Source: Prosthecobacter fusiformis
Lineage (GTDB): Bacteria > Verrucomicrobiota > Verrucomicrobiia > Verrucomicrobiales > Verrucomicrobiaceae
Direction: 5' to 3'
Assembly: GCF_004364345.1 (NCBI RefSeq)
Contig: NZ_SOCA01000001.1
Location: 930,001 to 994,000 of the forward strand
DNA length: 64,000 nucleotides
Below, in pieces: positions 1-64,000 of the stretch. Positions within the stretch are counted from its first letter, which is position 1; each line of letters begins with the position of its first letter. The position numbers and the translations under genes are program-made. Under the pieces are notes generated by a model. That model was not told the DNA's origin, made no database searches, and saw only the letters and a list, made by a program, of their open reading frames with translations.

Positions 1-383
1 TCGTTGCCCTCAGCCCCGCCCCATTACTTTCCAGCCGCCGCCTCACCTCTCAGGACCAGGAGCGCATTTACGCAGCTGCTGAACTCCTGCGCAAATCGCT
101 GGAGGCACCTCCCACGCTCATGGAGCTGGCCACCCGAGTTTCCTTGAGCGAGTCCAAGCTGAAGTCCGGCTTTCATCAGGTTTTTGGAACTACCACTTTT
201 GGTTATCTCCGCCAGCAGCGGCTGGAAAAAGCGCGGCTGCTGCTGGAGCGGGGGGATTGTACCATTCTGGATGCCTCCCATATGGTCGGCATTAGCAATC
301 CCAGCCACTTTGCCACCCTGTTCAAGCAGCAGTTCGGCATGAATCCGAAGCAGTTTCAACTGAACGCCACGCGGCAGAAATAA
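1..383 (+). CDS. AraC-family transcriptional regulator, C-terminal part (cut by window edge)
   Basis: The reading frame is open from base 3 and runs off the left edge, so only the last 127 residues or so are visible. They form an AraC/XylS double helix-turn-helix: the first helix pair is around MELATRVSLSESKLKSGF and the second ends in the classic VGISNPSHFATLFKQQFGMNPKQF signature region. This class binds DNA and activates nearby promoters. The gene ends 50 bases before a TonB-dependent siderophore receptor on the same strand, the arrangement of PchR-type regulators that sense a ferric siderophore. The sensor half is outside the window, so the siderophore-responsive role is inferred from context. 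Confident as AraC family, moderate for PchR type. Confidence 0.9.
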   Translation, partial: VALSPAPLLSSRRLTSQDQERIYAAAELLRKSLEAPPTLMELATRVSLSESKLKSGFHQVFGTTTFGYLRQQRLEKARLLLERGDCTILDASHMVGISNPSHFATLFKQQFGMNPKQFQLNATRQK

Positions 384-433
384 AACGCCATGTGGTAGAA
401 ATCAGATGATAACGGGTCTCAGTAGCTGCCTGC

Positions 434-2620
434 ATGAAGCCCCTCCCGCTGTCCCTCATTTTCACCTGCCTTTCCCTGACCCCTCTCTGGGCGCAACAAG
501 CCCCAGACGCGGCCGCTACGGAAGTGGAAACCCTGCCAGAAGTCATCGTCTCCGCTGAAGCGGAACCAAAGAACCGCTATACGGAACCGGTCTCCAACTC
601 TGCATCCCGTTTGCCGGAAAATGTGATGGAGGTCCCCCGCTCCGTGCAGACGGTCACCCAGCAGGTCATCCAGGACCGGGCCATTGTGGATCCCCAGGAA
701 GCCGTCCAGAACGTCAGCGGTGTGCAGCGTGGCGGTTCCTTCACCGGCACCGGGGAGACCTACCGCCTGCGCGGATTTGCCCAGCAGACTTACATCAAGG
801 ACGGCTTCCGCGCCGGGTCCGTCCCCGGCGGCATCTCCTTCACTGCCGTCTCCCCTACGGACGTGGCCAACCTTCAGCAGATCGAAGTTCTCAAAGGCCC
901 TGCCTCCATCCTCTTCGGGCGCGGGGAGCCTGGCGGCGCGGTAAATTACATCACCCGCACGGCCGGTTTTGAGGATTCCTACAGCATTCAGCAGATGGTC
1001 GGCAGCTTTGACTTCTACCGCACCCAGGTCAATGCCAACTGGGCCGCCGTGCCGGACAAGTTCGCCCTCCGTTTCGATGGTGCTTTTGAGACCGGAGATT
1101 CCTACATTGATCTGGTGGAGTCGGAGCGCACCTTCATTGCCCCGGCTTTTGCCTGGAAGATCAGCGAGGACACCCTGCTGAATTTCCGCGCGGAATACAG
1201 CCACGATGAACGCTCCACCATCCCCGGCATGCCTTATCAGAATGGCAGCGTCATCGGCGGCATCCCTTACGACCGCTATTTTGGGGAACCCGGTTATACC
1301 CGCAATGTAACGGACACCTACCGTGCGCTCCTGACCCTGGAGCACCGGTGGAATGAGCATCATAAAACGACTCTCTCCCTCCACGGGCTGACCTCCACCA
1401 GTGAAGGAGGCTACTTCATTCTCTTCAACTTCGCTGGCCCGCTCCAGGACCCGGTCACCGGAAACATTGCCCGCTCCGCATCCACCACGGACTTTGCCGA
1501 GCATTACCTGACCGCGCGGCTGGATCACCTCATCACCTGGGACCTAGCCCCGGATGTGAAGAACGAGCTGCTCATCTCCGCCGAGTTTGACTACCAGAAC
1601 AATGACAACATCCGGTACCTCAGCGGGCATACAAGCCTCAATCCCTCAAATCCGGTTTACACGGGTTATCAGCCCAGCCCCCTGGTCCCCGTCCCAGGTT
1701 TCCCCACCACTTTTTCAGAGGCCACCGACACGGATGCCAAAGCCTATTCCCTGCTGCTCATGGACAAGGTTTCCTTCGGCGAATCCGTGTTCCTGAATTT
1801 TGGCGCGCGGCTGGAGTGGTTTGATGCCAGCAATTCCTCCGTTTATGTGGACCCAGGAGTGCCGTTCGGGAGCTCCTATGCCGAGCTAGACCAGGGCAGC
1901 GTGAATCCCTTTGTCGGTCTGGTCTTCAAGCCTATTCAACAGCTCGCCCTATACGGCAGCTACTCGGAAAGCACCTTTTCGTTTAAAAACATCGCGCTGA
2001 GAACCTCCGGCGGTGAAAGCCTGGACCCGGAGCGCGCCCGCCAGTTTGAGCTGGGGGCCAAGACCGAGCTGCTGGACGGCAGATTCATCGCCAGCGCTGC
2101 CTTCTTCCAGATCAATAAGACTGACATCGCCGCCGCAGATCCTGGCAACCCGCTGTTCTCCATCAATGCAGGCGAGGAGCGCAGCCGTGGTTTTGAGCTG
2201 GACCTCGCGGGTGAGCTGGCCCCTGGCTGGAGGCTGCTGATGAACTACGCCTACCTGGAAAGCCGCATCATTGATGCTCCCGGCGGAGCCAATGTGGGCA
2301 ACCGCCGCCCCGGTGTACCGGAAAACAGCGGCAGTATTTTCACCACTTATGAGATCCAGACGGGCAAGCTAAAAGGGTTCGGTTTTGGCGGCGGCGTTTA
2401 CATGAGTGACCGCGTGGCCGTGGATACCATCAACAGCGGCAATCTGGCCGGTTATGCGCAGACGGATGCCCTGGTCTTTTACCGGCGTAATAACTGGCAA
2501 GTGCAGCTCAATGTGAAGAACCTTTTCGATAACGAAATCTTCTACTCCACGGATAACTCCACCATGGTCCAGGCAGGCCATGCCCGCACCTTCATCGCGT
2601 CCGTGAAATTCGAGTTTTAA
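434..2620 (+). CDS. TonB-dependent siderophore receptor
   Basis: Outer-membrane receptor, 728 residues, the usual length for ferric-siderophore receptors of the FhuA/FpvA type. A signal peptide covers about residues 1-20 (ending PLWAQQ). A plug domain lies at roughly 55-160, with VPRSVQTVTQQVIQDR, YRLRGF and the IEVLKGPASILFGRGEPGG block that marks siderophore receptor plugs. The rest is the 22-strand barrel, and the chain ends in FEF, with the terminal aromatic residue needed for outer-membrane assembly. It lies between an AraC regulator and a PepSY membrane protein, which supports iron-siderophore uptake energised by TonB. No separate TonB box assignment was attempted. The ligand cannot be deduced from sequence alone. 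Confidence 0.96.
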   Translation: MKPLPLSLIFTCLSLTPLWAQQAPDAAATEVETLPEVIVSAEAEPKNRYTEPVSNSASRLPENVMEVPRSVQTVTQQVIQDRAIVDPQEAVQNVSGVQRGGSFTGTGETYRLRGFAQQTYIKDGFRAGSVPGGISFTAVSPTDVANLQQIEVLKGPASILFGRGEPGGAVNYITRTAGFEDSYSIQQMVGSFDFYRTQVNANWAAVPDKFALRFDGAFETGDSYIDLVESERTFIAPAFAWKISEDTLLNFRAEYSHDERSTIPGMPYQNGSVIGGIPYDRYFGEPGYTRNVTDTYRALLTLEHRWNEHHKTTLSLHGLTSTSEGGYFILFNFAGPLQDPVTGNIARSASTTDFAEHYLTARLDHLITWDLAPDVKNELLISAEFDYQNNDNIRYLSGHTSLNPSNPVYTGYQPSPLVPVPGFPTTFSEATDTDAKAYSLLLMDKVSFGESVFLNFGARLEWFDASNSSVYVDPGVPFGSSYAELDQGSVNPFVGLVFKPIQQLALYGSYSESTFSFKNIALRTSGGESLDPERARQFELGAKTELLDGRFIASAAFFQINKTDIAAADPGNPLFSINAGEERSRGFELDLAGELAPGWRLLMNYAYLESRIIDAPGGANVGNRRPGVPENSGSIFTTYEIQTGKLKGFGFGGGVYMSDRVAVDTINSGNLAGYAQTDALVFYRRNNWQVQLNVKNLFDNEIFYSTDNSTMVQAGHARTFIASVKFEF

Positions 2621-2625
2621 TCTCA

Positions 2626-3753
2626 ATGGCCACCCCCGCCTCACTCCGCCGCTGGACCACCGTACACCGCTGGAGCAGCCTCTTTTGCACTGCCAATCTG
2701 CTGTTCCTCTGCGTCACCGGTCTCCTGCTCATCTTCCACCCGGAGATTGACGCCATGCTCGGCTCCATGCCAGAGATCCGGCAAGAAGGACGGACGATGC
2801 TGCCGCCTGGCCAGTTGGTGGAGGCGGCACGGGAGGCCCGGCCAGGCTGGTCCCCGGCCGTTTATTCTGAGGATGAAGACCACCCAGGCCGGGCCTATGT
2901 ATCCATGCTGCCGCCGGGCGTTCAGGATCTGGGAGAAAGCAAGACCGTCATTCTGGATGGCTTCACGGGGCAAGCGGCAGAGGTGAAGCTGGACCAGACG
3001 TTCAGCATGATTGTGCTGAATCTGCATGCCAATCTCTTCGCCGGGTTCATCGGGGAATTGTTTCTGGCCTTGGTGGGCATCGCTTTCTTCGTCGCATTGA
3101 TTTCAGGCGTGGTCCTATACGCACCCTTTATGCGCAGCTGCCTCTATGGCTTGATTCGTCGTGACCGTAGCAGGCGCATCTTCCAGTTGGACCTGCATAA
3201 CCTCGTCGGCATCTCGACGTTGGCTTGGTGCTGCGTCGTCTGTTTCACTGGCATCATTCTGGAGCTGGGAAAACCCCTCCTGATGATTTACCAGCATCAG
3301 GACCTCGCCGCCATGACCGCCCCGTTTAAAGATCGTCCTGCACCGGAGCGCATCGTGCCACTGGATCAGGCCATCGCGACTGCCCAGCAGGCATGGCCTG
3401 CGCATCGAATGCAGTTCGCCGTTTTTCCAGGCACTCAGTTAACCGGACAGCATCATTTCACGCTCTTTATGGCGGCTGAGTCCGGCTTGGCTAAGCGCGT
3501 GCCCAAACTGACACTGGTGGATGCTGCCACCGGAGAGCTCACCGTTGCTAGTGATGCCCCCTGGTACATCCAGGCGCTTTTTGTTAGCGGCCCGCTGCAT
3601 TTTGGTGACTACGCCGGGACGCCACTGCGGATCATCTGGGCCTTGTTTACCATCCTTACCATCATCCTCTGCGTCAGCGGACTTTACCTTTTCATTGCCA
3701 AACTACGCGGACGCCGCCGTGATCTTCCGCTGCTTCAGGAGGCCACTTCATGA
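2626..3753 (+). CDS. PepSY-associated TM (PiuB-like) inner-membrane protein
   Basis: A 375-residue protein of the PepSY_TM family. The N-terminal HRWSSLFCTANLLFLCVTGL segment followed by IFHPEID is typical. Four membrane spans are visible, at about residues 18-38, 145-170, 190-215 and 338-360, with two large periplasmic PepSY-like regions between them. These proteins often sit beside siderophore receptors and are thought to help reduce or release iron from the siderophore in the periplasm. That role is known for the family only loosely. Here the gene starts 5 bases after the receptor stop, so the two are almost certainly co-transcribed. Its stop overlaps the start of a 55-residue membrane protein (ATGA). 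Confidence 0.9.
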   Translation: MATPASLRRWTTVHRWSSLFCTANLLFLCVTGLLLIFHPEIDAMLGSMPEIRQEGRTMLPPGQLVEAAREARPGWSPAVYSEDEDHPGRAYVSMLPPGVQDLGESKTVILDGFTGQAAEVKLDQTFSMIVLNLHANLFAGFIGELFLALVGIAFFVALISGVVLYAPFMRSCLYGLIRRDRSRRIFQLDLHNLVGISTLAWCCVVCFTGIILELGKPLLMIYQHQDLAAMTAPFKDRPAPERIVPLDQAIATAQQAWPAHRMQFAVFPGTQLTGQHHFTLFMAAESGLAKRVPKLTLVDAATGELTVASDAPWYIQALFVSGPLHFGDYAGTPLRIIWALFTILTIILCVSGLYLFIAKLRGRRRDLPLLQEATS

Positions 3754-3917
3754 ACTCTCTCCGCCGCTCTACCTGGGCCATCCCCGCCATCCTGGCATTC
3801 ACTTCCCTGACCGCCCTGATTCTTGCCCTTGTGGCAGAAGGCGTATGGGACTGGCTTTCCTGGACCCTACTGGCCCTGCCACCGGCTTTGATTATCGGCT
3901 TTTGGCTGAAAAAATAG
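3750..3917 (+). CDS. small membrane protein of the siderophore operon
   Basis: A 55-codon frame starting at the ATG of an ATGA overlap with the PepSY gene. The protein begins MNSLRRSTWAIPAILAF and ends in FWLKK. It has two hydrophobic stretches (about residues 10-28 and 34-52) separated by a short acidic/Trp-rich turn, so it is predicted to be a two-span inner-membrane hairpin. Translational coupling and strand continuity argue that it is real despite its size. Short membrane proteins of this sort are common at the end of PepSY_TM operons, but I do not recognise a named family. Function unknown, probably accessory to iron uptake. Confidence 0.72.
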   Translation: MNSLRRSTWAIPAILAFTSLTALILALVAEGVWDWLSWTLLALPPALIIGFWLKK

Positions 3918-3987
3918 CGTCTGGTTGTCGGTTCCAAAATCCGTCTTCAAGTCAGAAAAGACTAAATTCTTTTCCGTGCGCTTTCGT

Positions 3988-4008
3988 CTGTGTGCTATTC
4001 TCACACAG
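3988..4008. repeat. perfect inverted repeat upstream of the macroglobulin gene
   Basis: CTGTGTG and CACACAG, separated by 7 bases, lie 19 bases before the ATG chosen for the alpha-2-macroglobulin. It could be an operator, a 5' UTR hairpin, or a weak terminator of the siderophore operon. There is no T-run after it, so a terminator is less likely. Confidence 0.45.
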
Positions 4009-4026
4009 CGAATTTCCCCGCACGTC

Positions 4027-7000
4027 ATGAAACTTACCACGCGTTTTGGGCTGGCTTCAGCCCTATGTTTTGCGGCTCTGCTGCCGCTAACTGTCTCCCT
4101 GGCGGCTCCTTTCAAAAAGAGCCGTACTGAAGTCAAAGCTGAGCCGGTTTTAGAGGCCGAGCTCACCGTGAATCCGGCGGAGTTGTCTCCGGAGTCCACC
4201 ATTGAAGTGGTCTTTCCCACGCCGATGATTTCCAAGGACAAGATCGGCCAGGTGGATACCGAGTCGCCGTTGTTGGTGCAACCCGCATTGGCTGGGGAGT
4301 TCCAATGGGTGAGCACAAGAAGCGGACAGTACAAGCTCAAGCAGGCTCCGAAGTTCAATGCCAGCTATGATTTCGCCCTGCGCCCAGGCTTGCGTGATCT
4401 GGCGGGCAAGTCCCTTTCAAGCGAGGCGATTGCCTCCGTCAACAGCGCTCAGTTCCGCATCATTGACCAGTCCCCCAAATGGTTCAGCGACGATGAGGCC
4501 AAGCGTGTGCCGCGTTTCCTGTTTGAGTTCAACGACAACGTCACCGCAGCGGACACGGCACCGCACATGGCTTATGTCTCGGAAGAACCAGCACTCAGCA
4601 TTCCGGTGGTCGCCCGCCACGCCTCTGCGCAGGATTTCGCAAATTACAGCGAACCTCAGCCCACTTGGGCTGAAGAGATTGCCAAGGTGAAACCGCAGTT
4701 ACCTGCCGGAACTACACGCCTGAGCGCCATTGTGGTGGAACCAGTGGAGCCTCTGCCAGTGGCTAAGAAGTGGAAGCTTATCGTCAGAACGAGTCTGATG
4801 AATGCTTCTGGTTATGTCAATCTGGCCGCAGGTAGCGAGATCGCCCTTGGAGATGTGAAACCATTCGAGGTCAAGGGAATGGTCGGCCATACGCCCTTTG
4901 ACCAGCCGCCTTACCTGGAGATCGATTTCAACAAAAGCCTGCTACCCTCTCATGAAGGCCCCTGGACGGCTGAGGAGTTGAAGCCCCTGACGGATCGCAT
5001 CGCGGCATCTGTCCACATCGAGCCTTTTGTCGAAGGCCTGACGGCTGAAATTCGTGGTTACAGTTTCCGCCTCACCGGAGCCTTCGCTTTGAAGTCCCCC
5101 TACCGTGTGACAGTGGCCCCAGAAATCATGTCGGGTGACGGTCTGCCTCTCTCCGCTCGTGTGGATCAGGAAGCCTCCTTCATCCCGAACCCACCTTACA
5201 TCGCAGCCCCTGCTTTTGTGCGCACCCAACTCTCCAGCGGCAGCGGGGACTTTGAAGTCTCCGTCGCCAACGTGCGAGAGGTGCGTGTGCGCGCCCGCCG
5301 TCTCACCGGCCCTGAACTCCTCCAGACTACGCAGAAGTACGAGAAGTACCGCAGTGCCTTTTACCTCAACGAGAAAAAGAAAAACGAATTCCGTCCCGAG
5401 ACTCTGGATACTTATCCTGGCACCGTGGTTTTTGACCGGACCTTCCCGGTGAACAAGCCGCTGGATCACAGCGAGATGATCAAGCTCAACTGGCTGGAAA
5501 TCCTGGGCAGCGATGCAGGTGCCCCCCTGTTCCTGGAATTTGAAGGCCGGGCTTCCGAAGGCTTGGATCACAAAGGGGTCATCACTCAGACTCTCGTCCA
5601 GTTCACGGACCTGGGCCTCATGCAGAAGAGCAACGGGCGTGAAACACTCGTCTTTGCCACGTCTCTCAAAACAGGAAAGCCGGTGGCTGGCGTGCGCCTG
5701 ACCGCAGTGGATGCTGAGCAGAAGCTGATTGGTTATGCCGATACTGATGCCAGCGGCATCGCTACATTGAAAGGGGCAGATCCTTCCCTCATCCTGGCGG
5801 AAAAAGGAGGCGACTGCACCGCCCTTGATTGCGATAGCTCCCACATTGGTGGTGCCGTCCCTTATGACATTCCGACCGCGTGGGAAGATGTGTGGAAGCC
5901 CGTCCGCCGTACCTTTGTTTTTTCTGACCGCCCCTTGTATCGCCCAGGGGATACCGCACATGTGAAAGCGCTCACCCGCATCCGTGTGGCTGATGATCTG
6001 ACCCTGGATCCTGCCGCCACCAAAGCCCGCGTCGTGATCCGCGATCCACGCTACCGTGTGGTGATGGAAAAGGAGATTTCTTTCACTCCAGGCGGCTCTT
6101 GGAATGAAGACTTTAAACTGCCTGAGGGTCCGCTCGGCTGGTATGAAATGCTGGTCCACTTTGACACTCCCGGAAGTGAGAATGAAGGGGCCAGTGGCTT
6201 CTACAATTTCCGCATTGATGACTACAAGCCCAACAGTTTCGAAGTCAAAATGGACGGTCAGAAGTTGGAGATCCTTGCGGACCGCCTGAGGCTGCCGCTG
6301 AGCGCCAATTATTACATGGGCAAATCACTCAGCCGTGCCAAAGCAAGCTGGACGGCGTCCTCTTCCCGCTCCTTCACTGCGCCTGCGGGGTATGATGACT
6401 ATCACTTCGGTGCAGCTCCCCGCTGGGCGTACTATGGCAAAGATCGCGATGCTGATGGCAACTACGATGACAGCGACTCCGAAGAGGAAAGTGAGTGGTG
6501 GGTCAATGGCGATGTCTTCCTGGCCGAAGACGGTACCGCCACTCTAGAAATGCCCATGCCACCGCCAGATCGTGCAGCGCTGCCCCAGCAGGTACGCGTC
6601 ACGGCAGAGGTCACGGACATCAACCAACAGACCATCAGTTCAGCCACGGAATTCGAAGTTCCAGGTGCCGCCTATATTCTCGGTTTGAAGGGACCTCAGA
6701 TGTTTGGCACCGCAGGTCAGGATGTGCGTGTGGATGTGGTGGCCATTGACTCCAAAGGCCAGCCAGCCACCGGAGATGTGCGTGTGGATGTGATCGTCGA
6801 ACGCCAGGAATACCACACCCTGAAAATCGCCACGGCTGGCGGAGGCTCCACCACGAAGGACCAGGTGATCTTGCGTGAGGAACTCAAACAATCGTATGAC
6901 CTTAAAGCTGCGGCCGCAGGCACACCGCCCACGACGTTGATCAACTTCAAGCCCGTTCGTGGCGGCGTCTATTTTGTCACTGCGCAGGCCATGGATGCCC

Positions 7001-9915
7001 AGGGTAAAAAACTCCTTTCTCGTCTGCCTATTTACGTCCTCGGTGGCGGTGAATTTCCATGGGCTATGGAGGACGGGGCACGCATCAATCTCCAGCCGGA
7101 GAAGAAAAAGCTGAAGCCGGGTGAAGAGGCCGTCATCGTGGTGAAGACTCCCATCGCAGGCACTGCTCTCGTCAGTGTCGAGCGTAACAAAGTGCACCGC
7201 CACTTCGTCACCCAGATCTCACCCGAGCAGCCCGTCATCCGCGTGCCGGTGCAGGATGAAGAAGCGCCAAATGTCTTTGTCTCCGTCGTACTGGTGCGCG
7301 GCAGTGAAGGCAGTCCGAAACAGCACAAGATGCCCGAGTATAAAGTGGGCTATTGCCAGCTTGAAGTGGATTCCAAAGTGAAGGAACTAACCGTCGCCAT
7401 CACCCCCGAAAAACCTGAAATTTTGCCGGGTGAATCGTTCGCTATCAGCGGCACCATCACAGATTACCAAGGCAGGCCCGTCAGTGGTAGCGAAGTCACC
7501 CTTTATGCCGTGGATGAAGGGGTGCTCAGCCTGATGAAGCACGAGACTCCAGATCCGTCCGCTTACTTTCATGAAGACCAGCCCCTGGCGATCGACAACT
7601 ACACCTCCTTTGATGACCTGCTCCCAGAAGAATTTGCTGCGCGTGATCGTGGCAATAAAGGGTTCCTCATCGGCGGCGGCGGAGACATGGATGACAGCTC
7701 CAAACAGGTGCGGAAAAACTTCGTTGCCACGCCTCTCTGGCTGGCCACCACGCTGACCAATGCAGAGGGTAAAATCACCACCTCGGTCATGGCTCCAGAC
7801 AACCTCACGCGTTACCGCCTGATGGCTGTCGCCAGCAGCGGTGCGGATCGTTTTGGCAGTGGGGAGTCTGCTTTTAAAATCAACAAACCTCTGATGGTCG
7901 AGCCAGTCGTTCCACGCTTTGCCCGACTGGAGGACGAGACACTGCTGAAGGCCGTCATACACAACACCACCCCACATTCAGGTGAGGTGCGCGTGCGTCT
8001 GGAATTGGATGATACCGCCGACTTCATCCGTGAAGAGCGCCTGTTCATTCCTGCCAGCTTGAAGCCTGAAGATTCTGCCGATCCAAAAGTATGGCAACAG
8101 ACCATCAGCATCAAAGCGGGTGAAACCACCTCCGTGGCCTACCCGGTCAAGTTCACCAAACTGGGCACCGCTAACTGGAAATGGGCGGCAGAAACAGTCA
8201 CCTGGACCGCAGGCGCACCAGCCCTAAAGGATGCCACCCTTTCCACCTTTGAGGTCACCTATCCGGTGCCTGAATTGAAGGAGGTGCGTTATGCCCGCCT
8301 CACGTCCGGCACCCCGGCTGAAAACTTGGCGAAGCAGATCAATCCTGCACTGCTCGAAGGTGAAGGCAGCGTACAAGTGAGCATCAGCACTTCACGTCTC
8401 TCAGAGGCCAAAGACGCGCTGGAATACATCCTGACTTATCCTTACGGCTGTGCCGAACAGACCACCTCCGCCACCATGCCATGGCTGGCCCTGGGTGGAT
8501 ATCAGCCCTTGTTTCCTGACCTCATCAGCCCGGAAAAATCCAAGGACGCCATTCAGAAAGGTGTGAACAAACTGCTGCAAATGACCACCGAAGAAGGAGG
8601 TCTGGCCTACTGGCCCGGCGGCAATGAACCCTCCAGGTGGGCCAGCGCTTACGGGGGGCTGATGCTCCTGCGGGCCAAAGATGCCGGGGCGGATGTGCCA
8701 CCAGAGGCACTGGACAAACTGCTCGCATTCCTGTCCGGGAAACTGCGCGGACTGGAAGAGGAAAAGGACTTTAATAACATCACGGATTGCGCCCTCTCCC
8801 TCTATACCCTGGCTAAGGGCAAGAAAGCGGAACCGGCCTACCAAAATTTGCTTCATTCGAAACGGACCACCCTTCCAGAAGCCGCACGTCTTTATACGGC
8901 CCTGGCCATGTGCTTGTCAGACGCCCCAAGTGACCAGATCAAGGAGATGGTCGGCTGGATGCCCCCGGCTGCGCCAGAAAAGACCACGACGAAAAAGAAG
9001 ATCCTGGCCCCCACCCGTCCCGCTGTTTCCGGCTGGTCCCACTGGGCAGGCAACGATGTCAACAAAGCCCTTCGACTCATTGTTTATACACATCTGGGGC
9101 TGAAACAGGATGCTGAAGCGCTGGCTCTTTCCATGCTTCAAAGCCGCAATGGCCGGGGTGAATGGGGGAATACCTTCACTAATGCTTGGACCCTCACTTC
9201 CCTGGCCGCTTATGAACGCAGCTTGAAAAACAGTGCCTTGCCGCTCATGGCCACGGTCCTTTGGGATGCCCAGGAACAACCACTCAACATCCCCGCCCAT
9301 CCAGGTACGGCCCAGGTCTCCTTTGCCCTCAATGAAAAGCTGTCCTCCGCCCCGCTGAAAGTGGAGCTTCCTGAAGGGCGCGAAGCCTTCTCCCGAATCC
9401 AGGCCAGTGCCTATCCGCCCGCCCGCGATTTCGCCGGTGAAAACAAAGGTTATGCCATTGAGCGCACCTACCAAAAACTGGTGGATGATGGCTCCATGCA
9501 GCCTGCGGACAACCTCCGCGTGGGAGACATGGTGGTCGTGACTCTTCAAATCGAAATTGGCGGTGATGACCGTTACCTCGCCATCAACGATCCGCTCCCA
9601 AGCGTCCTGGAAGCCATCAATCCTGAGTTCGATACCCAGAGCGAGCGCGAAGGCGACCAGTTGCCCGAAGGTGTCGGTGCCTGGTTCTGCGACCATCGCG
9701 AAGTCCGCGCAGATCGCGCCCTGTTTTTCACCGACTACGCTCCAGAAAAAGGCAAGTTCCAGCTCCGCTACCTGGCCCGTGTAATCGGCGAGGGAGATAC
9801 CATTGCCCCTCCTGCGAAGATCGAGGCCATGTATGAGCCGGACAAATACGGCCTCAGCCCCAGCCAGCGCCTCCGCACCCTGCCCTCCGCCACAGGTCAG
9901 GTGGCCGGACCGTAA
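4027..9915 (+). CDS. alpha-2-macroglobulin family protein
   Basis: A 1962-residue exported protein; the start at 4027 gives a clean signal peptide (MKLTTRFGLASALCFAALLP, cleavage near SLAA), whereas the upstream in-frame codons do not. There is no lipobox cysteine, so it is probably periplasmic rather than a lipoprotein like E. coli YfhM. MG domains fill the first 1200 residues. The central A2M block (WLATTLTNAEGKITTSVMAP) starts near residue 1238. The thioester motif GCAEQ has its cysteine at residue 1475, followed by the alpha-alpha barrel region (GGLAYWPGG, WASAYGGLMLL). The family traps proteases by a conformational change and covalent linkage. The usual partner, penicillin-binding protein 1C, is not next to it. 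An acidic DSDSEEESEWW stretch near residue 815 sits about where a bait region is expected. Confidence 0.95.
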   Translation: MKLTTRFGLASALCFAALLPLTVSLAAPFKKSRTEVKAEPVLEAELTVNPAELSPESTIEVVFPTPMISKDKIGQVDTESPLLVQPALAGEFQWVSTRSGQYKLKQAPKFNASYDFALRPGLRDLAGKSLSSEAIASVNSAQFRIIDQSPKWFSDDEAKRVPRFLFEFNDNVTAADTAPHMAYVSEEPALSIPVVARHASAQDFANYSEPQPTWAEEIAKVKPQLPAGTTRLSAIVVEPVEPLPVAKKWKLIVRTSLMNASGYVNLAAGSEIALGDVKPFEVKGMVGHTPFDQPPYLEIDFNKSLLPSHEGPWTAEELKPLTDRIAASVHIEPFVEGLTAEIRGYSFRLTGAFALKSPYRVTVAPEIMSGDGLPLSARVDQEASFIPNPPYIAAPAFVRTQLSSGSGDFEVSVANVREVRVRARRLTGPELLQTTQKYEKYRSAFYLNEKKKNEFRPETLDTYPGTVVFDRTFPVNKPLDHSEMIKLNWLEILGSDAGAPLFLEFEGRASEGLDHKGVITQTLVQFTDLGLMQKSNGRETLVFATSLKTGKPVAGVRLTAVDAEQKLIGYADTDASGIATLKGADPSLILAEKGGDCTALDCDSSHIGGAVPYDIPTAWEDVWKPVRRTFVFSDRPLYRPGDTAHVKALTRIRVADDLTLDPAATKARVVIRDPRYRVVMEKEISFTPGGSWNEDFKLPEGPLGWYEMLVHFDTPGSENEGASGFYNFRIDDYKPNSFEVKMDGQKLEILADRLRLPLSANYYMGKSLSRAKASWTASSSRSFTAPAGYDDYHFGAAPRWAYYGKDRDADGNYDDSDSEEESEWWVNGDVFLAEDGTATLEMPMPPPDRAALPQQVRVTAEVTDINQQTISSATEFEVPGAAYILGLKGPQMFGTAGQDVRVDVVAIDSKGQPATGDVRVDVIVERQEYHTLKIATAGGGSTTKDQVILREELKQSYDLKAAAAGTPPTTLINFKPVRGGVYFVTAQAMDAQGKKLLSRLPIYVLGGGEFPWAMEDGARINLQPEKKKLKPGEEAVIVVKTPIAGTALVSVERNKVHRHFVTQISPEQPVIRVPVQDEEAPNVFVSVVLVRGSEGSPKQHKMPEYKVGYCQLEVDSKVKELTVAITPEKPEILPGESFAISGTITDYQGRPVSGSEVTLYAVDEGVLSLMKHETPDPSAYFHEDQPLAIDNYTSFDDLLPEEFAARDRGNKGFLIGGGGDMDDSSKQVRKNFVATPLWLATTLTNAEGKITTSVMAPDNLTRYRLMAVASSGADRFGSGESAFKINKPLMVEPVVPRFARLEDETLLKAVIHNTTPHSGEVRVRLELDDTADFIREERLFIPASLKPEDSADPKVWQQTISIKAGETTSVAYPVKFTKLGTANWKWAAETVTWTAGAPALKDATLSTFEVTYPVPELKEVRYARLTSGTPAENLAKQINPALLEGEGSVQVSISTSRLSEAKDALEYILTYPYGCAEQTTSATMPWLALGGYQPLFPDLISPEKSKDAIQKGVNKLLQMTTEEGGLAYWPGGNEPSRWASAYGGLMLLRAKDAGADVPPEALDKLLAFLSGKLRGLEEEKDFNNITDCALSLYTLAKGKKAEPAYQNLLHSKRTTLPEAARLYTALAMCLSDAPSDQIKEMVGWMPPAAPEKTTTKKKILAPTRPAVSGWSHWAGNDVNKALRLIVYTHLGLKQDAEALALSMLQSRNGRGEWGNTFTNAWTLTSLAAYERSLKNSALPLMATVLWDAQEQPLNIPAHPGTAQVSFALNEKLSSAPLKVELPEGREAFSRIQASAYPPARDFAGENKGYAIERTYQKLVDDGSMQPADNLRVGDMVVVTLQIEIGGDDRYLAINDPLPSVLEAINPEFDTQSEREGDQLPEGVGAWFCDHREVRADRALFFTDYAPEKGKFQLRYLARVIGEGDTIAPPAKIEAMYEPDKYGLSPSQRLRTLPSATGQVAGP

Positions 9916-9946
9916 GCTGGGTGTTAAGACCGAGGGTCTTTGATTT

Positions 9947-10042
9947 AACCGCAAAGGGGCAGAGGAGCAAAGAAGGAAAAGTGTGTGAAGCTCTGATCCA
10001 ATTCATTCTTTGCCTCCTCTGCCTCTTTGCTCCTCTGCGGTA
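9947..10042. repeat. intergenic palindromic repeat (CGCAAAGG...CTCTGCGGT type)
   Basis: The left arm from 9947 (AACCGCAAAGGGGCAGAGGA...) is answered by an inverted right arm ending at 10042 (...TTTGCTCCTCTGCGGT). GCAGAGGAGCAAA (9959-9971) is the exact reverse complement of TTTGCTCCTCTGC, and the outer ACCGC/GCGGT also match. A direct echo, TTTGCCTCCTCTGC, lies inside the right arm. Similar ACCGC-AAAG-GCAGAGG palindromes are widespread intergenic repeats in bacterial genomes (general knowledge). It would form a long hairpin between two plus-strand genes and may act as a transcription attenuator. Confidence 0.7.
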
Positions 10043-10119
10043 TAGCCGAGCGTTTTTTCCCGTCACTTCCCACCGCCTTTCCATTCGCACCTCACCACGA
10101 GTCATGCGATGGAATCGCC

Positions 10120-11466
10120 ATGCAATTCAACCGCCGTCCCAAGTTCCGTCCCACCCGCACCATTGGCGGCCAGGAAGTCACCCCCCGCAAGAGCATGGGG
10201 CAAAACTTCCTAGTGGATGAGGAAGTGGCCCGCTGGATCGCCGATCAGATCGAACCCGATGGTGCGGCCTTCGTGGTTGAGCCAGGACCCGGACTCGGGG
10301 CCATGACGCAGTATCTGGTGGACCGCCCGCAGAAGCTGCTGCTCATCGAAAAGGACAATGCACTGGCCCCACAGTTGGAGACAAAGTACGGCCATCGGGG
10401 TGTGGAAGTGCAGCACGGCGATGCCACTCAGGCGGACATGAGGGACTGGTACCAGCATGGTGATGTGCGCGTGATCGGCAACCTCCCATACTCAGTCGGG
10501 GGCGAGATCATGAAGCATATGCTCACCCCGCCCACCCCGGTAAAGAGCGCCGTTTTCATGCTCCAAAAGGAAGTCTGCCAGCGCCTCGCCGCACGTCATG
10601 GGGAGGATGGTTACGGGGCACTCTCCGTGCTGGTGCAGCGTGACTGGGATGTCGAGCTCCTGCGCATCATCCCGCCTGAAGCTTTCTCTCCCAAGCCCAA
10701 GGTGGATAGCGCCATCGTACGTTTTACTCCGCGTCCTCCTTCGACCCTGCCTGTCTATGACCGCCGCCTGTTTGAAAAACTAGTCCGCATGGGATTCAGC
10801 CAGCGCCGTAAACAGATGAAGAACCTTCTGCCGCCAGCCCCCGAAAGTTGGGAAGCCCTGGCTGGCAGCCTTGAGATGCCCGTAACAATGCGGGCGGAAG
10901 AACTCTCCGTCCTGCAATGGGTCAATCTCTCCCGCTGGTATGAGGAACGCAAAACCGCCGATGCCGGTCAGAAGGCCAGCGAGATCTTCGATGTCGTCAA
11001 TGAACGTAACGAGGTCATTGGCCAGAAGACGCGGGGCGAGGTCCATGCCCAGGGCCTGCTGCACCGCGCCGTCCATGTCTTTGTCATCAATGCGCGTGGA
11101 GATGTCTTCCTGCAAATGCGCTCGCACCTCAAGGACGTCTCCCCTTTGAAGTGGGATAGCAGCGCTGCCGGTCACCTGGATGTGGGTGAAAGTTACACTG
11201 CTTGTGCCATCCGCGAGGTCCGGGAGGAAGTCGGCCTGGAGATCACCACCACGGAGCTGGCGGCTCAACTGCCCGCAGGCACGCATACTGACCATGAGTT
11301 CGTCGAGCTTCACATCGCCCGGCACAACGGTCCCATGCGTTGCCTGCCTGAGGAGGTGCCGTATGGGGAGTGGTTCACCCCCGCCCAGATCACTGCCTGG
11401 GTGGAAGCCCGTCCGCAGGATTTTGCGAAGGGGTTCGTCTCCTGCTGGAAAGCCTGGAAACCCTAG
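10120..11466 (+). CDS. ksgA: KsgA/RsmA 16S rRNA dimethyladenosine transferase fused to a Nudix hydrolase
   Basis: A 448-residue two-domain protein in one uninterrupted frame. Residues 20-275 are RsmA/KsgA, which dimethylates two adjacent adenines near the 3' end of 16S rRNA: TPRKSMGQNFLVD (21-33), the SAM loop EPGPGLG (54-60), and the catalytic NLPY at 121-124. Residues 286-448 are a Nudix domain with a perfect Nudix box, GHLDVGE...REVREEVGL, at 351-373. The Nudix part begins FDVVNERNEVIGQKTR, resembling the IPP-isomerase/YfcD-like Nudix subgroup. KsgA normally ends around residue 270, so the second half is an addition. The start at 10120 (MQFNRRPKFRP) was preferred over the upstream frame, which has no KsgA-like content. 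The Nudix substrate is unknown. Confidence 0.93.
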   Translation: MQFNRRPKFRPTRTIGGQEVTPRKSMGQNFLVDEEVARWIADQIEPDGAAFVVEPGPGLGAMTQYLVDRPQKLLLIEKDNALAPQLETKYGHRGVEVQHGDATQADMRDWYQHGDVRVIGNLPYSVGGEIMKHMLTPPTPVKSAVFMLQKEVCQRLAARHGEDGYGALSVLVQRDWDVELLRIIPPEAFSPKPKVDSAIVRFTPRPPSTLPVYDRRLFEKLVRMGFSQRRKQMKNLLPPAPESWEALAGSLEMPVTMRAEELSVLQWVNLSRWYEERKTADAGQKASEIFDVVNERNEVIGQKTRGEVHAQGLLHRAVHVFVINARGDVFLQMRSHLKDVSPLKWDSSAAGHLDVGESYTACAIREVREEVGLEITTTELAAQLPAGTHTDHEFVELHIARHNGPMRCLPEEVPYGEWFTPAQITAWVEARPQDFAKGFVSCWKAWKP

Positions 11467-11481
11467 GCCGCCCACTGCATT

Positions 11482-11727
11482 TTAGCCACCTTGAACAGGT
11501 GGCATGAGGGCGACCTCGCAGTTTTCATGCAACGGTTCACTGCGTTTCACATACGTCTGGTCCACAGCGGTCAGCAGGCTGCTGTCCCATTCACTCAGGG
11601 CAGGCCATTGGGCATACAGATCCACTAGCAAGTCCGCCACCGTGGCCCCTGAAGGCAGGCTGCGGGTCGTTTCATCGATCCCCGTGAGATCCTTCAAAAC
11701 GGAGAAAAACAGCAAGCGTACAGTCAT
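11482..11727 (-). CDS. moaD: MoaD/ThiS-family sulfur carrier (molybdopterin synthase small subunit)
   Basis: An 81-residue beta-grasp protein ending in PPVQGG; the terminal Gly-Gly is adenylated and thiocarboxylated to carry sulfur. The N-terminal MTVRLLFFSVLKDLTG and the SLPSGATVADLL segment match MoaD better than ThiS. It would pair with MoaE to make molybdopterin, but no other moa genes are visible here. The ATG overlaps the stop of the upstream hpt gene by four bases on the minus strand, so both are translated from one message. Confidence 0.88.
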   Translation of the reverse strand: MTVRLLFFSVLKDLTGIDETTRSLPSGATVADLLVDLYAQWPALSEWDSSLLTAVDQTYVKRSEPLHENCEVALMPPVQGG

Positions 11728-12266
11728 AGCTTCAGAATGCCGATGCAGGGGAGATTGCGGAAACGGCCTTGGTAATCCATGCCGTAGCCGACCACGAATT
11801 CGTCCCCGATCTCAAAGCCGCAGTAATCCAGTGGCACATCATGCTCACGGGGACGCTTTTTATCCAAAAGGACACCCGTCTTCAACGAGGCCGGTTGCTC
11901 GAAGAGCAAGCGATCCCGGAGGGCACTGAGCGTCAGGCCGGTATCAAGGATGTCATCCAAGAGCAGCACATCCAGCCCGGTAAATTCCACCCCGGACGGC
12001 CAGTTAAGCTTCACCTCGCCCGTGGATTCAGTACCGCCATGATAGCTGCTGGCCCCCAGAGTGACGATGCGCATGGGCAGATTGATCTGACGCAGGAGGT
12101 CAGCCACAAAGAACAGGGCACCATCCATGAGTACCACGACGGTGATGACCTTGCCCTCGTAATCGGTTTCCAACTGCCGTGCCAGTTCGCTAACGCGGTT
12201 GCGGATGGAATCCGCATCCAGCAGGACGCGGTCGAGATCAGTTAAAACTCCAGTGGGGGCAGGCAT
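11724..12266 (-). CDS. hpt: hypoxanthine phosphoribosyltransferase
   Basis: A 180-residue type I phosphoribosyltransferase that salvages hypoxanthine (and probably guanine) using PRPP. The PRPP-binding loop VLLLDDILDTG lies at about residues 100-110, the flexible loop SSYHGGTES at 73-81, and the catalytic-site VVVLMDGALFF at 43-53. The length is standard for bacterial Hpt. It is transcribed leftwards, divergent from pdxH with 77 bases between, and is translationally coupled to moaD, which is not a usual partner. Cytoplasmic. High confidence in the family. Confidence 0.94.
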   Translation of the reverse strand: MPAPTGVLTDLDRVLLDADSIRNRVSELARQLETDYEGKVITVVVLMDGALFFVADLLRQINLPMRIVTLGASSYHGGTESTGEVKLNWPSGVEFTGLDVLLLDDILDTGLTLSALRDRLLFEQPASLKTGVLLDKKRPREHDVPLDYCGFEIGDEFVVGYGMDYQGRFRNLPCIGILKL

Positions 12267-12343
12267 GACAAGAATACTGCATCAAGGCGCAAACATGGGA
12301 TTGCCGCAATGGCCTGGCACACGTTTCTTTCCACATACCCACC

Positions 12344-12997
12344 ATGCCCGACCACCCCGCCACCAGCCTGCGCGATTTGCGCGTGAGTTATGACCTGGAC
12401 AGCCTGACCGAAGATACCGCCCCGGCGGATCCTCATGAGCTGTTTAACCTCTGGCTGGCGGATGCCCTGGCGCACCACTTGCCAGAACCCAATGCGATGA
12501 CCCTTTCCACCATCGGTGCCGATGGCGGGCCGAATAGCCGCACTGTCCTGCTGAAGGGCCTGGACCTGCGCGGCTTCCATTTTTTCACCAACTACGATAG
12601 CCGGAAGGGACGGGACCTCGCCACCCATCCCCAGGCCGCACTGACCTTTCTGTGGACCCAGCGCCACCATCAGGTAAGTGTGCGCGGAACAGTGACCCAG
12701 TTGCCGAGGGAAGATGCGGAGAGTTACTTTGCCGCCCGCCCACGGGGGCATCAGATCGGGGCCTGGGCCTCGCAACAAAGCACCGTCATTCCAGGCCGCG
12801 AATGGCTACAGGAGAAAGAAGAAGAAATCACCGCCCGTTTCGGCAGCGGCCCCATCCCCTGTCCGCCCAATTGGGGAGGCTATACCCTCCTGGCTACCGA
12901 GATTGAATTTTGGCAAGGCCGCGTCAGCCGCCTGCATGACCGCCTGCGCTATATCCGACAGGGAGAGGGATGGAAGATGGAGCGTCTAAGCCCGTAG
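12344..12997 (+). CDS. pdxH: pyridoxamine 5'-phosphate oxidase
   Basis: A 217-residue FMN enzyme oxidising pyridoxine/pyridoxamine phosphate to pyridoxal phosphate, the last step of vitamin B6 synthesis and salvage. Diagnostic segments are SRTVLLKGLDLRGFHFFTNYDSRKG (FMN and substrate contacts), FLWTQRHHQVSVRG, the IGAWASQQS block, and the C-terminal EFWQGRVSRLHDRLRY followed by WKMERLSP. The last is the conserved PdxH tail that distinguishes it from the looser flavin-binding relatives such as the one at 14440. It lies divergent from hpt. Full length, no anomalies. Confidence 0.96.
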   Translation: MPDHPATSLRDLRVSYDLDSLTEDTAPADPHELFNLWLADALAHHLPEPNAMTLSTIGADGGPNSRTVLLKGLDLRGFHFFTNYDSRKGRDLATHPQAALTFLWTQRHHQVSVRGTVTQLPREDAESYFAARPRGHQIGAWASQQSTVIPGREWLQEKEEEITARFGSGPIPCPPNWGGYTLLATEIEFWQGRVSRLHDRLRYIRQGEGWKMERLSP

Positions 12998-13093
12998 CAG
13001 GCAGGCCTAACAAATTCCGATGCCGCAGGAGAATTTACCTTGCTGCCCCAAAGGCCTCACCTAGCATCATGGATCTTTCGCCGCCAAATTCTT

Positions 13094-13945
13094 ATGATGC
13101 CTCAGCCCGACCAAGCAGCACCGCTAGCACATCCAGCCTGCACATCAGGCCGCCTGTTGCGGGTATCCATCAGGCCGCTACTTGCAGTGATCCTCGCTAG
13201 TTTTGCTGCATCCATCCCTCTCTCAGCTGCCGAGGCTCCACCCGTGCCCAAAGACGTCACCACCCTGCTGGCGGATTATCAGAAAGATTATTCCAAAGCC
13301 AAAGAGCCCAGCGATAAAGTATTGCGAACTGAAGCCAGCAAGATCGCCGCCCAGCTTGTGCAAGAAGGCCGCGCTGATGACGCCAAACAAGTGGCGGAAC
13401 AGATGGAGATCAAACTCGCAGGCAAACCACTATCCCAGGTTCATCCTACGCTCGCTGACTTGCTGGCTTTATACGATGCTGCCGTCGCTAATGCCGCGCA
13501 GCCCATCCGTGAAAGATATACCCGCCGCGCAGACGCCTTGGTCCAGAAGTACGCCGGAAAAGACATGACTGCCGTCCTCGCCTTGGCGGATGTTAAAAAT
13601 CAAATCGAAGGTAAATCTCCTGCTCCCGCCCCTGCTACACCGCCATCCCCTTCCTCGACTTCCTCCGCCTCCACTCTGGCACCTGCGGGCCAAGTCTGGA
13701 AAGGCACTTATGGGCAATACAGTTTCAACCCCGATGGCACTGGCATCAAAGCCACCCCGGACGCCAAATTCAAATTCCTCTGGAAAGTCGTTGGGCCTAA
13801 CGAACTGGAATATGTCGAAATCGGTGAAAAAGGAGGCCGCATGAACCGCCGCATCTGGACCTTCGACGCCCCTCGCGAAATCGTCACCGTCACAGACCCC
13901 ACGAAAACTTATGGTCCGACCATTTATCGACGCGTGAAGTCATAG
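13094..13945 (+). CDS. secreted protein of unknown function
   Basis: A 283-residue protein. The first ATG in frame, 13094, gives a rather long positively charged N-region before the hydrophobic core (RPLLAVILASFAASIPLSAAEA), so it is probably exported and cleaved near SAAEA. The middle (about residues 55-165) is helical and charged. A Pro/Ser/Ala linker (PAPAPATPPSPSSTSSAST) joins it to a C-terminal beta-rich segment, GQVWKGTYGQYSFNPDGTGI onward, ending in YGPTIYRRVKS. The last part looks like the compact beta domain seen at the end of several verrucomicrobial secreted proteins, but I do not recognise a named family. It is monocistronic, between pdxH and a convergent gene. Confidence 0.75.
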   Translation: MMPQPDQAAPLAHPACTSGRLLRVSIRPLLAVILASFAASIPLSAAEAPPVPKDVTTLLADYQKDYSKAKEPSDKVLRTEASKIAAQLVQEGRADDAKQVAEQMEIKLAGKPLSQVHPTLADLLALYDAAVANAAQPIRERYTRRADALVQKYAGKDMTAVLALADVKNQIEGKSPAPAPATPPSPSSTSSASTLAPAGQVWKGTYGQYSFNPDGTGIKATPDAKFKFLWKVVGPNELEYVEIGEKGGRMNRRIWTFDAPREIVTVTDPTKTYGPTIYRRVKS

Positions 13946-14017
13946 TGGCAGGCGGTCAGCAGACGTGCATGTCCGCAGGCAGACCTTGGATGCAGCCCCC
14001 ACTGCGGCTTTCGAAAT

Positions 14018-14443
14018 CTATTCACGTTCCCAGCGAAACTTGCGCTCAGCTTCGGTGATGGGCTGGTCGTTGATGCTAGCATAGCGGCGGGCCATGTACC
14101 CGTTTTCATCGAACTCCCAATTCTCATTGCCATGGCTGCGCCACCATTGGCCGTCGGCATCATGCCATTCGTATTCGAAGCGCACGGCGATGCGGTTTCC
14201 GGTGAAGGCCCAAAGGGTTTTCTTCAGCCGATAGTCCTGTTCCCGTTGCCACTTTTTAGTGAGGAATTCCACCACGGCTGGGCGACCATTGAGGAAGTCA
14301 CTTCGGTTACGCCATTCGGTATCCTCCGTGTAGGCCAGCGAGACGCGCTCTGGGTCGCGGCTATTCCAGGCATCTTCGGCGGCCTGGACTTTTTTGATGG
14401 CAGATTCTTCAGTGAAGGGAGGGAGCGGTGGTCGTGGATTCAT
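14018..14443 (-). CDS. NTF2-like (DUF1348/SnoaL-type) protein
   Basis: A 141-residue cone-shaped NTF2-fold protein. [26 protein letters not shown] and FLTKKW are typical of DUF1348, as are [18 protein letters not shown]-like strands and the [21 protein letters not shown] tail. Such proteins are small ligand-binding or isomerase-like folds whose substrates are mostly unknown. The start ATG overlaps the stop of the upstream flavin-binding gene by four bases, so it is the last gene of a three-gene minus-strand set (DsrE-like, flavin-binding, NTF2-like) that diverges from a LysR regulator. Confidence 0.85.
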
Positions 14444-15036
14444 GGGTGTTTTTGGAGTTGGGATTCGAGTTCAGCGATGCGTGCTTTGAGCGGGGCCACG
14501 AGTTCCGTCACTTCGGCGGCGGTGTATCGTGGCGTGATGTATTTAGGGCAATTCCAGTCGTAGGAAACAATGCGGATTTTAAAGATGCGTTCAGTCAGCC
14601 TAACCATTTCTGGCGCGGCGATTTTTTCCACCAGATCAGGATGGGCGCGAGCGTCCAATACCTCAGCATGACCGAGGATCTTCAGCCGCACCCGCTGGGG
14701 ATAGTCCATCAGGAAGAGACATACCCGGTCATTCACCGCCAGGTTACCCGTGCTCAGCATCTGGCGGTTCCCTTTGTAATCGGCAAAGGCAATCTCATTT
14801 GGCGAGATGACTTTCGCAAAGCCCTGCGGCCCGCCCCGATGCTGGATGTAAGGCCAGCCGGTCTCGCTCACGCTGCTCAGATAAAAACTGTCGCGAGATT
14901 GGATGAACCCGATTTCATCCTGTCCCAGGGGGTCGTCCCGTGTTGCCGGAGGCAGCACCTGGGAACGGCCATAATAATGTTCCTGCGCGGCCAGCACTTC
15001 GGGAGTGAAGGCAAGATCGAGAAATTTATGAGCCAT
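14440..15036 (-). CDS. pyridoxamine 5'-phosphate oxidase-like flavin-binding protein
   Basis: A 198-residue split-barrel flavoprotein, start at [14 protein letters not shown] (15036), the first methionine that begins recognisable family sequence. Features include [41 protein letters not shown] and [16 protein letters not shown], the pattern of the PNPOx-like general-stress or YnfO-like group. It lacks the PdxH C-terminal tail, so it is not a second pdxH. A short C-terminal coiled coil ([17 protein letters not shown]) is added. Probably an FMN- or F420-dependent reductase. It is coupled to the downstream NTF2-like gene and controlled with it, likely by the LysR gene at 15639. Confidence 0.85.
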
Positions 15037-15102
15037 GATGAATGATTGGTTAGACTGTGAATGAACGAGGGACGGATGCAGGGTATTAACAGGACGGCGG
15101 AC

Positions 15103-15120
15103 AGGAGTGTCCACGCTCCT
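15103..15120. repeat. REP-like palindrome (AGGAGTGT-CC-ACGCTCCT)
   Basis: An 8-bp hairpin with one G-T wobble and a two-base loop lies between the DsrE-like and flavin-binding genes. The same GGACAGGAGTGTCC/GCTCCT style of palindrome is a frequent intergenic repeat in verrucomicrobial genomes as far as I know. Compare the related element at 35303-35321. Confidence 0.5.
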
Positions 15121-15136
15121 TCTGGTTGCCAGAGCA

Positions 15137-15508
15137 TTAGAAAATCAGCACCTGCCAGCCTTCGACGAAGTAGTGGCGCAGGCTGAGGACGCCAGATGTT
15201 CCCGCCACCGCGTTGTCGCTCTTCACGGCAATGCCGCTAGCCTCCAGACCTTCGCTCGCGCCAAAAACAGTCGCACAGGCACAGGATGCCCCGACGACGA
15301 CATCCCGCACTTCATTGTACAGCGCATTGGCCGGGTTGGTGATCTTCGATAGCTCCGCAGGCCAGCGTGTGCCAGTGCCGATGAAGCTGAGCTCCACTTC
15401 GTCGCCTGCCCGTTTGCCTTCTGCGGCCACGGCCAGGGCATTGAAGGCACGTGCAAAAGCCTCTTCTCCGGCTTTGGGATCGCTAATGATGATGATGGCT
15501 GTTTTCAT
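15137..15508 (-). CDS. DsrE/F-like small protein
   Basis: A 123-residue protein starting MKTAIIIISDPKAG; the upstream in-frame residues read through the divergent promoter region and were not used. The alpha/beta layout with EGKRAGDEVELSFIGTGTRW, followed by a cysteine-containing segment (VVVGASCACATVFG, with the cysteines where DsrE-type proteins keep theirs) and LSLRHYFVEGWQVLIF, fits DsrE/DsrF-like peroxiredoxin-related sulfur carriers. It is the first gene leftwards from the LysR regulator, and 100 bases separate it from the next gene. It could handle a persulfide or redox ligand. Substrate unknown. Confidence 0.75.
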   Translation of the reverse strand: MKTAIIIISDPKAGEEAFARAFNALAVAAEGKRAGDEVELSFIGTGTRWPAELSKITNPANALYNEVRDVVVGASCACATVFGASEGLEASGIAVKSDNAVAGTSGVLSLRHYFVEGWQVLIF

Positions 15509-15638
15509 AAGGTTATTGTTTGTCGGTTTGCTTGTGGGAATGACTCCCGGTTGACGGGTCCATCCTGCACTCATCCTGGGATGACGAATAATGCCGGTTC
15601 GCTGTTGCCGTTATGCCGGATGAACATACCCTTCAGCC

Positions 15639-16532
15639 ATGATCGACCGCATCCGCGCTCTGCTCACCGTCATTGAAGAAGGCAGCGTCAACCGTGCCGC
15701 CGTGCGGCTGCGCATCACCCAGCCCGCCCTGAGCCGACAGATGAAACTGCTGGAATCCGAGGTCGGCGGCAAGCTGCTGGACCGCGAAACCAGCGGCGTG
15801 AAGCCCACCAGCCTTGGCCATGCATTGGTCAAGGCCATGAGCCCCATCATCACCGCTTATGAAACCGCGCTGGCCGATGTGCGGCGTCAGGCCCGTGGCA
15901 CCCGGTCCGAGCTGCGCGTCGGTTTCCTCATCTCTGCTGCGCAGTCCATTCTGTCCCCGACTCTGGAACGACTGCGCAAGACCCATCCCGATCTGAAGCT
16001 CAAGCTTCACGACATGTCCCCCAGGGAGCAAATCGACGCCTTAAAATCGGGCGAACTCGACCTCGCCCTCATCGGTCAGGAAGGCGCCGTAGCCGCTCAA
16101 GATTTTTACAGCATCAAGCTCTGCTCCCTCGGTGTCTGCGCCGCCATCTCCGCCGCCGATCCCCTCGCATCCAAGGCACAAATCGCCATCCAGGATCTCC
16201 GCCGTCACGACTTCATCGGCGTGGATGAAGACCAGATGCCCGGACGCAACCGCTGGATCACCGCCCTCTGCCGCACCGCCGGATTCAAGCCCCGCTTCCT
16301 CGCCATCCCCGATGGCATTACCCACGTCCTTTCCATGGTCGCCTCCGAATCCGCCGCCACCCTCCTGCCCGACTACTTCAAAACCACCACCCACCCCGGC
16401 ATCACCTTCGTCCCCATCTCCGACCCCAAAGCCCACTGGGACTTCATGGTGCTCTGGCAGCGCGGCAAAACCCCTGCTTCCATCACGACCCTGGTAAACG
16501 CGCTGAAAGAAACGGCGCTGCAACTCATGTAA
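15639..16532 (+). CDS. LysR-family transcriptional regulator
   Basis: A 297-residue regulator. The N-terminal winged helix-turn-helix is MIDRIRALLTVIEEGSVNRAAVRLRITQPALSRQMKLLESEVGGKLLDRE, which matches the LysR signature exactly in layout. Residues 90-297 form the periplasmic-binding-like effector domain (RVGFLISAAQSILSPTLERLRKTHPDLKL). It faces away from the DsrE-like, flavin-binding and NTF2-like genes with a 130-base gap, the classic LysR target arrangement. Those three genes are therefore its most probable regulon (inference). Effector unknown. Confidence 0.94.
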   Translation: MIDRIRALLTVIEEGSVNRAAVRLRITQPALSRQMKLLESEVGGKLLDRETSGVKPTSLGHALVKAMSPIITAYETALADVRRQARGTRSELRVGFLISAAQSILSPTLERLRKTHPDLKLKLHDMSPREQIDALKSGELDLALIGQEGAVAAQDFYSIKLCSLGVCAAISAADPLASKAQIAIQDLRRHDFIGVDEDQMPGRNRWITALCRTAGFKPRFLAIPDGITHVLSMVASESAATLLPDYFKTTTHPGITFVPISDPKAHWDFMVLWQRGKTPASITTLVNALKETALQLM

Positions 16533-16541
16533 AATTCCCGA

Positions 16542-17444
16542 TTACTTTTGGGCTGACAGCACCGAAGTATGGGCGGGACGGCAGAACACCCAGAAAACGT
16601 GAATCTGATCATTAACCCAGGAAAAACTGAGCTTCTGACCTTGTAAGTTCCAAGGCTCGTAATCTAACTCGTGAAGGTAGTTGGCGATGTCGCTAACTCG
16701 GTAACCAAGTTCACTAATTAATTCGGGGTGAATTTCTAAGAAAAATTCCGCACTGCTTTTCCGCAATGTTTTCTCCATGCCTTGCAGAGCGGCCAGCTCA
16801 TGGCCTTCGACATCGATTTTGATCAAGTCAGGCTCGAAATTGTATTCTTCGCAGATGCTATCTACCGTGCGCACAGGCACGATTTTTATCTGGTCAGACT
16901 CCACTGCATTTTGATCCCGGATGACTTCCAAATGATGCCAGTTCAATTTCATCCTCAAATTCCCAGAACCCCCCCCTGCGGCCACTTGCAATGGAGTGAT
17001 ATGACACTGCGGGTTCAGACGAAGATTGTTTTGAAGGATTGGAAAAGCCAGTGGAGAAGGGTCCATGGCTAACGCCTTAGCCGCAGGACGACCAAAAGTG
17101 AATGCCAAGGAAAATACCCCATGGTTAGCACCGAGGTCCAGAAAGCGCATCCGGCTGGCACGTATGCGGAGAAAAAAATCAAACTCTGTGACCATCTCGG
17201 GAGATTGATAACAGAACCAAGTAAACGGGTTTTTAGACTGAGGGTCAACATTCCAAACTATCCCTGGACGCATCGCAATTCGTCCACTCGGCAAAGAGTG
17301 GTTGAGTTCCATAAAGTTTTCTTTAGCTGCTGCAATTCGTGGATCGGGCTTCCACCAGTGTCTACGTAACGATTGAACACGGTCCAATACCGATATCGGC
17401 AACATCAGCTTAAGTGATTTCTTAATTTTGTTGGTCGATATCAT
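16542..17444 (-). CDS. FkbM-family methyltransferase
   Basis: A 300-residue SAM-dependent methyltransferase. Motif I is FLDLGANHGVFSLAF near residue 100, followed by AMDPSPLAFPILQNNLRLNP. The family signature LIKIDVEGHELAALQGMEKTL is near residue 215. FkbM enzymes O-methylate sugars or polyketides and usually act in polysaccharide pathways. No glycosyltransferase is adjacent, so the substrate is open. The coding sequence is visibly more AT-rich than its neighbours, and it lies next to a duplicated ABC fragment and a toxin-antitoxin pair, so it may be acquired. It converges on the LysR gene with 9 bases between stops. Confidence 0.88.
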   Translation of the reverse strand: MISTNKIKKSLKLMLPISVLDRVQSLRRHWWKPDPRIAAAKENFMELNHSLPSGRIAMRPGIVWNVDPQSKNPFTWFCYQSPEMVTEFDFFLRIRASRMRFLDLGANHGVFSLAFTFGRPAAKALAMDPSPLAFPILQNNLRLNPQCHITPLQVAAGGGSGNLRMKLNWHHLEVIRDQNAVESDQIKIVPVRTVDSICEEYNFEPDLIKIDVEGHELAALQGMEKTLRKSSAEFFLEIHPELISELGYRVSDIANYLHELDYEPWNLQGQKLSFSWVNDQIHVFWVFCRPAHTSVLSAQK

Positions 17445-17589
17445 AAATCAAAAGCTTGAAAGCCAACTACTGAGGTGAGTCGACGGCAGGTGTAGCGTCA
17501 ATCGGTCAGTAACACTGAAATTGAAATAGAGTTGGAGAAACTATGAATTGCTATCGAAAATTGAACCTCATCTAAATAAGAGTCGAAGT

Positions 17590-17843
17590 TCACCCCACCA
17601 CCAGCCCATACCTCCCGCCCCGTTCCTCCAGTTCAACCGCCGCGCCATAAATCTCACTCAGCGCGTCGCTGGTGAGCACATCCTTCTTTTCACCCTGGCT
17701 GTGGACTTGGCCATTTTTTAGCAAAAGAACGTGAGTGAGGCAGGGGAGGATTTCCTCCACATGGTGGGTGACCATGATGAGGGAGGGGGACTCGGGCCAG
17801 GTGGTGATTTCGGCCATCCAGGTGAGGAATTGCTCGCGGGCGA
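17590..17843 (-). pseudogene. duplicated 3' end of the ABC ATPase gene
   Basis: These 254 bases match 18663-18916 with six substitutions (about 97.6% identity by direct comparison) and no gaps. The copy begins exactly at the stop codon and encodes the last 75 or so residues of the intact ATPase (MAEITTWPESPSLIMVTHHVEEIL onward) without Walker A or signature motifs. It has no visible start of its own and is most simply a remnant left by insertion of the toxin-antitoxin segment between 17844 and 18662. Direction is minus, like the full gene. Confidence 0.9.
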
Positions 17844-17869
17844 TGCCTCATCTTTTTGCGTCAATAGGC

Positions 17870-18169
17870 TCAACGCCTGCCCAAACCATAAGCCGGGTTC
17901 CGTTTCTCATGTTTCACGACCGTGATCCGGACCCGGTCAGGCAAGATACGGTACAAGATGAGGTAAGGAAACCGATGCAGCCGGACACGCCGTTTGATTG
18001 GGTTGCCCAAATAAAAGGGGTATCTCCGGGGGTTTTTCAAAATGTCTTGGAAGCGGGCTGTCAGATCATGGTAAAAGCGGTCTGCGAGGGGTTCTCCTCC
18101 CTGCTCATGATAATAGGCAAGGATCGCGTTGACATCTGACTGCACACCAGGGTGGAAGCTCAGCTTCAT
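17870..18169 (-). CDS. RelE/ParE-family toxin
   Basis: A 99-residue protein: MKLSFHPGVQSDVNAILAYYHEQGG, the RFQDILKNPRRYPFYLG loop, RRVRLHRFPYLILYRILPDRVRITVVKHEKRNP. This is the ParE/RelE fold, with the basic C-terminal strand end. ParE members poison DNA gyrase and RelE members cut mRNA on the ribosome; sequence alone does not decide which. The start overlaps the antitoxin stop by four bases (ATGA), the standard type II arrangement. The pair sits between two copies of the ABC gene 3' end. Confidence 0.88.
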   Translation of the reverse strand: MKLSFHPGVQSDVNAILAYYHEQGGEPLADRFYHDLTARFQDILKNPRRYPFYLGNPIKRRVRLHRFPYLILYRILPDRVRITVVKHEKRNPAYGLGRR

Positions 18170-18393
18170 GCGACGCGGCCAGGACGTTGAATGCCGGCGA
18201 GAAACTCTTCATGAGAGAGTTCTTTCACCAAACCGGATTCGATCTCGGCATCCCTGCGCAGGGCCTCGGTGAGAATGTCATCGGGCTCCATGGCATCATC
18301 AGGCAGACTGTCCAGCATGACCAGGGCCAGGGCGGCACGCCCGGAACGGTCAAGTCCAAGGGCTGCCTGAACAATTTCAGTGACAGTGCTCAT
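18166..18393 (-). CDS. antitoxin of the RelE/ParE pair (addiction-module family)
   Basis: A 75-residue protein starting MSTVTEIVQAALGLDRSGRAALALVMLDSL. The helix pattern and acidic middle (PDDAMEPDDILTEALRRDAEIESG), followed by ELSHEEFLAGI, match the short putative addiction-module antitoxins that pair with RelE/ParE toxins. The start at 18393 was chosen because the family begins there; the longer upstream frame (to 18528) adds non-conserved residues. It binds and neutralises the toxin and usually represses its own promoter. The promoter must lie within 18394-18662. Confidence 0.82.
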   Translation of the reverse strand: MSTVTEIVQAALGLDRSGRAALALVMLDSLPDDAMEPDDILTEALRRDAEIESGLVKELSHEEFLAGIQRPGRVA

Positions 18394-18662
18394 GAATCTC
18401 ATTTTAACCGGCCCAGCCTGGAAATCCACCTCTTTCCAGGATGAGGCAAGGCGAGGGCAAAATCCAATCCATGCATGCGGCGGGTCGTTTCGGGCGTCGC
18501 GCTGTAACGCCGGGAGTGTAGGCAGCACCGTAGGAGAAAACGCAGCTTGAAGGGGCGGCTAATAGACGAACGCCGCTCTGCGGCTGGGAAACTCTAGCTT
18601 CATCAAGGAGGAGCTGGAGGGCAACTCTGACCGCATCAATGCGGTACTCCGAACACCACACC
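18394..18662. other. non-coding interval between antitoxin and ABC gene
   Basis: About 270 bases with no convincing frame. It must contain the promoter for the leftward toxin-antitoxin pair and the junction with the ABC gene stop. It holds GC-rich degenerate palindromes such as GCCGCTCTGCGGC (18571-18583). No integrase, transposase or terminal inverted repeats were seen. Confidence 0.5.
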
Positions 18663-18916
18663 TCACCCCACCACCAGCCCATACCTCCCGCCCCGTTCCT
18701 CCAGTTCAACCGCCGCGCCATAAATCTCACTCAGCGCGTCGCTGGTGAGCACATCCTTCTTTTCACCCTGGCTGTGGACTTGGCCATTTTTTAGCAAGAG
18801 GACGTGGGTGAGGCAGGGGAGGATTTCCTCCACATGGTGGGTGACCATGATGAGGGAGGGAGACTCGGGCCAGGTGGCGATCTCGGCCATCCAGGTGAGG
18901 AATTGCTCGCGGGCGA
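18663..18916. repeat. direct repeat copy B (partner of 17590-17843)
   Basis: The second member of a 254-bp direct repeat pair, offset 1073 bases from the first. The left edge is the ABC stop codon and the right edge is at GGGCGA, after which the copies diverge at once (TGCC versus CAGG). Three of the six differences cluster in CAAAAGAACGTGAGTG versus CAAGAGGACGTGGGTG. The toxin-antitoxin pair lies between the copies. Confidence 0.92.
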
Positions 18917-19442
18917 CAGGGTCGAGGCCGGCGCAGGGCTCGTCCAGGATGAGGACGGTGAACTGGGCCATGAGGGCGCGGCAGATGAGGACTTTTTGCC
19001 GCTCGCCCTGGGAGAGGGTGCCCCAGAGGCTTTTGCGCAGGTGCTGGCTGCCGGTAGCCTTCAGCAGGGTGGCGGCCTGGCGCTGCCAGGCGGCGGGCGG
19101 ATCTTGCCAGAGGTTCAGCTTGGCCTCCCGACCGCTGGCGATGACGTTGATGACGGGTTCCCCAGGCTCGATGAAGGTGGTGAGGGTGTTGGTGACAAGG
19201 CCGACGCGCTTGCGCACCTCGCGCCAGTCACTGTTGCCAAACTGGTCCTCGCCGATCTGGATATCGCCGCTGGTGGCGGGCTCGTACCCGGTGATGAGGT
19301 TGATGAGGGAGGTCTTGCCGCAGCCATTCGGCCCCAGGATGCACCAGTGCTGGCCCGCCTGGACCTCCCAGTCGATACCTTTGAGAATGCGGCGGCCACC
19401 ACGGACGAAGGTGGCTTTTTGAACACGGAGGACGGAGGACAT
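18663..19442 (-). CDS. ABC transporter ATP-binding protein
   Basis: A 259-residue ATPase subunit: Walker A GPNGCGKTSL at about 36-45, signature LSQGERQKV near 145, Walker B VLILDEPCAGLDP near 165, and the switch histidine in MVTHHVEEIL near 200. The order and length match stand-alone ABC ATPases of the type found with two-component exporters or metal transporters. No permease is adjacent, so the partner is elsewhere. The last 254 bases are duplicated downstream at 17590-17843. The gene itself is intact, and its stop codon marks the exact edge of the repeat. Confidence 0.93.
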   Translation of the reverse strand: MSSVLRVQKATFVRGGRRILKGIDWEVQAGQHWCILGPNGCGKTSLINLITGYEPATSGDIQIGEDQFGNSDWREVRKRVGLVTNTLTTFIEPGEPVINVIASGREAKLNLWQDPPAAWQRQAATLLKATGSQHLRKSLWGTLSQGERQKVLICRALMAQFTVLILDEPCAGLDPVAREQFLTWMAEIATWPESPSLIMVTHHVEEILPCLTHVLLLKNGQVHSQGEKKDVLTSDALSEIYGAAVELEERGGRYGLVVG

Positions 19443-19590
19443 GCGTACAGGATGTAGCGCGACAATGGCGGGGCTGCAAAGCGCAACACAAGATTGAAGA
19501 TGAAGCTCCCCAGGTGTAAGGTGGCACGCTGATTACGCGTATCCGTACTATTGTGCGGCCTACGCCCGTTCTTCATCGAATCCCCCTCAG

Positions 19591-22500
19591 ATGACTTTTC
19601 AGAATCCTTTTTTCCTCCGGCTGATCGGCGGCAGTATTGCCGTCGCCGGATCTTTTGCGTCAGCTGCTGATACTTTTCCACCGGAGCAGATCGAGTTTTT
19701 CGAGAAGAACGTGCGGCCTGTGCTAGCGGAAAATTGCTACAGTTGCCACGGCGGGCACAAGCACGAAAACGGGCTGCGGCTGGACATGCGCAGCGCCGTC
19801 ATACGCGGCAGTGATTACGGCAAAGTCGTGGAGCCCGGAAATCCGGGGGCGTCCAAATTGATCAAGGCCATCAACCATGTGGCGGGTGTAGAAGCAATGC
19901 CCAAGAAGGCCGACAAGCTGAAGGCTGAGGACATCGCCGCCCTGGAGAAATGGGTGCAAATGGGCCTGCCCTGGCCTGAGGAAAAGGTGCTGGCCGAAGG
20001 CCATGAAAAGGCTGACCCGATGAAGCATTGGGCCTTCCAACCAGTGAAAAAACCGGCAGGCACGGTGGACTCCATGGTGGGTGCAAAGCTGAAGGCAGCA
20101 GGGCTGGACTTTGCTCCCGCGGCGGATGCGGCCTCCCTCTGCCGTCGTATCCATGTGACGCTGACGGGTCTGCAACCTAGCTTTGAAGAGGTACAGGCTT
20201 TTGAGCAGGCAACGGCCAAGGATGCCAAGGCCGCGACGGATGCACTGGTGGATAAACTGCTGGCCTCCCCCGCCTATGGCGAGCGCTGGGGCCGTGTATG
20301 GCTGGATGTGGCACGCTATGCGGATACGGATGGCTATCAGGTGGCAGGAAAAAACACCCGCTACCCTTATGCCTATACTTACCGCGACTGGGTGGTGAAG
20401 GCGCTGAATGCGGACATGCCGTATGACCAGTTTTTGAAGTATCAGCTCGCTGCGGATAAGATGGTGCCTGCGGGCAGCAATGATCCGCATCTGGCCGCAC
20501 TGGGGTACTTGAGCGTGGGGGACCGTTTCATCAGCAACAAGGACCTGCAAACGGATGACCGCATTGACGTGGTTTCACGCGGGATGCTGGGCCTGACGGT
20601 GGGTTGCGCCCGCTGCCATGATCACAAATTTGACCCCATCCCAGCGCGGGACTATTACGCCCTGTATTCCGTTTTCAACAGCAGCGAGATGCCGGAAGCG
20701 GATGCCTTCCCGGTCATCGGTAAGGCCGCCAAGGAGGAGGATGCGAAGGACTATGACGCCAAGGTGGCCGAGATCGCGAAGAAGGAATTCGACTTCAAAA
20801 AGAAGGTCTATGACGAGGTGCGCACTCCAGAGCGAGTGGCCGAATACCTAGCCTTTGCCCAGGAAGCAGCGACCATCAAGGATCGCAACACTTTGAAAGG
20901 CCGGGCTGGGGCGCTGAAGCTGCGCGATAAGGTGGCGGACCAATGGGGAGACTTCCTCAAACGCCATGCGCTAAAATCCAAACCCCATCCAGTAATGCTG
21001 GCCTGGAAGGAATTCGCATTCCTGCCTGCTGACCAGTTTGAAGCCAAGGCACCTGAAGTGGTGAAGGCGATGATCAAGCCCGGCAGCACCCTGAATGCGG
21101 TGGCGCGCAATGAGCTAGCGAAACGCCCTGCACCGAAAAAATTCGAAGAAGTGGCCGCCCTCTATGCGGACATTTTCAACACCTGCCTCGCAGGCAAAGA
21201 ACCGGACAACGACGACTGGAAACAGGTGCGCGAAATTTTACAGGCCGCCCCCTGCCCGATGTCCGTGCCGGTGGAGCAGGCGAATCTTTTCTTCACCCGC
21301 AAAGACCTCACTCAAACCGTCAAAACGGCCAATGAAAGGGTGAAACTGGAAACAGAGCATCCGGGTGCACCGCCACGCGCCATGGTGATGCTGGACCGGG
21401 AAAAGCCGGCCGATGTGAGCATCTTCATCCGTGGCAATCCGAGCAGGCGCGGAGCAGTGGCCCCGCGCGGCTGGCTGACGATGTTTGGCGGCGAGAGTTT
21501 CAAAGAAGGCAGTGGCCGTCTGGAGCTCGCTGAAAAAATCGCTAGCAAGGACAATCCGCTGACGGCACGCGTGATCGTGAACCGTGTGTGGACTCAGCAT
21601 TTTGGCAGACCTTTGGTTGGGCAGACGAGCGACTTCGGCGTGCAGACGGAGAAGCCACTGCAGCAGGATGTGCTGGACTATCTGGCCGCCACATTCATGG
21701 AGGATGGCTGGAGCCTGAAGAAGCTGCACCAGCGCATCCTCAACAGCCGGGCCTACCAGCAGACGGCGCTGAGCACTCCAGAAAAGAATCTGAAGGATGC
21801 GGACAATGACCTCATCAGCCGGCAAAACCGCCAGCGCCTGGACTATGAATCCATGCGGGATGCGATGCTGCAAGTGGCCGGGGATCTGGACCGCGCCCAG
21901 ATGGGTGGCCGCGCTGTCCTCCTCAATGACAAGCTGGCCGACAGCCGCCGCAGTCTCTACCTGCTGGTGGACCGGTATGAGCAGGCGACAGTCCCTGCGA
22001 TGTTTGACTTTGCCAATCCTGACAATCACAGCCCCATGCGTTACGTGACCACGGTGCCACAACAGGCGCTCTTCCTGATGAACAGCCCCTTCATGCAGCA
22101 GCGCTCCACCAAGCTGGCCGCAGAGACACCCGTGAAAGGCAGCACCATTGATTCCGAATCCATCCAGGCACTTTACCAGCGTGTACTGCTGCGGAAAGCT
22201 GGACCGGAGGAAGTGGAAATGGCACAGCGCTTTTGCAATGATGCGAAGGAACTGAGCACCCGCTCCGCCGCCTTTGTCTGGACATATGGCTCGGGCAAAG
22301 TGGAAAAAGACGCAGCCACCGGCAAGGTTTCCTTGGGAGGATTTGTGCCCTTTCCACACTTTGGCAAAGTGGGCCAGAGCACCTATCGCTGGACGCCAGA
22401 CAAGGTGCATCCAAGCAAAGAATTTGGCCACCTGTACATCGGTGCTGGCAATGGCCATCCCGGCAAGGAAGTAGCCGTGGTCATGCAATGGAGCTCCCCT

Positions 22501-22905
22501 TTCGAGAAGGAAAAAATCTTCATCAGCGGTCTGCTCAAACGCTCCAGCCCCAAGGGTAACGGCGTGCGCGCCTGGATCATCTCCAACCGCGCGGGCAAGA
22601 TCCGTGAAGAACTGATCAAACCTGCAAGCAACCTGGAACTCAATGCAGAAATCGAGGTCACTCAGGATGAAGTGCTGAGTTTCGTCGTGGAATCTGAAAA
22701 CGGCAGCACAGACAGCGACAGCTTCTCCTGGGCGCCCAAGATCGAACGCAAAGATGCATCCGGTGTCTTGGCCCTGGTCACCAATGCAGAAACTGACTTT
22801 TGCGGCCCAGACCTCTGGCCTGTCAAACGCCCTAAACCCCAATCTGCGCTGGCGCAGCTCGCACAGGTGCTGATGATGTCCAACGAGTTCCAATTTGTGG
22901 ACTAG
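19591..22905 (+). CDS. PSD1 and planctomycete-type cytochrome c domain protein (DUF1549/DUF1553)
   Basis: A 1104-residue exported protein. Signal peptide, residues 1-25. A planctomycete cytochrome c-type domain follows, with haem motif CYSCH in VLAENCYSCHGGHKHENG near residue 48. Then DUF1549 with the second CxxCH in VGCARCHDHKFDPIPARDYYALY, and DUF1553 (NPLTARVIVNRVWTQHFGRPLV, TSDFGVQTEKP, LDYESMRDAMLQVAG, SPMRYVTTVPQQALFLMNSP), ending LAQVLMMSNEFQFVD. The family is abundant in Planctomycetes and Verrucomicrobia and is linked to periplasmic breakdown of complex glycans or oxidations. A segment of about 170 residues (22270-22790) interrupts the end of DUF1553. The usual partner, a DUF1501 gene, follows after a toxin-antitoxin pair. 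Confidence 0.93.
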   Translation: MTFQNPFFLRLIGGSIAVAGSFASAADTFPPEQIEFFEKNVRPVLAENCYSCHGGHKHENGLRLDMRSAVIRGSDYGKVVEPGNPGASKLIKAINHVAGVEAMPKKADKLKAEDIAALEKWVQMGLPWPEEKVLAEGHEKADPMKHWAFQPVKKPAGTVDSMVGAKLKAAGLDFAPAADAASLCRRIHVTLTGLQPSFEEVQAFEQATAKDAKAATDALVDKLLASPAYGERWGRVWLDVARYADTDGYQVAGKNTRYPYAYTYRDWVVKALNADMPYDQFLKYQLAADKMVPAGSNDPHLAALGYLSVGDRFISNKDLQTDDRIDVVSRGMLGLTVGCARCHDHKFDPIPARDYYALYSVFNSSEMPEADAFPVIGKAAKEEDAKDYDAKVAEIAKKEFDFKKKVYDEVRTPERVAEYLAFAQEAATIKDRNTLKGRAGALKLRDKVADQWGDFLKRHALKSKPHPVMLAWKEFAFLPADQFEAKAPEVVKAMIKPGSTLNAVARNELAKRPAPKKFEEVAALYADIFNTCLAGKEPDNDDWKQVREILQAAPCPMSVPVEQANLFFTRKDLTQTVKTANERVKLETEHPGAPPRAMVMLDREKPADVSIFIRGNPSRRGAVAPRGWLTMFGGESFKEGSGRLELAEKIASKDNPLTARVIVNRVWTQHFGRPLVGQTSDFGVQTEKPLQQDVLDYLAATFMEDGWSLKKLHQRILNSRAYQQTALSTPEKNLKDADNDLISRQNRQRLDYESMRDAMLQVAGDLDRAQMGGRAVLLNDKLADSRRSLYLLVDRYEQATVPAMFDFANPDNHSPMRYVTTVPQQALFLMNSPFMQQRSTKLAAETPVKGSTIDSESIQALYQRVLLRKAGPEEVEMAQRFCNDAKELSTRSAAFVWTYGSGKVEKDAATGKVSLGGFVPFPHFGKVGQSTYRWTPDKVHPSKEFGHLYIGAGNGHPGKEVAVVMQWSSPFEKEKIFISGLLKRSSPKGNGVRAWIISNRAGKIREELIKPASNLELNAEIEVTQDEVLSFVVESENGSTDSDSFSWAPKIERKDASGVLALVTNAETDFCGPDLWPVKRPKPQSALAQLAQVLMMSNEFQFVD

Positions 22906-22952
22906 CTCCGCATCCCCTTGAATCCCTGAACAACGAAACCTGGAGGCCCCCA

Positions 22953-23183
22953 ATGTCCATCGCCCAAATTCGTGAACAGATTGACGCACTCAGTTATGAG
23001 GAGCGTGTGGAGCTGGCGGAATGGCTACACATCACGACGCCACTGGGGGATGATGAGGACGAGGAAGTCGCTCTTGCCGAAAAACGCTCTGAGGAGCTGA
23101 GGACAGGAAAAGCCAGACTGCTTACCGAGGAGGAATTTTGGGCCGGTGTGCAACTGGCCAAAAAGCAACGCAGGGCTTCATGA
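22953..23183 (+). CDS. antitoxin of a second type II pair
   Basis: A 76-residue protein, MSIAQIREQIDALSYEERVELAEWLHI, with an acidic centre (GDDEDEEVALAEKR) and a basic tail (AKKQRRAS). The layout matches short addiction-module antitoxins. The stop TGA overlaps the toxin ATG (ATGA at 23180). It begins 47 bases after the PSD1 gene on the same strand and could share its transcript, but GGAGG at 22941-22945, eight bases before the ATG, gives it a good ribosome-binding site of its own. Confidence 0.8.
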   Translation: MSIAQIREQIDALSYEERVELAEWLHITTPLGDDEDEEVALAEKRSEELRTGKARLLTEEEFWAGVQLAKKQRRAS

Positions 23184-23494
23184 AAGTCGCCTATCACGCA
23201 GAGGCGCAGAACGACTTCAATGAGATCATGGCCACCTTGGAAGACATTTCAGAGCAGCATGCAGATCAATTTGAAAAAGAATTTCAACAGGAACTCAGCA
23301 AGGCGCAAAAAAACCCATTCCATTTCCACCGTTTAACCAACAGTTCAAATAAACGACGCGCTAACATCAAGCGATATCACCACCATTTCATTTATGAAGT
23401 GGATGAGATCGCGAACGAAATTCGTATCCTCATTATCAAACACGACCGTCGCCACCCCTCCTACGGCCTGAACCGCCGTTGGCCCGAAGTTTAA
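23180..23494 (+). CDS. RelE/ParE-family toxin (second copy type)
   Basis: A 104-residue protein starting MKVAYHAEAQNDFNEIMATLEDISEQ; the start was chosen at the ATGA overlap with the antitoxin rather than the upstream in-frame codon. It has the KAQKNPFHFHRL loop, RRANIKRYHHHFIYEVD, EIRILIIKHDRRHPSYG. The closing IKHDRRHPSYGLNRR resembles VKHEKRNPAYGLGRR of the toxin at 17870, so the two belong to the same ParE/RelE branch although they differ elsewhere. It stops 13 bases before the DUF1501 gene, so this pair interrupts what is normally a two-gene unit. Confidence 0.86.
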   Translation: MKVAYHAEAQNDFNEIMATLEDISEQHADQFEKEFQQELSKAQKNPFHFHRLTNSSNKRRANIKRYHHHFIYEVDEIANEIRILIIKHDRRHPSYGLNRRWPEV

Positions 23495-23507
23495 AACCGC
23501 CCCCGCC

Positions 23508-24947
23508 ATGTCCCACCACGCCCCCAATCTCGAACATCACTTTCTTACGCGTAGGCAGCTTCTCAGCCGTCTCGGCATGGGCCTGGGCACGATGGCCCTG
23601 GGAGACCTCATGGGTGCCGGGAAAGCGGAAGCAGCGCTGAATGCCACCAATCCCTTTGGCGTACGGCAGTCGCACTTCAAACCCACGGCCAAGCGGGTGA
23701 TCCATTTCTTCATGAACGGCGGGCCGTCCCAGGTGGACACCTTCGACCCGAAGCCGATGCTGGACAAATACGATGGTAAGGCGCTGCCAAACATCCTCAA
23801 GACGGAGCGGCCTACGGGCGCGGGGATGAAATCCCCATTCAAGTTTGAAAAATACGGACAGTGCGGACTGGAAGTCAGCGAGATCTTTTCCCGCACCGCC
23901 CAGTTTGCCGATGACCTCTGCGTGATCCGGTCTATGCAGGCGGATGTGCCTAACCATGAGCCTTCGCTAGGCCTCATGAACACGGGTGACGGCCGTCTCC
24001 AGCGCCCCAGCTTCGGCTCGTGGGTGACATACGGCCTGGGTTCGGAAAATGAAAACCTGCCCGGCTACATCTCCATGTGCCCGAAAGGCATGCCGACCCG
24101 CCGCACGAAGAACTGGCAGTCCGCCTTTCTGCCCAGCATCTACCAAGGCACGTACATCAACACCGAAAATACCGAAGTGGACAAGCTGGTGGAGTTCATC
24201 AAGAACACCTCCCTGGACATGAAGCAGCAGCGCCGCCAGCTAGACCTGCTCTATGAGATGAATCACAACCACCTCATCCAGCGCGACAAAGACCAGCAGC
24301 TTGATGCCCGTATCCAGAGCTATGAACTGGCCTACCGCATGCAGATGGAGGCGACCGATGCCTTCGACATCAGCAAGGAACCGGAGCACATCCGCAAAGC
24401 CTACGGTGAGAACAACTTTGGCCGACAGACCCTCATCGCCCGCCGTCTGCTGGAACGCGGAGTGCGTTTCATCCAACTCTGGACCGGAGCCGGACAGCCC
24501 TGGGACAGCCACGATGAAATCCTGGATCATGCACGCCTGGCCAAGGACGTGGATGGAGCCATCGCCGCTTTCATGGCAGACATGAAACAGCGCGGTCTTT
24601 TTGATGATACCCTCATGATCTGGGGTGGTGAATTCGGCCGCACACCTGCGGTGGAACTACCCACTCCAGGTGCTAACGCCGGCAAACAGCGCGGGCGTGA
24701 CCACAATCACTACGGCTTCACCAACTGGCTGGCCGGTGGTGGTGTAAAAGGTGGTTATACCCACGGAGCCACGGATGAATTCGGCTTCGCCGCCGTGGAG
24801 AAGCCCGTGCATGTCCATGAACTGCATGCCACGCTGCTGCGTGCGCTGGGCTTTGATCATTCGAAATTCACCTTCAAATATGCCGGACTCGACTTCCGCC
24901 TCACTGGCGTTGAGGACTGCAAGATCGTGCCCGAACTGCTGGCCTAG
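23508..24947 (+). CDS. DUF1501 protein (sulfatase-fold, Tat-exported)
   Basis: A 479-residue protein. The twin-arginine region LTRRQLLSRLGMGLGTMALGDLMG near residues 10-33 predicts Tat export. Family landmarks are FFMNGGPSQVDTFDPKPML, SMQADVPNHEPSLGLMNTG, FGRQTLIARRLLERGVRFIQLWTGAG, LMIWGGEFGRTPAVE and DHNHYGFTNWLAGGGVKGG, all typical of DUF1501, which shares the alkaline phosphatase/sulfatase fold. It is nearly always paired with a PSD1 cytochrome gene, as here. The biochemical activity of the pair is not established. Full length. Confidence 0.94.
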   Translation: MSHHAPNLEHHFLTRRQLLSRLGMGLGTMALGDLMGAGKAEAALNATNPFGVRQSHFKPTAKRVIHFFMNGGPSQVDTFDPKPMLDKYDGKALPNILKTERPTGAGMKSPFKFEKYGQCGLEVSEIFSRTAQFADDLCVIRSMQADVPNHEPSLGLMNTGDGRLQRPSFGSWVTYGLGSENENLPGYISMCPKGMPTRRTKNWQSAFLPSIYQGTYINTENTEVDKLVEFIKNTSLDMKQQRRQLDLLYEMNHNHLIQRDKDQQLDARIQSYELAYRMQMEATDAFDISKEPEHIRKAYGENNFGRQTLIARRLLERGVRFIQLWTGAGQPWDSHDEILDHARLAKDVDGAIAAFMADMKQRGLFDDTLMIWGGEFGRTPAVELPTPGANAGKQRGRDHNHYGFTNWLAGGGVKGGYTHGATDEFGFAAVEKPVHVHELHATLLRALGFDHSKFTFKYAGLDFRLTGVEDCKIVPELLA

Positions 24948-24975
24948 TGGTCATAAGGGCCTTTATCGGCAAGTT

Positions 24976-25368
24976 TTATAAGCCCAGCATTTCCAGCATC
25001 TTCTGTTTGGGGATGGCTCCAGACTGCCGACCTACTTCGCGCCCATTCTTGAAGGCGATGAAGGTGGGGATGCTGCGAACGCCATGCTCAGCAGCCAGTG
25101 TCTTTTCTTCATCCACATCCAGGCGGATAACCTTGGCGCGACCAGCCACTTCTAGAGTCAGCGCCTCCACAACTGGAGCTACCGAGCGGCAAGGCCCGCA
25201 CCAGTCTGCATAAAATTCCACCAGCACAGGTTCAGCGGAGGTATTGATGGCAAGTATAGCAGACGACCCTCCAGATGAGGTCATAGGAGACCCCATATCC
25301 ATCATGATCCACGCAAACCAAGCCACCGCTGCGCAGGTGATCCAGATGCCGATGTTGGATGCTTTCAT
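24976..25368 (-). CDS. membrane-anchored thioredoxin-like protein
   Basis: A 130-residue protein with an N-terminal hydrophobic helix (IGIWITCAAVAWFAWIMM) followed by a thioredoxin domain: active site FYADWCGPCRSVAPVVEAL, IRLDVDEEKTLAAEHGVRSIPTF with the cis-proline, and KNGREVGRQSG. The anchor points to a domain on the periplasmic face. It is a bit short and lacks the first thioredoxin strand-helix pair but keeps all catalytic parts. It is convergent with the DUF1501 gene (28-base gap). A role in disulfide reduction or haem-protein maturation for the nearby cytochrome is possible but unproven. Confidence 0.92.
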   Translation of the reverse strand: MKASNIGIWITCAAVAWFAWIMMDMGSPMTSSGGSSAILAINTSAEPVLVEFYADWCGPCRSVAPVVEALTLEVAGRAKVIRLDVDEEKTLAAEHGVRSIPTFIAFKNGREVGRQSGAIPKQKMLEMLGL

Positions 25369-25426
25369 GGGTAAACCTCAGGTCAGCCGATGACAATGCC
25401 AACTGGTTTTCGCAGGTGGCCTCTAC

Positions 25427-26749
25427 TCAGGTCATCATAGCGGGCTGACCTGTGCTCTCCAGAACGGCATGCCAGAGCTCGCTATGCGGATCCACCTTGC
25501 GGCGACCATGCGTAACCATATCCAGCGGCAGATGGACGAAAGCATTGTGCCAGCGGCCTACCAGCATGGAGGTTTTACCCGCCATCGCTGCATGCACGGC
25601 GGACTGGGCCAAGCGCGAGCAGTACACGTTGTCCTGCGGATTCGCAGGGACACTGCGGACGATGTAGCTGGGATCGATGTATTTGAGGTTCACCTCCATA
25701 CGCCGGGCTTTGAAGAAGGCATTGATCTCGTCCTTGAGGTGCAAGCCGATGTCTCCATAGCGCTTATTTCCGCTGGCATCCGTCGCTCCGTTCTCGGAGA
25801 ACAGTTCTTGACCGGCCCCTTCCGCCACGACGATCACAGCACTCCCACGTTTCGCGAGCCTATAGCGCAGGGCTTCCAATAATCCCGTCGTCCCCTCCAT
25901 CGCGAAGCTGACTTCGGGAATAAGAACAAAGTCCACATTGCTGCCAGCCAGTGCTGCGTAACAGGCGATGAAACCGCTATCGCGCCCCATCAGTTTCAGC
26001 AAGCCGATGCCATTGACAGCACCGCAGGCCTCCGTGTAGGCGCACTTGACAGCATTGACAGCCTCAGCAAAAGCGGTTTCAAAACCGAAGCTCTTGTCCA
26101 GGTACATGATGTCATTGTCAATCGTCTTGGGGATGCCCACGACTGCTTTGCGAAGCCCGCGATTGGCGATCTCTTTGGCGATTTCCGATGCACCCCGCAG
26201 AGTGCCGTCACCACCGATGACAAAGAGAATGTCCACCGACATATCTTCGAGAGTATCCACCATGTCCCCAATCGGCTGCTGGCCTCTGGAACTCCCTAAA
26301 ATGGTACCTCCGAAATTGTGAATCTGCGAGACGGATTCCGGTCTGAGCATGATAGGCGTATGGCCATAGCGCTGGACCAGACCTTCGTATCCATAGCGAA
26401 ATCCATACACCCGGGTGATGCCATACTGCCGGTGGCACTGGTTCACAATGCCACGGATGATGTCATTGAGACCCGGACAGAGACCTCCACAGGTGACAAT
26501 GCCGACCGTCGTACGCGCCGGATCGAAAAAGACCTTTTGGCGGGGGCCAGCTTCTTCAAAGCTCAGCGCACTGTTTTCCTCCGTCAGCCCCTGGACGGTA
26601 TTGGTATACAAGATGCGGTCAGCCTCTGTCTTGAAAGGCACTTGAACACTGCCGATCTGATGCAGCGGTGAGGCAAACTGGCACGGACCTAAGGAGGAGA
26701 TGTCAACATTCAGCATGGGACGGTCCATAAAGAGCATATCGGGTGCCAT
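25427..26749 (-). CDS. pfkA: 6-phosphofructokinase, plant/trypanosome-like ATP-dependent group
   Basis: A 440-residue PFK that phosphorylates fructose 6-phosphate in glycolysis. It has VGIVTCGGLCPGLNDIIRGIV near residue 80, FVIGGDGTLRGA near 175, and GIPKTIDNDIMYLDKSFGFETA near 205. The residue after GGD is Gly and the pocket reads PKTIDND. The Gly-plus-Lys combination marks the PFK group with long N-terminal extensions (trypanosomes, plants, spirochaetes), which uses ATP; PPi enzymes have GGDD. LKLMGRDSGFIA and the C-terminal QDNVYCSRLAQSAVHAAMAG are conserved. Several in-frame methionines exist near the N-terminus (MAPDMLFMDRPM), so the exact start is uncertain by up to 12 residues. Confidence 0.92.
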   Translation of the reverse strand: MAPDMLFMDRPMLNVDISSLGPCQFASPLHQIGSVQVPFKTEADRILYTNTVQGLTEENSALSFEEAGPRQKVFFDPARTTVGIVTCGGLCPGLNDIIRGIVNQCHRQYGITRVYGFRYGYEGLVQRYGHTPIMLRPESVSQIHNFGGTILGSSRGQQPIGDMVDTLEDMSVDILFVIGGDGTLRGASEIAKEIANRGLRKAVVGIPKTIDNDIMYLDKSFGFETAFAEAVNAVKCAYTEACGAVNGIGLLKLMGRDSGFIACYAALAGSNVDFVLIPEVSFAMEGTTGLLEALRYRLAKRGSAVIVVAEGAGQELFSENGATDASGNKRYGDIGLHLKDEINAFFKARRMEVNLKYIDPSYIVRSVPANPQDNVYCSRLAQSAVHAAMAGKTSMLVGRWHNAFVHLPLDMVTHGRRKVDPHSELWHAVLESTGQPAMMT

Positions 26750-26795
26750 GCATGACGCGTGATGGCGATTTTATGCATCGGATGGGGCACACAGG

Positions 26796-28493
26796 TCAGG
26801 CTACCCCCAGATCACTCATGAGCTGGCCCACAAAAATGGCGCGCTCCTCCTCCGTCATCGTTCCTTCACGCCAGCAAAGGGTAAGGACCAGACGGCCATT
26901 CTTCTCATTGGTAAACACGCCTGTTCCAGGAGGGTCCGAAAAGCTCGGCACGTGATAGGCATTCATCACCTCTGCACCCGCGAAGTGGGTCAGTTCAGGT
27001 GCGAAGATGCCCGTATTGGAATGATAAAAGGAGCTGAACTTGCCCTTCATATGCCAGTTGATGAAATGCATGTGCAGGCTTGGCGGCATGGGGCGCATCA
27101 TCCACATGAGGTCCCGGAAAGCATCGCCGATCTTCTCTTTGATGAAACGGGTATGCTGCTTGTGCAGAGAGCTGGCTGCGGCATCCAGCGTAGTCAGTTC
27201 ATCCGCCAGCAGGTTGCAGAAGAACATGGTCAGATGATTCTGGAAAAGCGGGCCGCGTGTCCCCTTGCGTCGCACCTGGATGGGGATGCAGCACATCAGG
27301 GATTCAGGCTTCTGCCCCCGGTGGGTAAACACAGCCTGGTGTGCACGCATAGCACACGCGAGATGGAAGGGCATGTTGATTAGCGGGCCGGAGATCTCCG
27401 CACTTCGACGGGCGGCCTCGGCGCTTTGAGCCTCAGTAAGGGTGATGACCTGGAAGTGGGCGCGTCCAGAAGACAGCTTGGCGGAGCCTAGCGCTTCAAA
27501 AGGCTTATTCATCACCGAATCAAAAAAGGAGGGCATGACCTTCGCTGTCTTCCAGCGCTCACCCCAGCCACGCTGGTCCTTTAGATCTGTCAGATCAAAG
27601 CCCGGAACAGGCTCGCTTTTACCCCCCAGGAGACGGTTGATCTCCAGGAGAAAGAACTCCGCCCCGATGCCATCCATGATGAGATGGCTCCAGGAAAACA
27701 CAAAGACACAAGAACCGTCCTCTTTCTCCACCAGATCGAATCGGACATTCATCCAGCCGTCATCATACTGGGGCAGGGATGTGTTAATGATGTCATCCAG
27801 CTTCGTTTGCAGATCACTGAATTTCTCCGCCCCGTGGGGCAGGAGCAGGCCCGTGGATTTTTCATCAGACCACAGTTTTAATTCCAGGGGCCGTGGATGG
27901 GTCGCAGGCACCCAGAGAGGCAGTGAAAAGAAGCCTGGTTTTTTTAACTGGGCCGTCAGAATGGGGAAAGCAAAGCGGTCCTGAAGACCGTCCAGCAGCG
28001 CCTTCAGTGCGGGCACGTCGGGAGAACGGTCCAACTCAATGAACGAACGGGCGATGTGCCCGCCCTGCCCGGCCTGCCGCAGCATTTCATCGAAAGCATG
28101 GGTGAAAAAGTCACAGTCCCTCAGGGGCAGGCGGTCGAATTTTTCCTCAGGTGCCACCACCACAGGGGCAGCTGGAAGACTCACTTCCGCCATGGCTGGA
28201 GGCGAATTTGGCTCCTCTGGGCCTCCTTCTGTGATGGCATACCCCTGCTGTACCAGCAGCGCGGCAATAGTCTGAGCACTCTTGAAATTCGCACGTGAAA
28301 CGCTGCCCACCGGAATGGCCACAGAATAATGCTCCTCCAGCAGAAGCAGCAATTGCATGATGGCCATCGAATCCAGGCCGGCCTCAAAAAGATCAGAACT
28401 CACACCAAACCCCGGAGGTGTTTGAAGGACTTCGTCGCGGACGAGATCGAGCACACGCAGCTCGAGTTGGGACAGAGTAGGGGCGTCAGGCAT
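26796..28493 (-). CDS. acyl carrier protein-condensation/acyltransferase fusion
   Basis: A 565-residue protein. Residues 5-85 form a phosphopantetheine carrier domain: DLFEAGLDSMAIMQLLLLLEE, with the attachment serine at 42. After a proline-rich linker (about 90-118), residues 120-565 form a condensation-like or wax-ester-synthase-like acyltransferase. The catalytic HxxxDG reads SHLIMDGIGAEFF, with His at 270. It lacks adenylation and thioesterase domains, so it is not a normal NRPS module. It probably transfers an acyl group carried on its own ACP to an alcohol or amine. A separate phosphopantetheinyl transferase and an acyl-loading enzyme would be needed; neither is nearby. Downstream is pfkA (46 bases). 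Confidence 0.83.
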   Translation of the reverse strand: MPDAPTLSQLELRVLDLVRDEVLQTPPGFGVSSDLFEAGLDSMAIMQLLLLLEEHYSVAIPVGSVSRANFKSAQTIAALLVQQGYAITEGGPEEPNSPPAMAEVSLPAAPVVVAPEEKFDRLPLRDCDFFTHAFDEMLRQAGQGGHIARSFIELDRSPDVPALKALLDGLQDRFAFPILTAQLKKPGFFSLPLWVPATHPRPLELKLWSDEKSTGLLLPHGAEKFSDLQTKLDDIINTSLPQYDDGWMNVRFDLVEKEDGSCVFVFSWSHLIMDGIGAEFFLLEINRLLGGKSEPVPGFDLTDLKDQRGWGERWKTAKVMPSFFDSVMNKPFEALGSAKLSSGRAHFQVITLTEAQSAEAARRSAEISGPLINMPFHLACAMRAHQAVFTHRGQKPESLMCCIPIQVRRKGTRGPLFQNHLTMFFCNLLADELTTLDAAASSLHKQHTRFIKEKIGDAFRDLMWMMRPMPPSLHMHFINWHMKGKFSSFYHSNTGIFAPELTHFAGAEVMNAYHVPSFSDPPGTGVFTNEKNGRLVLTLCWREGTMTEEERAIFVGQLMSDLGVA

Positions 28494-28568
28494 TCTGGGA
28501 GGAAAACTTTACCGTACAAGCAGCAGGCACGGGGTCAAGAACTGCCGCAGTACTTCCCATCAATCTCT

Positions 28569-29591
28569 TTAGGATGCAGGGTGCACGGTCACACACTTCA
28601 CACCTGCATCCGCTTCTTCCACCTCAAAACGTACAGGCAGAAATTTTTCGATCAGGGCCATGTTGGTACGCGAGTGATTGCTGATAGACAGAGTCGCAAA
28701 CTTCCCCCCCCCAGCAAGGGCCATTGGCAGTAATAACTGATCCGCCAAATGCACCCCCACCGGAGCGGATGATGCCAAGTAACTGCGCAGCCCCTTGGCT
28801 GCCCCCGTAGCCACCGACTCAGAGGATTTCCCCACTTGAGCAATGCCCGTGCTGATTTCGCAAACGTTGGCGAAGCGAACTCCCAATAGCAGCGCATTGC
28901 CAGGACCCGTACTGTCATTGGCATATCGAAGCTCCATCCGGTCCTGTGGCCATTCAAGCAGCGCAGAAGCCGTAGCGATTTCACGCTCGGCAATCTCGCG
29001 GTGAAGATGGGCATGGATCACCCGACCAAAATTTTCCAAGAGTTCTCCACGCTCCAGCAGCTTCAGCTTCTGCAATTTCTTAATGGGCGAAACCACCGCC
29101 GTCAACACACCACCCCCCGCCTGCATGAAGCCATGTTTTTCCAAAGCCACACTGACCTTCACCCCCAGCCCGTGAAGCTGCGGCAGAAAACATTGCGCGA
29201 TGAATTCAAATGGCGGCGCCATGGGATTATGCGTACCACCTTCGATACGCAGCGTGCTGGGACCATCGGTCATCAGAAGCGCTGGCAGCAATGTCTGGAA
29301 TACCAGAGTCGTACTTCCCCCGCTACCGATGCTGAATGCATAGTCCCCTGCCCTGACCCGGGCTGGAGCAAAGACCAGTTCAACAGAACCTAACTCGGCC
29401 CCGTCCACCGCCGCATCACAGACCTCCGCCGCCGCCTTCACACAGGTCAGGTGCTGGCGCATCAGCCCTGGCTTCGGCCTCTTGCCGCGGATGTTCGTCA
29501 TGCGAAACGGCTGCCCCGTCACCATCGACAGCGACAGCGCCGAACGCAGCAACTGACCACCGCCGGATTCACCGGAAATTTGGATCATCAT
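28569..29591 (-). CDS. rtcA: RNA 3'-terminal phosphate cyclase
   Basis: A 340-residue RtcA, which converts RNA 3'-phosphates to 2',3'-cyclic phosphates through an RNA-adenylate. Landmarks are the N-terminal GESGGGQLLRSALSLSMVTG, RGKRPKPGLMRQHLTCVKA, FSIGSGGSTTLVFQTLLPAL, GTHNPMAPPFEFIAQCFLP, and the catalytic-histidine block VGVHLADQLLLPMALAGGG near residue 283. Length and order are standard. It is the last gene of the minus-strand rsr-Y RNA-rtcB-rtcA unit, 98 bases after rtcB. The cyclic end it makes is a substrate for RtcB, which fits the pairing. Confidence 0.96.
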   Translation of the reverse strand: MMIQISGESGGGQLLRSALSLSMVTGQPFRMTNIRGKRPKPGLMRQHLTCVKAAAEVCDAAVDGAELGSVELVFAPARVRAGDYAFSIGSGGSTTLVFQTLLPALLMTDGPSTLRIEGGTHNPMAPPFEFIAQCFLPQLHGLGVKVSVALEKHGFMQAGGGVLTAVVSPIKKLQKLKLLERGELLENFGRVIHAHLHREIAEREIATASALLEWPQDRMELRYANDSTGPGNALLLGVRFANVCEISTGIAQVGKSSESVATGAAKGLRSYLASSAPVGVHLADQLLLPMALAGGGKFATLSISNHSRTNMALIEKFLPVRFEVEEADAGVKCVTVHPAS

Positions 29592-29689
29592 TTGATACTC
29601 AAAGTAATAAATTTACCCGCCATGTAACATGGATAAGCTCGTTGGAAAAATGCGGGCGAGGATACTTCTCCTCGCCCTAACCCCTGGAA

Positions 29690-31177
29690 TCAATCATCCG
29701 CCTCCGCCGCATCCTTGATCACAAAGCGCGCCTTCAGCTTGCACACCTGCTGGGCAAGACCGGCGGCCTCCACGCTACGGAGGACTTCTTTAAAGTCCTT
29801 GTAAGCGTTCGGTGCTTCATCAATCGGATACTGGCGTGAGTTGAAAAGGATGTCGTTAGACTCGAAATCCGCGTCCACCGTTTTCTGATCAAGCACTCGG
29901 GTCGCATGTTTGCGCCCCATGCAGCGACCAGCACCGTGATTCACGCTGTAGCAGCTTTTCACGGCCTCGGGTTTCGCCACCATCACCACCGATCCGTCGC
30001 GTGGATTTCCAGGCAGCAAAATCGGGTGACCAGTGGCGGCGAAGGGCGTGTCCTTGAGGGCATGATGTCCCCCAGGGAAGGCACGCGTCGCCCCCTTTCG
30101 ATGCACCCAGGAGAGCTGGTTATCCACCACCTCCTGACGCGCAATGTTATGGCTGATGAAGTACACCAGTTGCCCAGTCGTCCCTGGCAGCACTTCCTGG
30201 AAAGCCTCCAGCACCAGCGCATTGATGAGCATGTGGTTCACTGTGGCGAAGTTCGCCCCCAGCGCCATATCATCCAGATACGCATCGGCCTCTGGCGTTC
30301 CCAGCGGTGCATAAACAAGCTGCTTGTCACCGGCCGGGAAATCCATCCCCCAGGTGCGGAAGAAACCTTCCAGCGCCTTAAACTGACGCTGCGCCAGGAT
30401 GTTCCCAAACCCGCGCGATCCACAGTGGCTCAGGAAGGCCACGCGATCATCCTGCAGGCCAAAGACTTCCGCCGTGGCACGCATCGTTGGGTCCTGGTCA
30501 AGCTGCACCACCTCGCACTCACCGAAGTGGTTTCCACCCCCGTAAGAACCGAGCTGCATCATCTTGTTTTCGAAGTTCGGGAAGGCATTGAAGGCGCGCA
30601 TCTTGTCCAGGCGCTCATGCAGGGTAGAAACGTTTCCGTCATGCCCATAGTGCTGGCTGTCTTCGCAACGCAGAGCCCATTCAGGCGGGATCCCCAGCGC
30701 CTCACACACCGCCTTGCTAGCCCCTTCCGTGCAAGCTTGCACCCCCAGGTCCGCTGACACACGACGGGACTTTTTAGCCTCGCGCTGCCCACGACCAGGC
30801 CCGGTTGGAGTACGCGCCACGATGGCCTCAATGAGACGGCGGCGCACCGTGCGGTCCACGATCTCATCCGCCGGGATGTTCATCTGTAACAGCGACATGG
30901 AGCACTTGATGTCCACCCCCACAGGTCCTGGATAAATATGCGTTGGCGATGCCATCACACACCCCACCGGAGCGCCGTAACCCGCATGGGCATCCGGATT
31001 CAGCACCAGATCAGTCACCCCTGGTGCCGAACGCGAATTCAACGCCTGGTCAATGCAGGTCTGGTCAAAGCCATTTCGAATAGCTTCGGTACCGATCACC
31101 GTGATCGGCTTGCCTTTGTTATCACGGGCAGGGAGAAAGGCTTCAGCCTCGTTGATGATGTGGAATGGGGAGGTCAT
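29690..31177 (-). CDS. rtcB: RtcB RNA-splicing/repair ligase
   Basis: A 495-residue RtcB; the start chosen is MTSPFHIINEAEAF (31177). RtcB joins 2',3'-cyclic phosphate or 3'-phosphate ends to 5'-OH ends with GTP and Mn. Visible active-site blocks are NPDAHAGYGAPVG, VGVDIKCSMSL (metal-binding Cys), GGGNHFGECE, SHCGSRGFG, and NHGAGRCMGR, with the histidine that becomes guanylylated. The DIKCSM wording differs from the commoner DIGCGM. Between the last Y RNA and this start there are only 22 bases, and the sequence before the ATG is pyrimidine-rich (CACCTTTTTTCTC), with no Shine-Dalgarno site. Confidence 0.96.
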   Translation of the reverse strand: MTSPFHIINEAEAFLPARDNKGKPITVIGTEAIRNGFDQTCIDQALNSRSAPGVTDLVLNPDAHAGYGAPVGCVMASPTHIYPGPVGVDIKCSMSLLQMNIPADEIVDRTVRRRLIEAIVARTPTGPGRGQREAKKSRRVSADLGVQACTEGASKAVCEALGIPPEWALRCEDSQHYGHDGNVSTLHERLDKMRAFNAFPNFENKMMQLGSYGGGNHFGECEVVQLDQDPTMRATAEVFGLQDDRVAFLSHCGSRGFGNILAQRQFKALEGFFRTWGMDFPAGDKQLVYAPLGTPEADAYLDDMALGANFATVNHMLINALVLEAFQEVLPGTTGQLVYFISHNIARQEVVDNQLSWVHRKGATRAFPGGHHALKDTPFAATGHPILLPGNPRDGSVVMVAKPEAVKSCYSVNHGAGRCMGRKHATRVLDQKTVDADFESNDILFNSRQYPIDEAPNAYKDFKEVLRSVEAAGLAQQVCKLKARFVIKDAAEADD

Positions 31178-31199
31178 GAGAGTTTGAGAAAAAAGGTGG

Positions 31200-31333
31200 G
31201 GCGACAAGGGTTTGATGAAACGTTGGCTCTGCTCTACCGGACTGAGCTACGGTCCCGTCGAAGGTGGGACCGGTGGGATTCGAACCCACGACAGGAGGAT
31301 TTTTGAATCATGTAGTTCCATCGGGCATTCGCC
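31200..31333 (-). ncRNA. Y RNA 1 with permuted tRNA-like module
   Basis: On the minus strand this 134-nt unit runs from GGCGAATGCCCGATGGAAC (followed by TACA) to CCCTTGTCGCC. The ends pair (GGCGA/TCGCC, extendable to GGGGCGA/TCGCCCC), and the CCGATGG and CTTG elements resemble the Ro-binding helix of Y RNAs. Inside is a tRNA in permuted order: T-arm GTGGG-TTCGAAT-CCCAC, acceptor strand CGGTCCC, closing loop ACCTTCGAC, acceptor strand GGGACCG, TA, then D-arm GCTC-AGTCCGGTA-GAGC. No anticodon arm exists; the Y stem takes that place. This is the YrlA-type architecture. It lies 22 bases before rtcB. Confidence 0.88.
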
Positions 31334-31364
31334 CCGTTTGATTGAGATTGGATGAAAGTGAAAT

Positions 31365-31489
31365 GGCGACAAGGGTTTTGAGAAACAGATGTGTCTACTG
31401 CTCTGCCACTGAGCCACCGACACTGTGAGTATCGGGCAGGAATCGAACCTGCGACCAATAGCTGACTGTAGTTCCTCAGGGCATTCGCC
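31365..31489 (-). ncRNA. Y RNA 2 with permuted tRNA-like module
   Basis: A 125-nt minus-strand unit with the same ends (GGCGAATGCCCTGAGGAAC...CCCTTGTCGCC). The tRNA mimic reads T-arm GCAGG-TTCGATT-CCTGC, acceptor CCGATAC, loop TCACA, acceptor GTGTCGG (seven pairs including one G-U), TG, D-arm GCTC-AGTGGCA-GAGC. The stems differ in sequence from unit 1 but keep the same pairing, so the structure is conserved by covariation. Spacer to unit 1 is 31 bases. Confidence 0.87.
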
Positions 31490-31517
31490 AGATTAAGAGG
31501 GTTATTGGGAAAGAAGT

Positions 31518-31603
31518 GGCGACAAGGGTGGAGAGACTTTCCGCATTGCTGCGGGCGGGTTTTAAATGCCGCTATTCCAGTGTAGTCCGCTCCGGCATTC
31601 GCC
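31518..31603 (-). ncRNA. Y RNA 3, short form without tRNA-like module
   Basis: An 86-nt minus-strand unit, GGCGAATGCCGGAGCGGAC...CCCTTGTCGCC. The tRNA mimic is absent. Instead there is a compact hairpin CCGCA-GCAA-TGCGG with a GNRA-type loop, preceded by an A/T-rich bulge (ATTTAAAA). The shared ends and the GACTACA box are intact, so it should still bind Rsr. Spacers are 28 bases to unit 2 and 32 to unit 4. Confidence 0.82.
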
Positions 31604-31635
31604 AGGATTTAATTGATGGGGTTGGGGGAAGGATT

Positions 31636-31761
31636 GGCGACAAGGGAGTCGAGAAACAAGTCTAATGCTCTACCGGGCTGAGCTACTGGCCCCCGTGAAA
31701 AAGCCAGGCAGGATTTGAACCTGCGTCCTATAGGTTAATGTAGTTCCTCAGGGCATTCGCC
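31636..31761 (-). ncRNA. Y RNA 4 with permuted tRNA-like module
   Basis: A 126-nt minus-strand unit, GGCGAATGCCCTGAGGAAC...CCCTTGTCGCC. tRNA mimic: T-arm GCAGG-TTCAAAT-CCTGC, acceptor CTGGCTT, loop TTTCACGG, acceptor GGGCCAG, TA, D-arm GCTC-AGCCCGGTA-GAGC. The T-loop keeps the TTCRA core and the D-loop keeps GG, the residues that lock the tRNA elbow. The first 23 bases are identical to unit 2. Confidence 0.87.
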
Positions 31762-31786
31762 AAAATTTGTTAGAAAGGATTTGAAG

Positions 31787-31861
31787 TGGAGGCGGGTGAC
31801 AAGAGTTGAGCGACGTTTTTTCGCAAAAAATGTAGTCATCTCAGGCATTCACCAGCCTCCA
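31787..31861 (-). ncRNA. Y RNA 5, minimal form adjoining rsr
   Basis: The core (31795-31853, 59 nt on the minus strand) reads GGTGAATGCCTGAGATGAC...CTCTTGTCACC. The terminal pair GGTGA/TCACC replaces GGCGA/TCGCC on both sides, a compensatory change. An outer perfect stem GGAGGC/GCCTCC (788-793 and 855-860, plus T/A at 787/861) extends it. The interior is only TTTTTT-GCG-AAAAAA. It starts 6 bases after the rsr stop codon, so it is surely made as part of the rsr transcript. Confidence 0.83.
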
Positions 31862-31867
31862 AGGTTT

Positions 31868-33436
31868 TCAAAGGGCTGTGTTTTCGATCTCACCGACCCA
31901 GTGGTCCGGGCCAAGCTGGCCGCTGGCAAAGGAGGCGATGACTTCAAACACCTGATCAGAGAAACCTCCGATATTCAGGATGTCTTCGCGTTCCTGCGCC
32001 TGCGTCGTTGCATAGGGCTGGATGTCCAGGCACACCAGACGGGCATTGGGATTGCGTTGCTTGAACACATTCCACTCGCTCATCGTGCGTGTAGGCGATC
32101 CACCAAACCGGCCATGGATTGAGGTATCCATCCAGGACTCGTTATCGGAGACATAGATGACCAGATCGGCCTTGGCCTTGCGGGCATTGAGGTCAATGAG
32201 CACGGCGCTGCAATTGGTCCCGCCAGCGGGCAGCGAGGCCAGCTTTTGGGCATTCGTCATCACCGAATCACGAGGATTCAAAGACACCGGCACCACGTTG
32301 TTTTCAAAGGGAAGCACCTCGGCATCACGGTTCTGGCGAAGGAAGGCGGCAGCCACCAGGGCGGCCACATCAATGCAGCGGATTTTGCTCGTGGCACCTT
32401 TGCGCACGCCGGTCACCGCAGAGTGCATGGAACCGGAAACGTCAGGTGCCACAACCACTTTTCCGCTCACGACAGGCACATTGGAAACTGCGATTTCCAT
32501 GGCGTCCTGCAGCGCTTCCTTCACTTCATGCGGCACTTCGGCACCGACATTGAAATAGGCAGCCATGAGCTGGTAAGGGAAGACACGGGCACGACGCACC
32601 TGGTCCTCGCTGCGCAGACGGCTGGCGATGAGACGGGTCACGTCCGAATGAGTGAACACACCATGACGGGCAAAGGTATTCAGGTTCATCCGGGTGGTCT
32701 GCCATGTGGCACGGCGGGCGATGGCCAGCCATTGCTCCGTGGTCAGCGGCAGCGCAGTGAGCATCTGAAAGGGCACATCCGGAGGCTCCCCCTGGGGGTC
32801 CAGCTTCCAGGCTTCAAACTCGCGCACCAGTGGTGGCAGAGCCTCCGCCTGGTGAGCACGGCCGATAAGGTAACCATACAGCGCCTCACGGGAAGGCGAT
32901 CCAGGATGCGGGTGCACCATCTTGATGATGTCCGCCATGGAGGGAGACTGCCCCACATCCGCACGGAACACGGCTTCATCAGAACGGTTCTCAAACCACT
33001 TGCGCACCAGACGCTTCGGCAGCGATCCCAGGGACTTCCGCCCGGTCACACCGGAGCGCAGGATCTGGACAAAGTTGCGCAGCATCTTCGCATCGTTGAT
33101 CACGCGGCTAAAGATAAGCTCCAGGCGCTCCGCATCTCGGGCGGCCAGCACGGCGCATAGCAGCGCTGGCACATCCTTCATGAAGCCCTTTTCACGGCAG
33201 TGAATGGCGGTCCGGGCGATGAAGTCCGTCGGCACCTTTTCGCACAGGGCCAGGATCTTCTGAAGCTGGTCCTCAGCGGTGGCATAGTAAGTGTGGTTCA
33301 GGCATCCCGTGGCCGCATACTGGGCCAGAGCATGACGCGGGGTCATCTGGTAAGCCAGACCGCCGGCTTCGTTGCGGGTATCCGCCTTGGGGGCGAGGGC
33401 TCCGGCGATGGATTGGAAGAGTGTTTTGCTGGCCAT
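31868..33436 (-). CDS. rsr: Ro60/Rsr-family TROVE domain protein
   Basis: A 522-residue orthologue of the Ro autoantigen. Residues 1-300 or so are the HEAT-like TROVE ring (TPRHALAQYAATGCLNHTYYATAEDQLQKIL, ARTAIHCREKGFMKDVPALLCAVLA, LRNFVQILRSGVTGRKSLGSLPK), which binds Y RNA on its outer face and misfolded RNA ends in its hole. From about 325 a von Willebrand A domain carries the metal motif VVAPDVSGSMHS and YVSDNESWMDT. It is the first gene after a sigma-54 promoter, divergent from rtcR and followed directly by five Y-RNA-like units and rtcBA. This matches the rsr-yrl-rtcBA operons known from Salmonella. Confidence 0.96.
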   Translation of the reverse strand: MASKTLFQSIAGALAPKADTRNEAGGLAYQMTPRHALAQYAATGCLNHTYYATAEDQLQKILALCEKVPTDFIARTAIHCREKGFMKDVPALLCAVLAARDAERLELIFSRVINDAKMLRNFVQILRSGVTGRKSLGSLPKRLVRKWFENRSDEAVFRADVGQSPSMADIIKMVHPHPGSPSREALYGYLIGRAHQAEALPPLVREFEAWKLDPQGEPPDVPFQMLTALPLTTEQWLAIARRATWQTTRMNLNTFARHGVFTHSDVTRLIASRLRSEDQVRRARVFPYQLMAAYFNVGAEVPHEVKEALQDAMEIAVSNVPVVSGKVVVAPDVSGSMHSAVTGVRKGATSKIRCIDVAALVAAAFLRQNRDAEVLPFENNVVPVSLNPRDSVMTNAQKLASLPAGGTNCSAVLIDLNARKAKADLVIYVSDNESWMDTSIHGRFGGSPTRTMSEWNVFKQRNPNARLVCLDIQPYATTQAQEREDILNIGGFSDQVFEVIASFASGQLGPDHWVGEIENTAL

Positions 33437-33474
33437 GATGTTTTTTCAGGTTGTTGCGTTGTGCCAATCAGTAA

Positions 33475-33491
33475 TGCCAGCTTCGTGCCAA
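33475..33491 (-). promoter_or_regulatory. sigma-54 promoter of the rsr-Y RNA-rtcBA unit
   Basis: On the minus strand the sequence TTGGCACGAAGCTGGCA matches the sigma-54 consensus TTGGCACRNNNNTTGCW at all but one specified base. The invariant GG (-24) and GC (-12) are exactly 12 apart. The predicted start of transcription is near 33464, 28 bases before the rsr ATG. RtcR, encoded divergently next to it, is a sigma-54 activator, which makes the assignment strong. Confidence 0.82.
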
Positions 33492-33501
33492 CTCTTGGCA
33501 C
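33485..33501. repeat. inverted repeat GTGCCAA-CTC-TTGGCAC overlapping the sigma-54 promoter
   Basis: Perfect 7-bp arms with a 3-base spacer. The left arm is the -24 element read on the other strand. A third GTGCCAA copy lies at 33461-33467. The repeat might be a regulator site, or the copies may be chance echoes of the -24 element. Confidence 0.5.
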
Positions 33502-33684
33502 ACCAGGGACGAATGGCGCTGGAAGCCTTATAGAATAAGGGAAAGAAAATTTACAGCAGCCTCGCCATCCAATTCCCAACCCATTGTTTTATCCATTTTT
33601 TATTATCCCAATTAATACGCATTTATCTTTTTGGATATTATTGTATAAAGAGATGAGCGACCGCAGGCGTCCGCGCTTCTCTTT

Positions 33685-35280
33685 ATGAAATCCACCGTCG
33701 TTTTTGGCTTCCTGGGCACCTCTCTGGACCGCGCACAAGGCGCTGACCGCTGGTCGCGCTGGCGGCCCACGGTCTCCATGTGTCAGCAGGAGGATCTGCT
33801 CATCTCCCGGCTGGAGCTGCTGGTGGAGCCTAAGTTCGCGGCTCTGGCTCAGCAGGTAGCGGCGGACATCCGGCAGGTATCGCCGGAAACCACGGTCGTG
33901 ATGAATGAACTCTGCTTTGCAGACCCATGGGATTTCCAGCTCGTGTATGAAGGGCTTTACGACTTCATAACCAATTATGCGTTCAAGACGGAAAAGGAGG
34001 ATTATCTCATCCACCTGACCACGGGTACGCATGTGGCGCAGATCTGCTGGTTCCTGTTAAACGAGGCCAATTTCATCCCCGCACGCCTGCTCCAAACCTC
34101 CCCTTCCCGCGTCAACGGACGTGATACCAACTCGTCTGGCCGTTATGAGATCATTGACTTGGACCTTTCCAAATATGACCGCCTGGCCACACGCTTCGCC
34201 CAGGAGCAGGAGAAGACTCTCGATTTCCTCAAAAGCGGCATCGCCACGAAGAGCAAGGCCTTTAACATGCTCATCGGCCAGATCGAACTGGTGGCGGTGA
34301 ATTCCAAAGCACCCATGCTCATCATGGGCCCCACTGGCGCAGGCAAGTCCCTACTGACCTCGCGCATCTATGACCTGCGCTGCAGCCGCGCTGGCCTAAC
34401 AGGAAGGTTTGTCGAAGTGAACTGCGCCACCCTGCGCGGCGACCAGGCCATGAGCGCCCTTTTTGGCCATCGGCGCGGTGCTTTCACCGGCGCGCAAGCT
34501 GACCGCCCAGGCTTGCTCAAAGAGGCGGACAAAGGCCTCATCTTCCTGGATGAAATCGGCGAACTCGGCCTGGATGAACAAGCCATGCTGCTACGCGCTC
34601 TCGAGGACAAAACCTTCCTGCCTCTAGGCTCGGACAAAGCAGTCTCCAGTGACTTCCAACTCATCGCCGGCACCAACCGCGACCTCCGTGCGGAAGTGGC
34701 CGCAGGCAAATTTCGTGATGATCTGTTGGCGCGTATCAATCTGTGGACCTTCACCTTACCCAGCCTGGCAGAGCGGCGCGAAGATCTGAGCGCGAACCTG
34801 GACTTCGAACTGGAACGTTATGCCAAATCTCACCGCCGCCAAGTGCGCTTCAACAAAGAAGCCCGTGAAGCCTTCCTGAAATTCGCCCGCAGTCCCGAAG
34901 CCACCTGGAGCGCGAATTTTCGCGATCTCAATGCCGCCGTGACCCGCATGGCCACACTAGCCCCCAAAGGCCGCATCACCGTTGAATGCGTGGATCAAGA
35001 AAAAGCCCGCCTGATGCAGGGCTGGGGCGACGGCACAGGAAAGAGAAAGCAGTTGGAAACCTCTTTCTGCGGCCTGGACATCTCCAAGCTTGATCCCTTT
35101 GACCAGGTGCAACTGGAGTATGTGCTGGGCGTCTGTCGTGAAAGCAAAACCATGTCCGACGCCGGACGGAAACTCTTCTCCATCTCCCGCCTCAGCAAGA
35201 CCAAATCCAACGATGCCGACCGCCTGAAAAAGTACCTGGCCCGGTTCGAACTCACCTGGGATAAAATATCTGGGGCGTGA
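33685..35280 (+). CDS. rtcR: RtcR sigma-54-dependent activator of the RNA-repair operon
   Basis: A 531-residue bacterial enhancer-binding protein. Residues 1-185 are the RtcR-type sensor, distantly like CARF domains (VVFGFLGTSLDRAQGADRWSRWRP, HLTTGTHVAQICWFL), thought to bind an RNA end or cyclic nucleotide ligand. The AAA+ domain follows: Walker A GPTGAGKS at 215-222, sigma-54 contact loop GAFTGA at 265-270, Walker B LIFLDE at 285-290. The C-terminus (about 440-531) is helical with a DNA-binding helix-turn-helix near VCRESKTMSDAGRKLF. It sits 248 bases from rsr in divergent orientation, the standard rtc arrangement. Confidence 0.96.
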   Translation: MKSTVVFGFLGTSLDRAQGADRWSRWRPTVSMCQQEDLLISRLELLVEPKFAALAQQVAADIRQVSPETTVVMNELCFADPWDFQLVYEGLYDFITNYAFKTEKEDYLIHLTTGTHVAQICWFLLNEANFIPARLLQTSPSRVNGRDTNSSGRYEIIDLDLSKYDRLATRFAQEQEKTLDFLKSGIATKSKAFNMLIGQIELVAVNSKAPMLIMGPTGAGKSLLTSRIYDLRCSRAGLTGRFVEVNCATLRGDQAMSALFGHRRGAFTGAQADRPGLLKEADKGLIFLDEIGELGLDEQAMLLRALEDKTFLPLGSDKAVSSDFQLIAGTNRDLRAEVAAGKFRDDLLARINLWTFTLPSLAERREDLSANLDFELERYAKSHRRQVRFNKEAREAFLKFARSPEATWSANFRDLNAAVTRMATLAPKGRITVECVDQEKARLMQGWGDGTGKRKQLETSFCGLDISKLDPFDQVQLEYVLGVCRESKTMSDAGRKLFSISRLSKTKSNDADRLKKYLARFELTWDKISGA

Positions 35281-35302
35281 GACCTGAGTATCGAGCATGG
35301 GG

Positions 35303-35321
35303 CACAGGCGTCCCGCCTGTG
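35303..35321. terminator. hairpin after rtcR (CACAGGCG-TCC-CGCCTGTG)
   Basis: A perfect 8-bp stem with a three-base loop begins 23 bases after the rtcR stop and is followed by GATATTTTCC. It may terminate rtcR. The same ACAGGCGTCC-CGCCTGT palindrome is also a common intergenic repeat type in this lineage as far as I know, so it may be a repeat doing double duty. Confidence 0.55.
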
Positions 35322-35344
35322 GATATTTTCCGATGTGTCTCCAT

Positions 35345-35791
35345 TTAGCGCGCCTCCAAGGCATCCGCCACGGCAGGCTCGAGCTCCCTGGAGCCATCAC
35401 CCCCCAGTTTTTCATCCAGGGCTTCGAGGCGGTGGATCAAATCAGCAATGTGCTTGCGCGGATACATGCCCCCCGCAGGCTGGCAAAAGTGCGTGCGGCA
35501 GCCAAAGGGACGGTGCATATAAATGGTGCACCTCCCGTCTTTGCCCAGCAGCGGGCAGGCTCCCTCAGGATGAGACTTGATGACCTTGCGGCCACTCGCA
35601 CGCACCCCCTGGGCAGCATAAACAGCCTCACCCAAGGTGAGAAATGGCGTCTTTCCTGTGAGCCTGAAATGGCAGCATTGCGTGCGCATCTGGCAGTCCC
35701 GATCAAGCGGACGCTTTTCCAGCTCCGCATACACGGCTTTCACCTCATCCAAGGTGGCGCGGAGCGCGGGATCAGGCTGCTTTCTGGCCAC
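35345..35791 (-). CDS. YkgJ-family cysteine-cluster protein
   Basis: A 148-residue protein with a Zn/Fe-binding cysteine cluster. The cysteines are in CQMRTQCCHF (about 32-40), ACPLLGKDGRCTIYMHRPFGCRTHFC (about 77-105). The spacing matches UPF0153/YkgJ proteins, which are thought to bind a metal cluster. No function is settled for the family. It starts 6 bases after the stop of the Wza-like gene on the minus strand, so it is probably read from the same message, without an obvious functional link to polysaccharide export. Confidence 0.86.
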   Translation of the reverse strand: MARKQPDPALRATLDEVKAVYAELEKRPLDRDCQMRTQCCHFRLTGKTPFLTLGEAVYAAQGVRASGRKVIKSHPEGACPLLGKDGRCTIYMHRPFGCRTHFCQPAGGMYPRKHIADLIHRLEALDEKLGGDGSRELEPAVADALEAR

Positions 35792-35796
35792 AGCAG

Positions 35797-36360
35797 TTAC
35801 TCCGGCACAATGATCTGGTCATCCGGCTGCACAGCCACATCCACCGCAGGATTGCCGATTCCGGTCGAGAGATTATGAATCGTCGGCGGACGGCCACCAC
35901 GCAGCAGCTTCACTTTTCTCATGCTGCCGAAGGGTGTCGGGCCACCTGCGGACATGATGGCGCGGGAAAGCGTCATCCCTTGCTGATAAGGAACCCCACC
36001 AGGCTTGTTCACGCCCGTGACTGTCACCTGCCGCATCGTCGCATCCCCCACGCTGTCGATGGAGACCAACACGTTCGGACGCGTATAAATTTCCCGGCTG
36101 ATGTAAGTCTGCTCAATGCTGCGCTGAAGAGCCGAAGGTTTCAGGCCATTGGCACGCACCTCACCAATGTGCAGGAGGTTGATGGTCCCATTATCACTCA
36201 CCGTATAGACACCGCGGATCTGCGACACTTCATTGTCAGGAATAGCCCCCACGGAAATAGTGATGCGGTCTCCTGCACGCAACGGCAGTTCACCGCTTTG
36301 AGCATAGGCCTCAGGCATCAAAAGAGCTGCCACAGCCAGGATCAGTAAGAACGTTTTCAT
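35797..36360 (-). CDS. Wza-like polysaccharide biosynthesis/export protein
   Basis: A 187-residue exported protein; the start at 36360 gives signal peptide MKTFLLILAVAALLMPEAYA. Residues 24-110 form the Poly_export domain (LRAGDRITISVGAIPDNEVSQIRGVYTVSDNGTINLLHIGEV). A SLBB-like segment follows (VTVTGVNKPGGVPYQQGMTLSRAIMSAGG). It lacks a lipobox cysteine and the C-terminal helix of true Wza, so it may be a periplasmic collar that works with the beta-barrel encoded at 38682. It lies directly downstream of the Wzc-type kinase. Confidence 0.9.
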   Translation of the reverse strand: MKTFLLILAVAALLMPEAYAQSGELPLRAGDRITISVGAIPDNEVSQIRGVYTVSDNGTINLLHIGEVRANGLKPSALQRSIEQTYISREIYTRPNVLVSIDSVGDATMRQVTVTGVNKPGGVPYQQGMTLSRAIMSAGGPTPFGSMRKVKLLRGGRPPTIHNLSTGIGNPAVDVAVQPDDQIIVPE

Positions 36361-36378
36361 GACGACAATAAACACGAG

Positions 36379-38571
36379 TTAGAACAAATCTCCACGGGAA
36401 CCGTTCGATGGGGCTGAGACGGCCTTGGCAACTTGGCCGGGCGCGACCTGCTTTTTACGTTTCTCCGGCTTGTGCCCAGCCGGAGCGGCCGTGTTGTTAG
36501 GCGAGTAGTAGGTGTAGTAACTGGTGTAATACTGGTACTGGGAATCGCTCCGCAGATCCACATTGTTCAGTACCACGCCGAGGACGGTCCCGCCCACGTT
36601 TTCCACAGTCTGCTTCACCCGCAGGAGCATGTGACGCGGTAGCTTGCGATGCTGCACCACGATGAGAGTCAGATCCGCTTCATTGGCCAGCACCGAGGCA
36701 TCGCTCACGCCAAGAATGGGTGGAGAATCAATAAGAACCAGATCGAAACGGCTCTTCGCATCGGCGATCAGCTCTGACATGCGCTGGGAGTTCAGCACGC
36801 CGGCACTGTCCGCTGGTAGCATGCCGCTAGGCAGAAAGTATAAATTCTCCACGGGTGTCCGCACCACCACTTCCTCCAGTTGCACATTCGTGGTCAGATA
36901 ATTGGTCAGACCCACTGCATTGCTCACATCGAAAAGCGTGTGCATGCGCGGACGGCGCAGGTCAGCATCGATTAACAGCACACTGTATCCCCCTTGAGCA
37001 CAGACAAAGGCCAGATTGCAAAGCGTGGTGGACTTCCCTTCCCCGGCACCACCGCTAGTTACAGTGATGCAATTGGCATCAGGATTACGGCGGTTAAACT
37101 CAATGTTAGTCCGCAGGATGCGGTAAGCTTCCGCATCGGGATTGAATCCACTGGCACGATGCAAAACGGCGACATCTTTCGGGATGACCGCCAGCACCGG
37201 CACGCCCAGGAATTTTTCCACATCATCCAGACTCTTCACGGAAGTGTCCATGTATTCCAAAAAGAAGGCCAGCCCGATTCCCAGCATGAGCCCCAGCACG
37301 CCGCCCAGGACAAGATTAAGCGCGACATTGGGCTTGGCAGGCTTCCCTTCAGGAGTCGCGATGGCATAGATCGTGGCCGGGGATTTCACCAGTTCCAGCC
37401 CTGCCTTCGTTTCGAAGTAGCTGGACTTCAATTGCAGCAGCAGATTCTCAATGTAAGCCACATCATCCACCGCCGTTTTATAATCGGTCTGGGCAGACTG
37501 CTGGTCGAACATCTCCTTCTCCGCATCCTCGTTGGAGCTTTGAAGGGCCGTATGCCGCTTGATGGCAAATTCTAGCCGGGTCTGTAGAGCCGCTACGTGA
37601 GACTTCACGGCATCAAGAATAAGCTGCTTGGACAGGATGATCTGGCTATCCACGCCGATCACCTCCGGATGCTTCCTGCCACGTCCCGCATTCACCAAAC
37701 CTTCTCTCGTGACCTGTAGCTTATTCAAGTCCGCCATCATGCCAGTGACGTTGGTATTCTCCAGCTTCAAGCCAGAGGCACGTGAAACCAGTTCATCCCC
37801 TTCCAGCTTGCTCAGTTCATCGATTTCTGCCCGCAGCGACTGCACCTCCAGGTCCGCTTGCAGCAGGGCCTGCTCACGGCTCATGACCATGGATTCTTCT
37901 TTCGTCCTCAAGGTGGAACCAGGAGCCGTGGAATTGGAACCGTTGGAAAACCATTCACCTACAATCCCCCCCTTTTTCCGCGCTTCCTGCATCTTCAACC
38001 GCGCTTGATCGCGGAGCTGTTCTTGCTCAGAAATCTGCTGGCCCAGCATGGTCAGCGCATCCTGCTTTTGCTTGGATTCCACTTCCACACGGCGGGTCAT
38101 ATAACTCTGAGCCACCGCATTCGCGATCTCCGCCGCTGCCCCAGGTTCCTGATCGTAAAATTCAATCGTGACAAAGTCCGAACGCACACTGGACTGTGTA
38201 TCCAGGTTTCCCCTCAGTTTGGCCAGGGCAGCTTGGCGGTTCGGCATCGACCAGCGTTTTTGCAGGTCCAGTTTGTCCACCACCGGATAGAGAGTTTCCG
38301 GTTTCGTGATGCTCTCAAATTCATTTTTGATGACCACGTCACTGGGTGCCATGAAGTCATCCGTACTGCGCTGAAAGACCTGCACTTTGTTTTGCATGCG
38401 CTCGATCTTCATCTCCACCAAGCCCCGATACTTCCTGGGCATGATGTAAGTGATGATGGCCGCGGTCGCAAAGACCAGGAGAAAAGAGAGGATGATCAGC
38501 CCAAAGCGATTGCGAATGACCTGCCAGGAATCAATGGCTTGCTGCTGGAGCTCGTTGCCGGTGTCACGCAT
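36379..38571 (-). CDS. Wzc-type polysaccharide co-polymerase/tyrosine autokinase
   Basis: A 730-residue inner-membrane BY-kinase. N-terminal Wzz domain after a first membrane span (FGLIILSFLLVFATAAIITYI, about 28-48), a long periplasmic coiled coil (about 180-400, with QEQLRDQARLKMQEARKKGG), and a GNVR-type region. A second span is VALNLVLGGVLGLMLGIGLAFF. The cytoplasmic kinase has Walker A GGAGEGKST, Walker A' VLLIDADLRRP, and Walker B FDLVLIDSPPILG. A tyrosine cluster (YQYYTSYYTYYS) near residue 680 is the autophosphorylation tail. It controls chain length and export of an exopolysaccharide. It is first of a unit with the Wza-like gene 18 bases downstream. Confidence 0.94.
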   Translation of the reverse strand: MRDTGNELQQQAIDSWQVIRNRFGLIILSFLLVFATAAIITYIMPRKYRGLVEMKIERMQNKVQVFQRSTDDFMAPSDVVIKNEFESITKPETLYPVVDKLDLQKRWSMPNRQAALAKLRGNLDTQSSVRSDFVTIEFYDQEPGAAAEIANAVAQSYMTRRVEVESKQKQDALTMLGQQISEQEQLRDQARLKMQEARKKGGIVGEWFSNGSNSTAPGSTLRTKEESMVMSREQALLQADLEVQSLRAEIDELSKLEGDELVSRASGLKLENTNVTGMMADLNKLQVTREGLVNAGRGRKHPEVIGVDSQIILSKQLILDAVKSHVAALQTRLEFAIKRHTALQSSNEDAEKEMFDQQSAQTDYKTAVDDVAYIENLLLQLKSSYFETKAGLELVKSPATIYAIATPEGKPAKPNVALNLVLGGVLGLMLGIGLAFFLEYMDTSVKSLDDVEKFLGVPVLAVIPKDVAVLHRASGFNPDAEAYRILRTNIEFNRRNPDANCITVTSGGAGEGKSTTLCNLAFVCAQGGYSVLLIDADLRRPRMHTLFDVSNAVGLTNYLTTNVQLEEVVVRTPVENLYFLPSGMLPADSAGVLNSQRMSELIADAKSRFDLVLIDSPPILGVSDASVLANEADLTLIVVQHRKLPRHMLLRVKQTVENVGGTVLGVVLNNVDLRSDSQYQYYTSYYTYYSPNNTAAPAGHKPEKRKKQVAPGQVAKAVSAPSNGSRGDLF

Positions 38572-38681
38572 AGCAATATTGATTATCTGGAAAAGTTAGG
38601 CAATCGTCAGCTTATCAACTCGCCAGTGGCGGATTAAAACCGGTCACTGGCGTGGGAGTGGGCTGTGAGGGTAAGGGGCTT

Positions 38682-39878
38682 TTAGAAAGATGCAGTCATG
38701 CCCAGAGAGATGTTGTTGCGGTCAAATTCACGCAACGAATCATCCGACTTGAGAATCGAATAAGAATACCGGGCATCGAGAGCAAGGTTTTCGAGCAACT
38801 GGTAGGAAAGACCGGTGGAAAGCAGCAACGAATGCTCCGCCACATCGGTTCCACCGCCACTGTCAAAGGTGCTGTATGCATACGAGACACCAGCATTGAC
38901 TCCCACCCGCTTGGTGACTTGGTGATTCACATTCAGACCCGTGCGGACTGCATACCGGGTATCGAATCCGCCGAGTTCAGAGGAATCATACCCCACAGAG
39001 CCAAACCAGCGTGCAGTCGTCTGCCGTGCCACCAGGTAGCTGAGGGCCATTTCACCATACGGAGAGGTGTTTTCAGCCCGGTCAGATTTGAAAAACTCAG
39101 CACCCACACGGAAGGAACCGGAAACGCGCTCACTCCAGGCATGGTCCACGCCTGCCAGGACAAAGTGTGAAGTGGCATCCACATCATCACGTTCCCGATA
39201 ATCGGTGATCCGGTAACGGTATTCTGCGGCAAGGCTCGTACGCTTGGTCAGCGCATAGCTGAACTGCTGGGCGATCAGCACCGAAAGGCGGTCTTCCAGG
39301 CCGGACACCGCATCGTCCTCATAAGAAATGCCATCCACCGTCACCGATGTCGTCGTGGAAAAACGCTGGGACCAGGCATAGCTGACATTGAAGTTATTGA
39401 ACCCGTAAAGGTATTGCCCGTTATACAGTGTCGTCGAGGCCCCTGTCGCCACGTTGGGCTCTGCCTCATAAGTGAGGTAAAAATTATTGCTGATTTTCAG
39501 CCTCTGGGAAAGCTGGTGGGCCACGTTAAAGGCCACCCGCGCATTATAAAAGGTATCGTCATAACGAGGAATACCGTCCAGATAATGAATGGCACCCACA
39601 TCCACCGCCATGCTCCAGGGGGTGGTCGGGTCTGCGTCTGCATACGTCACCCCAAGGCCACCCTGGAGATAATAAGACTCGAAATCCTGGAGAAACGGTG
39701 ATGGCACCGAGTAGCTGAGGGAATCATAACCGGTGCGACCAGTGATGCTCCACGTCAGGGGCTGACTCTCATCAAAATCACCCGAAAAATCCCGAACAGC
39801 TGTCAGCCCTTGGGAAAAGACCGACATCGCCGAAAGGGCCAAAAAGGCCGTCACAGACAAGGTGTGAGTAAGTCGCAT
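38682..39878 (-). CDS. outer-membrane beta-barrel protein of the export locus
   Basis: A 398-residue protein with a signal peptide (LSVTAFLALSAMSVFSQG). It is a run of alternating amphipathic strands rich in Tyr, Ser and Arg (RYRITDYRERDD, YLVARQTTARWFGSVGYDSSELGGF), ending NISLGMTASF with a terminal Phe for outer-membrane insertion. It resembles the putative beta-barrel porin family found beside Wzc/Wza genes in Verrucomicrobia and Planctomycetes. It would give the missing outer-membrane pore for the polysaccharide. It is 110 bases upstream of the kinase gene on the same strand. Confidence 0.83.
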   Translation of the reverse strand: MRLTHTLSVTAFLALSAMSVFSQGLTAVRDFSGDFDESQPLTWSITGRTGYDSLSYSVPSPFLQDFESYYLQGGLGVTYADADPTTPWSMAVDVGAIHYLDGIPRYDDTFYNARVAFNVAHQLSQRLKISNNFYLTYEAEPNVATGASTTLYNGQYLYGFNNFNVSYAWSQRFSTTTSVTVDGISYEDDAVSGLEDRLSVLIAQQFSYALTKRTSLAAEYRYRITDYRERDDVDATSHFVLAGVDHAWSERVSGSFRVGAEFFKSDRAENTSPYGEMALSYLVARQTTARWFGSVGYDSSELGGFDTRYAVRTGLNVNHQVTKRVGVNAGVSYAYSTFDSGGGTDVAEHSLLLSTGLSYQLLENLALDARYSYSILKSDDSLREFDRNNISLGMTASF

Positions 39879-39927
39879 AGTCGGGGAATGCTACAGTTAG
39901 AGGAAATCTAAGTCCAGATAGCCGGGT

Positions 39928-40491
39928 TCAGGGCGTGCAGTTGCACGGCGAAGTTGGCACGTTATGGCACTTGCGATGCTTGGGATCACAAGGAACGAAG
40001 CCTGTTGGAGGCGGCTGGATCAGATACACACCGCGGATGCTTGGAGACATGATGAACTCCTCTTCAGGCGGGGCAACTGGCAGCGGATTCTTGTCAGGAT
40101 TTTTTCCAGAGTCCGTCAGCTCATCGGAAGGCACTATCGCCACATTCGTAACGGCTGCTCCTGGAGAAATGGCAGACGCGCAATCCATGATCACGCCAGA
40201 CATTTTTGGTGCGACCGAGATACCCGTCTGTACAATCTGGTTCACGAGTGCACTGTCCGCCTGGGTGGCGAGGATAGCCGCCTTGATGATTTCGCAGGCG
40301 CAGGATTCATTGATAACCAGCGCATCCTCTACAATCATCAGAGCCTTTGACGGATCTTTTTGGATGGCAGCAGACACGTCCGCTGAGATCTCATTACAAC
40401 TGCCTGACTGCCCGTGAACGAGCGTAGAATTGGCGGAAAAAGCCAGCCCTAAAAGGCAGATTGCGAGGCGAGGAGCGCTCATAACTCTCAT
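39928..40491 (-). CDS. secreted protein of unknown function
   Basis: A 187-residue protein. The start at 40491 (MRVMSAPRLAICLLGLAFSANSTLVHGQ) gives a signal peptide; 40482 is an alternative. The mature part has a helical section with paired cysteines (SCNEISADVSAAI, ESCACEIIKAAILATQADS), the region MDCASAISPGAAVTNVAI, then a low-complexity linker. The C-terminus is Cys-rich (CDPKHRKCHNVPTSPCNC). The EDALVINESC...VNQIVQTGISVAPK layout recurs in verrucomicrobial secreted proteins near EPS loci, but I do not know a named family. It lies upstream of the beta-barrel gene (49 bases). Confidence 0.68.
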   Translation of the reverse strand: MRVMSAPRLAICLLGLAFSANSTLVHGQSGSCNEISADVSAAIQKDPSKALMIVEDALVINESCACEIIKAAILATQADSALVNQIVQTGISVAPKMSGVIMDCASAISPGAAVTNVAIVPSDELTDSGKNPDKNPLPVAPPEEEFIMSPSIRGVYLIQPPPTGFVPCDPKHRKCHNVPTSPCNCTP

Positions 40492-40523
40492 AACAGGAAG
40501 GGAAATTGTCTGGTTACTACAAC

Positions 40524-40597
40524 TGGAGCGGGTAGTGGGAATCGAACCCACATGGCCAGCTTGGAAGGCTGGAACTTTACCACTAAGCTATACCCGC
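40524..40597 (-). tRNA. tRNA-Gly (anticodon TCC)
   Basis: A full cloverleaf on the minus strand: acceptor GCGGGTA/TACCCGC, D-arm AGCTTAGTGGTAAAGT, anticodon arm CCAGCCTTCCAAGCTGG with TCC in the loop, T-arm GTGGG-TTCGATT-CCCAC. A genomically encoded CCA follows the discriminator T (40524-40526). An ordinary tRNA in normal order, unlike the permuted mimics at 31200-31761. Confidence 0.97.
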
Positions 40598-40908
40598 GAT
40601 TGAAGTTATAATAACCTGCAATATCTAAGACCTGCAAGATATTTTTTAGAATTAGCACAAATTCTTTTAAAATTTAGAAATACTGATAAAACAGAGATTC
40701 CGAATTTCAAAAGAGCCTGCATTTCACTCTTTGGCGAGTAATAGCAGGGCAATAGCATCTGGCAAGGCCCATTTTCAAGTTGTAACCCTGAATCAAAAAT
40801 CTGGTATCAAACAGAAAGGCAAACACGCAAAAGACTCAAATTGTTAACAAATCTTAAAATTATCTGTAAATTTTGTTGACGAGCGTTTCAAACTTTAGTT
40901 CAACCAGC

Positions 40909-40995
40909 ATGTTAAAAAGCATGATCGAAGACCGTGAATTCGGCATGTTTTTCGTCCCGGACAAATTTGGCAGAAAAGTTGCTTTGAAAAAATGA
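40909..40995 (+). CDS. putative 28-residue leader peptide
   Basis: A short frame MLKSMIEDREFGMFFVPDK...FGRKVALKK upstream of the sigma factor gene. It opens at an ATG just after promoter-like sequence and closes at TGA, followed at once by GGAGAAAG. Mixed charged/hydrophobic make-up rather than repeats of one amino acid, so not a classical attenuator peptide. There is no strong ribosome-binding site. Could be a chance ORF. Confidence 0.4.
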   Translation: MLKSMIEDREFGMFFVPDKFGRKVALKK

Positions 40996-41032
40996 GGAGA
41001 AAGTCAGTCATCCTTATGCTAAGCTGCCGACC

Positions 41033-41050
41033 CCCTGTTCTTCAACAGGG
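41033..41050 (+). promoter_or_regulatory. 5' UTR hairpin before the sigma factor
   Basis: CCCTGTT-CTTC-AACAGGG, a perfect 7-bp stem with a four-base loop, 40 bases before the start codon. No T-run follows, so it is not a typical terminator. It is the only strong hairpin in the AT-rich leader. Confidence 0.5.
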
Positions 41051-41089
41051 TGTCAAGAAAAGCAAAACTGCACCGTATTTAAATCTGTA

Positions 41090-41992
41090 ATGTCAAACAT
41101 GGAACTCGACGGAGGTATCAAGATCTACCTGCGGGAGATCGGCAAGACCGACTTGCTGACTCCTGATCAGGAGGTAGAACTCGCCGAGCGCATCAAGCGC
41201 GGCGACCCAGAAGCGCGATCACACATGATCCGCGCCAACCTCCGGCTGGTCGTTAAGATCGCCCAGGATTACGCCAACTATGGCCTGCCACTTCTGGACC
41301 TCATCTCTGAAGGAAACATCGGCCTCATGAAAGCCGTAGAGCGCTTCGACCCTAATAAGGGTGGCAAGCTCTCCACATACGCCGCCTGGTGGATCAAACA
41401 ATCCATCAAGCGCGCTCTGGCCAACCAGTCCAAGACCATCCGCCTGCCTGTCCACATGGTGGACAAGATCAGCAAGATGCGCCGTGTCGCCATGGCCATG
41501 TCTGAAGAACTGGGCCGTGAACCCACCGACGACGAACTCTCTGAAGAAATCGGCATCGATCGGGCCAAGCTCAGCCAGCTCAAGGTCGCCTCCATGCGCC
41601 CAGCTTCCCTGGATGCACCCATCAGCGACGACGACAGCACCGAATTCGGTGAAATCGTCGGCGATGAAAATGCGCAGACCCCTTTCGATCTCCTCAGCCA
41701 CAAAAACATGCATGGCCAGTTGGACGGCCTGCTGACCGTGCTGGACGAGCGCGAGCGCAAGATCATCGATGCCCGTTTCGGCCTCGCCGGACAAAAGCCG
41801 CGCACTTTGGAAGAAGTGGGCCAGGAATTCGGCGTCACCCGTGAGCGTATCCGTCAGCTTCAGAACATCGCCCTGCGTAAGCTGCGCCGTGCTCTGCAGA
41901 AGAAGGAAGATCCCATCCCAAAAGCCCTGCGCAACGCCGGTGCAAAAAAGAAGAAAAAAGCCGCCGCAGCCGAAGACAAGCTGCTGGGCTGA
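41090..41992 (+). CDS. RpoD/RpoS-type sigma-70 factor (no region 1.1)
   Basis: A 300-residue sigma factor. Region 1.2 is DGGIKIYLREIGKTDLLTPDQEVELAERI. Region 2 has NLRLVVKIAQDYANYGLPLLDLISEGNIGLMKAVERFDPNKG and YAAWWIKQSIKRALANQSKTIRLPVHM. Region 3 spans about 120-200, and region 4 ends DERERKIIDARFGLAGQ...TLEEVGQEFGVTRERIRQLQNIALRKLRR. It lacks the autoinhibitory region 1.1 of the large RpoD and carries a Lys/Ala tail (AGAKKKKKAAAAEDK). This makes it a group 1/2 sigma factor; whether it is the main vegetative or a stress sigma cannot be told from this window. The start is at 41090, with a second ATG at 41099. Confidence 0.93.
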   Translation: MSNMELDGGIKIYLREIGKTDLLTPDQEVELAERIKRGDPEARSHMIRANLRLVVKIAQDYANYGLPLLDLISEGNIGLMKAVERFDPNKGGKLSTYAAWWIKQSIKRALANQSKTIRLPVHMVDKISKMRRVAMAMSEELGREPTDDELSEEIGIDRAKLSQLKVASMRPASLDAPISDDDSTEFGEIVGDENAQTPFDLLSHKNMHGQLDGLLTVLDERERKIIDARFGLAGQKPRTLEEVGQEFGVTRERIRQLQNIALRKLRRALQKKEDPIPKALRNAGAKKKKKAAAAEDKLLG

Positions 41993-42013
41993 TTTCCGCA
42001 CCCTTCATTCACG

Positions 42014-42044
42014 AAAAAGGCAGGCCGTCATGGCCTGCCTTTTT
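42014..42044. terminator. strong bidirectional rho-independent terminator
   Basis: A perfect 13-bp inverted repeat AAAAAGGCAGGCC-GTCAT-GGCCTGCCTTTTT begins 22 bases after the sigma factor stop. A-run before and T-run after allow it to work in both directions. It also serves the convergent minus-strand gene at 42070. Confidence 0.93.
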
Positions 42045-42069
42045 CATGCTTATCGTTAGGCTTCCGGTT

Positions 42070-42330
42070 TCACTCCTTGGGCAGTAACGTGATCTTTTGC
42101 TTATCCCATCCACGGGGTTTGGCGATGCCCAGGCTGGTCCATTCCATGCCGCTGTCCACCCAGCTCTCGCGCCATTGCCCGTAGCTGATTTCATCATCGT
42201 CATCGCTCACGCCGAACTGGAATCCACAGGCCGGGCAGATCTCATAACTGGGTCCCCCAGAGGCACTGCGCGGCGCTTCTTTTAGTTTGGCAAATCCGCA
42301 GACGGGACAGGAGTAGGCAGGAGTTTTCAT
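42070..42330 (-). CDS. small zinc-ribbon protein
   Basis: An 86-residue protein with two CxxC pairs, YSCPVCGFAKL and CPACGFQFG, that would bind one zinc, followed by an acidic SDDDDEISYGQWRESWVDSGMEW segment and WDKQKITLLPKE. The YxxxRxxWxxxGM part is a recurring feature of small bacterial proteins annotated as hypothetical next to CPxCGF ribbons. No function known. It ends before the bidirectional terminator and begins 4 bases after the next minus-strand gene. Confidence 0.75.
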   Translation of the reverse strand: MKTPAYSCPVCGFAKLKEAPRSASGGPSYEICPACGFQFGVSDDDDEISYGQWRESWVDSGMEWTSLGIAKPRGWDKQKITLLPKE

Positions 42331-42333
42331 GAA

Positions 42334-43092
42334 TTAAAAGGGCAGTTTGGAGGCTTGGATCGGGCGGCCCGGCTGCCGGTCCCAATAAGATGGATTGCCA
42401 GGGCGGAAAAAAGTCTTGGTCGTCCCATCTCGGTTATAGGCGGCAAAGGCCCGCGTCTTCGGGTCGAAGACCCGCAGTGTGCCATCGCTCTCATCCCATT
42501 TCATCCACACTTCCCCCGCCCGGCCACGCTGCAAATGCTGCCACGCCTGGGCCGCGTACTCATCGGGATTGCGGCTTTTGAAATCCGGACCATGCCTCTC
42601 AAAATGATCTCTCAGCGTTTCCATTCGCCCCCAGGTCACCTGTGTCGGGGGTGCACGCGGCTGGGCCATGGTCGCAGGCGCTTGCGGGGCAGGCTTCGGT
42701 CCAGGGGTAAAAACTTCCCGCATCTGCTCCAGCACAGATTTGCGCGCCGGGGCCTCTGCTTTTGGCGGCACCGCCACATCACCGCCCCCAGTGACCAGAA
42801 AACTGCCCGCATGCAGCCTCTGCCGCGCACTGCCCAGGCTATAGTGATAAGTGCTCCCCTGTTTTAAATCCTGGAGCACCACCTCATGCGCCGCTGTCAC
42901 CGGCCCTTCCGCCTTTTGGGTCAGTTGATCCGCCGTCGGCCCGTAGCTCACCCGTGTGCCACAGGCCACATCCGTCTTCCATTGTAAAGTTGCCGTCGTC
43001 CCCGTGACCGTCACCTTCGGCTCGCCTAACAACTCCACCCCATGGGCCAAAGAGCACATCCAAAGCAAAAGGAACAAGTAAAGCGGGCGCAT
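42334..43092 (-). CDS. secreted fibronectin-III-like protein
   Basis: A 252-residue exported protein with signal peptide MRPLYLFLLLWMCSLAHG. Residues 20-95 are a beta sandwich like the N-terminal domain of purple acid phosphatases (VTGTTATLQWKTDVACGTRVSYGPT, VVLQDLKQGSTYHYSLGSA), but no phosphatase domain follows. A Pro/Ala-rich linker (PGPKPAPQAPATMAQPRAPP) leads to a C-terminal region, LRDHFERHGPDFKSRNPDEYAAQAWQHLQRG, WDESDGTLRVFDPKTRAFAAYNRDGTTKTFFRP. The latter resembles colicin/polymorphic-toxin-type nuclease-like C-termini, a weak impression only. Probably co-transcribed with the small zinc ribbon. Confidence 0.72.
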   Translation of the reverse strand: MRPLYLFLLLWMCSLAHGVELLGEPKVTVTGTTATLQWKTDVACGTRVSYGPTADQLTQKAEGPVTAAHEVVLQDLKQGSTYHYSLGSARQRLHAGSFLVTGGGDVAVPPKAEAPARKSVLEQMREVFTPGPKPAPQAPATMAQPRAPPTQVTWGRMETLRDHFERHGPDFKSRNPDEYAAQAWQHLQRGRAGEVWMKWDESDGTLRVFDPKTRAFAAYNRDGTTKTFFRPGNPSYWDRQPGRPIQASKLPF

Positions 43093-43208
43093 GATCCCCA
43101 ATAAGACAGGCAACCCCGGTCAAGGCAAGAGCCGCCCTTGCCTCCCCTCCACTTCAGCGTTGTTTTCTGCCAAAGCCGGACCAGTGATTCTCCTCCACTC
43201 GTTTTCAC

Positions 43209-44000
43209 ATGCCCGCTGTCCAGCCCGTTCTCCGCGCCACCCGGCAACTATGGCAGGCTGCCTTGGACCTCCTGTATCCCCGCGTCTGCCAGGGCTGCGA
43301 AGCCCCCCTGCCCCCAGATGCCCCACGCCAGGGCATCCCTGCCTGGTTTTGCGGATCCTGCCGCGAGGAACTCGTCGAAGTCCAGGCCCCTTACTGCGCC
43401 GTCTGCGGGGAGCCCTACGATGGGGCCATAACCCAGGCCTTTGTTTGCAAAAACTGTGTCGGTCGCCGGATCGCCTTCGATTTCGCCGTCTCCGGTTACA
43501 AAGCCGAAGGCCCCCTTCGTGAGATGATCCTTCATTACAAATACCGTCGCGATCTCTCCCTCCGCGCCGGCTTGGCCGATATCCTCAGCACCGCGCTTAA
43601 TGACCCACGCCTCGCTTCCGAAGATCTCAGTCAATGGCTCCTAGTGCCCGTCCCTCTGCACTTCACACGCCAGTTCTGGCGTGGCTTTAATCAAAGCTGG
43701 GAGCTCTGCCGCAGCCTCTCCCGCCAGACCGGCATCCCCACCGCCCAGGTCCTGCAGCGGCAAATGAGGACCCGCCCCCAAGCCCGCCTGCATCGCAAAA
43801 AGCGTCTGCAAAATCTCAAACAAGCCTTTGCCCTCCTCCCTGACCGCCCCTGGCGGCGCTCCCCGGACCTCCGCGGGAGGCGTATCCTCCTTGTGGATGA
43901 CGTCCTTACCACCGGTGCGACTGCTCACGAATGCGCAAAAATCTTGAAGCTGAACGCCGGAGTAGAAAAAGTGGTGGTGATTACCGCAGCGCGTGGTTAG
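43209..44000 (+). CDS. comF: ComF-family phosphoribosyltransferase-like protein
   Basis: A 263-residue protein. N-terminal double zinc ribbon: YPRVCQGCEAPLP, FCGSCREEL, YCAVCGEPY, VCKNCVGRR. The phosphoribosyltransferase part has YKYRRDLSLRAGLADIL, LVPVPLHFTRQFWRGFNQSWELCRSL, LHRKKRLQNLKQAFAL, and the PRPP loop ILLVDDVLTTGATAHEC. ComF is needed for inward movement of single-stranded DNA in natural transformation; the relation to the fold's enzymatic role is unsettled. It precedes accD by 130 bases. The LHRKKR stretch has the usual R..R..N.KGAF pattern in a slightly altered form. Confidence 0.94.
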   Translation: MPAVQPVLRATRQLWQAALDLLYPRVCQGCEAPLPPDAPRQGIPAWFCGSCREELVEVQAPYCAVCGEPYDGAITQAFVCKNCVGRRIAFDFAVSGYKAEGPLREMILHYKYRRDLSLRAGLADILSTALNDPRLASEDLSQWLLVPVPLHFTRQFWRGFNQSWELCRSLSRQTGIPTAQVLQRQMRTRPQARLHRKKRLQNLKQAFALLPDRPWRRSPDLRGRRILLVDDVLTTGATAHECAKILKLNAGVEKVVVITAARG

Positions 44001-44040
44001 TATCTCCGTCACGTCCGGTCACCACCGGGCACCTGTTCAG

Positions 44041-44061
44041 GTTGCGGAGCGTTTCCGCAAC
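44041..44061. repeat. hairpin GTTGCGGA-GCGTT-TCCGCAAC between comF and accD
   Basis: A perfect 8-bp stem with a 5-base loop, 40 bases after comF and 70 before accD. No T-run follows. It could be part of the accD leader or a weak terminator of comF. GTCACCACCGG and GTTACCACCGG flank it on both sides. Confidence 0.5.
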
Positions 44062-44130
44062 TGCTCCCGCGGTAGCCATCTGGGGGGGAATAAGTGTCCT
44101 GTTACCACCGGCTGACCGACACATCACATC

Positions 44131-44973
44131 ATGGGATTTTTCAAAAAGCGCACCGTCAATGAATTGGGAGAAAAGAAACAGGACATGCCTGAAGGCCTGT
44201 GGACCAAGTGTCCATCCTGTAGCGAAAGCCTCTTTGAGCAGACCCTCGCCCGCAACCTCCGCGTCTGCATCAACTGTGGTTACCACTTCACCATCAGCAG
44301 CGATGAGCGCATCGCCAGCCTTGTGGATGAAGGCAGCTTCCAGGAAATGGACCAGAACCTCGATTCCGTGGATGCCCTCGGTTTCAAAGGTTATGTGGAC
44401 AAAGTAAAAGCCTACCAGACCAAGACGGGCCTCAAGGAAGCCGTCGTCACGGGCCGCGCCACCATTGAGGGCGTCCCCGTCCTCATTGCTGTCATGGATT
44501 TCCGCTTCCTCGGTGCCAGCATGGGCAGCGTCGTCGGTGAAAAAATCACCCGCGCCATTGAGGCCGCCACGGCTGAAGGAAAAGCCGTCATCGTTTTCTC
44601 CGCCTCCGGGGGTGCACGCATGCACGAAGGCATCCTCAGCCTCATGCAGATGGCCAAGACCAGCGGTGCCCTCGCCCGCCATGCCGAAGCACGTCTGCCT
44701 TACTTCTCCGTCCTCACCCACCCCACCACCGGCGGCGTCACCGCCAGCTTCGCCACCTTGGGGGATATCATCATTGCCGAGCCTAAATGCATGATCGGTT
44801 TCGCCGGCCCCCGTGTGGTCAAAGAAACCACCCACGCAGATCTGCCTCCAGGTTTCCAGACCGCTGAGTTCATGAAGCTGCACGGCCTCGTGGACATGAT
44901 CGTGGAGCGCAAAGACATGCGCTCGACGATTTCCAATCTGCTCAAATACGTCAGCACTGCCAAGGCAGCCTGA
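44131..44973 (+). CDS. accD: acetyl-CoA carboxylase carboxyltransferase subunit beta
   Basis: A 280-residue AccD, which with AccA moves the carboxyl group from biotin to acetyl-CoA to make malonyl-CoA for fatty-acid synthesis. The four-cysteine zinc ribbon is at CPSCSESLFEQTLARNLRVCINCGYHF (about 28-51). The crotonase fold carries LIAVMDFRFLGASMGSVVGEKI, VIVFSASGGARMHEGILSLMQMAK, LTHPTTGGVTASFATLGDI and IGFAGPRVVKETTHADLPPGFQTAEF. Full length; AccA is not in the window. Confidence 0.97.
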   Translation: MGFFKKRTVNELGEKKQDMPEGLWTKCPSCSESLFEQTLARNLRVCINCGYHFTISSDERIASLVDEGSFQEMDQNLDSVDALGFKGYVDKVKAYQTKTGLKEAVVTGRATIEGVPVLIAVMDFRFLGASMGSVVGEKITRAIEAATAEGKAVIVFSASGGARMHEGILSLMQMAKTSGALARHAEARLPYFSVLTHPTTGGVTASFATLGDIIIAEPKCMIGFAGPRVVKETTHADLPPGFQTAEFMKLHGLVDMIVERKDMRSTISNLLKYVSTAKAA

Positions 44974-45132
44974 GGCACAGACGCACCTCATTCTTTGCCC
45001 GGTGATGCGCCATATCCTGGCGGGTTTCATGCTGTACATCGGCCACGCTCGCAGGCCCCGGAAAGCGTCTTGAATAAAACCTAACCGGAAACAGTTTAAA
45101 CACGGTCTCCGTATTCCCTTCTCATGTTCCAG

Positions 45133-46131
45133 ATGAAACGTCCCCTGCTCCTCGTCGCCCTGCTCGGTATCCTGGCACCCGCACATGCTGAGGTCGAAGT
45201 GGACATCGATGCCTTTGGCCAGAGCCTCGGTGGCTGGCTCGCCCGCAAAGGCAAGGCCGCTGAATACGAACTCTCGGAGGCCGGTTACCGCACCTATCAG
45301 CCCGAGGTCTCCCCCTCCCCGGATGGCGGCATCTTCGTCTCCGTCCGCATTGACCACCGCCGCGGCTTCTTCGCCTCGGATGACCACGCCAGCCTGGAAC
45401 TTAGCTTCGCACCCGATGGCGATCTCGTCTCCGCCCAGAGCAGCCTCGCACTACAGGGCCGCACCATCAGCAGCGAGCTCATTAAAGGCGGCGCCTCCGC
45501 TTCCACCTCCGTCGCCGCCCCGCAGATCGAGCGCGCCGTCAAAGTCGGTACCGACCTCGTCGCCGACCTCTCCTCCAAACTGCTCCGCGAAAAAATCGTC
45601 GAGCCCGGCCGCGTCTCCTTCCCCGCCGCCATCCGGCATAACTACAATCTTCTCTACAAGGCCGTGAAGATGAAAAAGGCCGAGACACCCGCCACGCCTG
45701 GCACTGCCTCCACCCCGCAAGCCCCTGCCGATACCGCCCCACCGGCCACTCCCCCCGCTTCCACTCCTGCTGAAAAGCCTCCTGGCCCCTCAGCCGCCAC
45801 ACCACCTCCCACGGCCCCCGCTCCATCGGCTCCCGGCGCACCCGCTCAGCCAGCCGCCCCCACCCCATCGGCTCCCGCCCCAGCGCCCACCACACCAGCC
45901 CCGCCTTCCACCTCAGCCCCCGCAGGCAACACCCAGGCCTCCCTCACCACCGCTGGTAAAAAATCCATCCCCCTCCCCGAGATCCGGGCCTACAATCCCA
46001 GCGGCGTTCCCAGCACCCCACTGCCAGCGCAAAAAAGCAGCGAAAAGCCCAAAGAAAAATCTCTCCTCATGGAGCACGGGGACGAAGTCCTCAAACTCGC
46101 CCGCGACGTCGTAAAGACCTCCGTGCAGTAA
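45133..46131 (+). CDS. secreted proline-rich protein
   Basis: A 332-residue protein with signal peptide MKRPLLLVALLGILAPAHA; the ATG at 45124 is an alternative start. Residues 20-180 form a globular part (VDIDAFGQSLGGWLARKGKAAEYELSEAGYRTYQPEVSPSPDGGIFVSVRIDH). Then comes a stretch of about 90 residues, mostly Pro, Ala, Thr and Ser. The C-terminal segment has KKSIPLPEIRAYNPSGVP and KSLLMEHGDEVLKLARDVVKTSVQ. The proline tract probably spans the periplasm or cell wall space. I do not recognise the family. Confidence 0.75.
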   Translation: MKRPLLLVALLGILAPAHAEVEVDIDAFGQSLGGWLARKGKAAEYELSEAGYRTYQPEVSPSPDGGIFVSVRIDHRRGFFASDDHASLELSFAPDGDLVSAQSSLALQGRTISSELIKGGASASTSVAAPQIERAVKVGTDLVADLSSKLLREKIVEPGRVSFPAAIRHNYNLLYKAVKMKKAETPATPGTASTPQAPADTAPPATPPASTPAEKPPGPSAATPPPTAPAPSAPGAPAQPAAPTPSAPAPAPTTPAPPSTSAPAGNTQASLTTAGKKSIPLPEIRAYNPSGVPSTPLPAQKSSEKPKEKSLLMEHGDEVLKLARDVVKTSVQ

Positions 46132-46319
46132 TCCCAAAAGGAGACATCGGATAAAATTGAGCGCTAGCGAGCCAGCCTCATCCAAAATACTCCAGAGCTT
46201 TAGCTCGCCAAAATGCCGCCTCGAATCTGGCTCGCTTTCCGCCAGCTTCGCATGCCAGGCTGGCGCATTCCCCCCTCCTAAATTGCCCGCTGGGCACGCC
46301 ACTCACGCGTCCCCAGGAA
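46132..46319. other. intergenic region between convergent genes
   Basis: 188 bases with GC-rich hairpin potential, notably CGCCAGC (46240-46246) with GCTGGCG (46259-46265). Words like GCTAGCGAGCCAG, GGCTCGC and AGCTCGCC recur. It probably holds the two terminators of the facing genes. No gene seen. Confidence 0.5.
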
Positions 46320-47585
46320 TCACTCCGGCAGTTCCTGCCCCTTCGTCTCCGGCAGGAAGACCAGCACCAGCAGCCCCGCCAAAAAGAGACCTCCCATCAT
46401 CGCCACCGCATTCGGCAGGGACGTCAGCGTCTTCACATAGCCAGAAAGGATCAGCATCGGTGCTGCTATCAGACGCCCTGCATTGAAACAAAAGCTGGAA
46501 CCCGTGGAACGCAGATGATTCGGAAACAGCTCAGGGAAATAAATCGCATACCCCGCGTGGATGCTCAACGTCACAAAGCCGAGCAAAGGCAGCATCACCA
46601 GCATCTGCCCATAGCTCTGCGGCACATAGCACACCGCCAGCACCATCAGGAAACTGAGCACATGCATCAGCGCAAAGGTCCGCTTTCGTCCCAGTCGCGC
46701 ACACATCGGGCCAAAGCTGAGCTGCCCCAACCCAGCCCCCAGCACCTGGATGATGCCATAGGCAAACTTGGCCTCCTTCTCCGCATCAGTACTCGCATAA
46801 TTCAAGCTCAGCAGCAGCTCCCGCGTCAGGTCCTGCGACGCCACGCAGACTCCCCAAAAAGTGCCCAGCCCCACCGCCGCCAGCAGCATCCCCAGCAGCG
46901 CCCGCACACGCCACCGCGCATCCCCAAAAAGATCCGCATAGCTACCCATGCGTTTGCCGCTGGACCTCGCCTCCTGCCATTTTTCGGGTTCCTTCACTGA
47001 GCTCCTCACCCACAGCGTCAGCAGCGCAGGCAGGATGCCGATGAGGTAGGCCAGACGCCATTCATTCTCCACCCCGATGGAGGTCAGCGTCGCTAGCCAC
47101 GTACCGAGCACCCCCGTCGCATGAAAGATGCCTCCCGCATGCGTGCGCGCATGTTTGGGGAAAATTTCAGCCACCAGCGCCGCCGCCACCGCCCACTCCC
47201 CCCCCACACCCATCGCCACCAAAAACCGCAAGACGCCCACATGCCAGAGTTCCGTCGCAAAGTAAGTTAGGCCTGAGAAGATGGAGTAAAACAGGATCGT
47301 CATCACCATCACCGGTTTCCTCCCGATCTTATCCCCCAGCGACCCGAACAGCAGCCCTCCAAACGTCCCTCCCGCCAGGAAGATCCCCAAAAAAATATCC
47401 CCCCATTGCTTCGCCTCTGCATCCCCCGGCCCCACCCCCAGCAGTTCTGAAAGCATCGCCCCCCGTGTCAGGTTAAAAAGCTGCCCCTCAAACGCATCAA
47501 ACACCCACCCCAGCGAGGCCACCACAAGGACAAGCCACTGATACCGGGTGACACCCGTGTACCATTTGGAGGGAGAAGAAGTCAT
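46320..47585 (-). CDS. MFS transporter
   Basis: A 421-residue major facilitator with 12 predicted spans. The N-terminal half has YQWLVLVVASLGWVFDAFEGQLFNL and the intracellular loop motif GSLGDKIGRKPVMV. The AMGVGGEWAVAAALVAEIFPKHARTHAGG block is typical of the aromatic-acid:H+ symporter/sugar-phosphate-like branch (sialate, shikimate, 4-hydroxybenzoate transporters). A central cytoplasmic loop follows (SVKEPEKWQEARSSGKRMGS). The substrate is unknown, but the gene begins a block of catabolic genes on the minus strand with an oxidoreductase and a monooxygenase. Confidence 0.92.
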   Translation of the reverse strand: MTSSPSKWYTGVTRYQWLVLVVASLGWVFDAFEGQLFNLTRGAMLSELLGVGPGDAEAKQWGDIFLGIFLAGGTFGGLLFGSLGDKIGRKPVMVMTILFYSIFSGLTYFATELWHVGVLRFLVAMGVGGEWAVAAALVAEIFPKHARTHAGGIFHATGVLGTWLATLTSIGVENEWRLAYLIGILPALLTLWVRSSVKEPEKWQEARSSGKRMGSYADLFGDARWRVRALLGMLLAAVGLGTFWGVCVASQDLTRELLLSLNYASTDAEKEAKFAYGIIQVLGAGLGQLSFGPMCARLGRKRTFALMHVLSFLMVLAVCYVPQSYGQMLVMLPLLGFVTLSIHAGYAIYFPELFPNHLRSTGSSFCFNAGRLIAAPMLILSGYVKTLTSLPNAVAMMGGLFLAGLLVLVFLPETKGQELPE

Positions 47586-47630
47586 GGGGAAATGTTTTGA
47601 CGAGAGTTTAACAGATAAATTCTTTCTACC

Positions 47631-48677
47631 TCAAAACTTCAGCATCTCCCCCACCGGCAGCGGCTTCCCCTGCCGGATGGATTCCTCCGCCACCAGACAC
47701 AGACCGGCGGACCATAGCCCATCCATCCCGCTGGCAACCGGTGGCTTGCCCGTGCGGACCATCTCCACGCATTGGGCGATTTCCTCGCGCAGTTCAAAAA
47801 CTTCACCACTGTGCTTTTCCAGCTTCACTTCCTCCAGGTTTTCACCATCAAAGACCTTCAGAAAGTAACTCGGCTCCAGTGTCCGGTCCAGCGCACCGCT
47901 CCAGCCTGCCCAGAGCGCCCCTTTCGTACCGCTCACCTTCACTGTCTGGTGATGTTCAAAAGCCGCCAGTGTCTGCGATACCACCGCATAGCTGCCATTG
48001 GCATATTTAAACATCGCGCTGAAGTTGTCGAACAACCCTGGCCGCTCAGCATCCCGCGAGTTTCCATACGCATAAAGTTCCACCGGATCGCCACTGCCTT
48101 CCAGATACCAGCGCGCGAGGTCGAAGAAATGGATCGGCTCCTCCAGCACCCAGCTCCCTACCCGGTGCGGGTCATACCGCCAGCCGCTGGCCCCCAGGCG
48201 GTAGGGCTTGCGCAGCAATTCCACCAGCACGTATTGCGGCTCCCCTATCCTCCCGCTATCGATGATCTTTTTGATCTCTCCCCATTGCGAGGACAGGCGA
48301 AGCTCATGCCCCACCGCCAGTTGCACCCCATGCTCCTTGGCCGCCGCAACGATCGCTTTACAATCCTCCAGCGTGATGGCCATCGGCTTCTCCAGCAACA
48401 CATGCTTGCCCCTCGTCATCGCTGCCACAGCCATCTCCCGATGCGTATGGCTCGGCGTCACGATGTCCAGAATATCAAACTCCGCCTGCGCGATCATCTC
48501 CGCCGCATCCGCAAAGATCTGCACGCCTGGATACAAAGCCTCGGCTTCAGCTCGTGAGGCATCTGATGGAGCCGCGATGGCCACCAGGTGCGCATCCACA
48601 TTTCCGGCGATGGACTGGGCATGCAATTTCCCCCAGGCACCAAAACCTGCGAGGGCAAAACGGACGGGAACAGACAT
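47631..48677 (-). CDS. Gfo/Idh/MocA-family oxidoreductase
   Basis: A 348-residue NAD(P)-dependent sugar or inositol dehydrogenase. N-terminal Rossmann fold, RFALAGFGAWGKLHAQSIAGN. EKP motif in GKHVLLEKPMAITLEDC near residue 90 with the catalytic lysine. C-terminal alpha/beta half includes HELRLSSQWGEIKKIIDSGRIGEPQYVLVELLRKPYR and DPHRVGSWVLEEPIHFFDLARW. Likely oxidises or isomerises a sugar brought in by the neighbouring transporter. It starts 76 bases downstream of the flavin monooxygenase gene and is read with the MFS gene (45-base gap). Confidence 0.93.
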   Translation of the reverse strand: MSVPVRFALAGFGAWGKLHAQSIAGNVDAHLVAIAAPSDASRAEAEALYPGVQIFADAAEMIAQAEFDILDIVTPSHTHREMAVAAMTRGKHVLLEKPMAITLEDCKAIVAAAKEHGVQLAVGHELRLSSQWGEIKKIIDSGRIGEPQYVLVELLRKPYRLGASGWRYDPHRVGSWVLEEPIHFFDLARWYLEGSGDPVELYAYGNSRDAERPGLFDNFSAMFKYANGSYAVVSQTLAAFEHHQTVKVSGTKGALWAGWSGALDRTLEPSYFLKVFDGENLEEVKLEKHSGEVFELREEIAQCVEMVRTGKPPVASGMDGLWSAGLCLVAEESIRQGKPLPVGEMLKF

Positions 48678-48753
48678 ACAAAAGAGAGGAACAGGCTTCA
48701 GCCAGGGTGGGAAAAGTGAAGTTCAATACGTGCACGGGAGCATCCTGCCATCA

Positions 48754-49905
48754 TCACCATACACCCGTGGTCAAAGGCGTCACCGGGTCAGCAACAAGCC
48801 TCCCCTGCACTTCGTTCAAACGGCAGGTCGGCAGGCGCGGCAGCACATATTTGGCGAAGAGGTCGCATTCATCCAGATGCGGATAGCCACTCAAGATGAA
48901 TGAGCGCATCCCCATGTCCATGTACCGGTTCAGCTTGGCCAGCACTTGGTCAGGATCCCCTACGATGGCGCTGCCGCAGCCGCTGCGTGCCAGGCCGATC
49001 CCTGACCACACGTGGTCTTCGATAAACAGGTCCTTGCTCTGCGCCCGCAGTTCATCCTGGCGCAGCACACCGGCGCTGTGACTGTCCATGGACCGGTTCC
49101 GCATCTCCTGCCCTTTTTCCAGATCCAACCGGGAGATAAGTTTGTTAGCCGCAGCTTTGGCATCCGCCTCCGTCTCTCTCACGATCACATGGATGCGCAG
49201 GCCGAAATCAATTTTGCGGCCATAGCCCGCCGCTTTTTCAGACATTCCACGCATCGTTTCCATCAGGCGCTCTTCCGTTTCCGGCCACATTAAAAACACA
49301 TCGCAATGCTTCGCACACAGGTCCTGTGCCAGGGGGGATATGCCACCAAAGTAGAGCAAAGGCCCGCCATTTTGTTGATATGGTTTCGCGGGATCACAGG
49401 TAGGCAGGCTGAAATTGTAATGCTCCCCCTTCCACTCCAGAGGGCCATCCGTCGTCCACAATTGACGCAGGATCTGGATGATCTCACTACTGCGGCCATA
49501 CCGCACTGCATTGCTCTCTTTCAGGCCGGGCATGTCAGAAGAGATGATATTGATGCACAGCCGCCCTTTGGAAAGATGGTCCACCGTCGCAATCGCCCGC
49601 GCCAGCATCGGTGGCCACACCTCCCCCATTCGTAGCGCCACCAGTTGGTTGATGCGTTGGGTTTGAGGAGCCACCGCTGCCGCAAAGCTCAGCGCATCCT
49701 GCCCGGCGATCCAGCCTGAAGGCAGCAATATGTTTTGAAACCCCAGATCATCCGCTTTTTGGATAATGCTTCGGCAATGCTCATAGCTGCTGCGCCGACT
49801 TCCATCCTGAATCCCCAGATACTCACAGTCATCCCCACACAGAGCTGAAAACCAGGCGATTTCCGCACGGCGTTCAGGAGTGCGCAATGAGATGGGCGGG
49901 AACAT
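48754..49905 (-). CDS. LLM-class flavin-dependent monooxygenase (SsuD-like)
   Basis: A 383-residue bacterial luciferase-like enzyme using FMNH2 and oxygen. Close to alkanesulfonate monooxygenases: YEHCRSIIQKADDLGFQNILLPSGW, MLARAIATVDHLSKGRLCINIISSD, ESNAVRYGRSSEIIQILRQLW, GPLEWKGEHYNF, LLYFGGISPLAQDLCAKHCDVFLMWPET, IVGDPDQVLAKLNRYMDMGMRSFILSGYPH. An SsuD-type role, releasing sulfite from an organosulfonate, is plausible next to a sulfatase but not proven. It needs a separate flavin reductase, not seen here. It diverges from the ROK regulator gene. Confidence 0.92.
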   Translation of the reverse strand: MFPPISLRTPERRAEIAWFSALCGDDCEYLGIQDGSRRSSYEHCRSIIQKADDLGFQNILLPSGWIAGQDALSFAAAVAPQTQRINQLVALRMGEVWPPMLARAIATVDHLSKGRLCINIISSDMPGLKESNAVRYGRSSEIIQILRQLWTTDGPLEWKGEHYNFSLPTCDPAKPYQQNGGPLLYFGGISPLAQDLCAKHCDVFLMWPETEERLMETMRGMSEKAAGYGRKIDFGLRIHVIVRETEADAKAAANKLISRLDLEKGQEMRNRSMDSHSAGVLRQDELRAQSKDLFIEDHVWSGIGLARSGCGSAIVGDPDQVLAKLNRYMDMGMRSFILSGYPHLDECDLFAKYVLPRLPTCRLNEVQGRLVADPVTPLTTGVW

Positions 49906-50063
49906 TGAGATCAGTAAAGATGAGGATATAGGGAGATTCGTCCAAAATAGGGTGAATCCTAGCGATGGCCAATTTATGCAGTATCGAATTATGTAAAATC
50001 CAATTTAATCCATGCAAAATTATTTTCGCACTCCTGAGAAACGCCCCCCATATTCCCTTCGAA

Positions 50064-51209
50064 ATGCGCACCAAGCCTGCTGATCAGACCGTACTCCTTG
50101 CCTCCATCCTTCTGCAACTCAGAGGACAGCAGGCGACATCCCGCAGCAGCCTCGCTAAGGTCACCAATCTCTCGCCTTCCACGGTCGGCATCTACGTGGA
50201 TCACCTCCTTTCACTCGGATATGTCAATGAATCAGGCCTTGAGCAAGGAGCCATGGGCCGCCCCCAGCGAAAGCTCACCCTGAATCCTGACATCGGCTGG
50301 TTCGTCGGCGTGGAGTTCAATGCTGAGCGTGTGCAGGCTGTCAGAGTGGACTTCGCCGGTAATCTTATTTCATCCATTGTTAGGCCACTCCCACCGGGCG
50401 TCACCACCTCCGTCGTGCTGGAGGAGATACGTCAGTCCATCCATGCACTGGCCCGCGTGGCTCCAGGCAACCTGATGTCCATAGGCGTCGGCGTTCCCGG
50501 TCTCGTCAATGCCGCTTCAGGCATGGCCATGCACTATTCATTCATCCCGGACTGGCGTGATGTGCCCATGGTTCAGACCCTCAAAAAAGAATTCCCCGTC
50601 ACGGTGACCATGGAAAACAATCTTCGCGCCATTGCCTTGGCGGAACGCTGGTTCGGCGGCGGCCGTCATCTCGATGATTATGTCATCCTGGGTCCGCGCC
50701 GGGGATTCGGCGTCGCCATCATGAAAAATGGCCAGCTTGTCCGGGGCGGTCATCAGGCTGCCGGTGAAATTGGACGTTGGCCCTGGCCCCTTGATGGCAC
50801 TGGGGGGGAAGTCCATGATGAACTTACAGCCTCTGCCGTCTGGCAAAAACTCGCCGGTGCCCCTCAGGATGCCACCTTGCCAGCCGACCTCCGTTCCGCC
50901 CTTCATGCCTATGCCGACGAAGCTGGCGTTGTCTGGCAGCAGATCATTACCGATTACGCACGCGTCATCGGCATCCTTCATCTCCTGCTGGATGCCAAAA
51001 CCTATTTCCTCCACGGCCCACTCACCGCTTTAGGAAATCGTTTCTGCCAAGAGATTACAGAACGCAGCATCCAGCTAATGCCGGCGTTACGCTCCATGCC
51101 TCCAGAGATTGTCCCTTCGGACTTAGGGGATGAAGCCGGTGCACTCGGTGCCGCCAGCCTCGCCATGGAGGCATGGGTCCCGGATCTCAACGGCACAAAA
51201 GTCGGTTGA
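50064..51209 (+). CDS. ROK-family transcriptional regulator
   Basis: A 381-residue regulator; the start at 50064 (MRTKPADQTVLLASILLQLR) was chosen because the 100 bases before it are AT-rich promoter sequence. The winged helix is TSRSSLAKVTNLSPSTVGIYVDHLLSLGYVNESG. The ROK domain includes VGVEFNAERVQAVRVDFAGN, IGVGVPGLVN, and VTMENNLRAIALAERWFGGG. The ATPase-like GAALGA region is weakened, and the usual CGCxGCxE zinc loop of ROK repressors is replaced (QAAGEIGRWPWPLDG). So it is probably a sugar-sensing repressor of NagC/XylR type that has lost the zinc site. Likely controls the divergent monooxygenase-dehydrogenase-transporter genes. Confidence 0.9.
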   Translation: MRTKPADQTVLLASILLQLRGQQATSRSSLAKVTNLSPSTVGIYVDHLLSLGYVNESGLEQGAMGRPQRKLTLNPDIGWFVGVEFNAERVQAVRVDFAGNLISSIVRPLPPGVTTSVVLEEIRQSIHALARVAPGNLMSIGVGVPGLVNAASGMAMHYSFIPDWRDVPMVQTLKKEFPVTVTMENNLRAIALAERWFGGGRHLDDYVILGPRRGFGVAIMKNGQLVRGGHQAAGEIGRWPWPLDGTGGEVHDELTASAVWQKLAGAPQDATLPADLRSALHAYADEAGVVWQQIITDYARVIGILHLLLDAKTYFLHGPLTALGNRFCQEITERSIQLMPALRSMPPEIVPSDLGDEAGALGAASLAMEAWVPDLNGTKVG

Positions 51210-51240
51210 GCCTTTGCACCAAGCACTCCTCAGTGCCCCA

Positions 51241-52395
51241 ATGCCTCCTCACATCCCGCAGATCGCCATGCTGGTGGATACCTCCCGCACTTACGGGCAG
51301 GACATCGTGGCCGGGGTGCGCCGTTATGTGGCCGAGCATGAGCCGTGGTCCCTTTACCTGGAGCCGCGTGATCTTCTTTCCAGTTATCCCGCCTGGCTGG
51401 AGCAATGGCCCGGCGATGGCATCCTCGCCCGCACGGGCGATGCCGCCATGCTGCAAAGGCTGAAGGCCACCGGCCTGCCCGTCATCGAGCTTCGCGATTC
51501 CTCTCCCGACCAACCCTTCCCCTTTGTCGGCATGGACAACAGTGAGATCGGCGTACGCGTGGCCGTTCATCTGCGCAGCCGTGGTTTCCAAAGATTCGCC
51601 GCCTATCTGGACCCATCCCTGGATTTCTTTCGCGAGCGCATTCAGCGTTTTGTCGAAACAGTCAAAAGTGAAGGTTACGAGTGCCCCACCTTTGAGGCCT
51701 TCTCACCCAGCCAGCGCCCGCGTTGGGACGAGCATCAAAAAGCCCTCGCGGACTGGCTCATCTCCCTGGAAAAACCTGTCGGTGTCTTCGCCAGCAACGA
51801 CCAGCTCGGCTTTTGGCTTTTGGATGCCGCCCGTCGCGCCGGAATCTCCGTGCCAGAACAAGTGGCCGTCGTCGGTGCAGAAAATGACCGCCTCCTTTGC
51901 GAAACCGCCTGGCCACCTCTTTCCAGTGTACAGCTTCGTGGTCAGGCCGTCGGTTATGCCGCTTCTCAAATGCTGGATGGTTGGATGCGCACAGGCATAC
52001 GTCCTCCTGAGCGCACCCTCCTCCCCGCAGGTGACTTTGTCATTCGCCAGTCGTCGGACATTGTCGCTGTGGAGGATCCCCGCCTCGCCCGTGCCCTCAC
52101 CTTTATCCGTCAGCACGCCACCGAAAACATCAGTGTCAATGATGTCGCCCGCGCTGGCTCTATTTCCCGCAGCGCCCTGGAGCGGCAGATGAAAAAGCAA
52201 ATCGGCCGTTCTCCAGGGGAGGAAATCAACCGCATCCGTTTCGGTCTTGTAGAGCGCCTCCTCACCCAGACCGGCCTCACCCTGGATGCCATCGCCGAGC
52301 GCGCCGGATTCACCCATCCTCAATACATGGCCGAAGCCTTTCGAAAACGTCAGGGTGAAACCCCAGGCCAGTATCGCCAGCGCCGCAAAATCTGA
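51241..52395 (+). CDS. XylR-type regulator: LacI-like sensor with AraC DNA-binding domain
   Basis: A 384-residue protein. The start at 51241 begins the sensor (QIAMLVDTSRTYGQDIVAGVRRYVAEHEPWSLYL), a periplasmic-binding-protein fold (PFPFVGMDNSEIGVRVAVHLRSRGF, VGVFASNDQLGFWLLDAARRAGISVPEQVAVVGAEND). The C-terminus is an AraC double HTH: HATENISVNDVARAGSISRSALERQMKKQIGRSPGEEINRIRFGLVERLLTQT and AGFTHPQYMAEAFRK. This is the D-xylose-regulator architecture, abundant in Verrucomicrobia. It overlaps nothing but follows the ROK gene by 31 bases, so both may be co-transcribed. It likely controls the sulfatase gene next to it. Confidence 0.93.
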   Translation: MPPHIPQIAMLVDTSRTYGQDIVAGVRRYVAEHEPWSLYLEPRDLLSSYPAWLEQWPGDGILARTGDAAMLQRLKATGLPVIELRDSSPDQPFPFVGMDNSEIGVRVAVHLRSRGFQRFAAYLDPSLDFFRERIQRFVETVKSEGYECPTFEAFSPSQRPRWDEHQKALADWLISLEKPVGVFASNDQLGFWLLDAARRAGISVPEQVAVVGAENDRLLCETAWPPLSSVQLRGQAVGYAASQMLDGWMRTGIRPPERTLLPAGDFVIRQSSDIVAVEDPRLARALTFIRQHATENISVNDVARAGSISRSALERQMKKQIGRSPGEEINRIRFGLVERLLTQTGLTLDAIAERAGFTHPQYMAEAFRKRQGETPGQYRQRRKI

Positions 52396-52449
52396 AAACC
52401 GCTCGCGCAAAGCCTGAACAAGTTGCGCTGTGATGGGAGTTTAAAGAGC

Positions 52450-53865
52450 ATGCGTTATCTTTTGCTCAGCCTCCTCTGCCTCGCCGTCCCCGCCTTCTCC
52501 GAAAGTGCCCGGCCTAACATCGTTTACATCATCGCCGATGATCATGCCTTTCGCGACTTCGGGTTCATGGGCAGCAAGGAGGCCATGACTCCGAATCTGG
52601 ACAAGCTCGCCTCCCAGTCCGCACGCTTCGTCAATGGCTACGTCACCACCAGCCTGTGCAGCCCCTCACTCGGCGTCATGCTCACCGGCCGTTATCCTCA
52701 CCAGAGTAGCCTGACCTATAACCACCCGCCTCCAGGGAATAGCGCCTTCAACAAAATGGCCACGCGTGCCGAGTATGAAAAAGCCCGCAGCCCTGCCTTT
52801 GAAATCATTCGCCGCCAGCCCACCCTGCCCCGCGCCCTAGGCCAGCTCGGATATCACTCCCTCCAGACCGGGAAATTTTGGGAAGGCCATTTCTCCAACG
52901 CCGGCTTCACCGAAGGCATGACCCTCTTCGAACCCCGCCCCGGCCAGGACTACGGAGGCAACCGCGTGATGGAAAACGGCCAACTCGCCGCTCATGGCAA
53001 TGGCGACCACGGTTTAAAAATAGGTCGTGAAACGATGCAACCCATTGCCGACTTCCTCGACCGCACTGCGGGCAAACAACCCTTCTTCATCTGGTATGCC
53101 CCGTTCCTGCCACATCAGCCCCACGATTCCCCCCAGCGTTTTTTCGACCTCCATCAAGGGCGTGGCATCGCCGCACACAAGATCCCCTACCTCGCGTCCA
53201 TCAGCCAATTCGATGATTCCGTCGGCGAGCTCATCGCCATGCTCGAATCCCGCAGCCTAACAAAAAACACCCTCATCGTCTTCATCTCCGACAATGGCTG
53301 GACGCCAAGCTTGAAGCGCGAGAAAAAGAAACCCGACGAATTTGCCCATACCCTGGAGAGCAAATACTCCCCTTTCGAAGACGGCCTCCGCACCCCCATC
53401 CTCTTCCGCTGGGATGGTCACGTTCAGCCCGCTACCCATGAGCAGCTAGTCAGCAGCGTGGACCTCCTCCCTACCGTCCTCGAAGCCCTCGGCACTCCCG
53501 ACATCATGCCCGGTCTCCCCGGCCGCAGTCTCTGGCAAGCCGCCCAGGGCAAAGCCCAACTGGAGCAGCAACCCGTCTTTGGAGAGATCTACCCCGGCGA
53601 TGCCACCGCCCTCGGCCAACCCTCCAAAGACATCGCCTACCGCTGGGTCCGCGACGGGTCATTGAAGCTGCTAATGCCCCATAACCATCACGAAAAAACC
53701 GCCTGGCGCGGCTACGTCAAAGAACTCTCGCTCTTCGATGTCGTCAAAGACCCAGGCGAGAAACACAACCTCGCCAGCACCCATCCTCAGGATGTCCAAA
53801 GACTCCTCCACCTCCTCAATCAATGGTGGAACCCAGGCGATGACTCCGCCGCTCCTAAACCCTGA
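52450..53865 (+). CDS. sulfatase-family protein with altered activation motif
   Basis: A 471-residue exported protein with signal peptide MRYLLLSLLCLAVPAFS. N-terminal metal site: RPNIVYIIADDHAFRDFGFMG and MTPNLDKLASQSARF. The formylglycine motif of type I sulfatases, C-x-P-x-R, here reads CSPSL (Cys 70, Leu 74) in TTSLCSPSLGVMLTGRYPH, so the arginine required in classical motifs is missing. Otherwise complete: SLQTGKFWEGHF, the IWYAPFLPHQPHDSP metal/sulfate region, LIVFISDNGWTP, and PILFRWDGHV. The substrate would be a sulfated sugar or similar if active. Whether it can be activated is in doubt. It is read in the same direction as the two regulators upstream. Confidence 0.9.
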   Translation: MRYLLLSLLCLAVPAFSESARPNIVYIIADDHAFRDFGFMGSKEAMTPNLDKLASQSARFVNGYVTTSLCSPSLGVMLTGRYPHQSSLTYNHPPPGNSAFNKMATRAEYEKARSPAFEIIRRQPTLPRALGQLGYHSLQTGKFWEGHFSNAGFTEGMTLFEPRPGQDYGGNRVMENGQLAAHGNGDHGLKIGRETMQPIADFLDRTAGKQPFFIWYAPFLPHQPHDSPQRFFDLHQGRGIAAHKIPYLASISQFDDSVGELIAMLESRSLTKNTLIVFISDNGWTPSLKREKKKPDEFAHTLESKYSPFEDGLRTPILFRWDGHVQPATHEQLVSSVDLLPTVLEALGTPDIMPGLPGRSLWQAAQGKAQLEQQPVFGEIYPGDATALGQPSKDIAYRWVRDGSLKLLMPHNHHEKTAWRGYVKELSLFDVVKDPGEKHNLASTHPQDVQRLLHLLNQWWNPGDDSAAPKP

Positions 53866-53868
53866 TCA

Positions 53869-55107
53869 TCAAGGAGCGAACTGCACCGGAGTGCTCACCA
53901 TGGCTCCCCGCTCATCGGTCAGGGAGAGGTACCAGGTATTCGCTTCCGCAGGTGGCTTGGGCGCGGTTATACTCTCAGCACTGACCACCGCATCCACGCT
54001 CTGCCAGTTACGTTTGGAGCGTATACCTCCTTCCGTTGTATAGTGCAGCTTCGCTTCTTTGATGGGCACGGTGCTCGTATAGTCAGCCTTGATCACATCG
54101 CCCTCGATCTTTGGGATACCCGGCACGGCGAGCGGCTGGCCGCCCCGGCATTTGGAATCAATGAACAGGCCGATCTCCTCTGGTGCCCAGCCTGGTTGAT
54201 GCCCATGAGGCATCTTCACTTCAATGCGGATATGCTTCTCCCCTGGCACCACATTGAAAGTCTTCATGTAGCTGTCCAAAACGTAATGGATATCATTGGT
54301 GCCATTGACAAAGAACATCGGCACCCGGCAGCGGGGCAGGAGGCTGGAGGGATCGTATTCGCGAATCCAGTCCGCCCGCCGGTCCCCCAACTTATCAATA
54401 GCAGGCTTTTGCACCGACTCCCCCTCGTATAAAAACCCGCACCCATAGACAGGCACCGCCGCTTTGAAGCGGTCATCCAACGAAGCCACCAGGCAGGTCG
54501 TATACCCACCCCAGCTTATACCCGTCACCGCTGTATTCTCGGCCTGTACTTCTGGAAAGGAGCGGAGCAATGAATGCGCTCGAATGACACTGGCAGCCGC
54601 ATGAAACGGCCAGTCATCCGAAGTCGTTCCACCAATCGTGTCGAACTTCTGCGGGCTGCCATGCATAGGGCCACCGTTGGGTAAACGGGTGCGCGGTTCT
54701 CCATTGCGGGGATAGTCCTTCAGTTCACCCGTGACAGGATCGAATATCGGGTCCGGTGGCCGCGAGCCCGAAAGGTCCATCGCGATGGCTGCATACCCGC
54801 GTTTCGCCCATAGGTGTGCCCACTCGACAAATGCCGTTCCGCCACCGCCATGGATCAAAACAACCCCAGGGAACTTCTCCCCCGCCTTGGCTTTGCCCAT
54901 GGTGATCGGAGATGCATAAAAGGCGAATACCTCAGTCGGCTTGTCCTGATAGACCTCACCGGTATAAATCAGAGAACGCACTGGTGAAGTCTGGTCCACC
55001 CATTGCATCCCAGGCACCTTTTTGAGTTCATCGAGATTCCATGGACCCACCTGCTCCGCAGAGACGAGGGTGACTAAAGAAAGAAAAAATGCGGTCAGTA
55101 ACTTCAT
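53869..55107 (-). CDS. alpha/beta hydrolase (acetyl xylan esterase-like)
   Basis: A 412-residue exported hydrolase. The start at 55107 gives signal peptide MKLLTAFFLSLVTLVSA. The fold carries PGVVLIHGGGGTAFVEWAHLWAKRGYAAIAMDLSG, nucleophile elbow GISWGGY, and VPMFFVNGTNDIHYV near the acid residue, with PHGHQPGWAPEEIGLFID supplying the histidine. A C-terminal beta domain (IKADYTSTVPIKEAKLHYTTEGG) is added. It resembles dienelactone-hydrolase-like and acetyl xylan esterases from Planctomycetes and Verrucomicrobia. Its 3' end faces the sulfatase stop, 3 bases away. Substrate unknown. Confidence 0.87.
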   Translation of the reverse strand: MKLLTAFFLSLVTLVSAEQVGPWNLDELKKVPGMQWVDQTSPVRSLIYTGEVYQDKPTEVFAFYASPITMGKAKAGEKFPGVVLIHGGGGTAFVEWAHLWAKRGYAAIAMDLSGSRPPDPIFDPVTGELKDYPRNGEPRTRLPNGGPMHGSPQKFDTIGGTTSDDWPFHAAASVIRAHSLLRSFPEVQAENTAVTGISWGGYTTCLVASLDDRFKAAVPVYGCGFLYEGESVQKPAIDKLGDRRADWIREYDPSSLLPRCRVPMFFVNGTNDIHYVLDSYMKTFNVVPGEKHIRIEVKMPHGHQPGWAPEEIGLFIDSKCRGGQPLAVPGIPKIEGDVIKADYTSTVPIKEAKLHYTTEGGIRSKRNWQSVDAVVSAESITAPKPPAEANTWYLSLTDERGAMVSTPVQFAP

Positions 55108-55189
55108 GGCAGGAAGCCAGGTATAACGCAGATGCAGAGGCATCTTTCCAGACCGATCATCATTATTCCAGCCCGCCTGATTCATCCTG

Positions 55190-56125
55190 TTACCGCTCCC
55201 CCATCCAAAGGATGGTTGTTGTTCCCTGACCGAGAGCTCCGCGAACCACAGCTGCCGTCTGGCGTTCCAGATCGCCTACCCGCACTTTGACCAGGATACG
55301 ACGGGTGCTGCTTTGCACGGAAAGAATGTTGGCCAGCCCCATCGGGTCGCCTGCGGGAATCCCCAGGATGGCCAGGGCGCTAGTCATGTCCAGGATGGTA
55401 TCATCCAGGGTATTCAGGATACCATCACGACCCAGGCGCTGGCTGCGGAGGTTTTGCGCATAACGGATATCGGTTCCGGTGACGGCAGCAATAATCTCAG
55501 GCTGAGCCTCATTGAGATCCAGCACACCGCTGCCATAAACGCTGAACCATTCACGCCATTGCGGATACCCCTCTTCAACCAGTTCCATACCACTGACCAA
55601 GGCCATCTCCTCCACGGAACGGAAGGGCCGATTAAAGGGCATGCCATTGCTGTTGTATAGTTTTCGCTCACCGCCCTGCACTCGGCTCATGTCATCCGCA
55701 TCCACCCAGTCTAACAAACGATCAATTAACGTATTGGCCTGCTGCACATTCATTCCCCAATAAAGAAAAATACGACGTAGGGTGTCCTTATCCTCTCGCT
55801 GAAGCAGGACATTGGGATTGATCAATCCATCCTCCCCAGTCATCTCCACGATGAATTCCTCATCCTCCGCCACCTTGCGGCGCAGCAGCGGATCGTCAGG
55901 CTTTATGTCTGGATTCATGGCGATGGCCAATGCCGCTTCGGAAAGCATCCGCGCACGGAAAACCTGCCTCTTCGTGGCTGCCAGTTCAATGTCCTGCATC
56001 AGCAGCAATGACGTGGCCGCGACCAGTCCAATCAGCAAAGCGATAACCCACAACACCGCCAGCAAAGCTGCTCCACGACGGTGGCGCTGAGTTAAAAAAG
56101 CGGATGTCAGCCGGAGATGCATCAC
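55190..56125 (-). CDS. gspK: type II secretion GspK-like minor pseudopilin
   Basis: A 311-residue protein. N-terminus RRGAALLAVLWVIALLIGLVAATS, the GspK form of the prepilin segment without Glu5. It then has the large globular insertion typical of GspK, including FIVEMTGEDGLINPNVLLQRED, LIDRLLDWVDADDMSRVQGGE and YNSNGMPFNRPFRSVEEMALVSGM. The start overlaps the gspJ stop by four bases. It caps the pseudopilus tip with GspI and GspJ in the type II secretion system. It is the last gene of the run F-G-H-I-J-K. Confidence 0.9.
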   Translation of the reverse strand: MMHLRLTSAFLTQRHRRGAALLAVLWVIALLIGLVAATSLLLMQDIELAATKRQVFRARMLSEAALAIAMNPDIKPDDPLLRRKVAEDEEFIVEMTGEDGLINPNVLLQREDKDTLRRIFLYWGMNVQQANTLIDRLLDWVDADDMSRVQGGERKLYNSNGMPFNRPFRSVEEMALVSGMELVEEGYPQWREWFSVYGSGVLDLNEAQPEIIAAVTGTDIRYAQNLRSQRLGRDGILNTLDDTILDMTSALAILGIPAGDPMGLANILSVQSSTRRILVKVRVGDLERQTAAVVRGALGQGTTTILWMGER

Positions 56126-56886
56126 GGTTTGGGCAACTGCTGGCCAGCGTCCGGCAGAGGAGCGGTGCCATCCGGATTCGGTGTTTCCGTTCCATTTTCA
56201 CCGCCCAGTCCAGCCCCAGGAGGCAGAATACCGGCTCCAGAAATAGCATTGGGAACCACAGGCGGAATCCAAAAGACCGCCCGGGTTTCAAACCCGTCAT
56301 CCAGCCGCAGATTCAGTTCTGCCATCAAGGGACGCCGCGCCTGTTTCCAGTTATTCTCCCATCGGTTGCTGGCCGCATCATAATATCGCCATTCGAAGCG
56401 GCTGACATTATCCATCAAGGGAACCGAACCCTGTTCCTTGGTGTATCGCACTGGCTGTCCAGCACGCAGGGCCTGGGTCTGGCGCTCATCCAGCAGCCGT
56501 AGAGCAACCCGCAGATAGCCCCCGGGCCGCTCTTCTGCATAGAGGTCAACACTGGTATTCGGCGGCAAAGGCGTTCCAGGCGTAAAGGACGTCCCCGCAT
56601 TCACAAAGTTCAGGCTCGGCACATAAGAACTGCCCCTCGCCTGCACCGTCAGCTTCAACTCCGCCTCTCCCGGCAAAGTCCGAAAAGAACGCCGGATAAA
56701 TGAGATAAAATTCTGTCGGATCATTGCACGGTCCTGCATATCCGCCAAGTCATTGCCCAGTTCCATGGTACTGTTCGCAATGCCAAAAATGCCACCCATC
56801 AGGATGACAAAAGCAGACAGCGCCACCACCATCTCCAGCAAAGTGAAGGCAGCAGCAGAGGCGCGATTTAGTAGGCGGATTTTCAT
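56122..56886 (-). CDS. gspJ: type II secretion GspJ-like minor pseudopilin
   Basis: A 254-residue protein starting MKIRLLNRASAAAFTLLEMVVALSAFVILMGG. The prepilin leader is cut before Phe, but the -1 residue is Ala, not Gly. Glu5 is present. Body features QNFISFIRRSFRTLPGEAEL and VSRFEWRYYDAASNRWENNWKQARRP are typical of GspJ. A Pro/Gly-rich tail (about 225-254) extends beyond the usual length. It sits between gspI (11-base gap) and gspK (four-base overlap). Confidence 0.85.
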   Translation of the reverse strand: MKIRLLNRASAAAFTLLEMVVALSAFVILMGGIFGIANSTMELGNDLADMQDRAMIRQNFISFIRRSFRTLPGEAELKLTVQARGSSYVPSLNFVNAGTSFTPGTPLPPNTSVDLYAEERPGGYLRVALRLLDERQTQALRAGQPVRYTKEQGSVPLMDNVSRFEWRYYDAASNRWENNWKQARRPLMAELNLRLDDGFETRAVFWIPPVVPNAISGAGILPPGAGLGGENGTETPNPDGTAPLPDAGQQLPKP

Positions 56887-56897
56887 CGTTTATAGAC

Positions 56898-57332
56898 TCA
56901 GTTCAGGGGCAAAAAAGCCCCTGCATAACGATAGGTTTCAGCCTGCATCTCAATGGCTCCGCTGCCTTCATCCCAACGGGCGACAGCCAGGACGCGAAAG
57001 GTATTTTGCAAAAAGCGTCCATCCTGATTTTGCAGATCCTTCACCTGTTCAATGATCACCCGGTAGGCCACTCCATCCTCGCCAGCTTTGATCTGCTCAT
57101 CCAGTTCACGGATGAGAGGCATCTTCCCGTATTCATCAATGAGTGACTCGAGGCTCTGCTCAATCTCCAGGATGCGCTGCGAGTCAGTGCCCGCTGCGGC
57201 GATCTGGTTCAGAGTGCCAACAAGAGCCAGGGCCGCGATGCTGAAAACAGCAAGGGCCATCACCACCTCCAGCAAAGTCATGCCCCGGTGATGCCAGGTA
57301 TGACGGCTTGTTTGGATAAGGGCTGTCTTCAT
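56898..57332 (-). CDS. gspI: type II secretion GspI-like minor pseudopilin
   Basis: A 144-residue prepilin-like protein: leader WHHRG, then MTLLEVVMALAVFSIAALALVGTLNQIA with Glu5. The body contains EIEQSLESLIDEYGKMPLI and GVAYRVIIEQVKDLQNQDGRF, then FRVLAVARWDEGSGAIEMQAETYRY. The position between gspH and gspJ and the short length support GspI. It begins 4 bases after gspH. Confidence 0.83.
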   Translation of the reverse strand: MKTALIQTSRHTWHHRGMTLLEVVMALAVFSIAALALVGTLNQIAAAGTDSQRILEIEQSLESLIDEYGKMPLIRELDEQIKAGEDGVAYRVIIEQVKDLQNQDGRFLQNTFRVLAVARWDEGSGAIEMQAETYRYAGAFLPLN

Positions 57333-57336
57333 AAAG

Positions 57337-57798
57337 TTATTCCACGGGTGTCCCCGTCAGCGGATGGAAAGCCAAATCACGGATTCCCTCCGCCGATTGA
57401 AAACGGATCTTGATGGGTTCACAAATTCCCTGCTCGCCAAAACGCCAGGAATGGCCTTCAGCCTTTTCCCAGTTCCTTCCGCCGAGACGGTAGATCAGCA
57501 TTCTCATGCCTTTGGGCACTGTAAAATAAGAACCATCCGGCACCTCCACCCCAGGCACTCCAAAGCCTTCCTTATCAAAGACGATGTTCATGCTGCGGCG
57601 CTGGATCACCGAAGCATGAATGGCGAATCTGGACATACGCGTCAGACTCTGGGCAGGCTCAGCGAATGGATCTTCATCATCCAGGAAAGAGAAACTGGCG
57701 AATCCAATGCCGATAATGAGCACCATGATGCTCATCACGACCACTATCTCCAGCATGGTGAAACCTGCGCGTTTGGCAGAAATGTACGCAGGTTTCAT
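57337..57798 (-). CDS. gspH: type II secretion GspH-like minor pseudopilin
   Basis: A 153-residue protein: leader ending KRAG, then FTMLEIVVVMSIMVLIIGIGFASF with the canonical Gly -1 and Glu5. The body has MSRFAIHASVIQRRSMNIVFDKEG and the C-terminal IRFQSAEGIRDLAFHPLTGTPVE, the GspH style of beta strands. It lies 31 bases after gspG. As a minor pseudopilin it would join the tip complex or stabilise the fibre. Confidence 0.83.
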   Translation of the reverse strand: MKPAYISAKRAGFTMLEIVVVMSIMVLIIGIGFASFSFLDDEDPFAEPAQSLTRMSRFAIHASVIQRRSMNIVFDKEGFGVPGVEVPDGSYFTVPKGMRMLIYRLGGRNWEKAEGHSWRFGEQGICEPIKIRFQSAEGIRDLAFHPLTGTPVE

Positions 57799-57829
57799 GA
57801 TTGGTTCCTAGCTGTCGCTCTGATGGATA

Positions 57830-58264
57830 TCAGTCAGAGAAGACATCATCTCCGCCTTCTTTCTTGTCGGGTCCCCAGGAGTAGATCTCATAAGCTGATT
57901 TTTTTCCTGGGCTGCGGTACTGATACTTGGTTCCCCAAGGATCAATGATGGCGTTTTCCTCAGCCAGCTTGCGCTTCACACGTGCATTCCCAGGAGGGGT
58001 CACCAGATCTTCCAGCTTGGCGGGAAGACCACGGTTAAGCGTTTTATACTGGGAGACGGCTACCTTCAAAGTATTCATCTGAGCTTCAGCAGCCGTGAAT
58101 TTGGCGTTCTCATCCACCTCACCCAGGGTGACTGCACCGATGGCGATCAGCAGGGCAATGATCGCCAGCACGAGCATCATTTCCATCAGGGTAAAGGCTG
58201 CACGGAGGGGGGATTGAGACCGGGCAGACTGGCTGCGGGTCAAGATGGATGGGCTGATTTTCAT
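57830..58264 (-). CDS. gspG: type II secretion GspG major pseudopilin
   Basis: A 144-residue protein. The leader is long (21 residues) and ends RAA; the mature form begins FTLMEMMLVLAIIALLIAIG with Glu5, and the -1 residue is Ala. The C-terminal half has the GspG pattern: AEAQMNTLKVAVSQYKTLNRGLPAKLEDLV, DPWGTKYQYRSPGKKSAYEIYSWGPDKKEGGDD, with the calcium-site aspartates. It polymerises into the pseudopilus driven by GspE/GspF. Ordered directly after gspF. Confidence 0.93.
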   Translation of the reverse strand: MKISPSILTRSQSARSQSPLRAAFTLMEMMLVLAIIALLIAIGAVTLGEVDENAKFTAAEAQMNTLKVAVSQYKTLNRGLPAKLEDLVTPPGNARVKRKLAEENAIIDPWGTKYQYRSPGKKSAYEIYSWGPDKKEGGDDVFSD

Positions 58265-58349
58265 GGATGCTGTTTAAGATATGGCAAAATGCTTGGAGTA
58301 GGAAGGACGGCAAAACGTTCGGCTTTAATCTGAGAGAGAGTTTTAATTT

Positions 58350-59600
58350 TCAACTGCGCGACTTCAAGGCGGACACCGTCTGGAAGATGACCGAGATCAT
58401 CATGTAAGCCATGACACCCACCAGTGCTGCCATGACGAGGATGATCACCGGCTGGAGCATGGCCATCACCTTTTCCAGGCTCTTGCTCAGTTCACGTCCG
58501 CAACGGTCAGCGGTGCGCCTGAGAGTACCGCTCAGATCTCCCGTGTGCTCACCGATCCGTACCATCTCCAGGAGCTTCATAGGAAAGAGCCCGGTCTTTT
58601 CCAGGCCGCGTGAGAGTGAGGCCCCATCACGCACACTGGCAATCACAAGCTCCAACTGCTTTTGGATGTATTGATTACCCGAAACACGAGAGGCAAGCTC
58701 CAAGCCTTTTAACAATGGCAACCCACCGCCAGAAAGACTGGCCAGCGTTTCCAAAAACTGGGTGTGAAAGCTCGTCATCAACACATTGCCGATCATGGGC
58801 ATTCTAAGCCTGGCGTGGTCCCATACCGGGCGGCCATTTTTGGACCGTGACCATACCCAGAAGCCCAGCCCCATCAAAGCCAGCACCGCCAAAATGAGCC
58901 ACCAATAAGTGCGGGTGAAATCTGACACCGCCATGACGATCTGAATGCCCTTTGGTACCCCGCCTTTCATGCGGGACATCATGATGCTCAAGCGCGGGAT
59001 CAGGAAGGTAGTAAACAGCACCGTGACGCCAATGGCGGAGACGAAGAGGAACGAAGGATAGATCAGAGCGACGGCCACCTGGCTGCGCATCTCTTGCACG
59101 CTGGCCTGATACTGAGCCTGCCTGCGCATGGCATCCGCAAGGGAGCCACCGGCTTCGCCCGCAGCGGCGACGGAGCAAAAGAGCTCGCCAAAGGAGGAGG
59201 AAGACTGGCGCAGGGCGCTGCTGAAGGGGTGCCCTTCGCGGATGAGATTTCCCAGACGGCGGGCGATGCGGCTGTGCGTGCCGGTGGTGCCTTTGCCTTC
59301 CATCAGTTTCAATGCGGCCTCCAGGCGCATGCCGGCTTCGAGGAGTTCTGAAAGCTCTTCCGTGAAGAGCTGGAGCTGACCGTTGCTCAGCTTGATGGGC
59401 GCATTTTCATCTTCTGGTTCACCCGCTTTGGCTTTCGCCACGGCCTTGGCACCAGCCTTGCCTGCGGCTTCATTGATCTTAAAAGGCTGGAGTCCTCTGC
59501 CAGTGAGCTGCCTCAGGGCTGAGGCGCGGTCCTGGGCCTCGATGGTTCCGGACACATCGCGGCCTGTCGCGTCGGCAGCTTGGTAGGCAAAGTTAGGCAT
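58350..59600 (-). CDS. gspF: type II secretion GspF inner-membrane platform protein
   Basis: A 416-residue polytopic protein. N-terminal PNFAYQAADATGRDVSGTIEAQDRASALRQLTGRGLQPF. Two GspF domains: the first around FTEELSELLEAGMRLEAALKLM and SFGELFCSVAAAGEAGGSLADAMRR, the second around LETLASLSGGGLPLLKGLELAS and LLEMVRIGEHTGDLSGTLRRTADRCGRELSKSLEKVMAMLQPVIILVMAALVGVMAYMMISVI. Three spans lie at about 180, 230 and 385-405. It anchors the assembly ATPase. GspE and GspD are not in the window, so the rest of the system is elsewhere or further upstream. Confidence 0.94.
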   Translation of the reverse strand: MPNFAYQAADATGRDVSGTIEAQDRASALRQLTGRGLQPFKINEAAGKAGAKAVAKAKAGEPEDENAPIKLSNGQLQLFTEELSELLEAGMRLEAALKLMEGKGTTGTHSRIARRLGNLIREGHPFSSALRQSSSSFGELFCSVAAAGEAGGSLADAMRRQAQYQASVQEMRSQVAVALIYPSFLFVSAIGVTVLFTTFLIPRLSIMMSRMKGGVPKGIQIVMAVSDFTRTYWWLILAVLALMGLGFWVWSRSKNGRPVWDHARLRMPMIGNVLMTSFHTQFLETLASLSGGGLPLLKGLELASRVSGNQYIQKQLELVIASVRDGASLSRGLEKTGLFPMKLLEMVRIGEHTGDLSGTLRRTADRCGRELSKSLEKVMAMLQPVIILVMAALVGVMAYMMISVIFQTVSALKSRS

Positions 59601-60092
59601 GGAAGGCGTGAGACAAGCACAGGCTGGGTTTGTTGCAAAGAACCATGTCTGGCTCTGACAGATTCCCTGGCTTATCTCTGAAACAGGTTAATCCATTCAA
59701 GGCAATGGGGACAAATGTGAATTTTTCCCCATGTGGGGATTTTGGGAATTAACTCTTTGATGATCAATAAGTTGCGATGGGGATCCATTTCCCCATCCGG
59801 GGATTTTCGTGGGGAATGCTGGGGATCGTGGGGAAGCTTAAAGCACTTGGCCAAAACTTCAGAGTTGGAGAAAACCCGGCCTTGGATGCTGGCCATCCAT
59901 TGAACGCCGACAAACTTCCGCGAGGGTTGCATGGAAGCACTCACAAGCATCCTTCACTATAAACTGTGGCGGGGTAATCCGCCAATGAAATACCTGGCTC
60001 TTGCCTCAGGGCGGTCAAGCCTTGGATGTGTGCGAGATCTGGAGATCCGCATTTGCCGGAAGTCATCTGGCCGCCATAATGCGCATCCAGCC
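59601..60092. promoter_or_regulatory. divergent regulatory region with inverted repeats TTTCCCCATNNGGGGATTTT
   Basis: About 490 bases between gspF (minus) and the esterase (plus), without a convincing gene. It holds two near-identical palindromes, TTTCCCCATGTGGGGATTTT (59724-59743) and TTTCCCCATCCGGGGATTTT (59788-59807), plus GATGGGGA-TCCATT-TCCCCATC (59777-59798) and further GTGGGGAA words to about 59834. This could be an operator cluster for the secretion genes. Its owner is unknown. Confidence 0.6.
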
Positions 60093-60941
60093 ATGAATCT
60101 TTTTCGACTTTTTAGCATCCTAACAGCCCTTCTTTGCACCCAGGTGGCATCTGCTGAAAAAAGCAGCCCACAGATCATTGCGGACATCGTCTATCAAAAG
60201 GGTCAAGCCAGTGCTTATGCAGCAGAACGCTGCAAGCTGGACCTTTACCTGCCTGCGGTACAAAAAGACTTTCCGACGCTGGTCTGGCTGCATGGAGGCG
60301 GCTTGACCAGCGGCAGCAAGGACAGTGAAAAGCAAGTGGCCCTGGCGCGTCACTTTGCAGAAGAAGGAGTGGCCGTGGCGATGGTGAACTACCGGCTGAG
60401 CCCGAAGGCCACCTATCCGGCCTATATTGAGGATTCATCCGCAGCCTTTGCCTGGGTTAAAAAGAATATCCAGGAGCATGGGGGTGATGCCGGCCGGGTC
60501 TTCCTGGGCGGACACTCAGCCGGGGCATATCTGGCCCTGATGGTAAGTCTGGATGCCCATTACCTGGAGGCTCAAGGGCTGACGCCTGACGCGATCTGCG
60601 GACTGATTCCCATATCCGGGCAAACGTTGACGCACTACACCGTCCGCATAGAGCGCGGCCAGCCGAAGGAAAGGCTGATGGCTGATGAAGCGTCTCCTCT
60701 TTTTCATGTGTGCAAAGAGGCCCCGCCGATGCTCATCCTCTATGCAGACAAGGACATGGAAATGAGAGTGGAAGAAAATGCGCTCCTGGCCTCAGCCCTC
60801 CGCGCTGCCGGACATGAAAAGACGACCACAAGCATGATCAAGGGCCGCACTCATAGCTCTGTGGCCCATGATATGGCAAACGCTGGCGATGTCGGCTTTG
60901 CGGAGGTGATGGGGTTTATCCAAGCGGTGAAGGCTGAATAG
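60093..60941 (+). CDS. alpha/beta hydrolase (carboxylesterase-like)
   Basis: A 282-residue exported hydrolase. The start at 60093 gives signal peptide MNLFRLFSILTALLCTQVASA; the upstream in-frame stretch has no family sequence. Oxyanion motif PTLVWLHGGGLTSGS, EGVAVAMVNYRLSPKATYPAYIEDSSAAFAWVKKNIQEHGGD, nucleophile elbow GGHSAGAYLAL with Ser, acid in LILYADKDMEMR, histidine in GRTHSSVAH. This is the hormone-sensitive-lipase/BD-FAE-like esterase pattern. It ends 26 bases inside the 3' end of the opposing glycosyltransferase gene. Substrate unknown. Confidence 0.9.
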   Translation: MNLFRLFSILTALLCTQVASAEKSSPQIIADIVYQKGQASAYAAERCKLDLYLPAVQKDFPTLVWLHGGGLTSGSKDSEKQVALARHFAEEGVAVAMVNYRLSPKATYPAYIEDSSAAFAWVKKNIQEHGGDAGRVFLGGHSAGAYLALMVSLDAHYLEAQGLTPDAICGLIPISGQTLTHYTVRIERGQPKERLMADEASPLFHVCKEAPPMLILYADKDMEMRVEENALLASALRAAGHEKTTTSMIKGRTHSSVAHDMANAGDVGFAEVMGFIQAVKAE

Positions 60942-62031
60942 AAGCCCGCTTTTCCGCAGCCACTTGTTCCAGCACACGCAGGGTTTCGCGGACATTGGTT
61001 TCCAGATCCAGGGGATGCTCGCAGAGGACAGGGCGGGCCTGGGGACGGGCCATCCAAAAACGCAGGGCTTTTTCCAGGGCATCCGTGTCTTCAGGTACGG
61101 GCAGGATGTGACCATTGACGCCTTCCGTAAGCCATTCGGCTGCTCCATTGAAGCCACTGGTGATCACTGGCAGACCGGCGGCGAGGGCCTCGGGAACCAC
61201 ATTGGAGCTGGGTTCATAAATAGGCAGGAAGGTCAGAAGATCCGCGGCGGCAAAGGCATTCTCCACCTGCGGCATGGGGCCGGTGAGGATGACATTGGCT
61301 GGAGCGGGGCCGCGCAAACGACCCTTACCCACCACAAGGAGCTTCACCTGCGGGTCTGTTTTTTCCAGCCGCTGCATCAGGCGTAACAAAAAGTGCAATC
61401 CTTTGCGCTCCCAGCCGGAGCCAACAAAGAGCAGGGTGAAATCATCTTCCGCGAGACCGAAGCGCTGGCGTGTCAATGTCCGATCACCGCTTTTAAAACG
61501 TCCTACATCCACACCATTGCGAACGAGGTGGATGCGCTCGGCAGGGTAGGCAAACTCCCTCAAGATCTCCTGCCGGACCATGTCGGAATTGACGATGATA
61601 TGACGGGTGACGGCGGGATCAAAGGTCCGCTTTTCGAGAGCCATCATGTTGCTATGAAAGGCACCCATGCCGACAAAAGGCCTGCGCCACCAGGTGGCGT
61701 AACGGCGGCGCTGGTCCAGCCAGACTTTGTGGACGCCATCCCCGGCCCTGTAAACATCTTGGGAAACGGTACGCTCCAGGCTGAAAATAACATCGTAATT
61801 CACCGGGGCCATGCGCTGGGCGACTGCTTCTGCGAAGCGTGCGGGCCTCAAGGCGCGGGGGGCCTTGATGTTTACCCGATGCAGGGTGACGGCGGCGGGA
61901 GCACCTTCCCAGTTTTCCGCATAAAGATGAACGTCATGACCTGCAGCCACCAGTGAGGCGACCAGGCGCTGGAGATAAAGCTCGGCACCGCCTGTGGCGG
62001 CAAATTGACGACGGATCAGCGCGATCTTCAT
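60916..62031 (-). CDS. GT4-family glycosyltransferase
   Basis: A 371-residue retaining glycosyltransferase of GT-B fold. N-terminal acceptor half: KIALIRRQFAATGGAELYLQRLVASLVAAGHDVHLYAENW. C-terminal nucleotide-sugar half: LLFVGSGWERKGLHFLLRLMQRLEK, LLVVGKGRLRG, ENAFAAADLLTFLPIYEPSSNVVPEALAAGLPVITSGFNGAAEWL, including the E-x7-E motif. It looks like a lipopolysaccharide-core or capsule transferase of the WaaG type. Its start overlaps the stop of the small gene at 62028 by four bases, linking it to the GTPase cluster upstream. The 3' end overlaps the opposing esterase gene by 26 bases. Confidence 0.92.
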   Translation of the reverse strand: MKIALIRRQFAATGGAELYLQRLVASLVAAGHDVHLYAENWEGAPAAVTLHRVNIKAPRALRPARFAEAVAQRMAPVNYDVIFSLERTVSQDVYRAGDGVHKVWLDQRRRYATWWRRPFVGMGAFHSNMMALEKRTFDPAVTRHIIVNSDMVRQEILREFAYPAERIHLVRNGVDVGRFKSGDRTLTRQRFGLAEDDFTLLFVGSGWERKGLHFLLRLMQRLEKTDPQVKLLVVGKGRLRGPAPANVILTGPMPQVENAFAAADLLTFLPIYEPSSNVVPEALAAGLPVITSGFNGAAEWLTEGVNGHILPVPEDTDALEKALRFWMARPQARPVLCEHPLDLETNVRETLRVLEQVAAEKRASIQPSPLG

Positions 62032-62387
62032 GGCGCGGTGGCATGGAGGGCGTCTGACAGACTGAAAGATGAGAAGGATTCCGCAGGTGGTGGCGGTGTC
62101 GCGAGTTGAGAGAGCAAATCTTCAGACATAGCCTGCAAAACATCGGGGGAGATGTTTTTCCCATGCTCCAGGAGGAGCACACCCTGGGACACCTGGAGGA
62201 GGGTGAGGCTGTTTTCCATCCCGTGCAGGGTGATGCTTTTTACCGGAGCGGTGCCGACACGGATGGCGAGTTCGTTTCCTGCCGCATGGACGGCATGGCC
62301 GAGGGCGGCGATGCTGGCGGGATCTGAGACCAACTCCCCGCGGAGAGGGGTGAGGCGGCCATCTGGTTGGATGAGTGCAGCAGTCAA
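62028..62387 (-). CDS. small protein of the GTPase cluster, possibly roadblock-like
   Basis: A 119-residue protein. The core (ELVSDPASIAALGHAVHAAGNELAIRVGTAPVKSITLHGMENSLTLLQVSQGVLLLEHGKNISPDVLQAMSEDLL) has the helix-strand-strand-strand-helix order of roadblock/LC7 domains, including the SLTLLQV strand and VLLLEHGKN turn. The C-terminal tail is Pro/Ser-rich. Roadblock proteins act as GTPase regulators for MglA-type small GTPases, and the gene lies 52 bases downstream of one. The assignment is moderate; no catalytic residues are expected in this fold. Confidence 0.62.
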   Translation of the reverse strand: MTAALIQPDGRLTPLRGELVSDPASIAALGHAVHAAGNELAIRVGTAPVKSITLHGMENSLTLLQVSQGVLLLEHGKNISPDVLQAMSEDLLSQLATPPPPAESFSSFSLSDALHATAP

Positions 62388-62439
62388 AACAGTATTAAAA
62401 GATCAGGGGTTAAGGCAAAGGAACGACGTTCCTAGCCGG

Positions 62440-63063
62440 TCACGCAGCAGCCATCTCGGTTTCCCTTCTTCCCTGCTGCTCCTGAAACCTCATGAGCACG
62501 GCCTGGGAAATGGCATTGAGCGTGGCCAGGACATTCCGCCCGCCACGGGCATCCGCTTCAAAACTAAGCCAGGGAACGGGACGGTTATTGAGCAAAAATT
62601 CGAGGTATTCCACGGGAGCGGAATTCGGCAGGTCCCGCTTGTTGTATTGCAGAACCAGGGGCAGACGCTCCAGGGAGCTACCATTGAGGCGGAGATTCGC
62701 CTCCAGCGCCTGGAATGCCTGCACGTTTTCACGCTGGCGATCCATCTGGCTATCGGCGACAAAGACCACTCCATCCGCCTGGCGCAGGACGAGCTGAAGG
62801 GTGGCATTGTAAGTGACCTGCCCGGGCACGGTGTAGAGGTGAAAAGCGGTGCGGAAGCCAGGGATGGCCGCGCTTTCCAGGCTGAGAAAATCGAAGAACA
62901 AGGTGCGGTCCTGAGCGGTGGAGAGACTAACGAGGTCGCTCCGCCCTTCCGGATCCAGCTTGGCGTGGATCTGCTGCAGGTTGGCGGTCTTCCCGCTCAG
63001 GGGGGTACCACAATAGACGATCTTAAAACTGACCGTCTTTTGCTCGGAATTGATGACAGGCAT
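62440..63063 (-). CDS. MglA-like small Ras-family GTPase
   Basis: A 207-residue GTPase very like Myxococcus MglA. P-loop GTPLSGKT at residues 19-26. Switch region LVSLSTAQDRTLFFDFLSLE and the MglA form of G3, HLYTVPGQVTYNA (where Ras has DTAGQ). Then GVVFVADSQMDRQRENVQAF and the guanine-binding NKRDLP. C-terminal FEADARGGRNVLATLNAISQAVL. MglA controls cell polarity and motility switching. The start at 63063 (MPVINSEQ) is preferred; an in-frame TTG at 63081 would overlap the stop of the upstream roadblock gene. Confidence 0.93.
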   Translation of the reverse strand: MPVINSEQKTVSFKIVYCGTPLSGKTANLQQIHAKLDPEGRSDLVSLSTAQDRTLFFDFLSLESAAIPGFRTAFHLYTVPGQVTYNATLQLVLRQADGVVFVADSQMDRQRENVQAFQALEANLRLNGSSLERLPLVLQYNKRDLPNSAPVEYLEFLLNNRPVPWLSFEADARGGRNVLATLNAISQAVLMRFQEQQGRRETEMAAA

Positions 63064-63077
63064 GGCGGAATGCGGAT

Positions 63078-63995
63078 TCAACCCAGCATCCGGGAAAGCT
63101 CGCGCGCAATCAAGGTGATCTTATCACGAAGCCCCAGAGAAGGGTCTGCATCATGGAGTACGCCCAGGATGGCCCCTTCAGGAAAACAAAAAGTCATCAG
63201 GCGGTCCCCGGAGGTGAGGGTAAAGGTTTCCGCATCCGCGATGCCGATGAGCGGAGCGAGGGTGCGCAGGTGATGGGCGAGATCTGTGGCCTGTTTTTGA
63301 AATTCGCGTGCCTGCGGCTTGTGCGCACCCACGTGGGAGAAGGCGCGATCCCCCTGAAGGCAGACACAAGCGGCGATGCCGGGCAGTGAGCAGACCATTT
63401 CCACGATGCGTTGTGGACTGAGATCATCATCCGTACCTAGCAGGGCGCGCAGAAGGATTTGATCCGGATTGGAATCATGAGACTGGATACCCAGTGCGGG
63501 AGTAGCAGCCTTGCCGGTAGGTGCAGGACGTGACGGAGCTGGTGCCGACGCGGGGGCGGGGCGGCTGCGCACGGTCTCTTCAGATGAGGGCGGGATAAAG
63601 GGAGAGGCCGTCCTGGCTACAGGTGGCGGTGGGGCACGCTCAGGAACGGGCTCTGGCAGTGGGGGTGGGGCAGCTTCCTCGGCGACATCCACAATATGAG
63701 TGGCCGTCTTGCCAGTGAAGGGATTCGTCACCGGAATGGCGGGGGCAGGAGGCACAGCGCCGTATCCATCCGAAGGCTGAGCTCCCAAAAGCTGGGCGCT
63801 GCTGAAGCCATCCGCAGGCGGCTGCGGAAAGGAGGCCTGACGTGGCGCAGGGGCCGGGGACTGTGAGACAAAGGGCTGCCCAGGGGAAGACACCTCCGGC
63901 ATGGAAACCGGTGGCGAGTAAGCGGGCGGCTGCGGCGCTGCGGGCACTGCAAAGGGATTCATCAAGGGCGGACTGGAGGCCGGGAATGCCGCCAT
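63078..63995 (-). CDS. proline-rich protein with C-terminal roadblock/LC7 domain (start may be beyond window)
   Basis: At least 305 residues; the visible first methionine is at 63995, five bases from the window end, so the true start may be further out. Residues 1-170 are Pro/Ala/Ser-rich and disordered (FAVPAAPQPPAYSPPVSMP, PVPERAPPPPVARTASPF). Residues 180-305 form a roadblock/LC7-type domain (QIVEMVCSLPGIAACVCLQGD-like stretch, AREFQKQATDLAHHLRTLAPLIG, DRLMTFCFPEGAILGVLHDAD). It is read before the MglA-like GTPase, where MglB-type partners sit in other bacteria. Likely the GTPase-activating or scaffold partner. Confidence 0.8.
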   Translation of the reverse strand: MAAFPASSPPLMNPFAVPAAPQPPAYSPPVSMPEVSSPGQPFVSQSPAPAPRQASFPQPPADGFSSAQLLGAQPSDGYGAVPPAPAIPVTNPFTGKTATHIVDVAEEAAPPPLPEPVPERAPPPPVARTASPFIPPSSEETVRSRPAPASAPAPSRPAPTGKAATPALGIQSHDSNPDQILLRALLGTDDDLSPQRIVEMVCSLPGIAACVCLQGDRAFSHVGAHKPQAREFQKQATDLAHHLRTLAPLIGIADAETFTLTSGDRLMTFCFPEGAILGVLHDADPSLGLRDKITLIARELSRMLG

Positions 63996-64000
63996 GGGAG

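Follow-up and report, generated by a model that had tools for sequence, protein, structure and literature searches.

On its minus strand between 29000 and 34000, the window (i.e., the whole 64-kb stretch of DNA analysed) carries rsr, five Y RNA units (U1 to U5), rtcB, and rtcA in that order. The features of the locus are listed in the direction of the minus strand, with Pfam matches in brackets.

33685..35280, plus strand: rtcR, divergent sigma-54 activator (Pfam RtcR 4.9e-81, Sigma54_activat 3.1e-47)
33476..33490, minus strand: sigma-54-like promoter TGGCAC-N5-TGGC, 40-54 nt before the rsr ATG, one mismatch to the consensus
31868..33436, minus strand: rsr, Ro60-like protein of 522 aa (Pfam vWA_Ro60 6.2e-19)
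31860-31788, minus strand: Y RNA U1, outer stem of 73 nt, core 31853-31795 (59 nt); plain stem-loop with long outer stem, without tRNA-like module
31634..31763, minus strand: Y RNA U2, outer extent, core 31761-31636 (126 nt); permuted tRNA-like module, T-arm 31724-31708, D-arm 31683-31667
31517..31604, minus strand: Y RNA U3, outer extent, core 31603-31518 (86 nt); two-hairpin module
31364..31490, minus strand: Y RNA U4, outer extent, core 31489-31365 (125 nt); permuted tRNA-like module, T-arm 31452-31436, D-arm 31414-31400
31198..31335, minus strand: Y RNA U5, outer extent, core 31333-31200 (134 nt); permuted tRNA-like module, T-arm 31289-31273, D-arm 31247-31231, acceptor strands 31272-31266 and 31256-31250
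29690..31177, minus strand: rtcB, RNA ligase (Pfam RtcB 1.3e-99)
28569..29591, minus strand: rtcA, RNA 3'-phosphate cyclase (Pfam RTC 2.6e-75)

The original prediction of five minus-strand units between rsr and rtcB with common ends was borne out by the sequence and by a unit detector, which returned exactly these five in the gap and no others; all five have the ends GGYGAAUGCC ... ACUACA ... CUUGUCRCC. The lengths given for them (134, 125, 86, 126, and 59-75 nt) agree with the measured cores (134, 125, 86, 126, and 59 nt) and the 73-nt outer stem of U1. The start of the array, placed 6 bases past the rsr stop codon (31870-31868, minus strand), was corrected to 7 bases, where the extended stem of U1 begins. 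The ORF list and ARAGORN gave neither a protein-coding region nor an ordinary tRNA in the array, in line with the prediction. Among ORFs of at least 80 aa, the only minus-strand one entering the array is rtcB when read from an earlier TTG start, which would extend it to 31207 and into the final bases of U5, and the plus-strand ORFs at 30938-31306 and 31781-32122, which overlap the array ends, were regarded as chance. ARAGORN's sole tRNA in the window lies at 40524-40597, and tmRNA was rejected at 17.2 and 12.1 bits against a cut-off of 47.

The rsr product reached only 21.2 bits against Pfam TROVE (cut-off 23), and TROVE gave no match across the own genome at E 0.001. A profile of 12 Rsr homologues matched Deinococcus Rsr (2nvo) at E 2.9e-34 over profile positions 18-506, and also matched Ro60 chains, in both cases over most of the length. 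The units thus lie beside an rsr/Ro60 gene and all five have paired ends with conserved bulge sequences, as is typical of Y RNAs, and the locus has the hallmarks of an RtcR-controlled rtcBA repair operon, i.e., rtcB next to rtcA, a divergently encoded RtcR that has a sigma-54 domain, and a sigma-54-like site ahead of the operon.

Positions 33476-33490 were scored against the sigma-54 consensus. A site with at most one mismatch was present in eight of 11 rsr upstream regions (400 nt each) and absent from the other three, while other sequence held 11 such patterns in 404,954 nt (0.011 per 400 nt). The whole 64 kb contains two (0.63 expected), a number reached by 14 of 100 shuffles; the case for sigma-54 rests on position and on recurrence in relatives. 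In 31100-33700, the strand of the array yielded no sigma-70-like promoter. The region gave two terminator-like hits, with a mean of 2.6 in shuffles, and the only one of them on that strand corresponds to the T-arm of U2. It is therefore likely that rsr to rtcA are transcribed as a single unit. In the pattern scan, the U2 T-arm (31724-31708, minus strand) followed by CTGGCTTTTT resembles an intrinsic terminator.

Module structure of the five units

The Rfam YrlA model (RF02553) matched U5 with 64.0 bits (E 3.3e-14), U2 with 59.7 bits (E 5.8e-13), U4 with 59.1 bits (E 8.6e-13), and U3 with 20.1 bits (E 0.16), and U1 gave no Rfam Y RNA match. The gathering score of 69 was reached by none of the five; hence, U2, U4, and U5 are termed YrlA-like and not curated RF02553 members. 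The covariance-model check proposed with the original prediction thus came out divided, all five units scoring below the gathering score and their ends being strongly conserved in relatives (see below); since it was low scores together with unconserved ends that were to speak against Y RNAs, the prediction is not refuted. When 150 of 255 candidates of the own genome were scored with the YrlA model, the top three were U5, U2, and U4, followed by four weaker matches of at most 33.3 bits, in a search blind to plain stem-loop types and to U3. With E up to 10, the model matched in 13 of 14 control genomes, never above the cut-off. Weak YrlA scores by themselves therefore mean little, as control genomes match too and the fourth match of the own genome is a tRNA pair. 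This pair is a tandem tRNA-Lys junction (C4:9348-9431, 33.3 bits), and such junctions are a possible source of weak false YrlA matches. Except for the Rfam cut-off, every sequence test identifies the array as genuine and its units as Y RNAs; the predicted assignment to this class is supported, as are the mixture of types and the clustering with rsr and rtcB.

A module missed in the first description was recognised in three of the five units. In U2, U4, and U5, the arms follow each other as T-arm, closed acceptor stem, and D-arm, i.e., as if a tRNA had been opened at its anticodon and sealed at its acceptor end; U1 and U3 do not have this permuted arrangement. Likeness to tRNAs was scored by comparing each module with the 5' and 3' halves of 102 ARAGORN tRNA entries from the own genome and genome G530 (near-identical entries included), and the null was one shuffle per unit (n = 204; median 17, maximum 24). 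U2 scored 34 (Thr; next Val 31), U4 35 (Lys; next Val 33), and U5 40 (Met; next Pro 38), and the scores of U1 (14) and U3 (17) lie within the shuffle range, i.e., show no tRNA likeness. As the margins between isotypes are small, no isotype can be named for these modules. Their D-arms are of the elongator type only, and a GGCGA stem together with this D-arm is common to U2, U4, and U5.

Single-sequence folding gave -25.5 kcal/mol for U1 (z -4.5), z -2.1 for U3 (7 of 200 shuffles as good), and z -0.86 for U2, which does not stand out from its shuffles (32 of 200 equally good). The minimum free energy fold of U4 (z -2.2) has the T-arm and acceptor hairpins without the D-arm, and that of U5 (z -2.7) pairs the GCUC of the D-arm in another register. 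U3 is perhaps a T-arm/acceptor minihelix with a decayed T-loop; the T-arm is retained in U3-like units of congeners.

Arrays in relatives and viral records

Units were detected by a 5' GRAUGY followed by UACA, a paired outer stem, and a 3' CUUG-like box, at a threshold of 10 for rsr-rtcB gaps and of 12 for viral and named loci. Rsr matches were obtained in 21 of 387 genomes sampled across the phylum, in 28 of 68 of the family, and in 40 of 244 sampled from a sister family; genomes are shared between these sets, and distant Rsr types are counted as well. Of 60 loci examined downstream of rsr, 48 have an rsr of the close type as well as rtcB and make up, with the window, the 49 gaps studied in the order; L117, which has no rtcB within reach, and eleven distant-Rsr loci (L126-L136) stand outside the counts. 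The detector found 204 units on the rsr strand of the 49 gaps (54,111 nt) but none on the other strand, nor any in five Markov shuffles, so that the units are not due to chance.

The numbers per gap, which are lower bounds since variants are missed and which come from relatives that are not independent, were none in one gap, one in one, two in six, three in eight, four in 19, five in five, six in three, and seven, eight, and nine in two gaps each; at least five units thus occurred in 14 of 49 gaps and two to four in 33, and each of the 15 gaps of the own family held three to five. Among the named loci (best 80 of 498; by record title Verrucomicrobia, Acidobacteria, Planctomycetes, Myxococcales, Bacteroidota, and others), which partly repeat the other genomes examined, four had no unit, 15 had two, 18 three, 27 four, nine five, two six, four seven, and one eight. 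Here, at least five units were found at 16 of the 80, some with units on both sides of rsr, and 285 units lay on the rsr strand versus 1 on the opposite strand. An array of five can hence no longer be called unusual, as had been claimed. The detector, which requires ..TACA and four stem pairs, undercounts, and for this reason missed units in L118, L070, and L055: L118 scored zero yet two CTCCA units are visible, L070 has a further Leu-like unit, and L055 a U1-like one. False calls at low scores were also recognised (viral L242:5485 and L303:5073, both inside the rsr match), and unit 2 of L068 looks mispaired.

A second, distant Rsr type (L038-L052; 29-31% identity) is present in genomes of the own family, with G401, G420, and G424 carrying both types, and no close rtcB lies downstream in eleven distant-Rsr loci examined. 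Many sister-family arrays have genes between the Y RNAs and rtcB. Two ORFs tested (L102:2906-3667 and L067:1049-1816) join a CPCC cysteine-rich domain to DUF6714, and ORFs of L105, L107, and L108 resemble them by their first residues; ORFs of L071, L122, and L103 had no Pfam family match. Between array and rtcB of L054, a 237-aa ORF (L054:2749-3459) matched HEPN at E 0.0032, under the curated cut-off, and possibly encodes an RNA-cutting protein beside the repair genes.

For the pairing test, units were picked by sequence alone, so that pairing was not built in, and 1000 partner shuffles served as null. Identical sequences were removed before the pairing, D-arm, acceptor-loop, and CCA analyses (for the D-arm search, this took the modules from 616 to 549). 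Of 146 distinct units of the order, 137 form all three outer base pairs (shuffle maximum 58); the corresponding counts are 218 of 239 in the named set (maximum 114), which overlaps with that of the order, and 58 of 71 in the viral set (maximum 17). The stem sequence varies (GGC/GCC, CGC/GCG, GCC/GGC, GAC/GTC, CGT/ACG, GCT/AGC, and others) and the pairing is kept. In the alignment of U5 (14 of 15 family regions), eight of 31 consensus pairs, with the D-arm in the consensus, changed on both sides. For U2 (13 of 15 regions), 14 of 34 pairs did so, including four of five pairs of the stem standing for the anticodon stem.

Turnover within the array was followed in two close genomes. Compared with G196, whose Rsr is 97% identical to that of the window, U1 and U5 are 95% identical, U2 83%, U3 at most 70%, and U4 at most 72%. 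In G187 (Rsr 85%), counterparts of U5 (92%) and U4 (86%) were found, and a U1-like unit missed by the detector is visible. From these comparisons, the ends of the array look stable and the middle slots look quickly changing.

The viral collection contained 174 Rsr relatives, of which the best 80 were examined for units. At threshold 12, candidate units on the rsr strand were present in 46 of these 80 loci; 18 loci had three or more and seven had five or more, the latter including two loci with identical hits (L258, L259) and one with a false hit inside rsr (L242). The candidate units numbered 10 in L248, eight in L299, and seven each in L251 and L260. L299 and L251 are credible phages because of a terminase match (L299) and a phage-type DNA polymerase (L251). 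No terminase match was found in the records of L248 and L251, L260 gave weak matches only, and one ORF of L248 had no match; the viral status of L248 and L260 rests on the label of the collection. In a viral Y-like unit (L299:7077-7199), the D-arm precedes the T-arm, as in ordinary tRNAs, and a GAAA loop takes the place of the anticodon.

Module classes and encoded CCA

In the longest sister-family arrays (L071, L105, L108, L109), module classes recur in one order and stem types are mostly shared. From rsr onward, stem-loops with long outer stem are followed by initiator-like, short elongator-like, two-hairpin/minihelix, and elongator-like units, and by a Leu-like unit near rtcB. L067, L068, and L100 have a different class order, in which the Leu-like unit is not the last before rtcB.

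D-arm signatures were searched in 549 distinct modules. The Leu-type pattern was present in 11 (ten from the order, one from a Phycisphaerales record) and in none of 20 shuffle rounds, and by D-arm score with the acceptor excluded Leu was sole best in all 11. Four of them (L068, L105, L119, and L380, with scores of 39, 38, 35, and 34) have a canonical T-loop, a total well above the shuffle maximum of 24, and a hairpin at the place of the long variable arm; the Leu totals of the other seven are at most 26, i.e., near the shuffle maximum, and another isotype scored higher in L067 and L100. The initiator-Met pattern occurred in 16 modules (shuffled mean 0.95, maximum 3). Among the 11 from the order, initiator Met was sole best by D-arm score in six, tied in four, and not best in one; none of the five from named genomes held up by score. 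In total score against both tRNA halves, initiator Met was best for five units (30-37). Ser, Tyr, and Cys D-arm types had 0 matches each among the 549, and Pro one (shuffled mean 0.35); Gln was top in three of three matches but by 1 point only, and Glu sole best in two of five. Likeness to particular tRNAs is thus found in relatives only and is absent from the window's own modules.

Y RNAs near Ro60 were reportedly found by Chen et al. in 2014 across over 250 species of bacteria and phages, each with at least one containing a tRNA-like domain. Within the literature searched, no description of initiator-like or Leu-like Y RNAs was found, and multi-class arrays with likenesses of particular tRNAs may, within that scope, be new.

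A CCA encoded in the acceptor loop was searched in the 155 of 549 modules that had a recognised T-arm and D-arm and an acceptor of seven positions. Directly past the acceptor strand, where the 3' end of a tRNA would be, N-CCA was present in 16 of 155 modules (mean of shuffles 3.3) or, counting distinct loops, in 11 of 132 (mean 2.5), and 0 of 5000 shuffles reached either number. Six of the 16 have one common loop and hence are not independent; others stem from various genera and from viral records. At this position, U5 of the window has ACCU, and tetraloops, GCAA and GAAA among them, make up 35 of 230 acceptor loops. As the YrlA model scores the tandem tRNA-Lys junction described above, an origin of permuted modules from tandem tRNA junctions is suggested.

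Function and origin of the array

In the Salmonella rsr-yrlBA-rtcBA operon, which according to passages of PMC7790460 is induced by tRNA fragments, the gene order, the paired Rsr-type ends, the permuted module (here in U2, U4, and U5), and the divergent RtcR with sigma-54 domain are as in the window. In contrast to Salmonella YrlA/YrlB, the window has five units rather than two, all under the Rfam gathering score, with other modules in U1 and U3, and initiator- or Leu-type D-arms occur in modules of its relatives. Passages of a review (PMC8394870) describe YrlA as modified by DusA and TruB, with dihydrouridine and pseudouridine in the module, and its basal stem as tethering Rsr. With the Rsr/Y RNA/PNPase particle (RYPER) of Deinococcus radiodurans, in which a Y RNA tethers the Rsr ring to an effector (PMC4726728), the locus has in common an Rsr homologous over most of its length (2nvo), but the window has several upper modules side by side. 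Like tmRNA and other tRNA mimics, the modules resemble a T-arm and acceptor, with U5 far under the tmRNA cut-off; unlike tmRNA, they are permuted and closed by an Rsr-type stem at the place of the anticodon arm, and no tag frame is known. That a tRNA-like domain might inhibit a nuclease, and that phage Y RNAs are possible, is mentioned in passages among PMC7790460, PMC8394870, PMC4726728, PMC12282133, and PMC9569102.

Given the observed array with its conserved, covarying ends, the tRNA likeness of three units, the gene context, and the sigma-54-like site, the five units are probably Rsr-binding Y RNAs from one RtcR/sigma-54-driven transcript, which is processed and whose modules act as adapters for or decoys of tRNA enzymes. 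Broken tRNAs would cause RtcR and sigma-54 to switch on rsr, the five Y RNAs, rtcB, and rtcA as one transcript, which would be cut into separate RNAs of about 60-140 nt. Rsr would hold each RNA by the common terminal stem and the GAAUGC/ACUACA/CUUGUC bulges, and each unit would display its own upper module (three permuted tRNA bodies, one two-hairpin module, one plain loop). Through the modules, one and the same ring could attract or divert various enzymes that bind or cut tRNAs, and RtcB and RtcA would meanwhile mend the real tRNAs. Rsr binding through the stem, tRNA-type modification, and induction by tRNA fragments are presumed here from the literature on relatives; the single transcript, its processing, and the adapter or decoy role we infer.

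It is unlikely that the units are ordinary Y RNAs from tandem duplication, i.e., redundant copies that raise the dose only and differ by drift. The stem and elongator D-arm common to U2, U4, and U5 and the fast change of the middle slots relative to G196 would agree with such copies, but the recurrence of class order and mostly of stem types in L071, L105, L108, and L109 argues against them, and Leu- and initiator-type D-arms and covariation are not expected from drift. An improbable reading has the units acting in cis, as signals for mRNA stability, rtcB translation, or cutting of the transcript, instead of as separate RNAs; their position within one gene cluster and the terminator-like hairpin in U2 would fit, whereas the common Y RNA ends, the tRNA-like modules, and the occurrence of units upstream of rsr in other genomes and viral contigs speak against it, as do the known relatives, which in passages of PMC8394870 are separate RNAs bound to Rsr. 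More improbable still is a cut of the modules at the acceptor loop by RNase P and RNase Z, giving CCA-ended and perhaps chargeable tRNA halves joined at the Rsr stem. The encoded N-CCA, in excess over all shuffles, is what such cutting would predict; on the other side, 139 of 155 modules are without it, the one loop common to six of the 16, the tetraloops, and the ACCU of U5 do not fit, and a passage of PMC7790460 has YrlA fragments undetected in Salmonella with mitomycin C.

Going beyond the favoured reading of processed, Rsr-bound adapters or decoys, the arrays could form an exchangeable cassette panel of tRNA identities, born at tandem tRNA junctions and diversified by bacteria and phages against tRNA enzymes, a proposal that we regard as doubtful and that was rated down because seven of 11 Leu-like units were assigned from the D-arm alone. 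The panel would span a general elongator, initiator tRNA-Met, type II tRNA-Leu with long variable arm, perhaps Gln/Glu, and an acceptor/T-arm minihelix. Each cassette would have been born when the junction of tandem tRNA genes was caught between two halves of an Rsr stem, and, if this were true, the permuted order and the left-over N-CCA would both follow from that capture.

The multi-class arrays make the role of the upper modules of bacterial Y RNAs a directly testable question, and the junction of tandem tRNA genes is suggested as a simple route to a permuted tRNA-like RNA. The arrays also link Ro60-type proteins to tRNA repair and, via the viral records, to phage biology.
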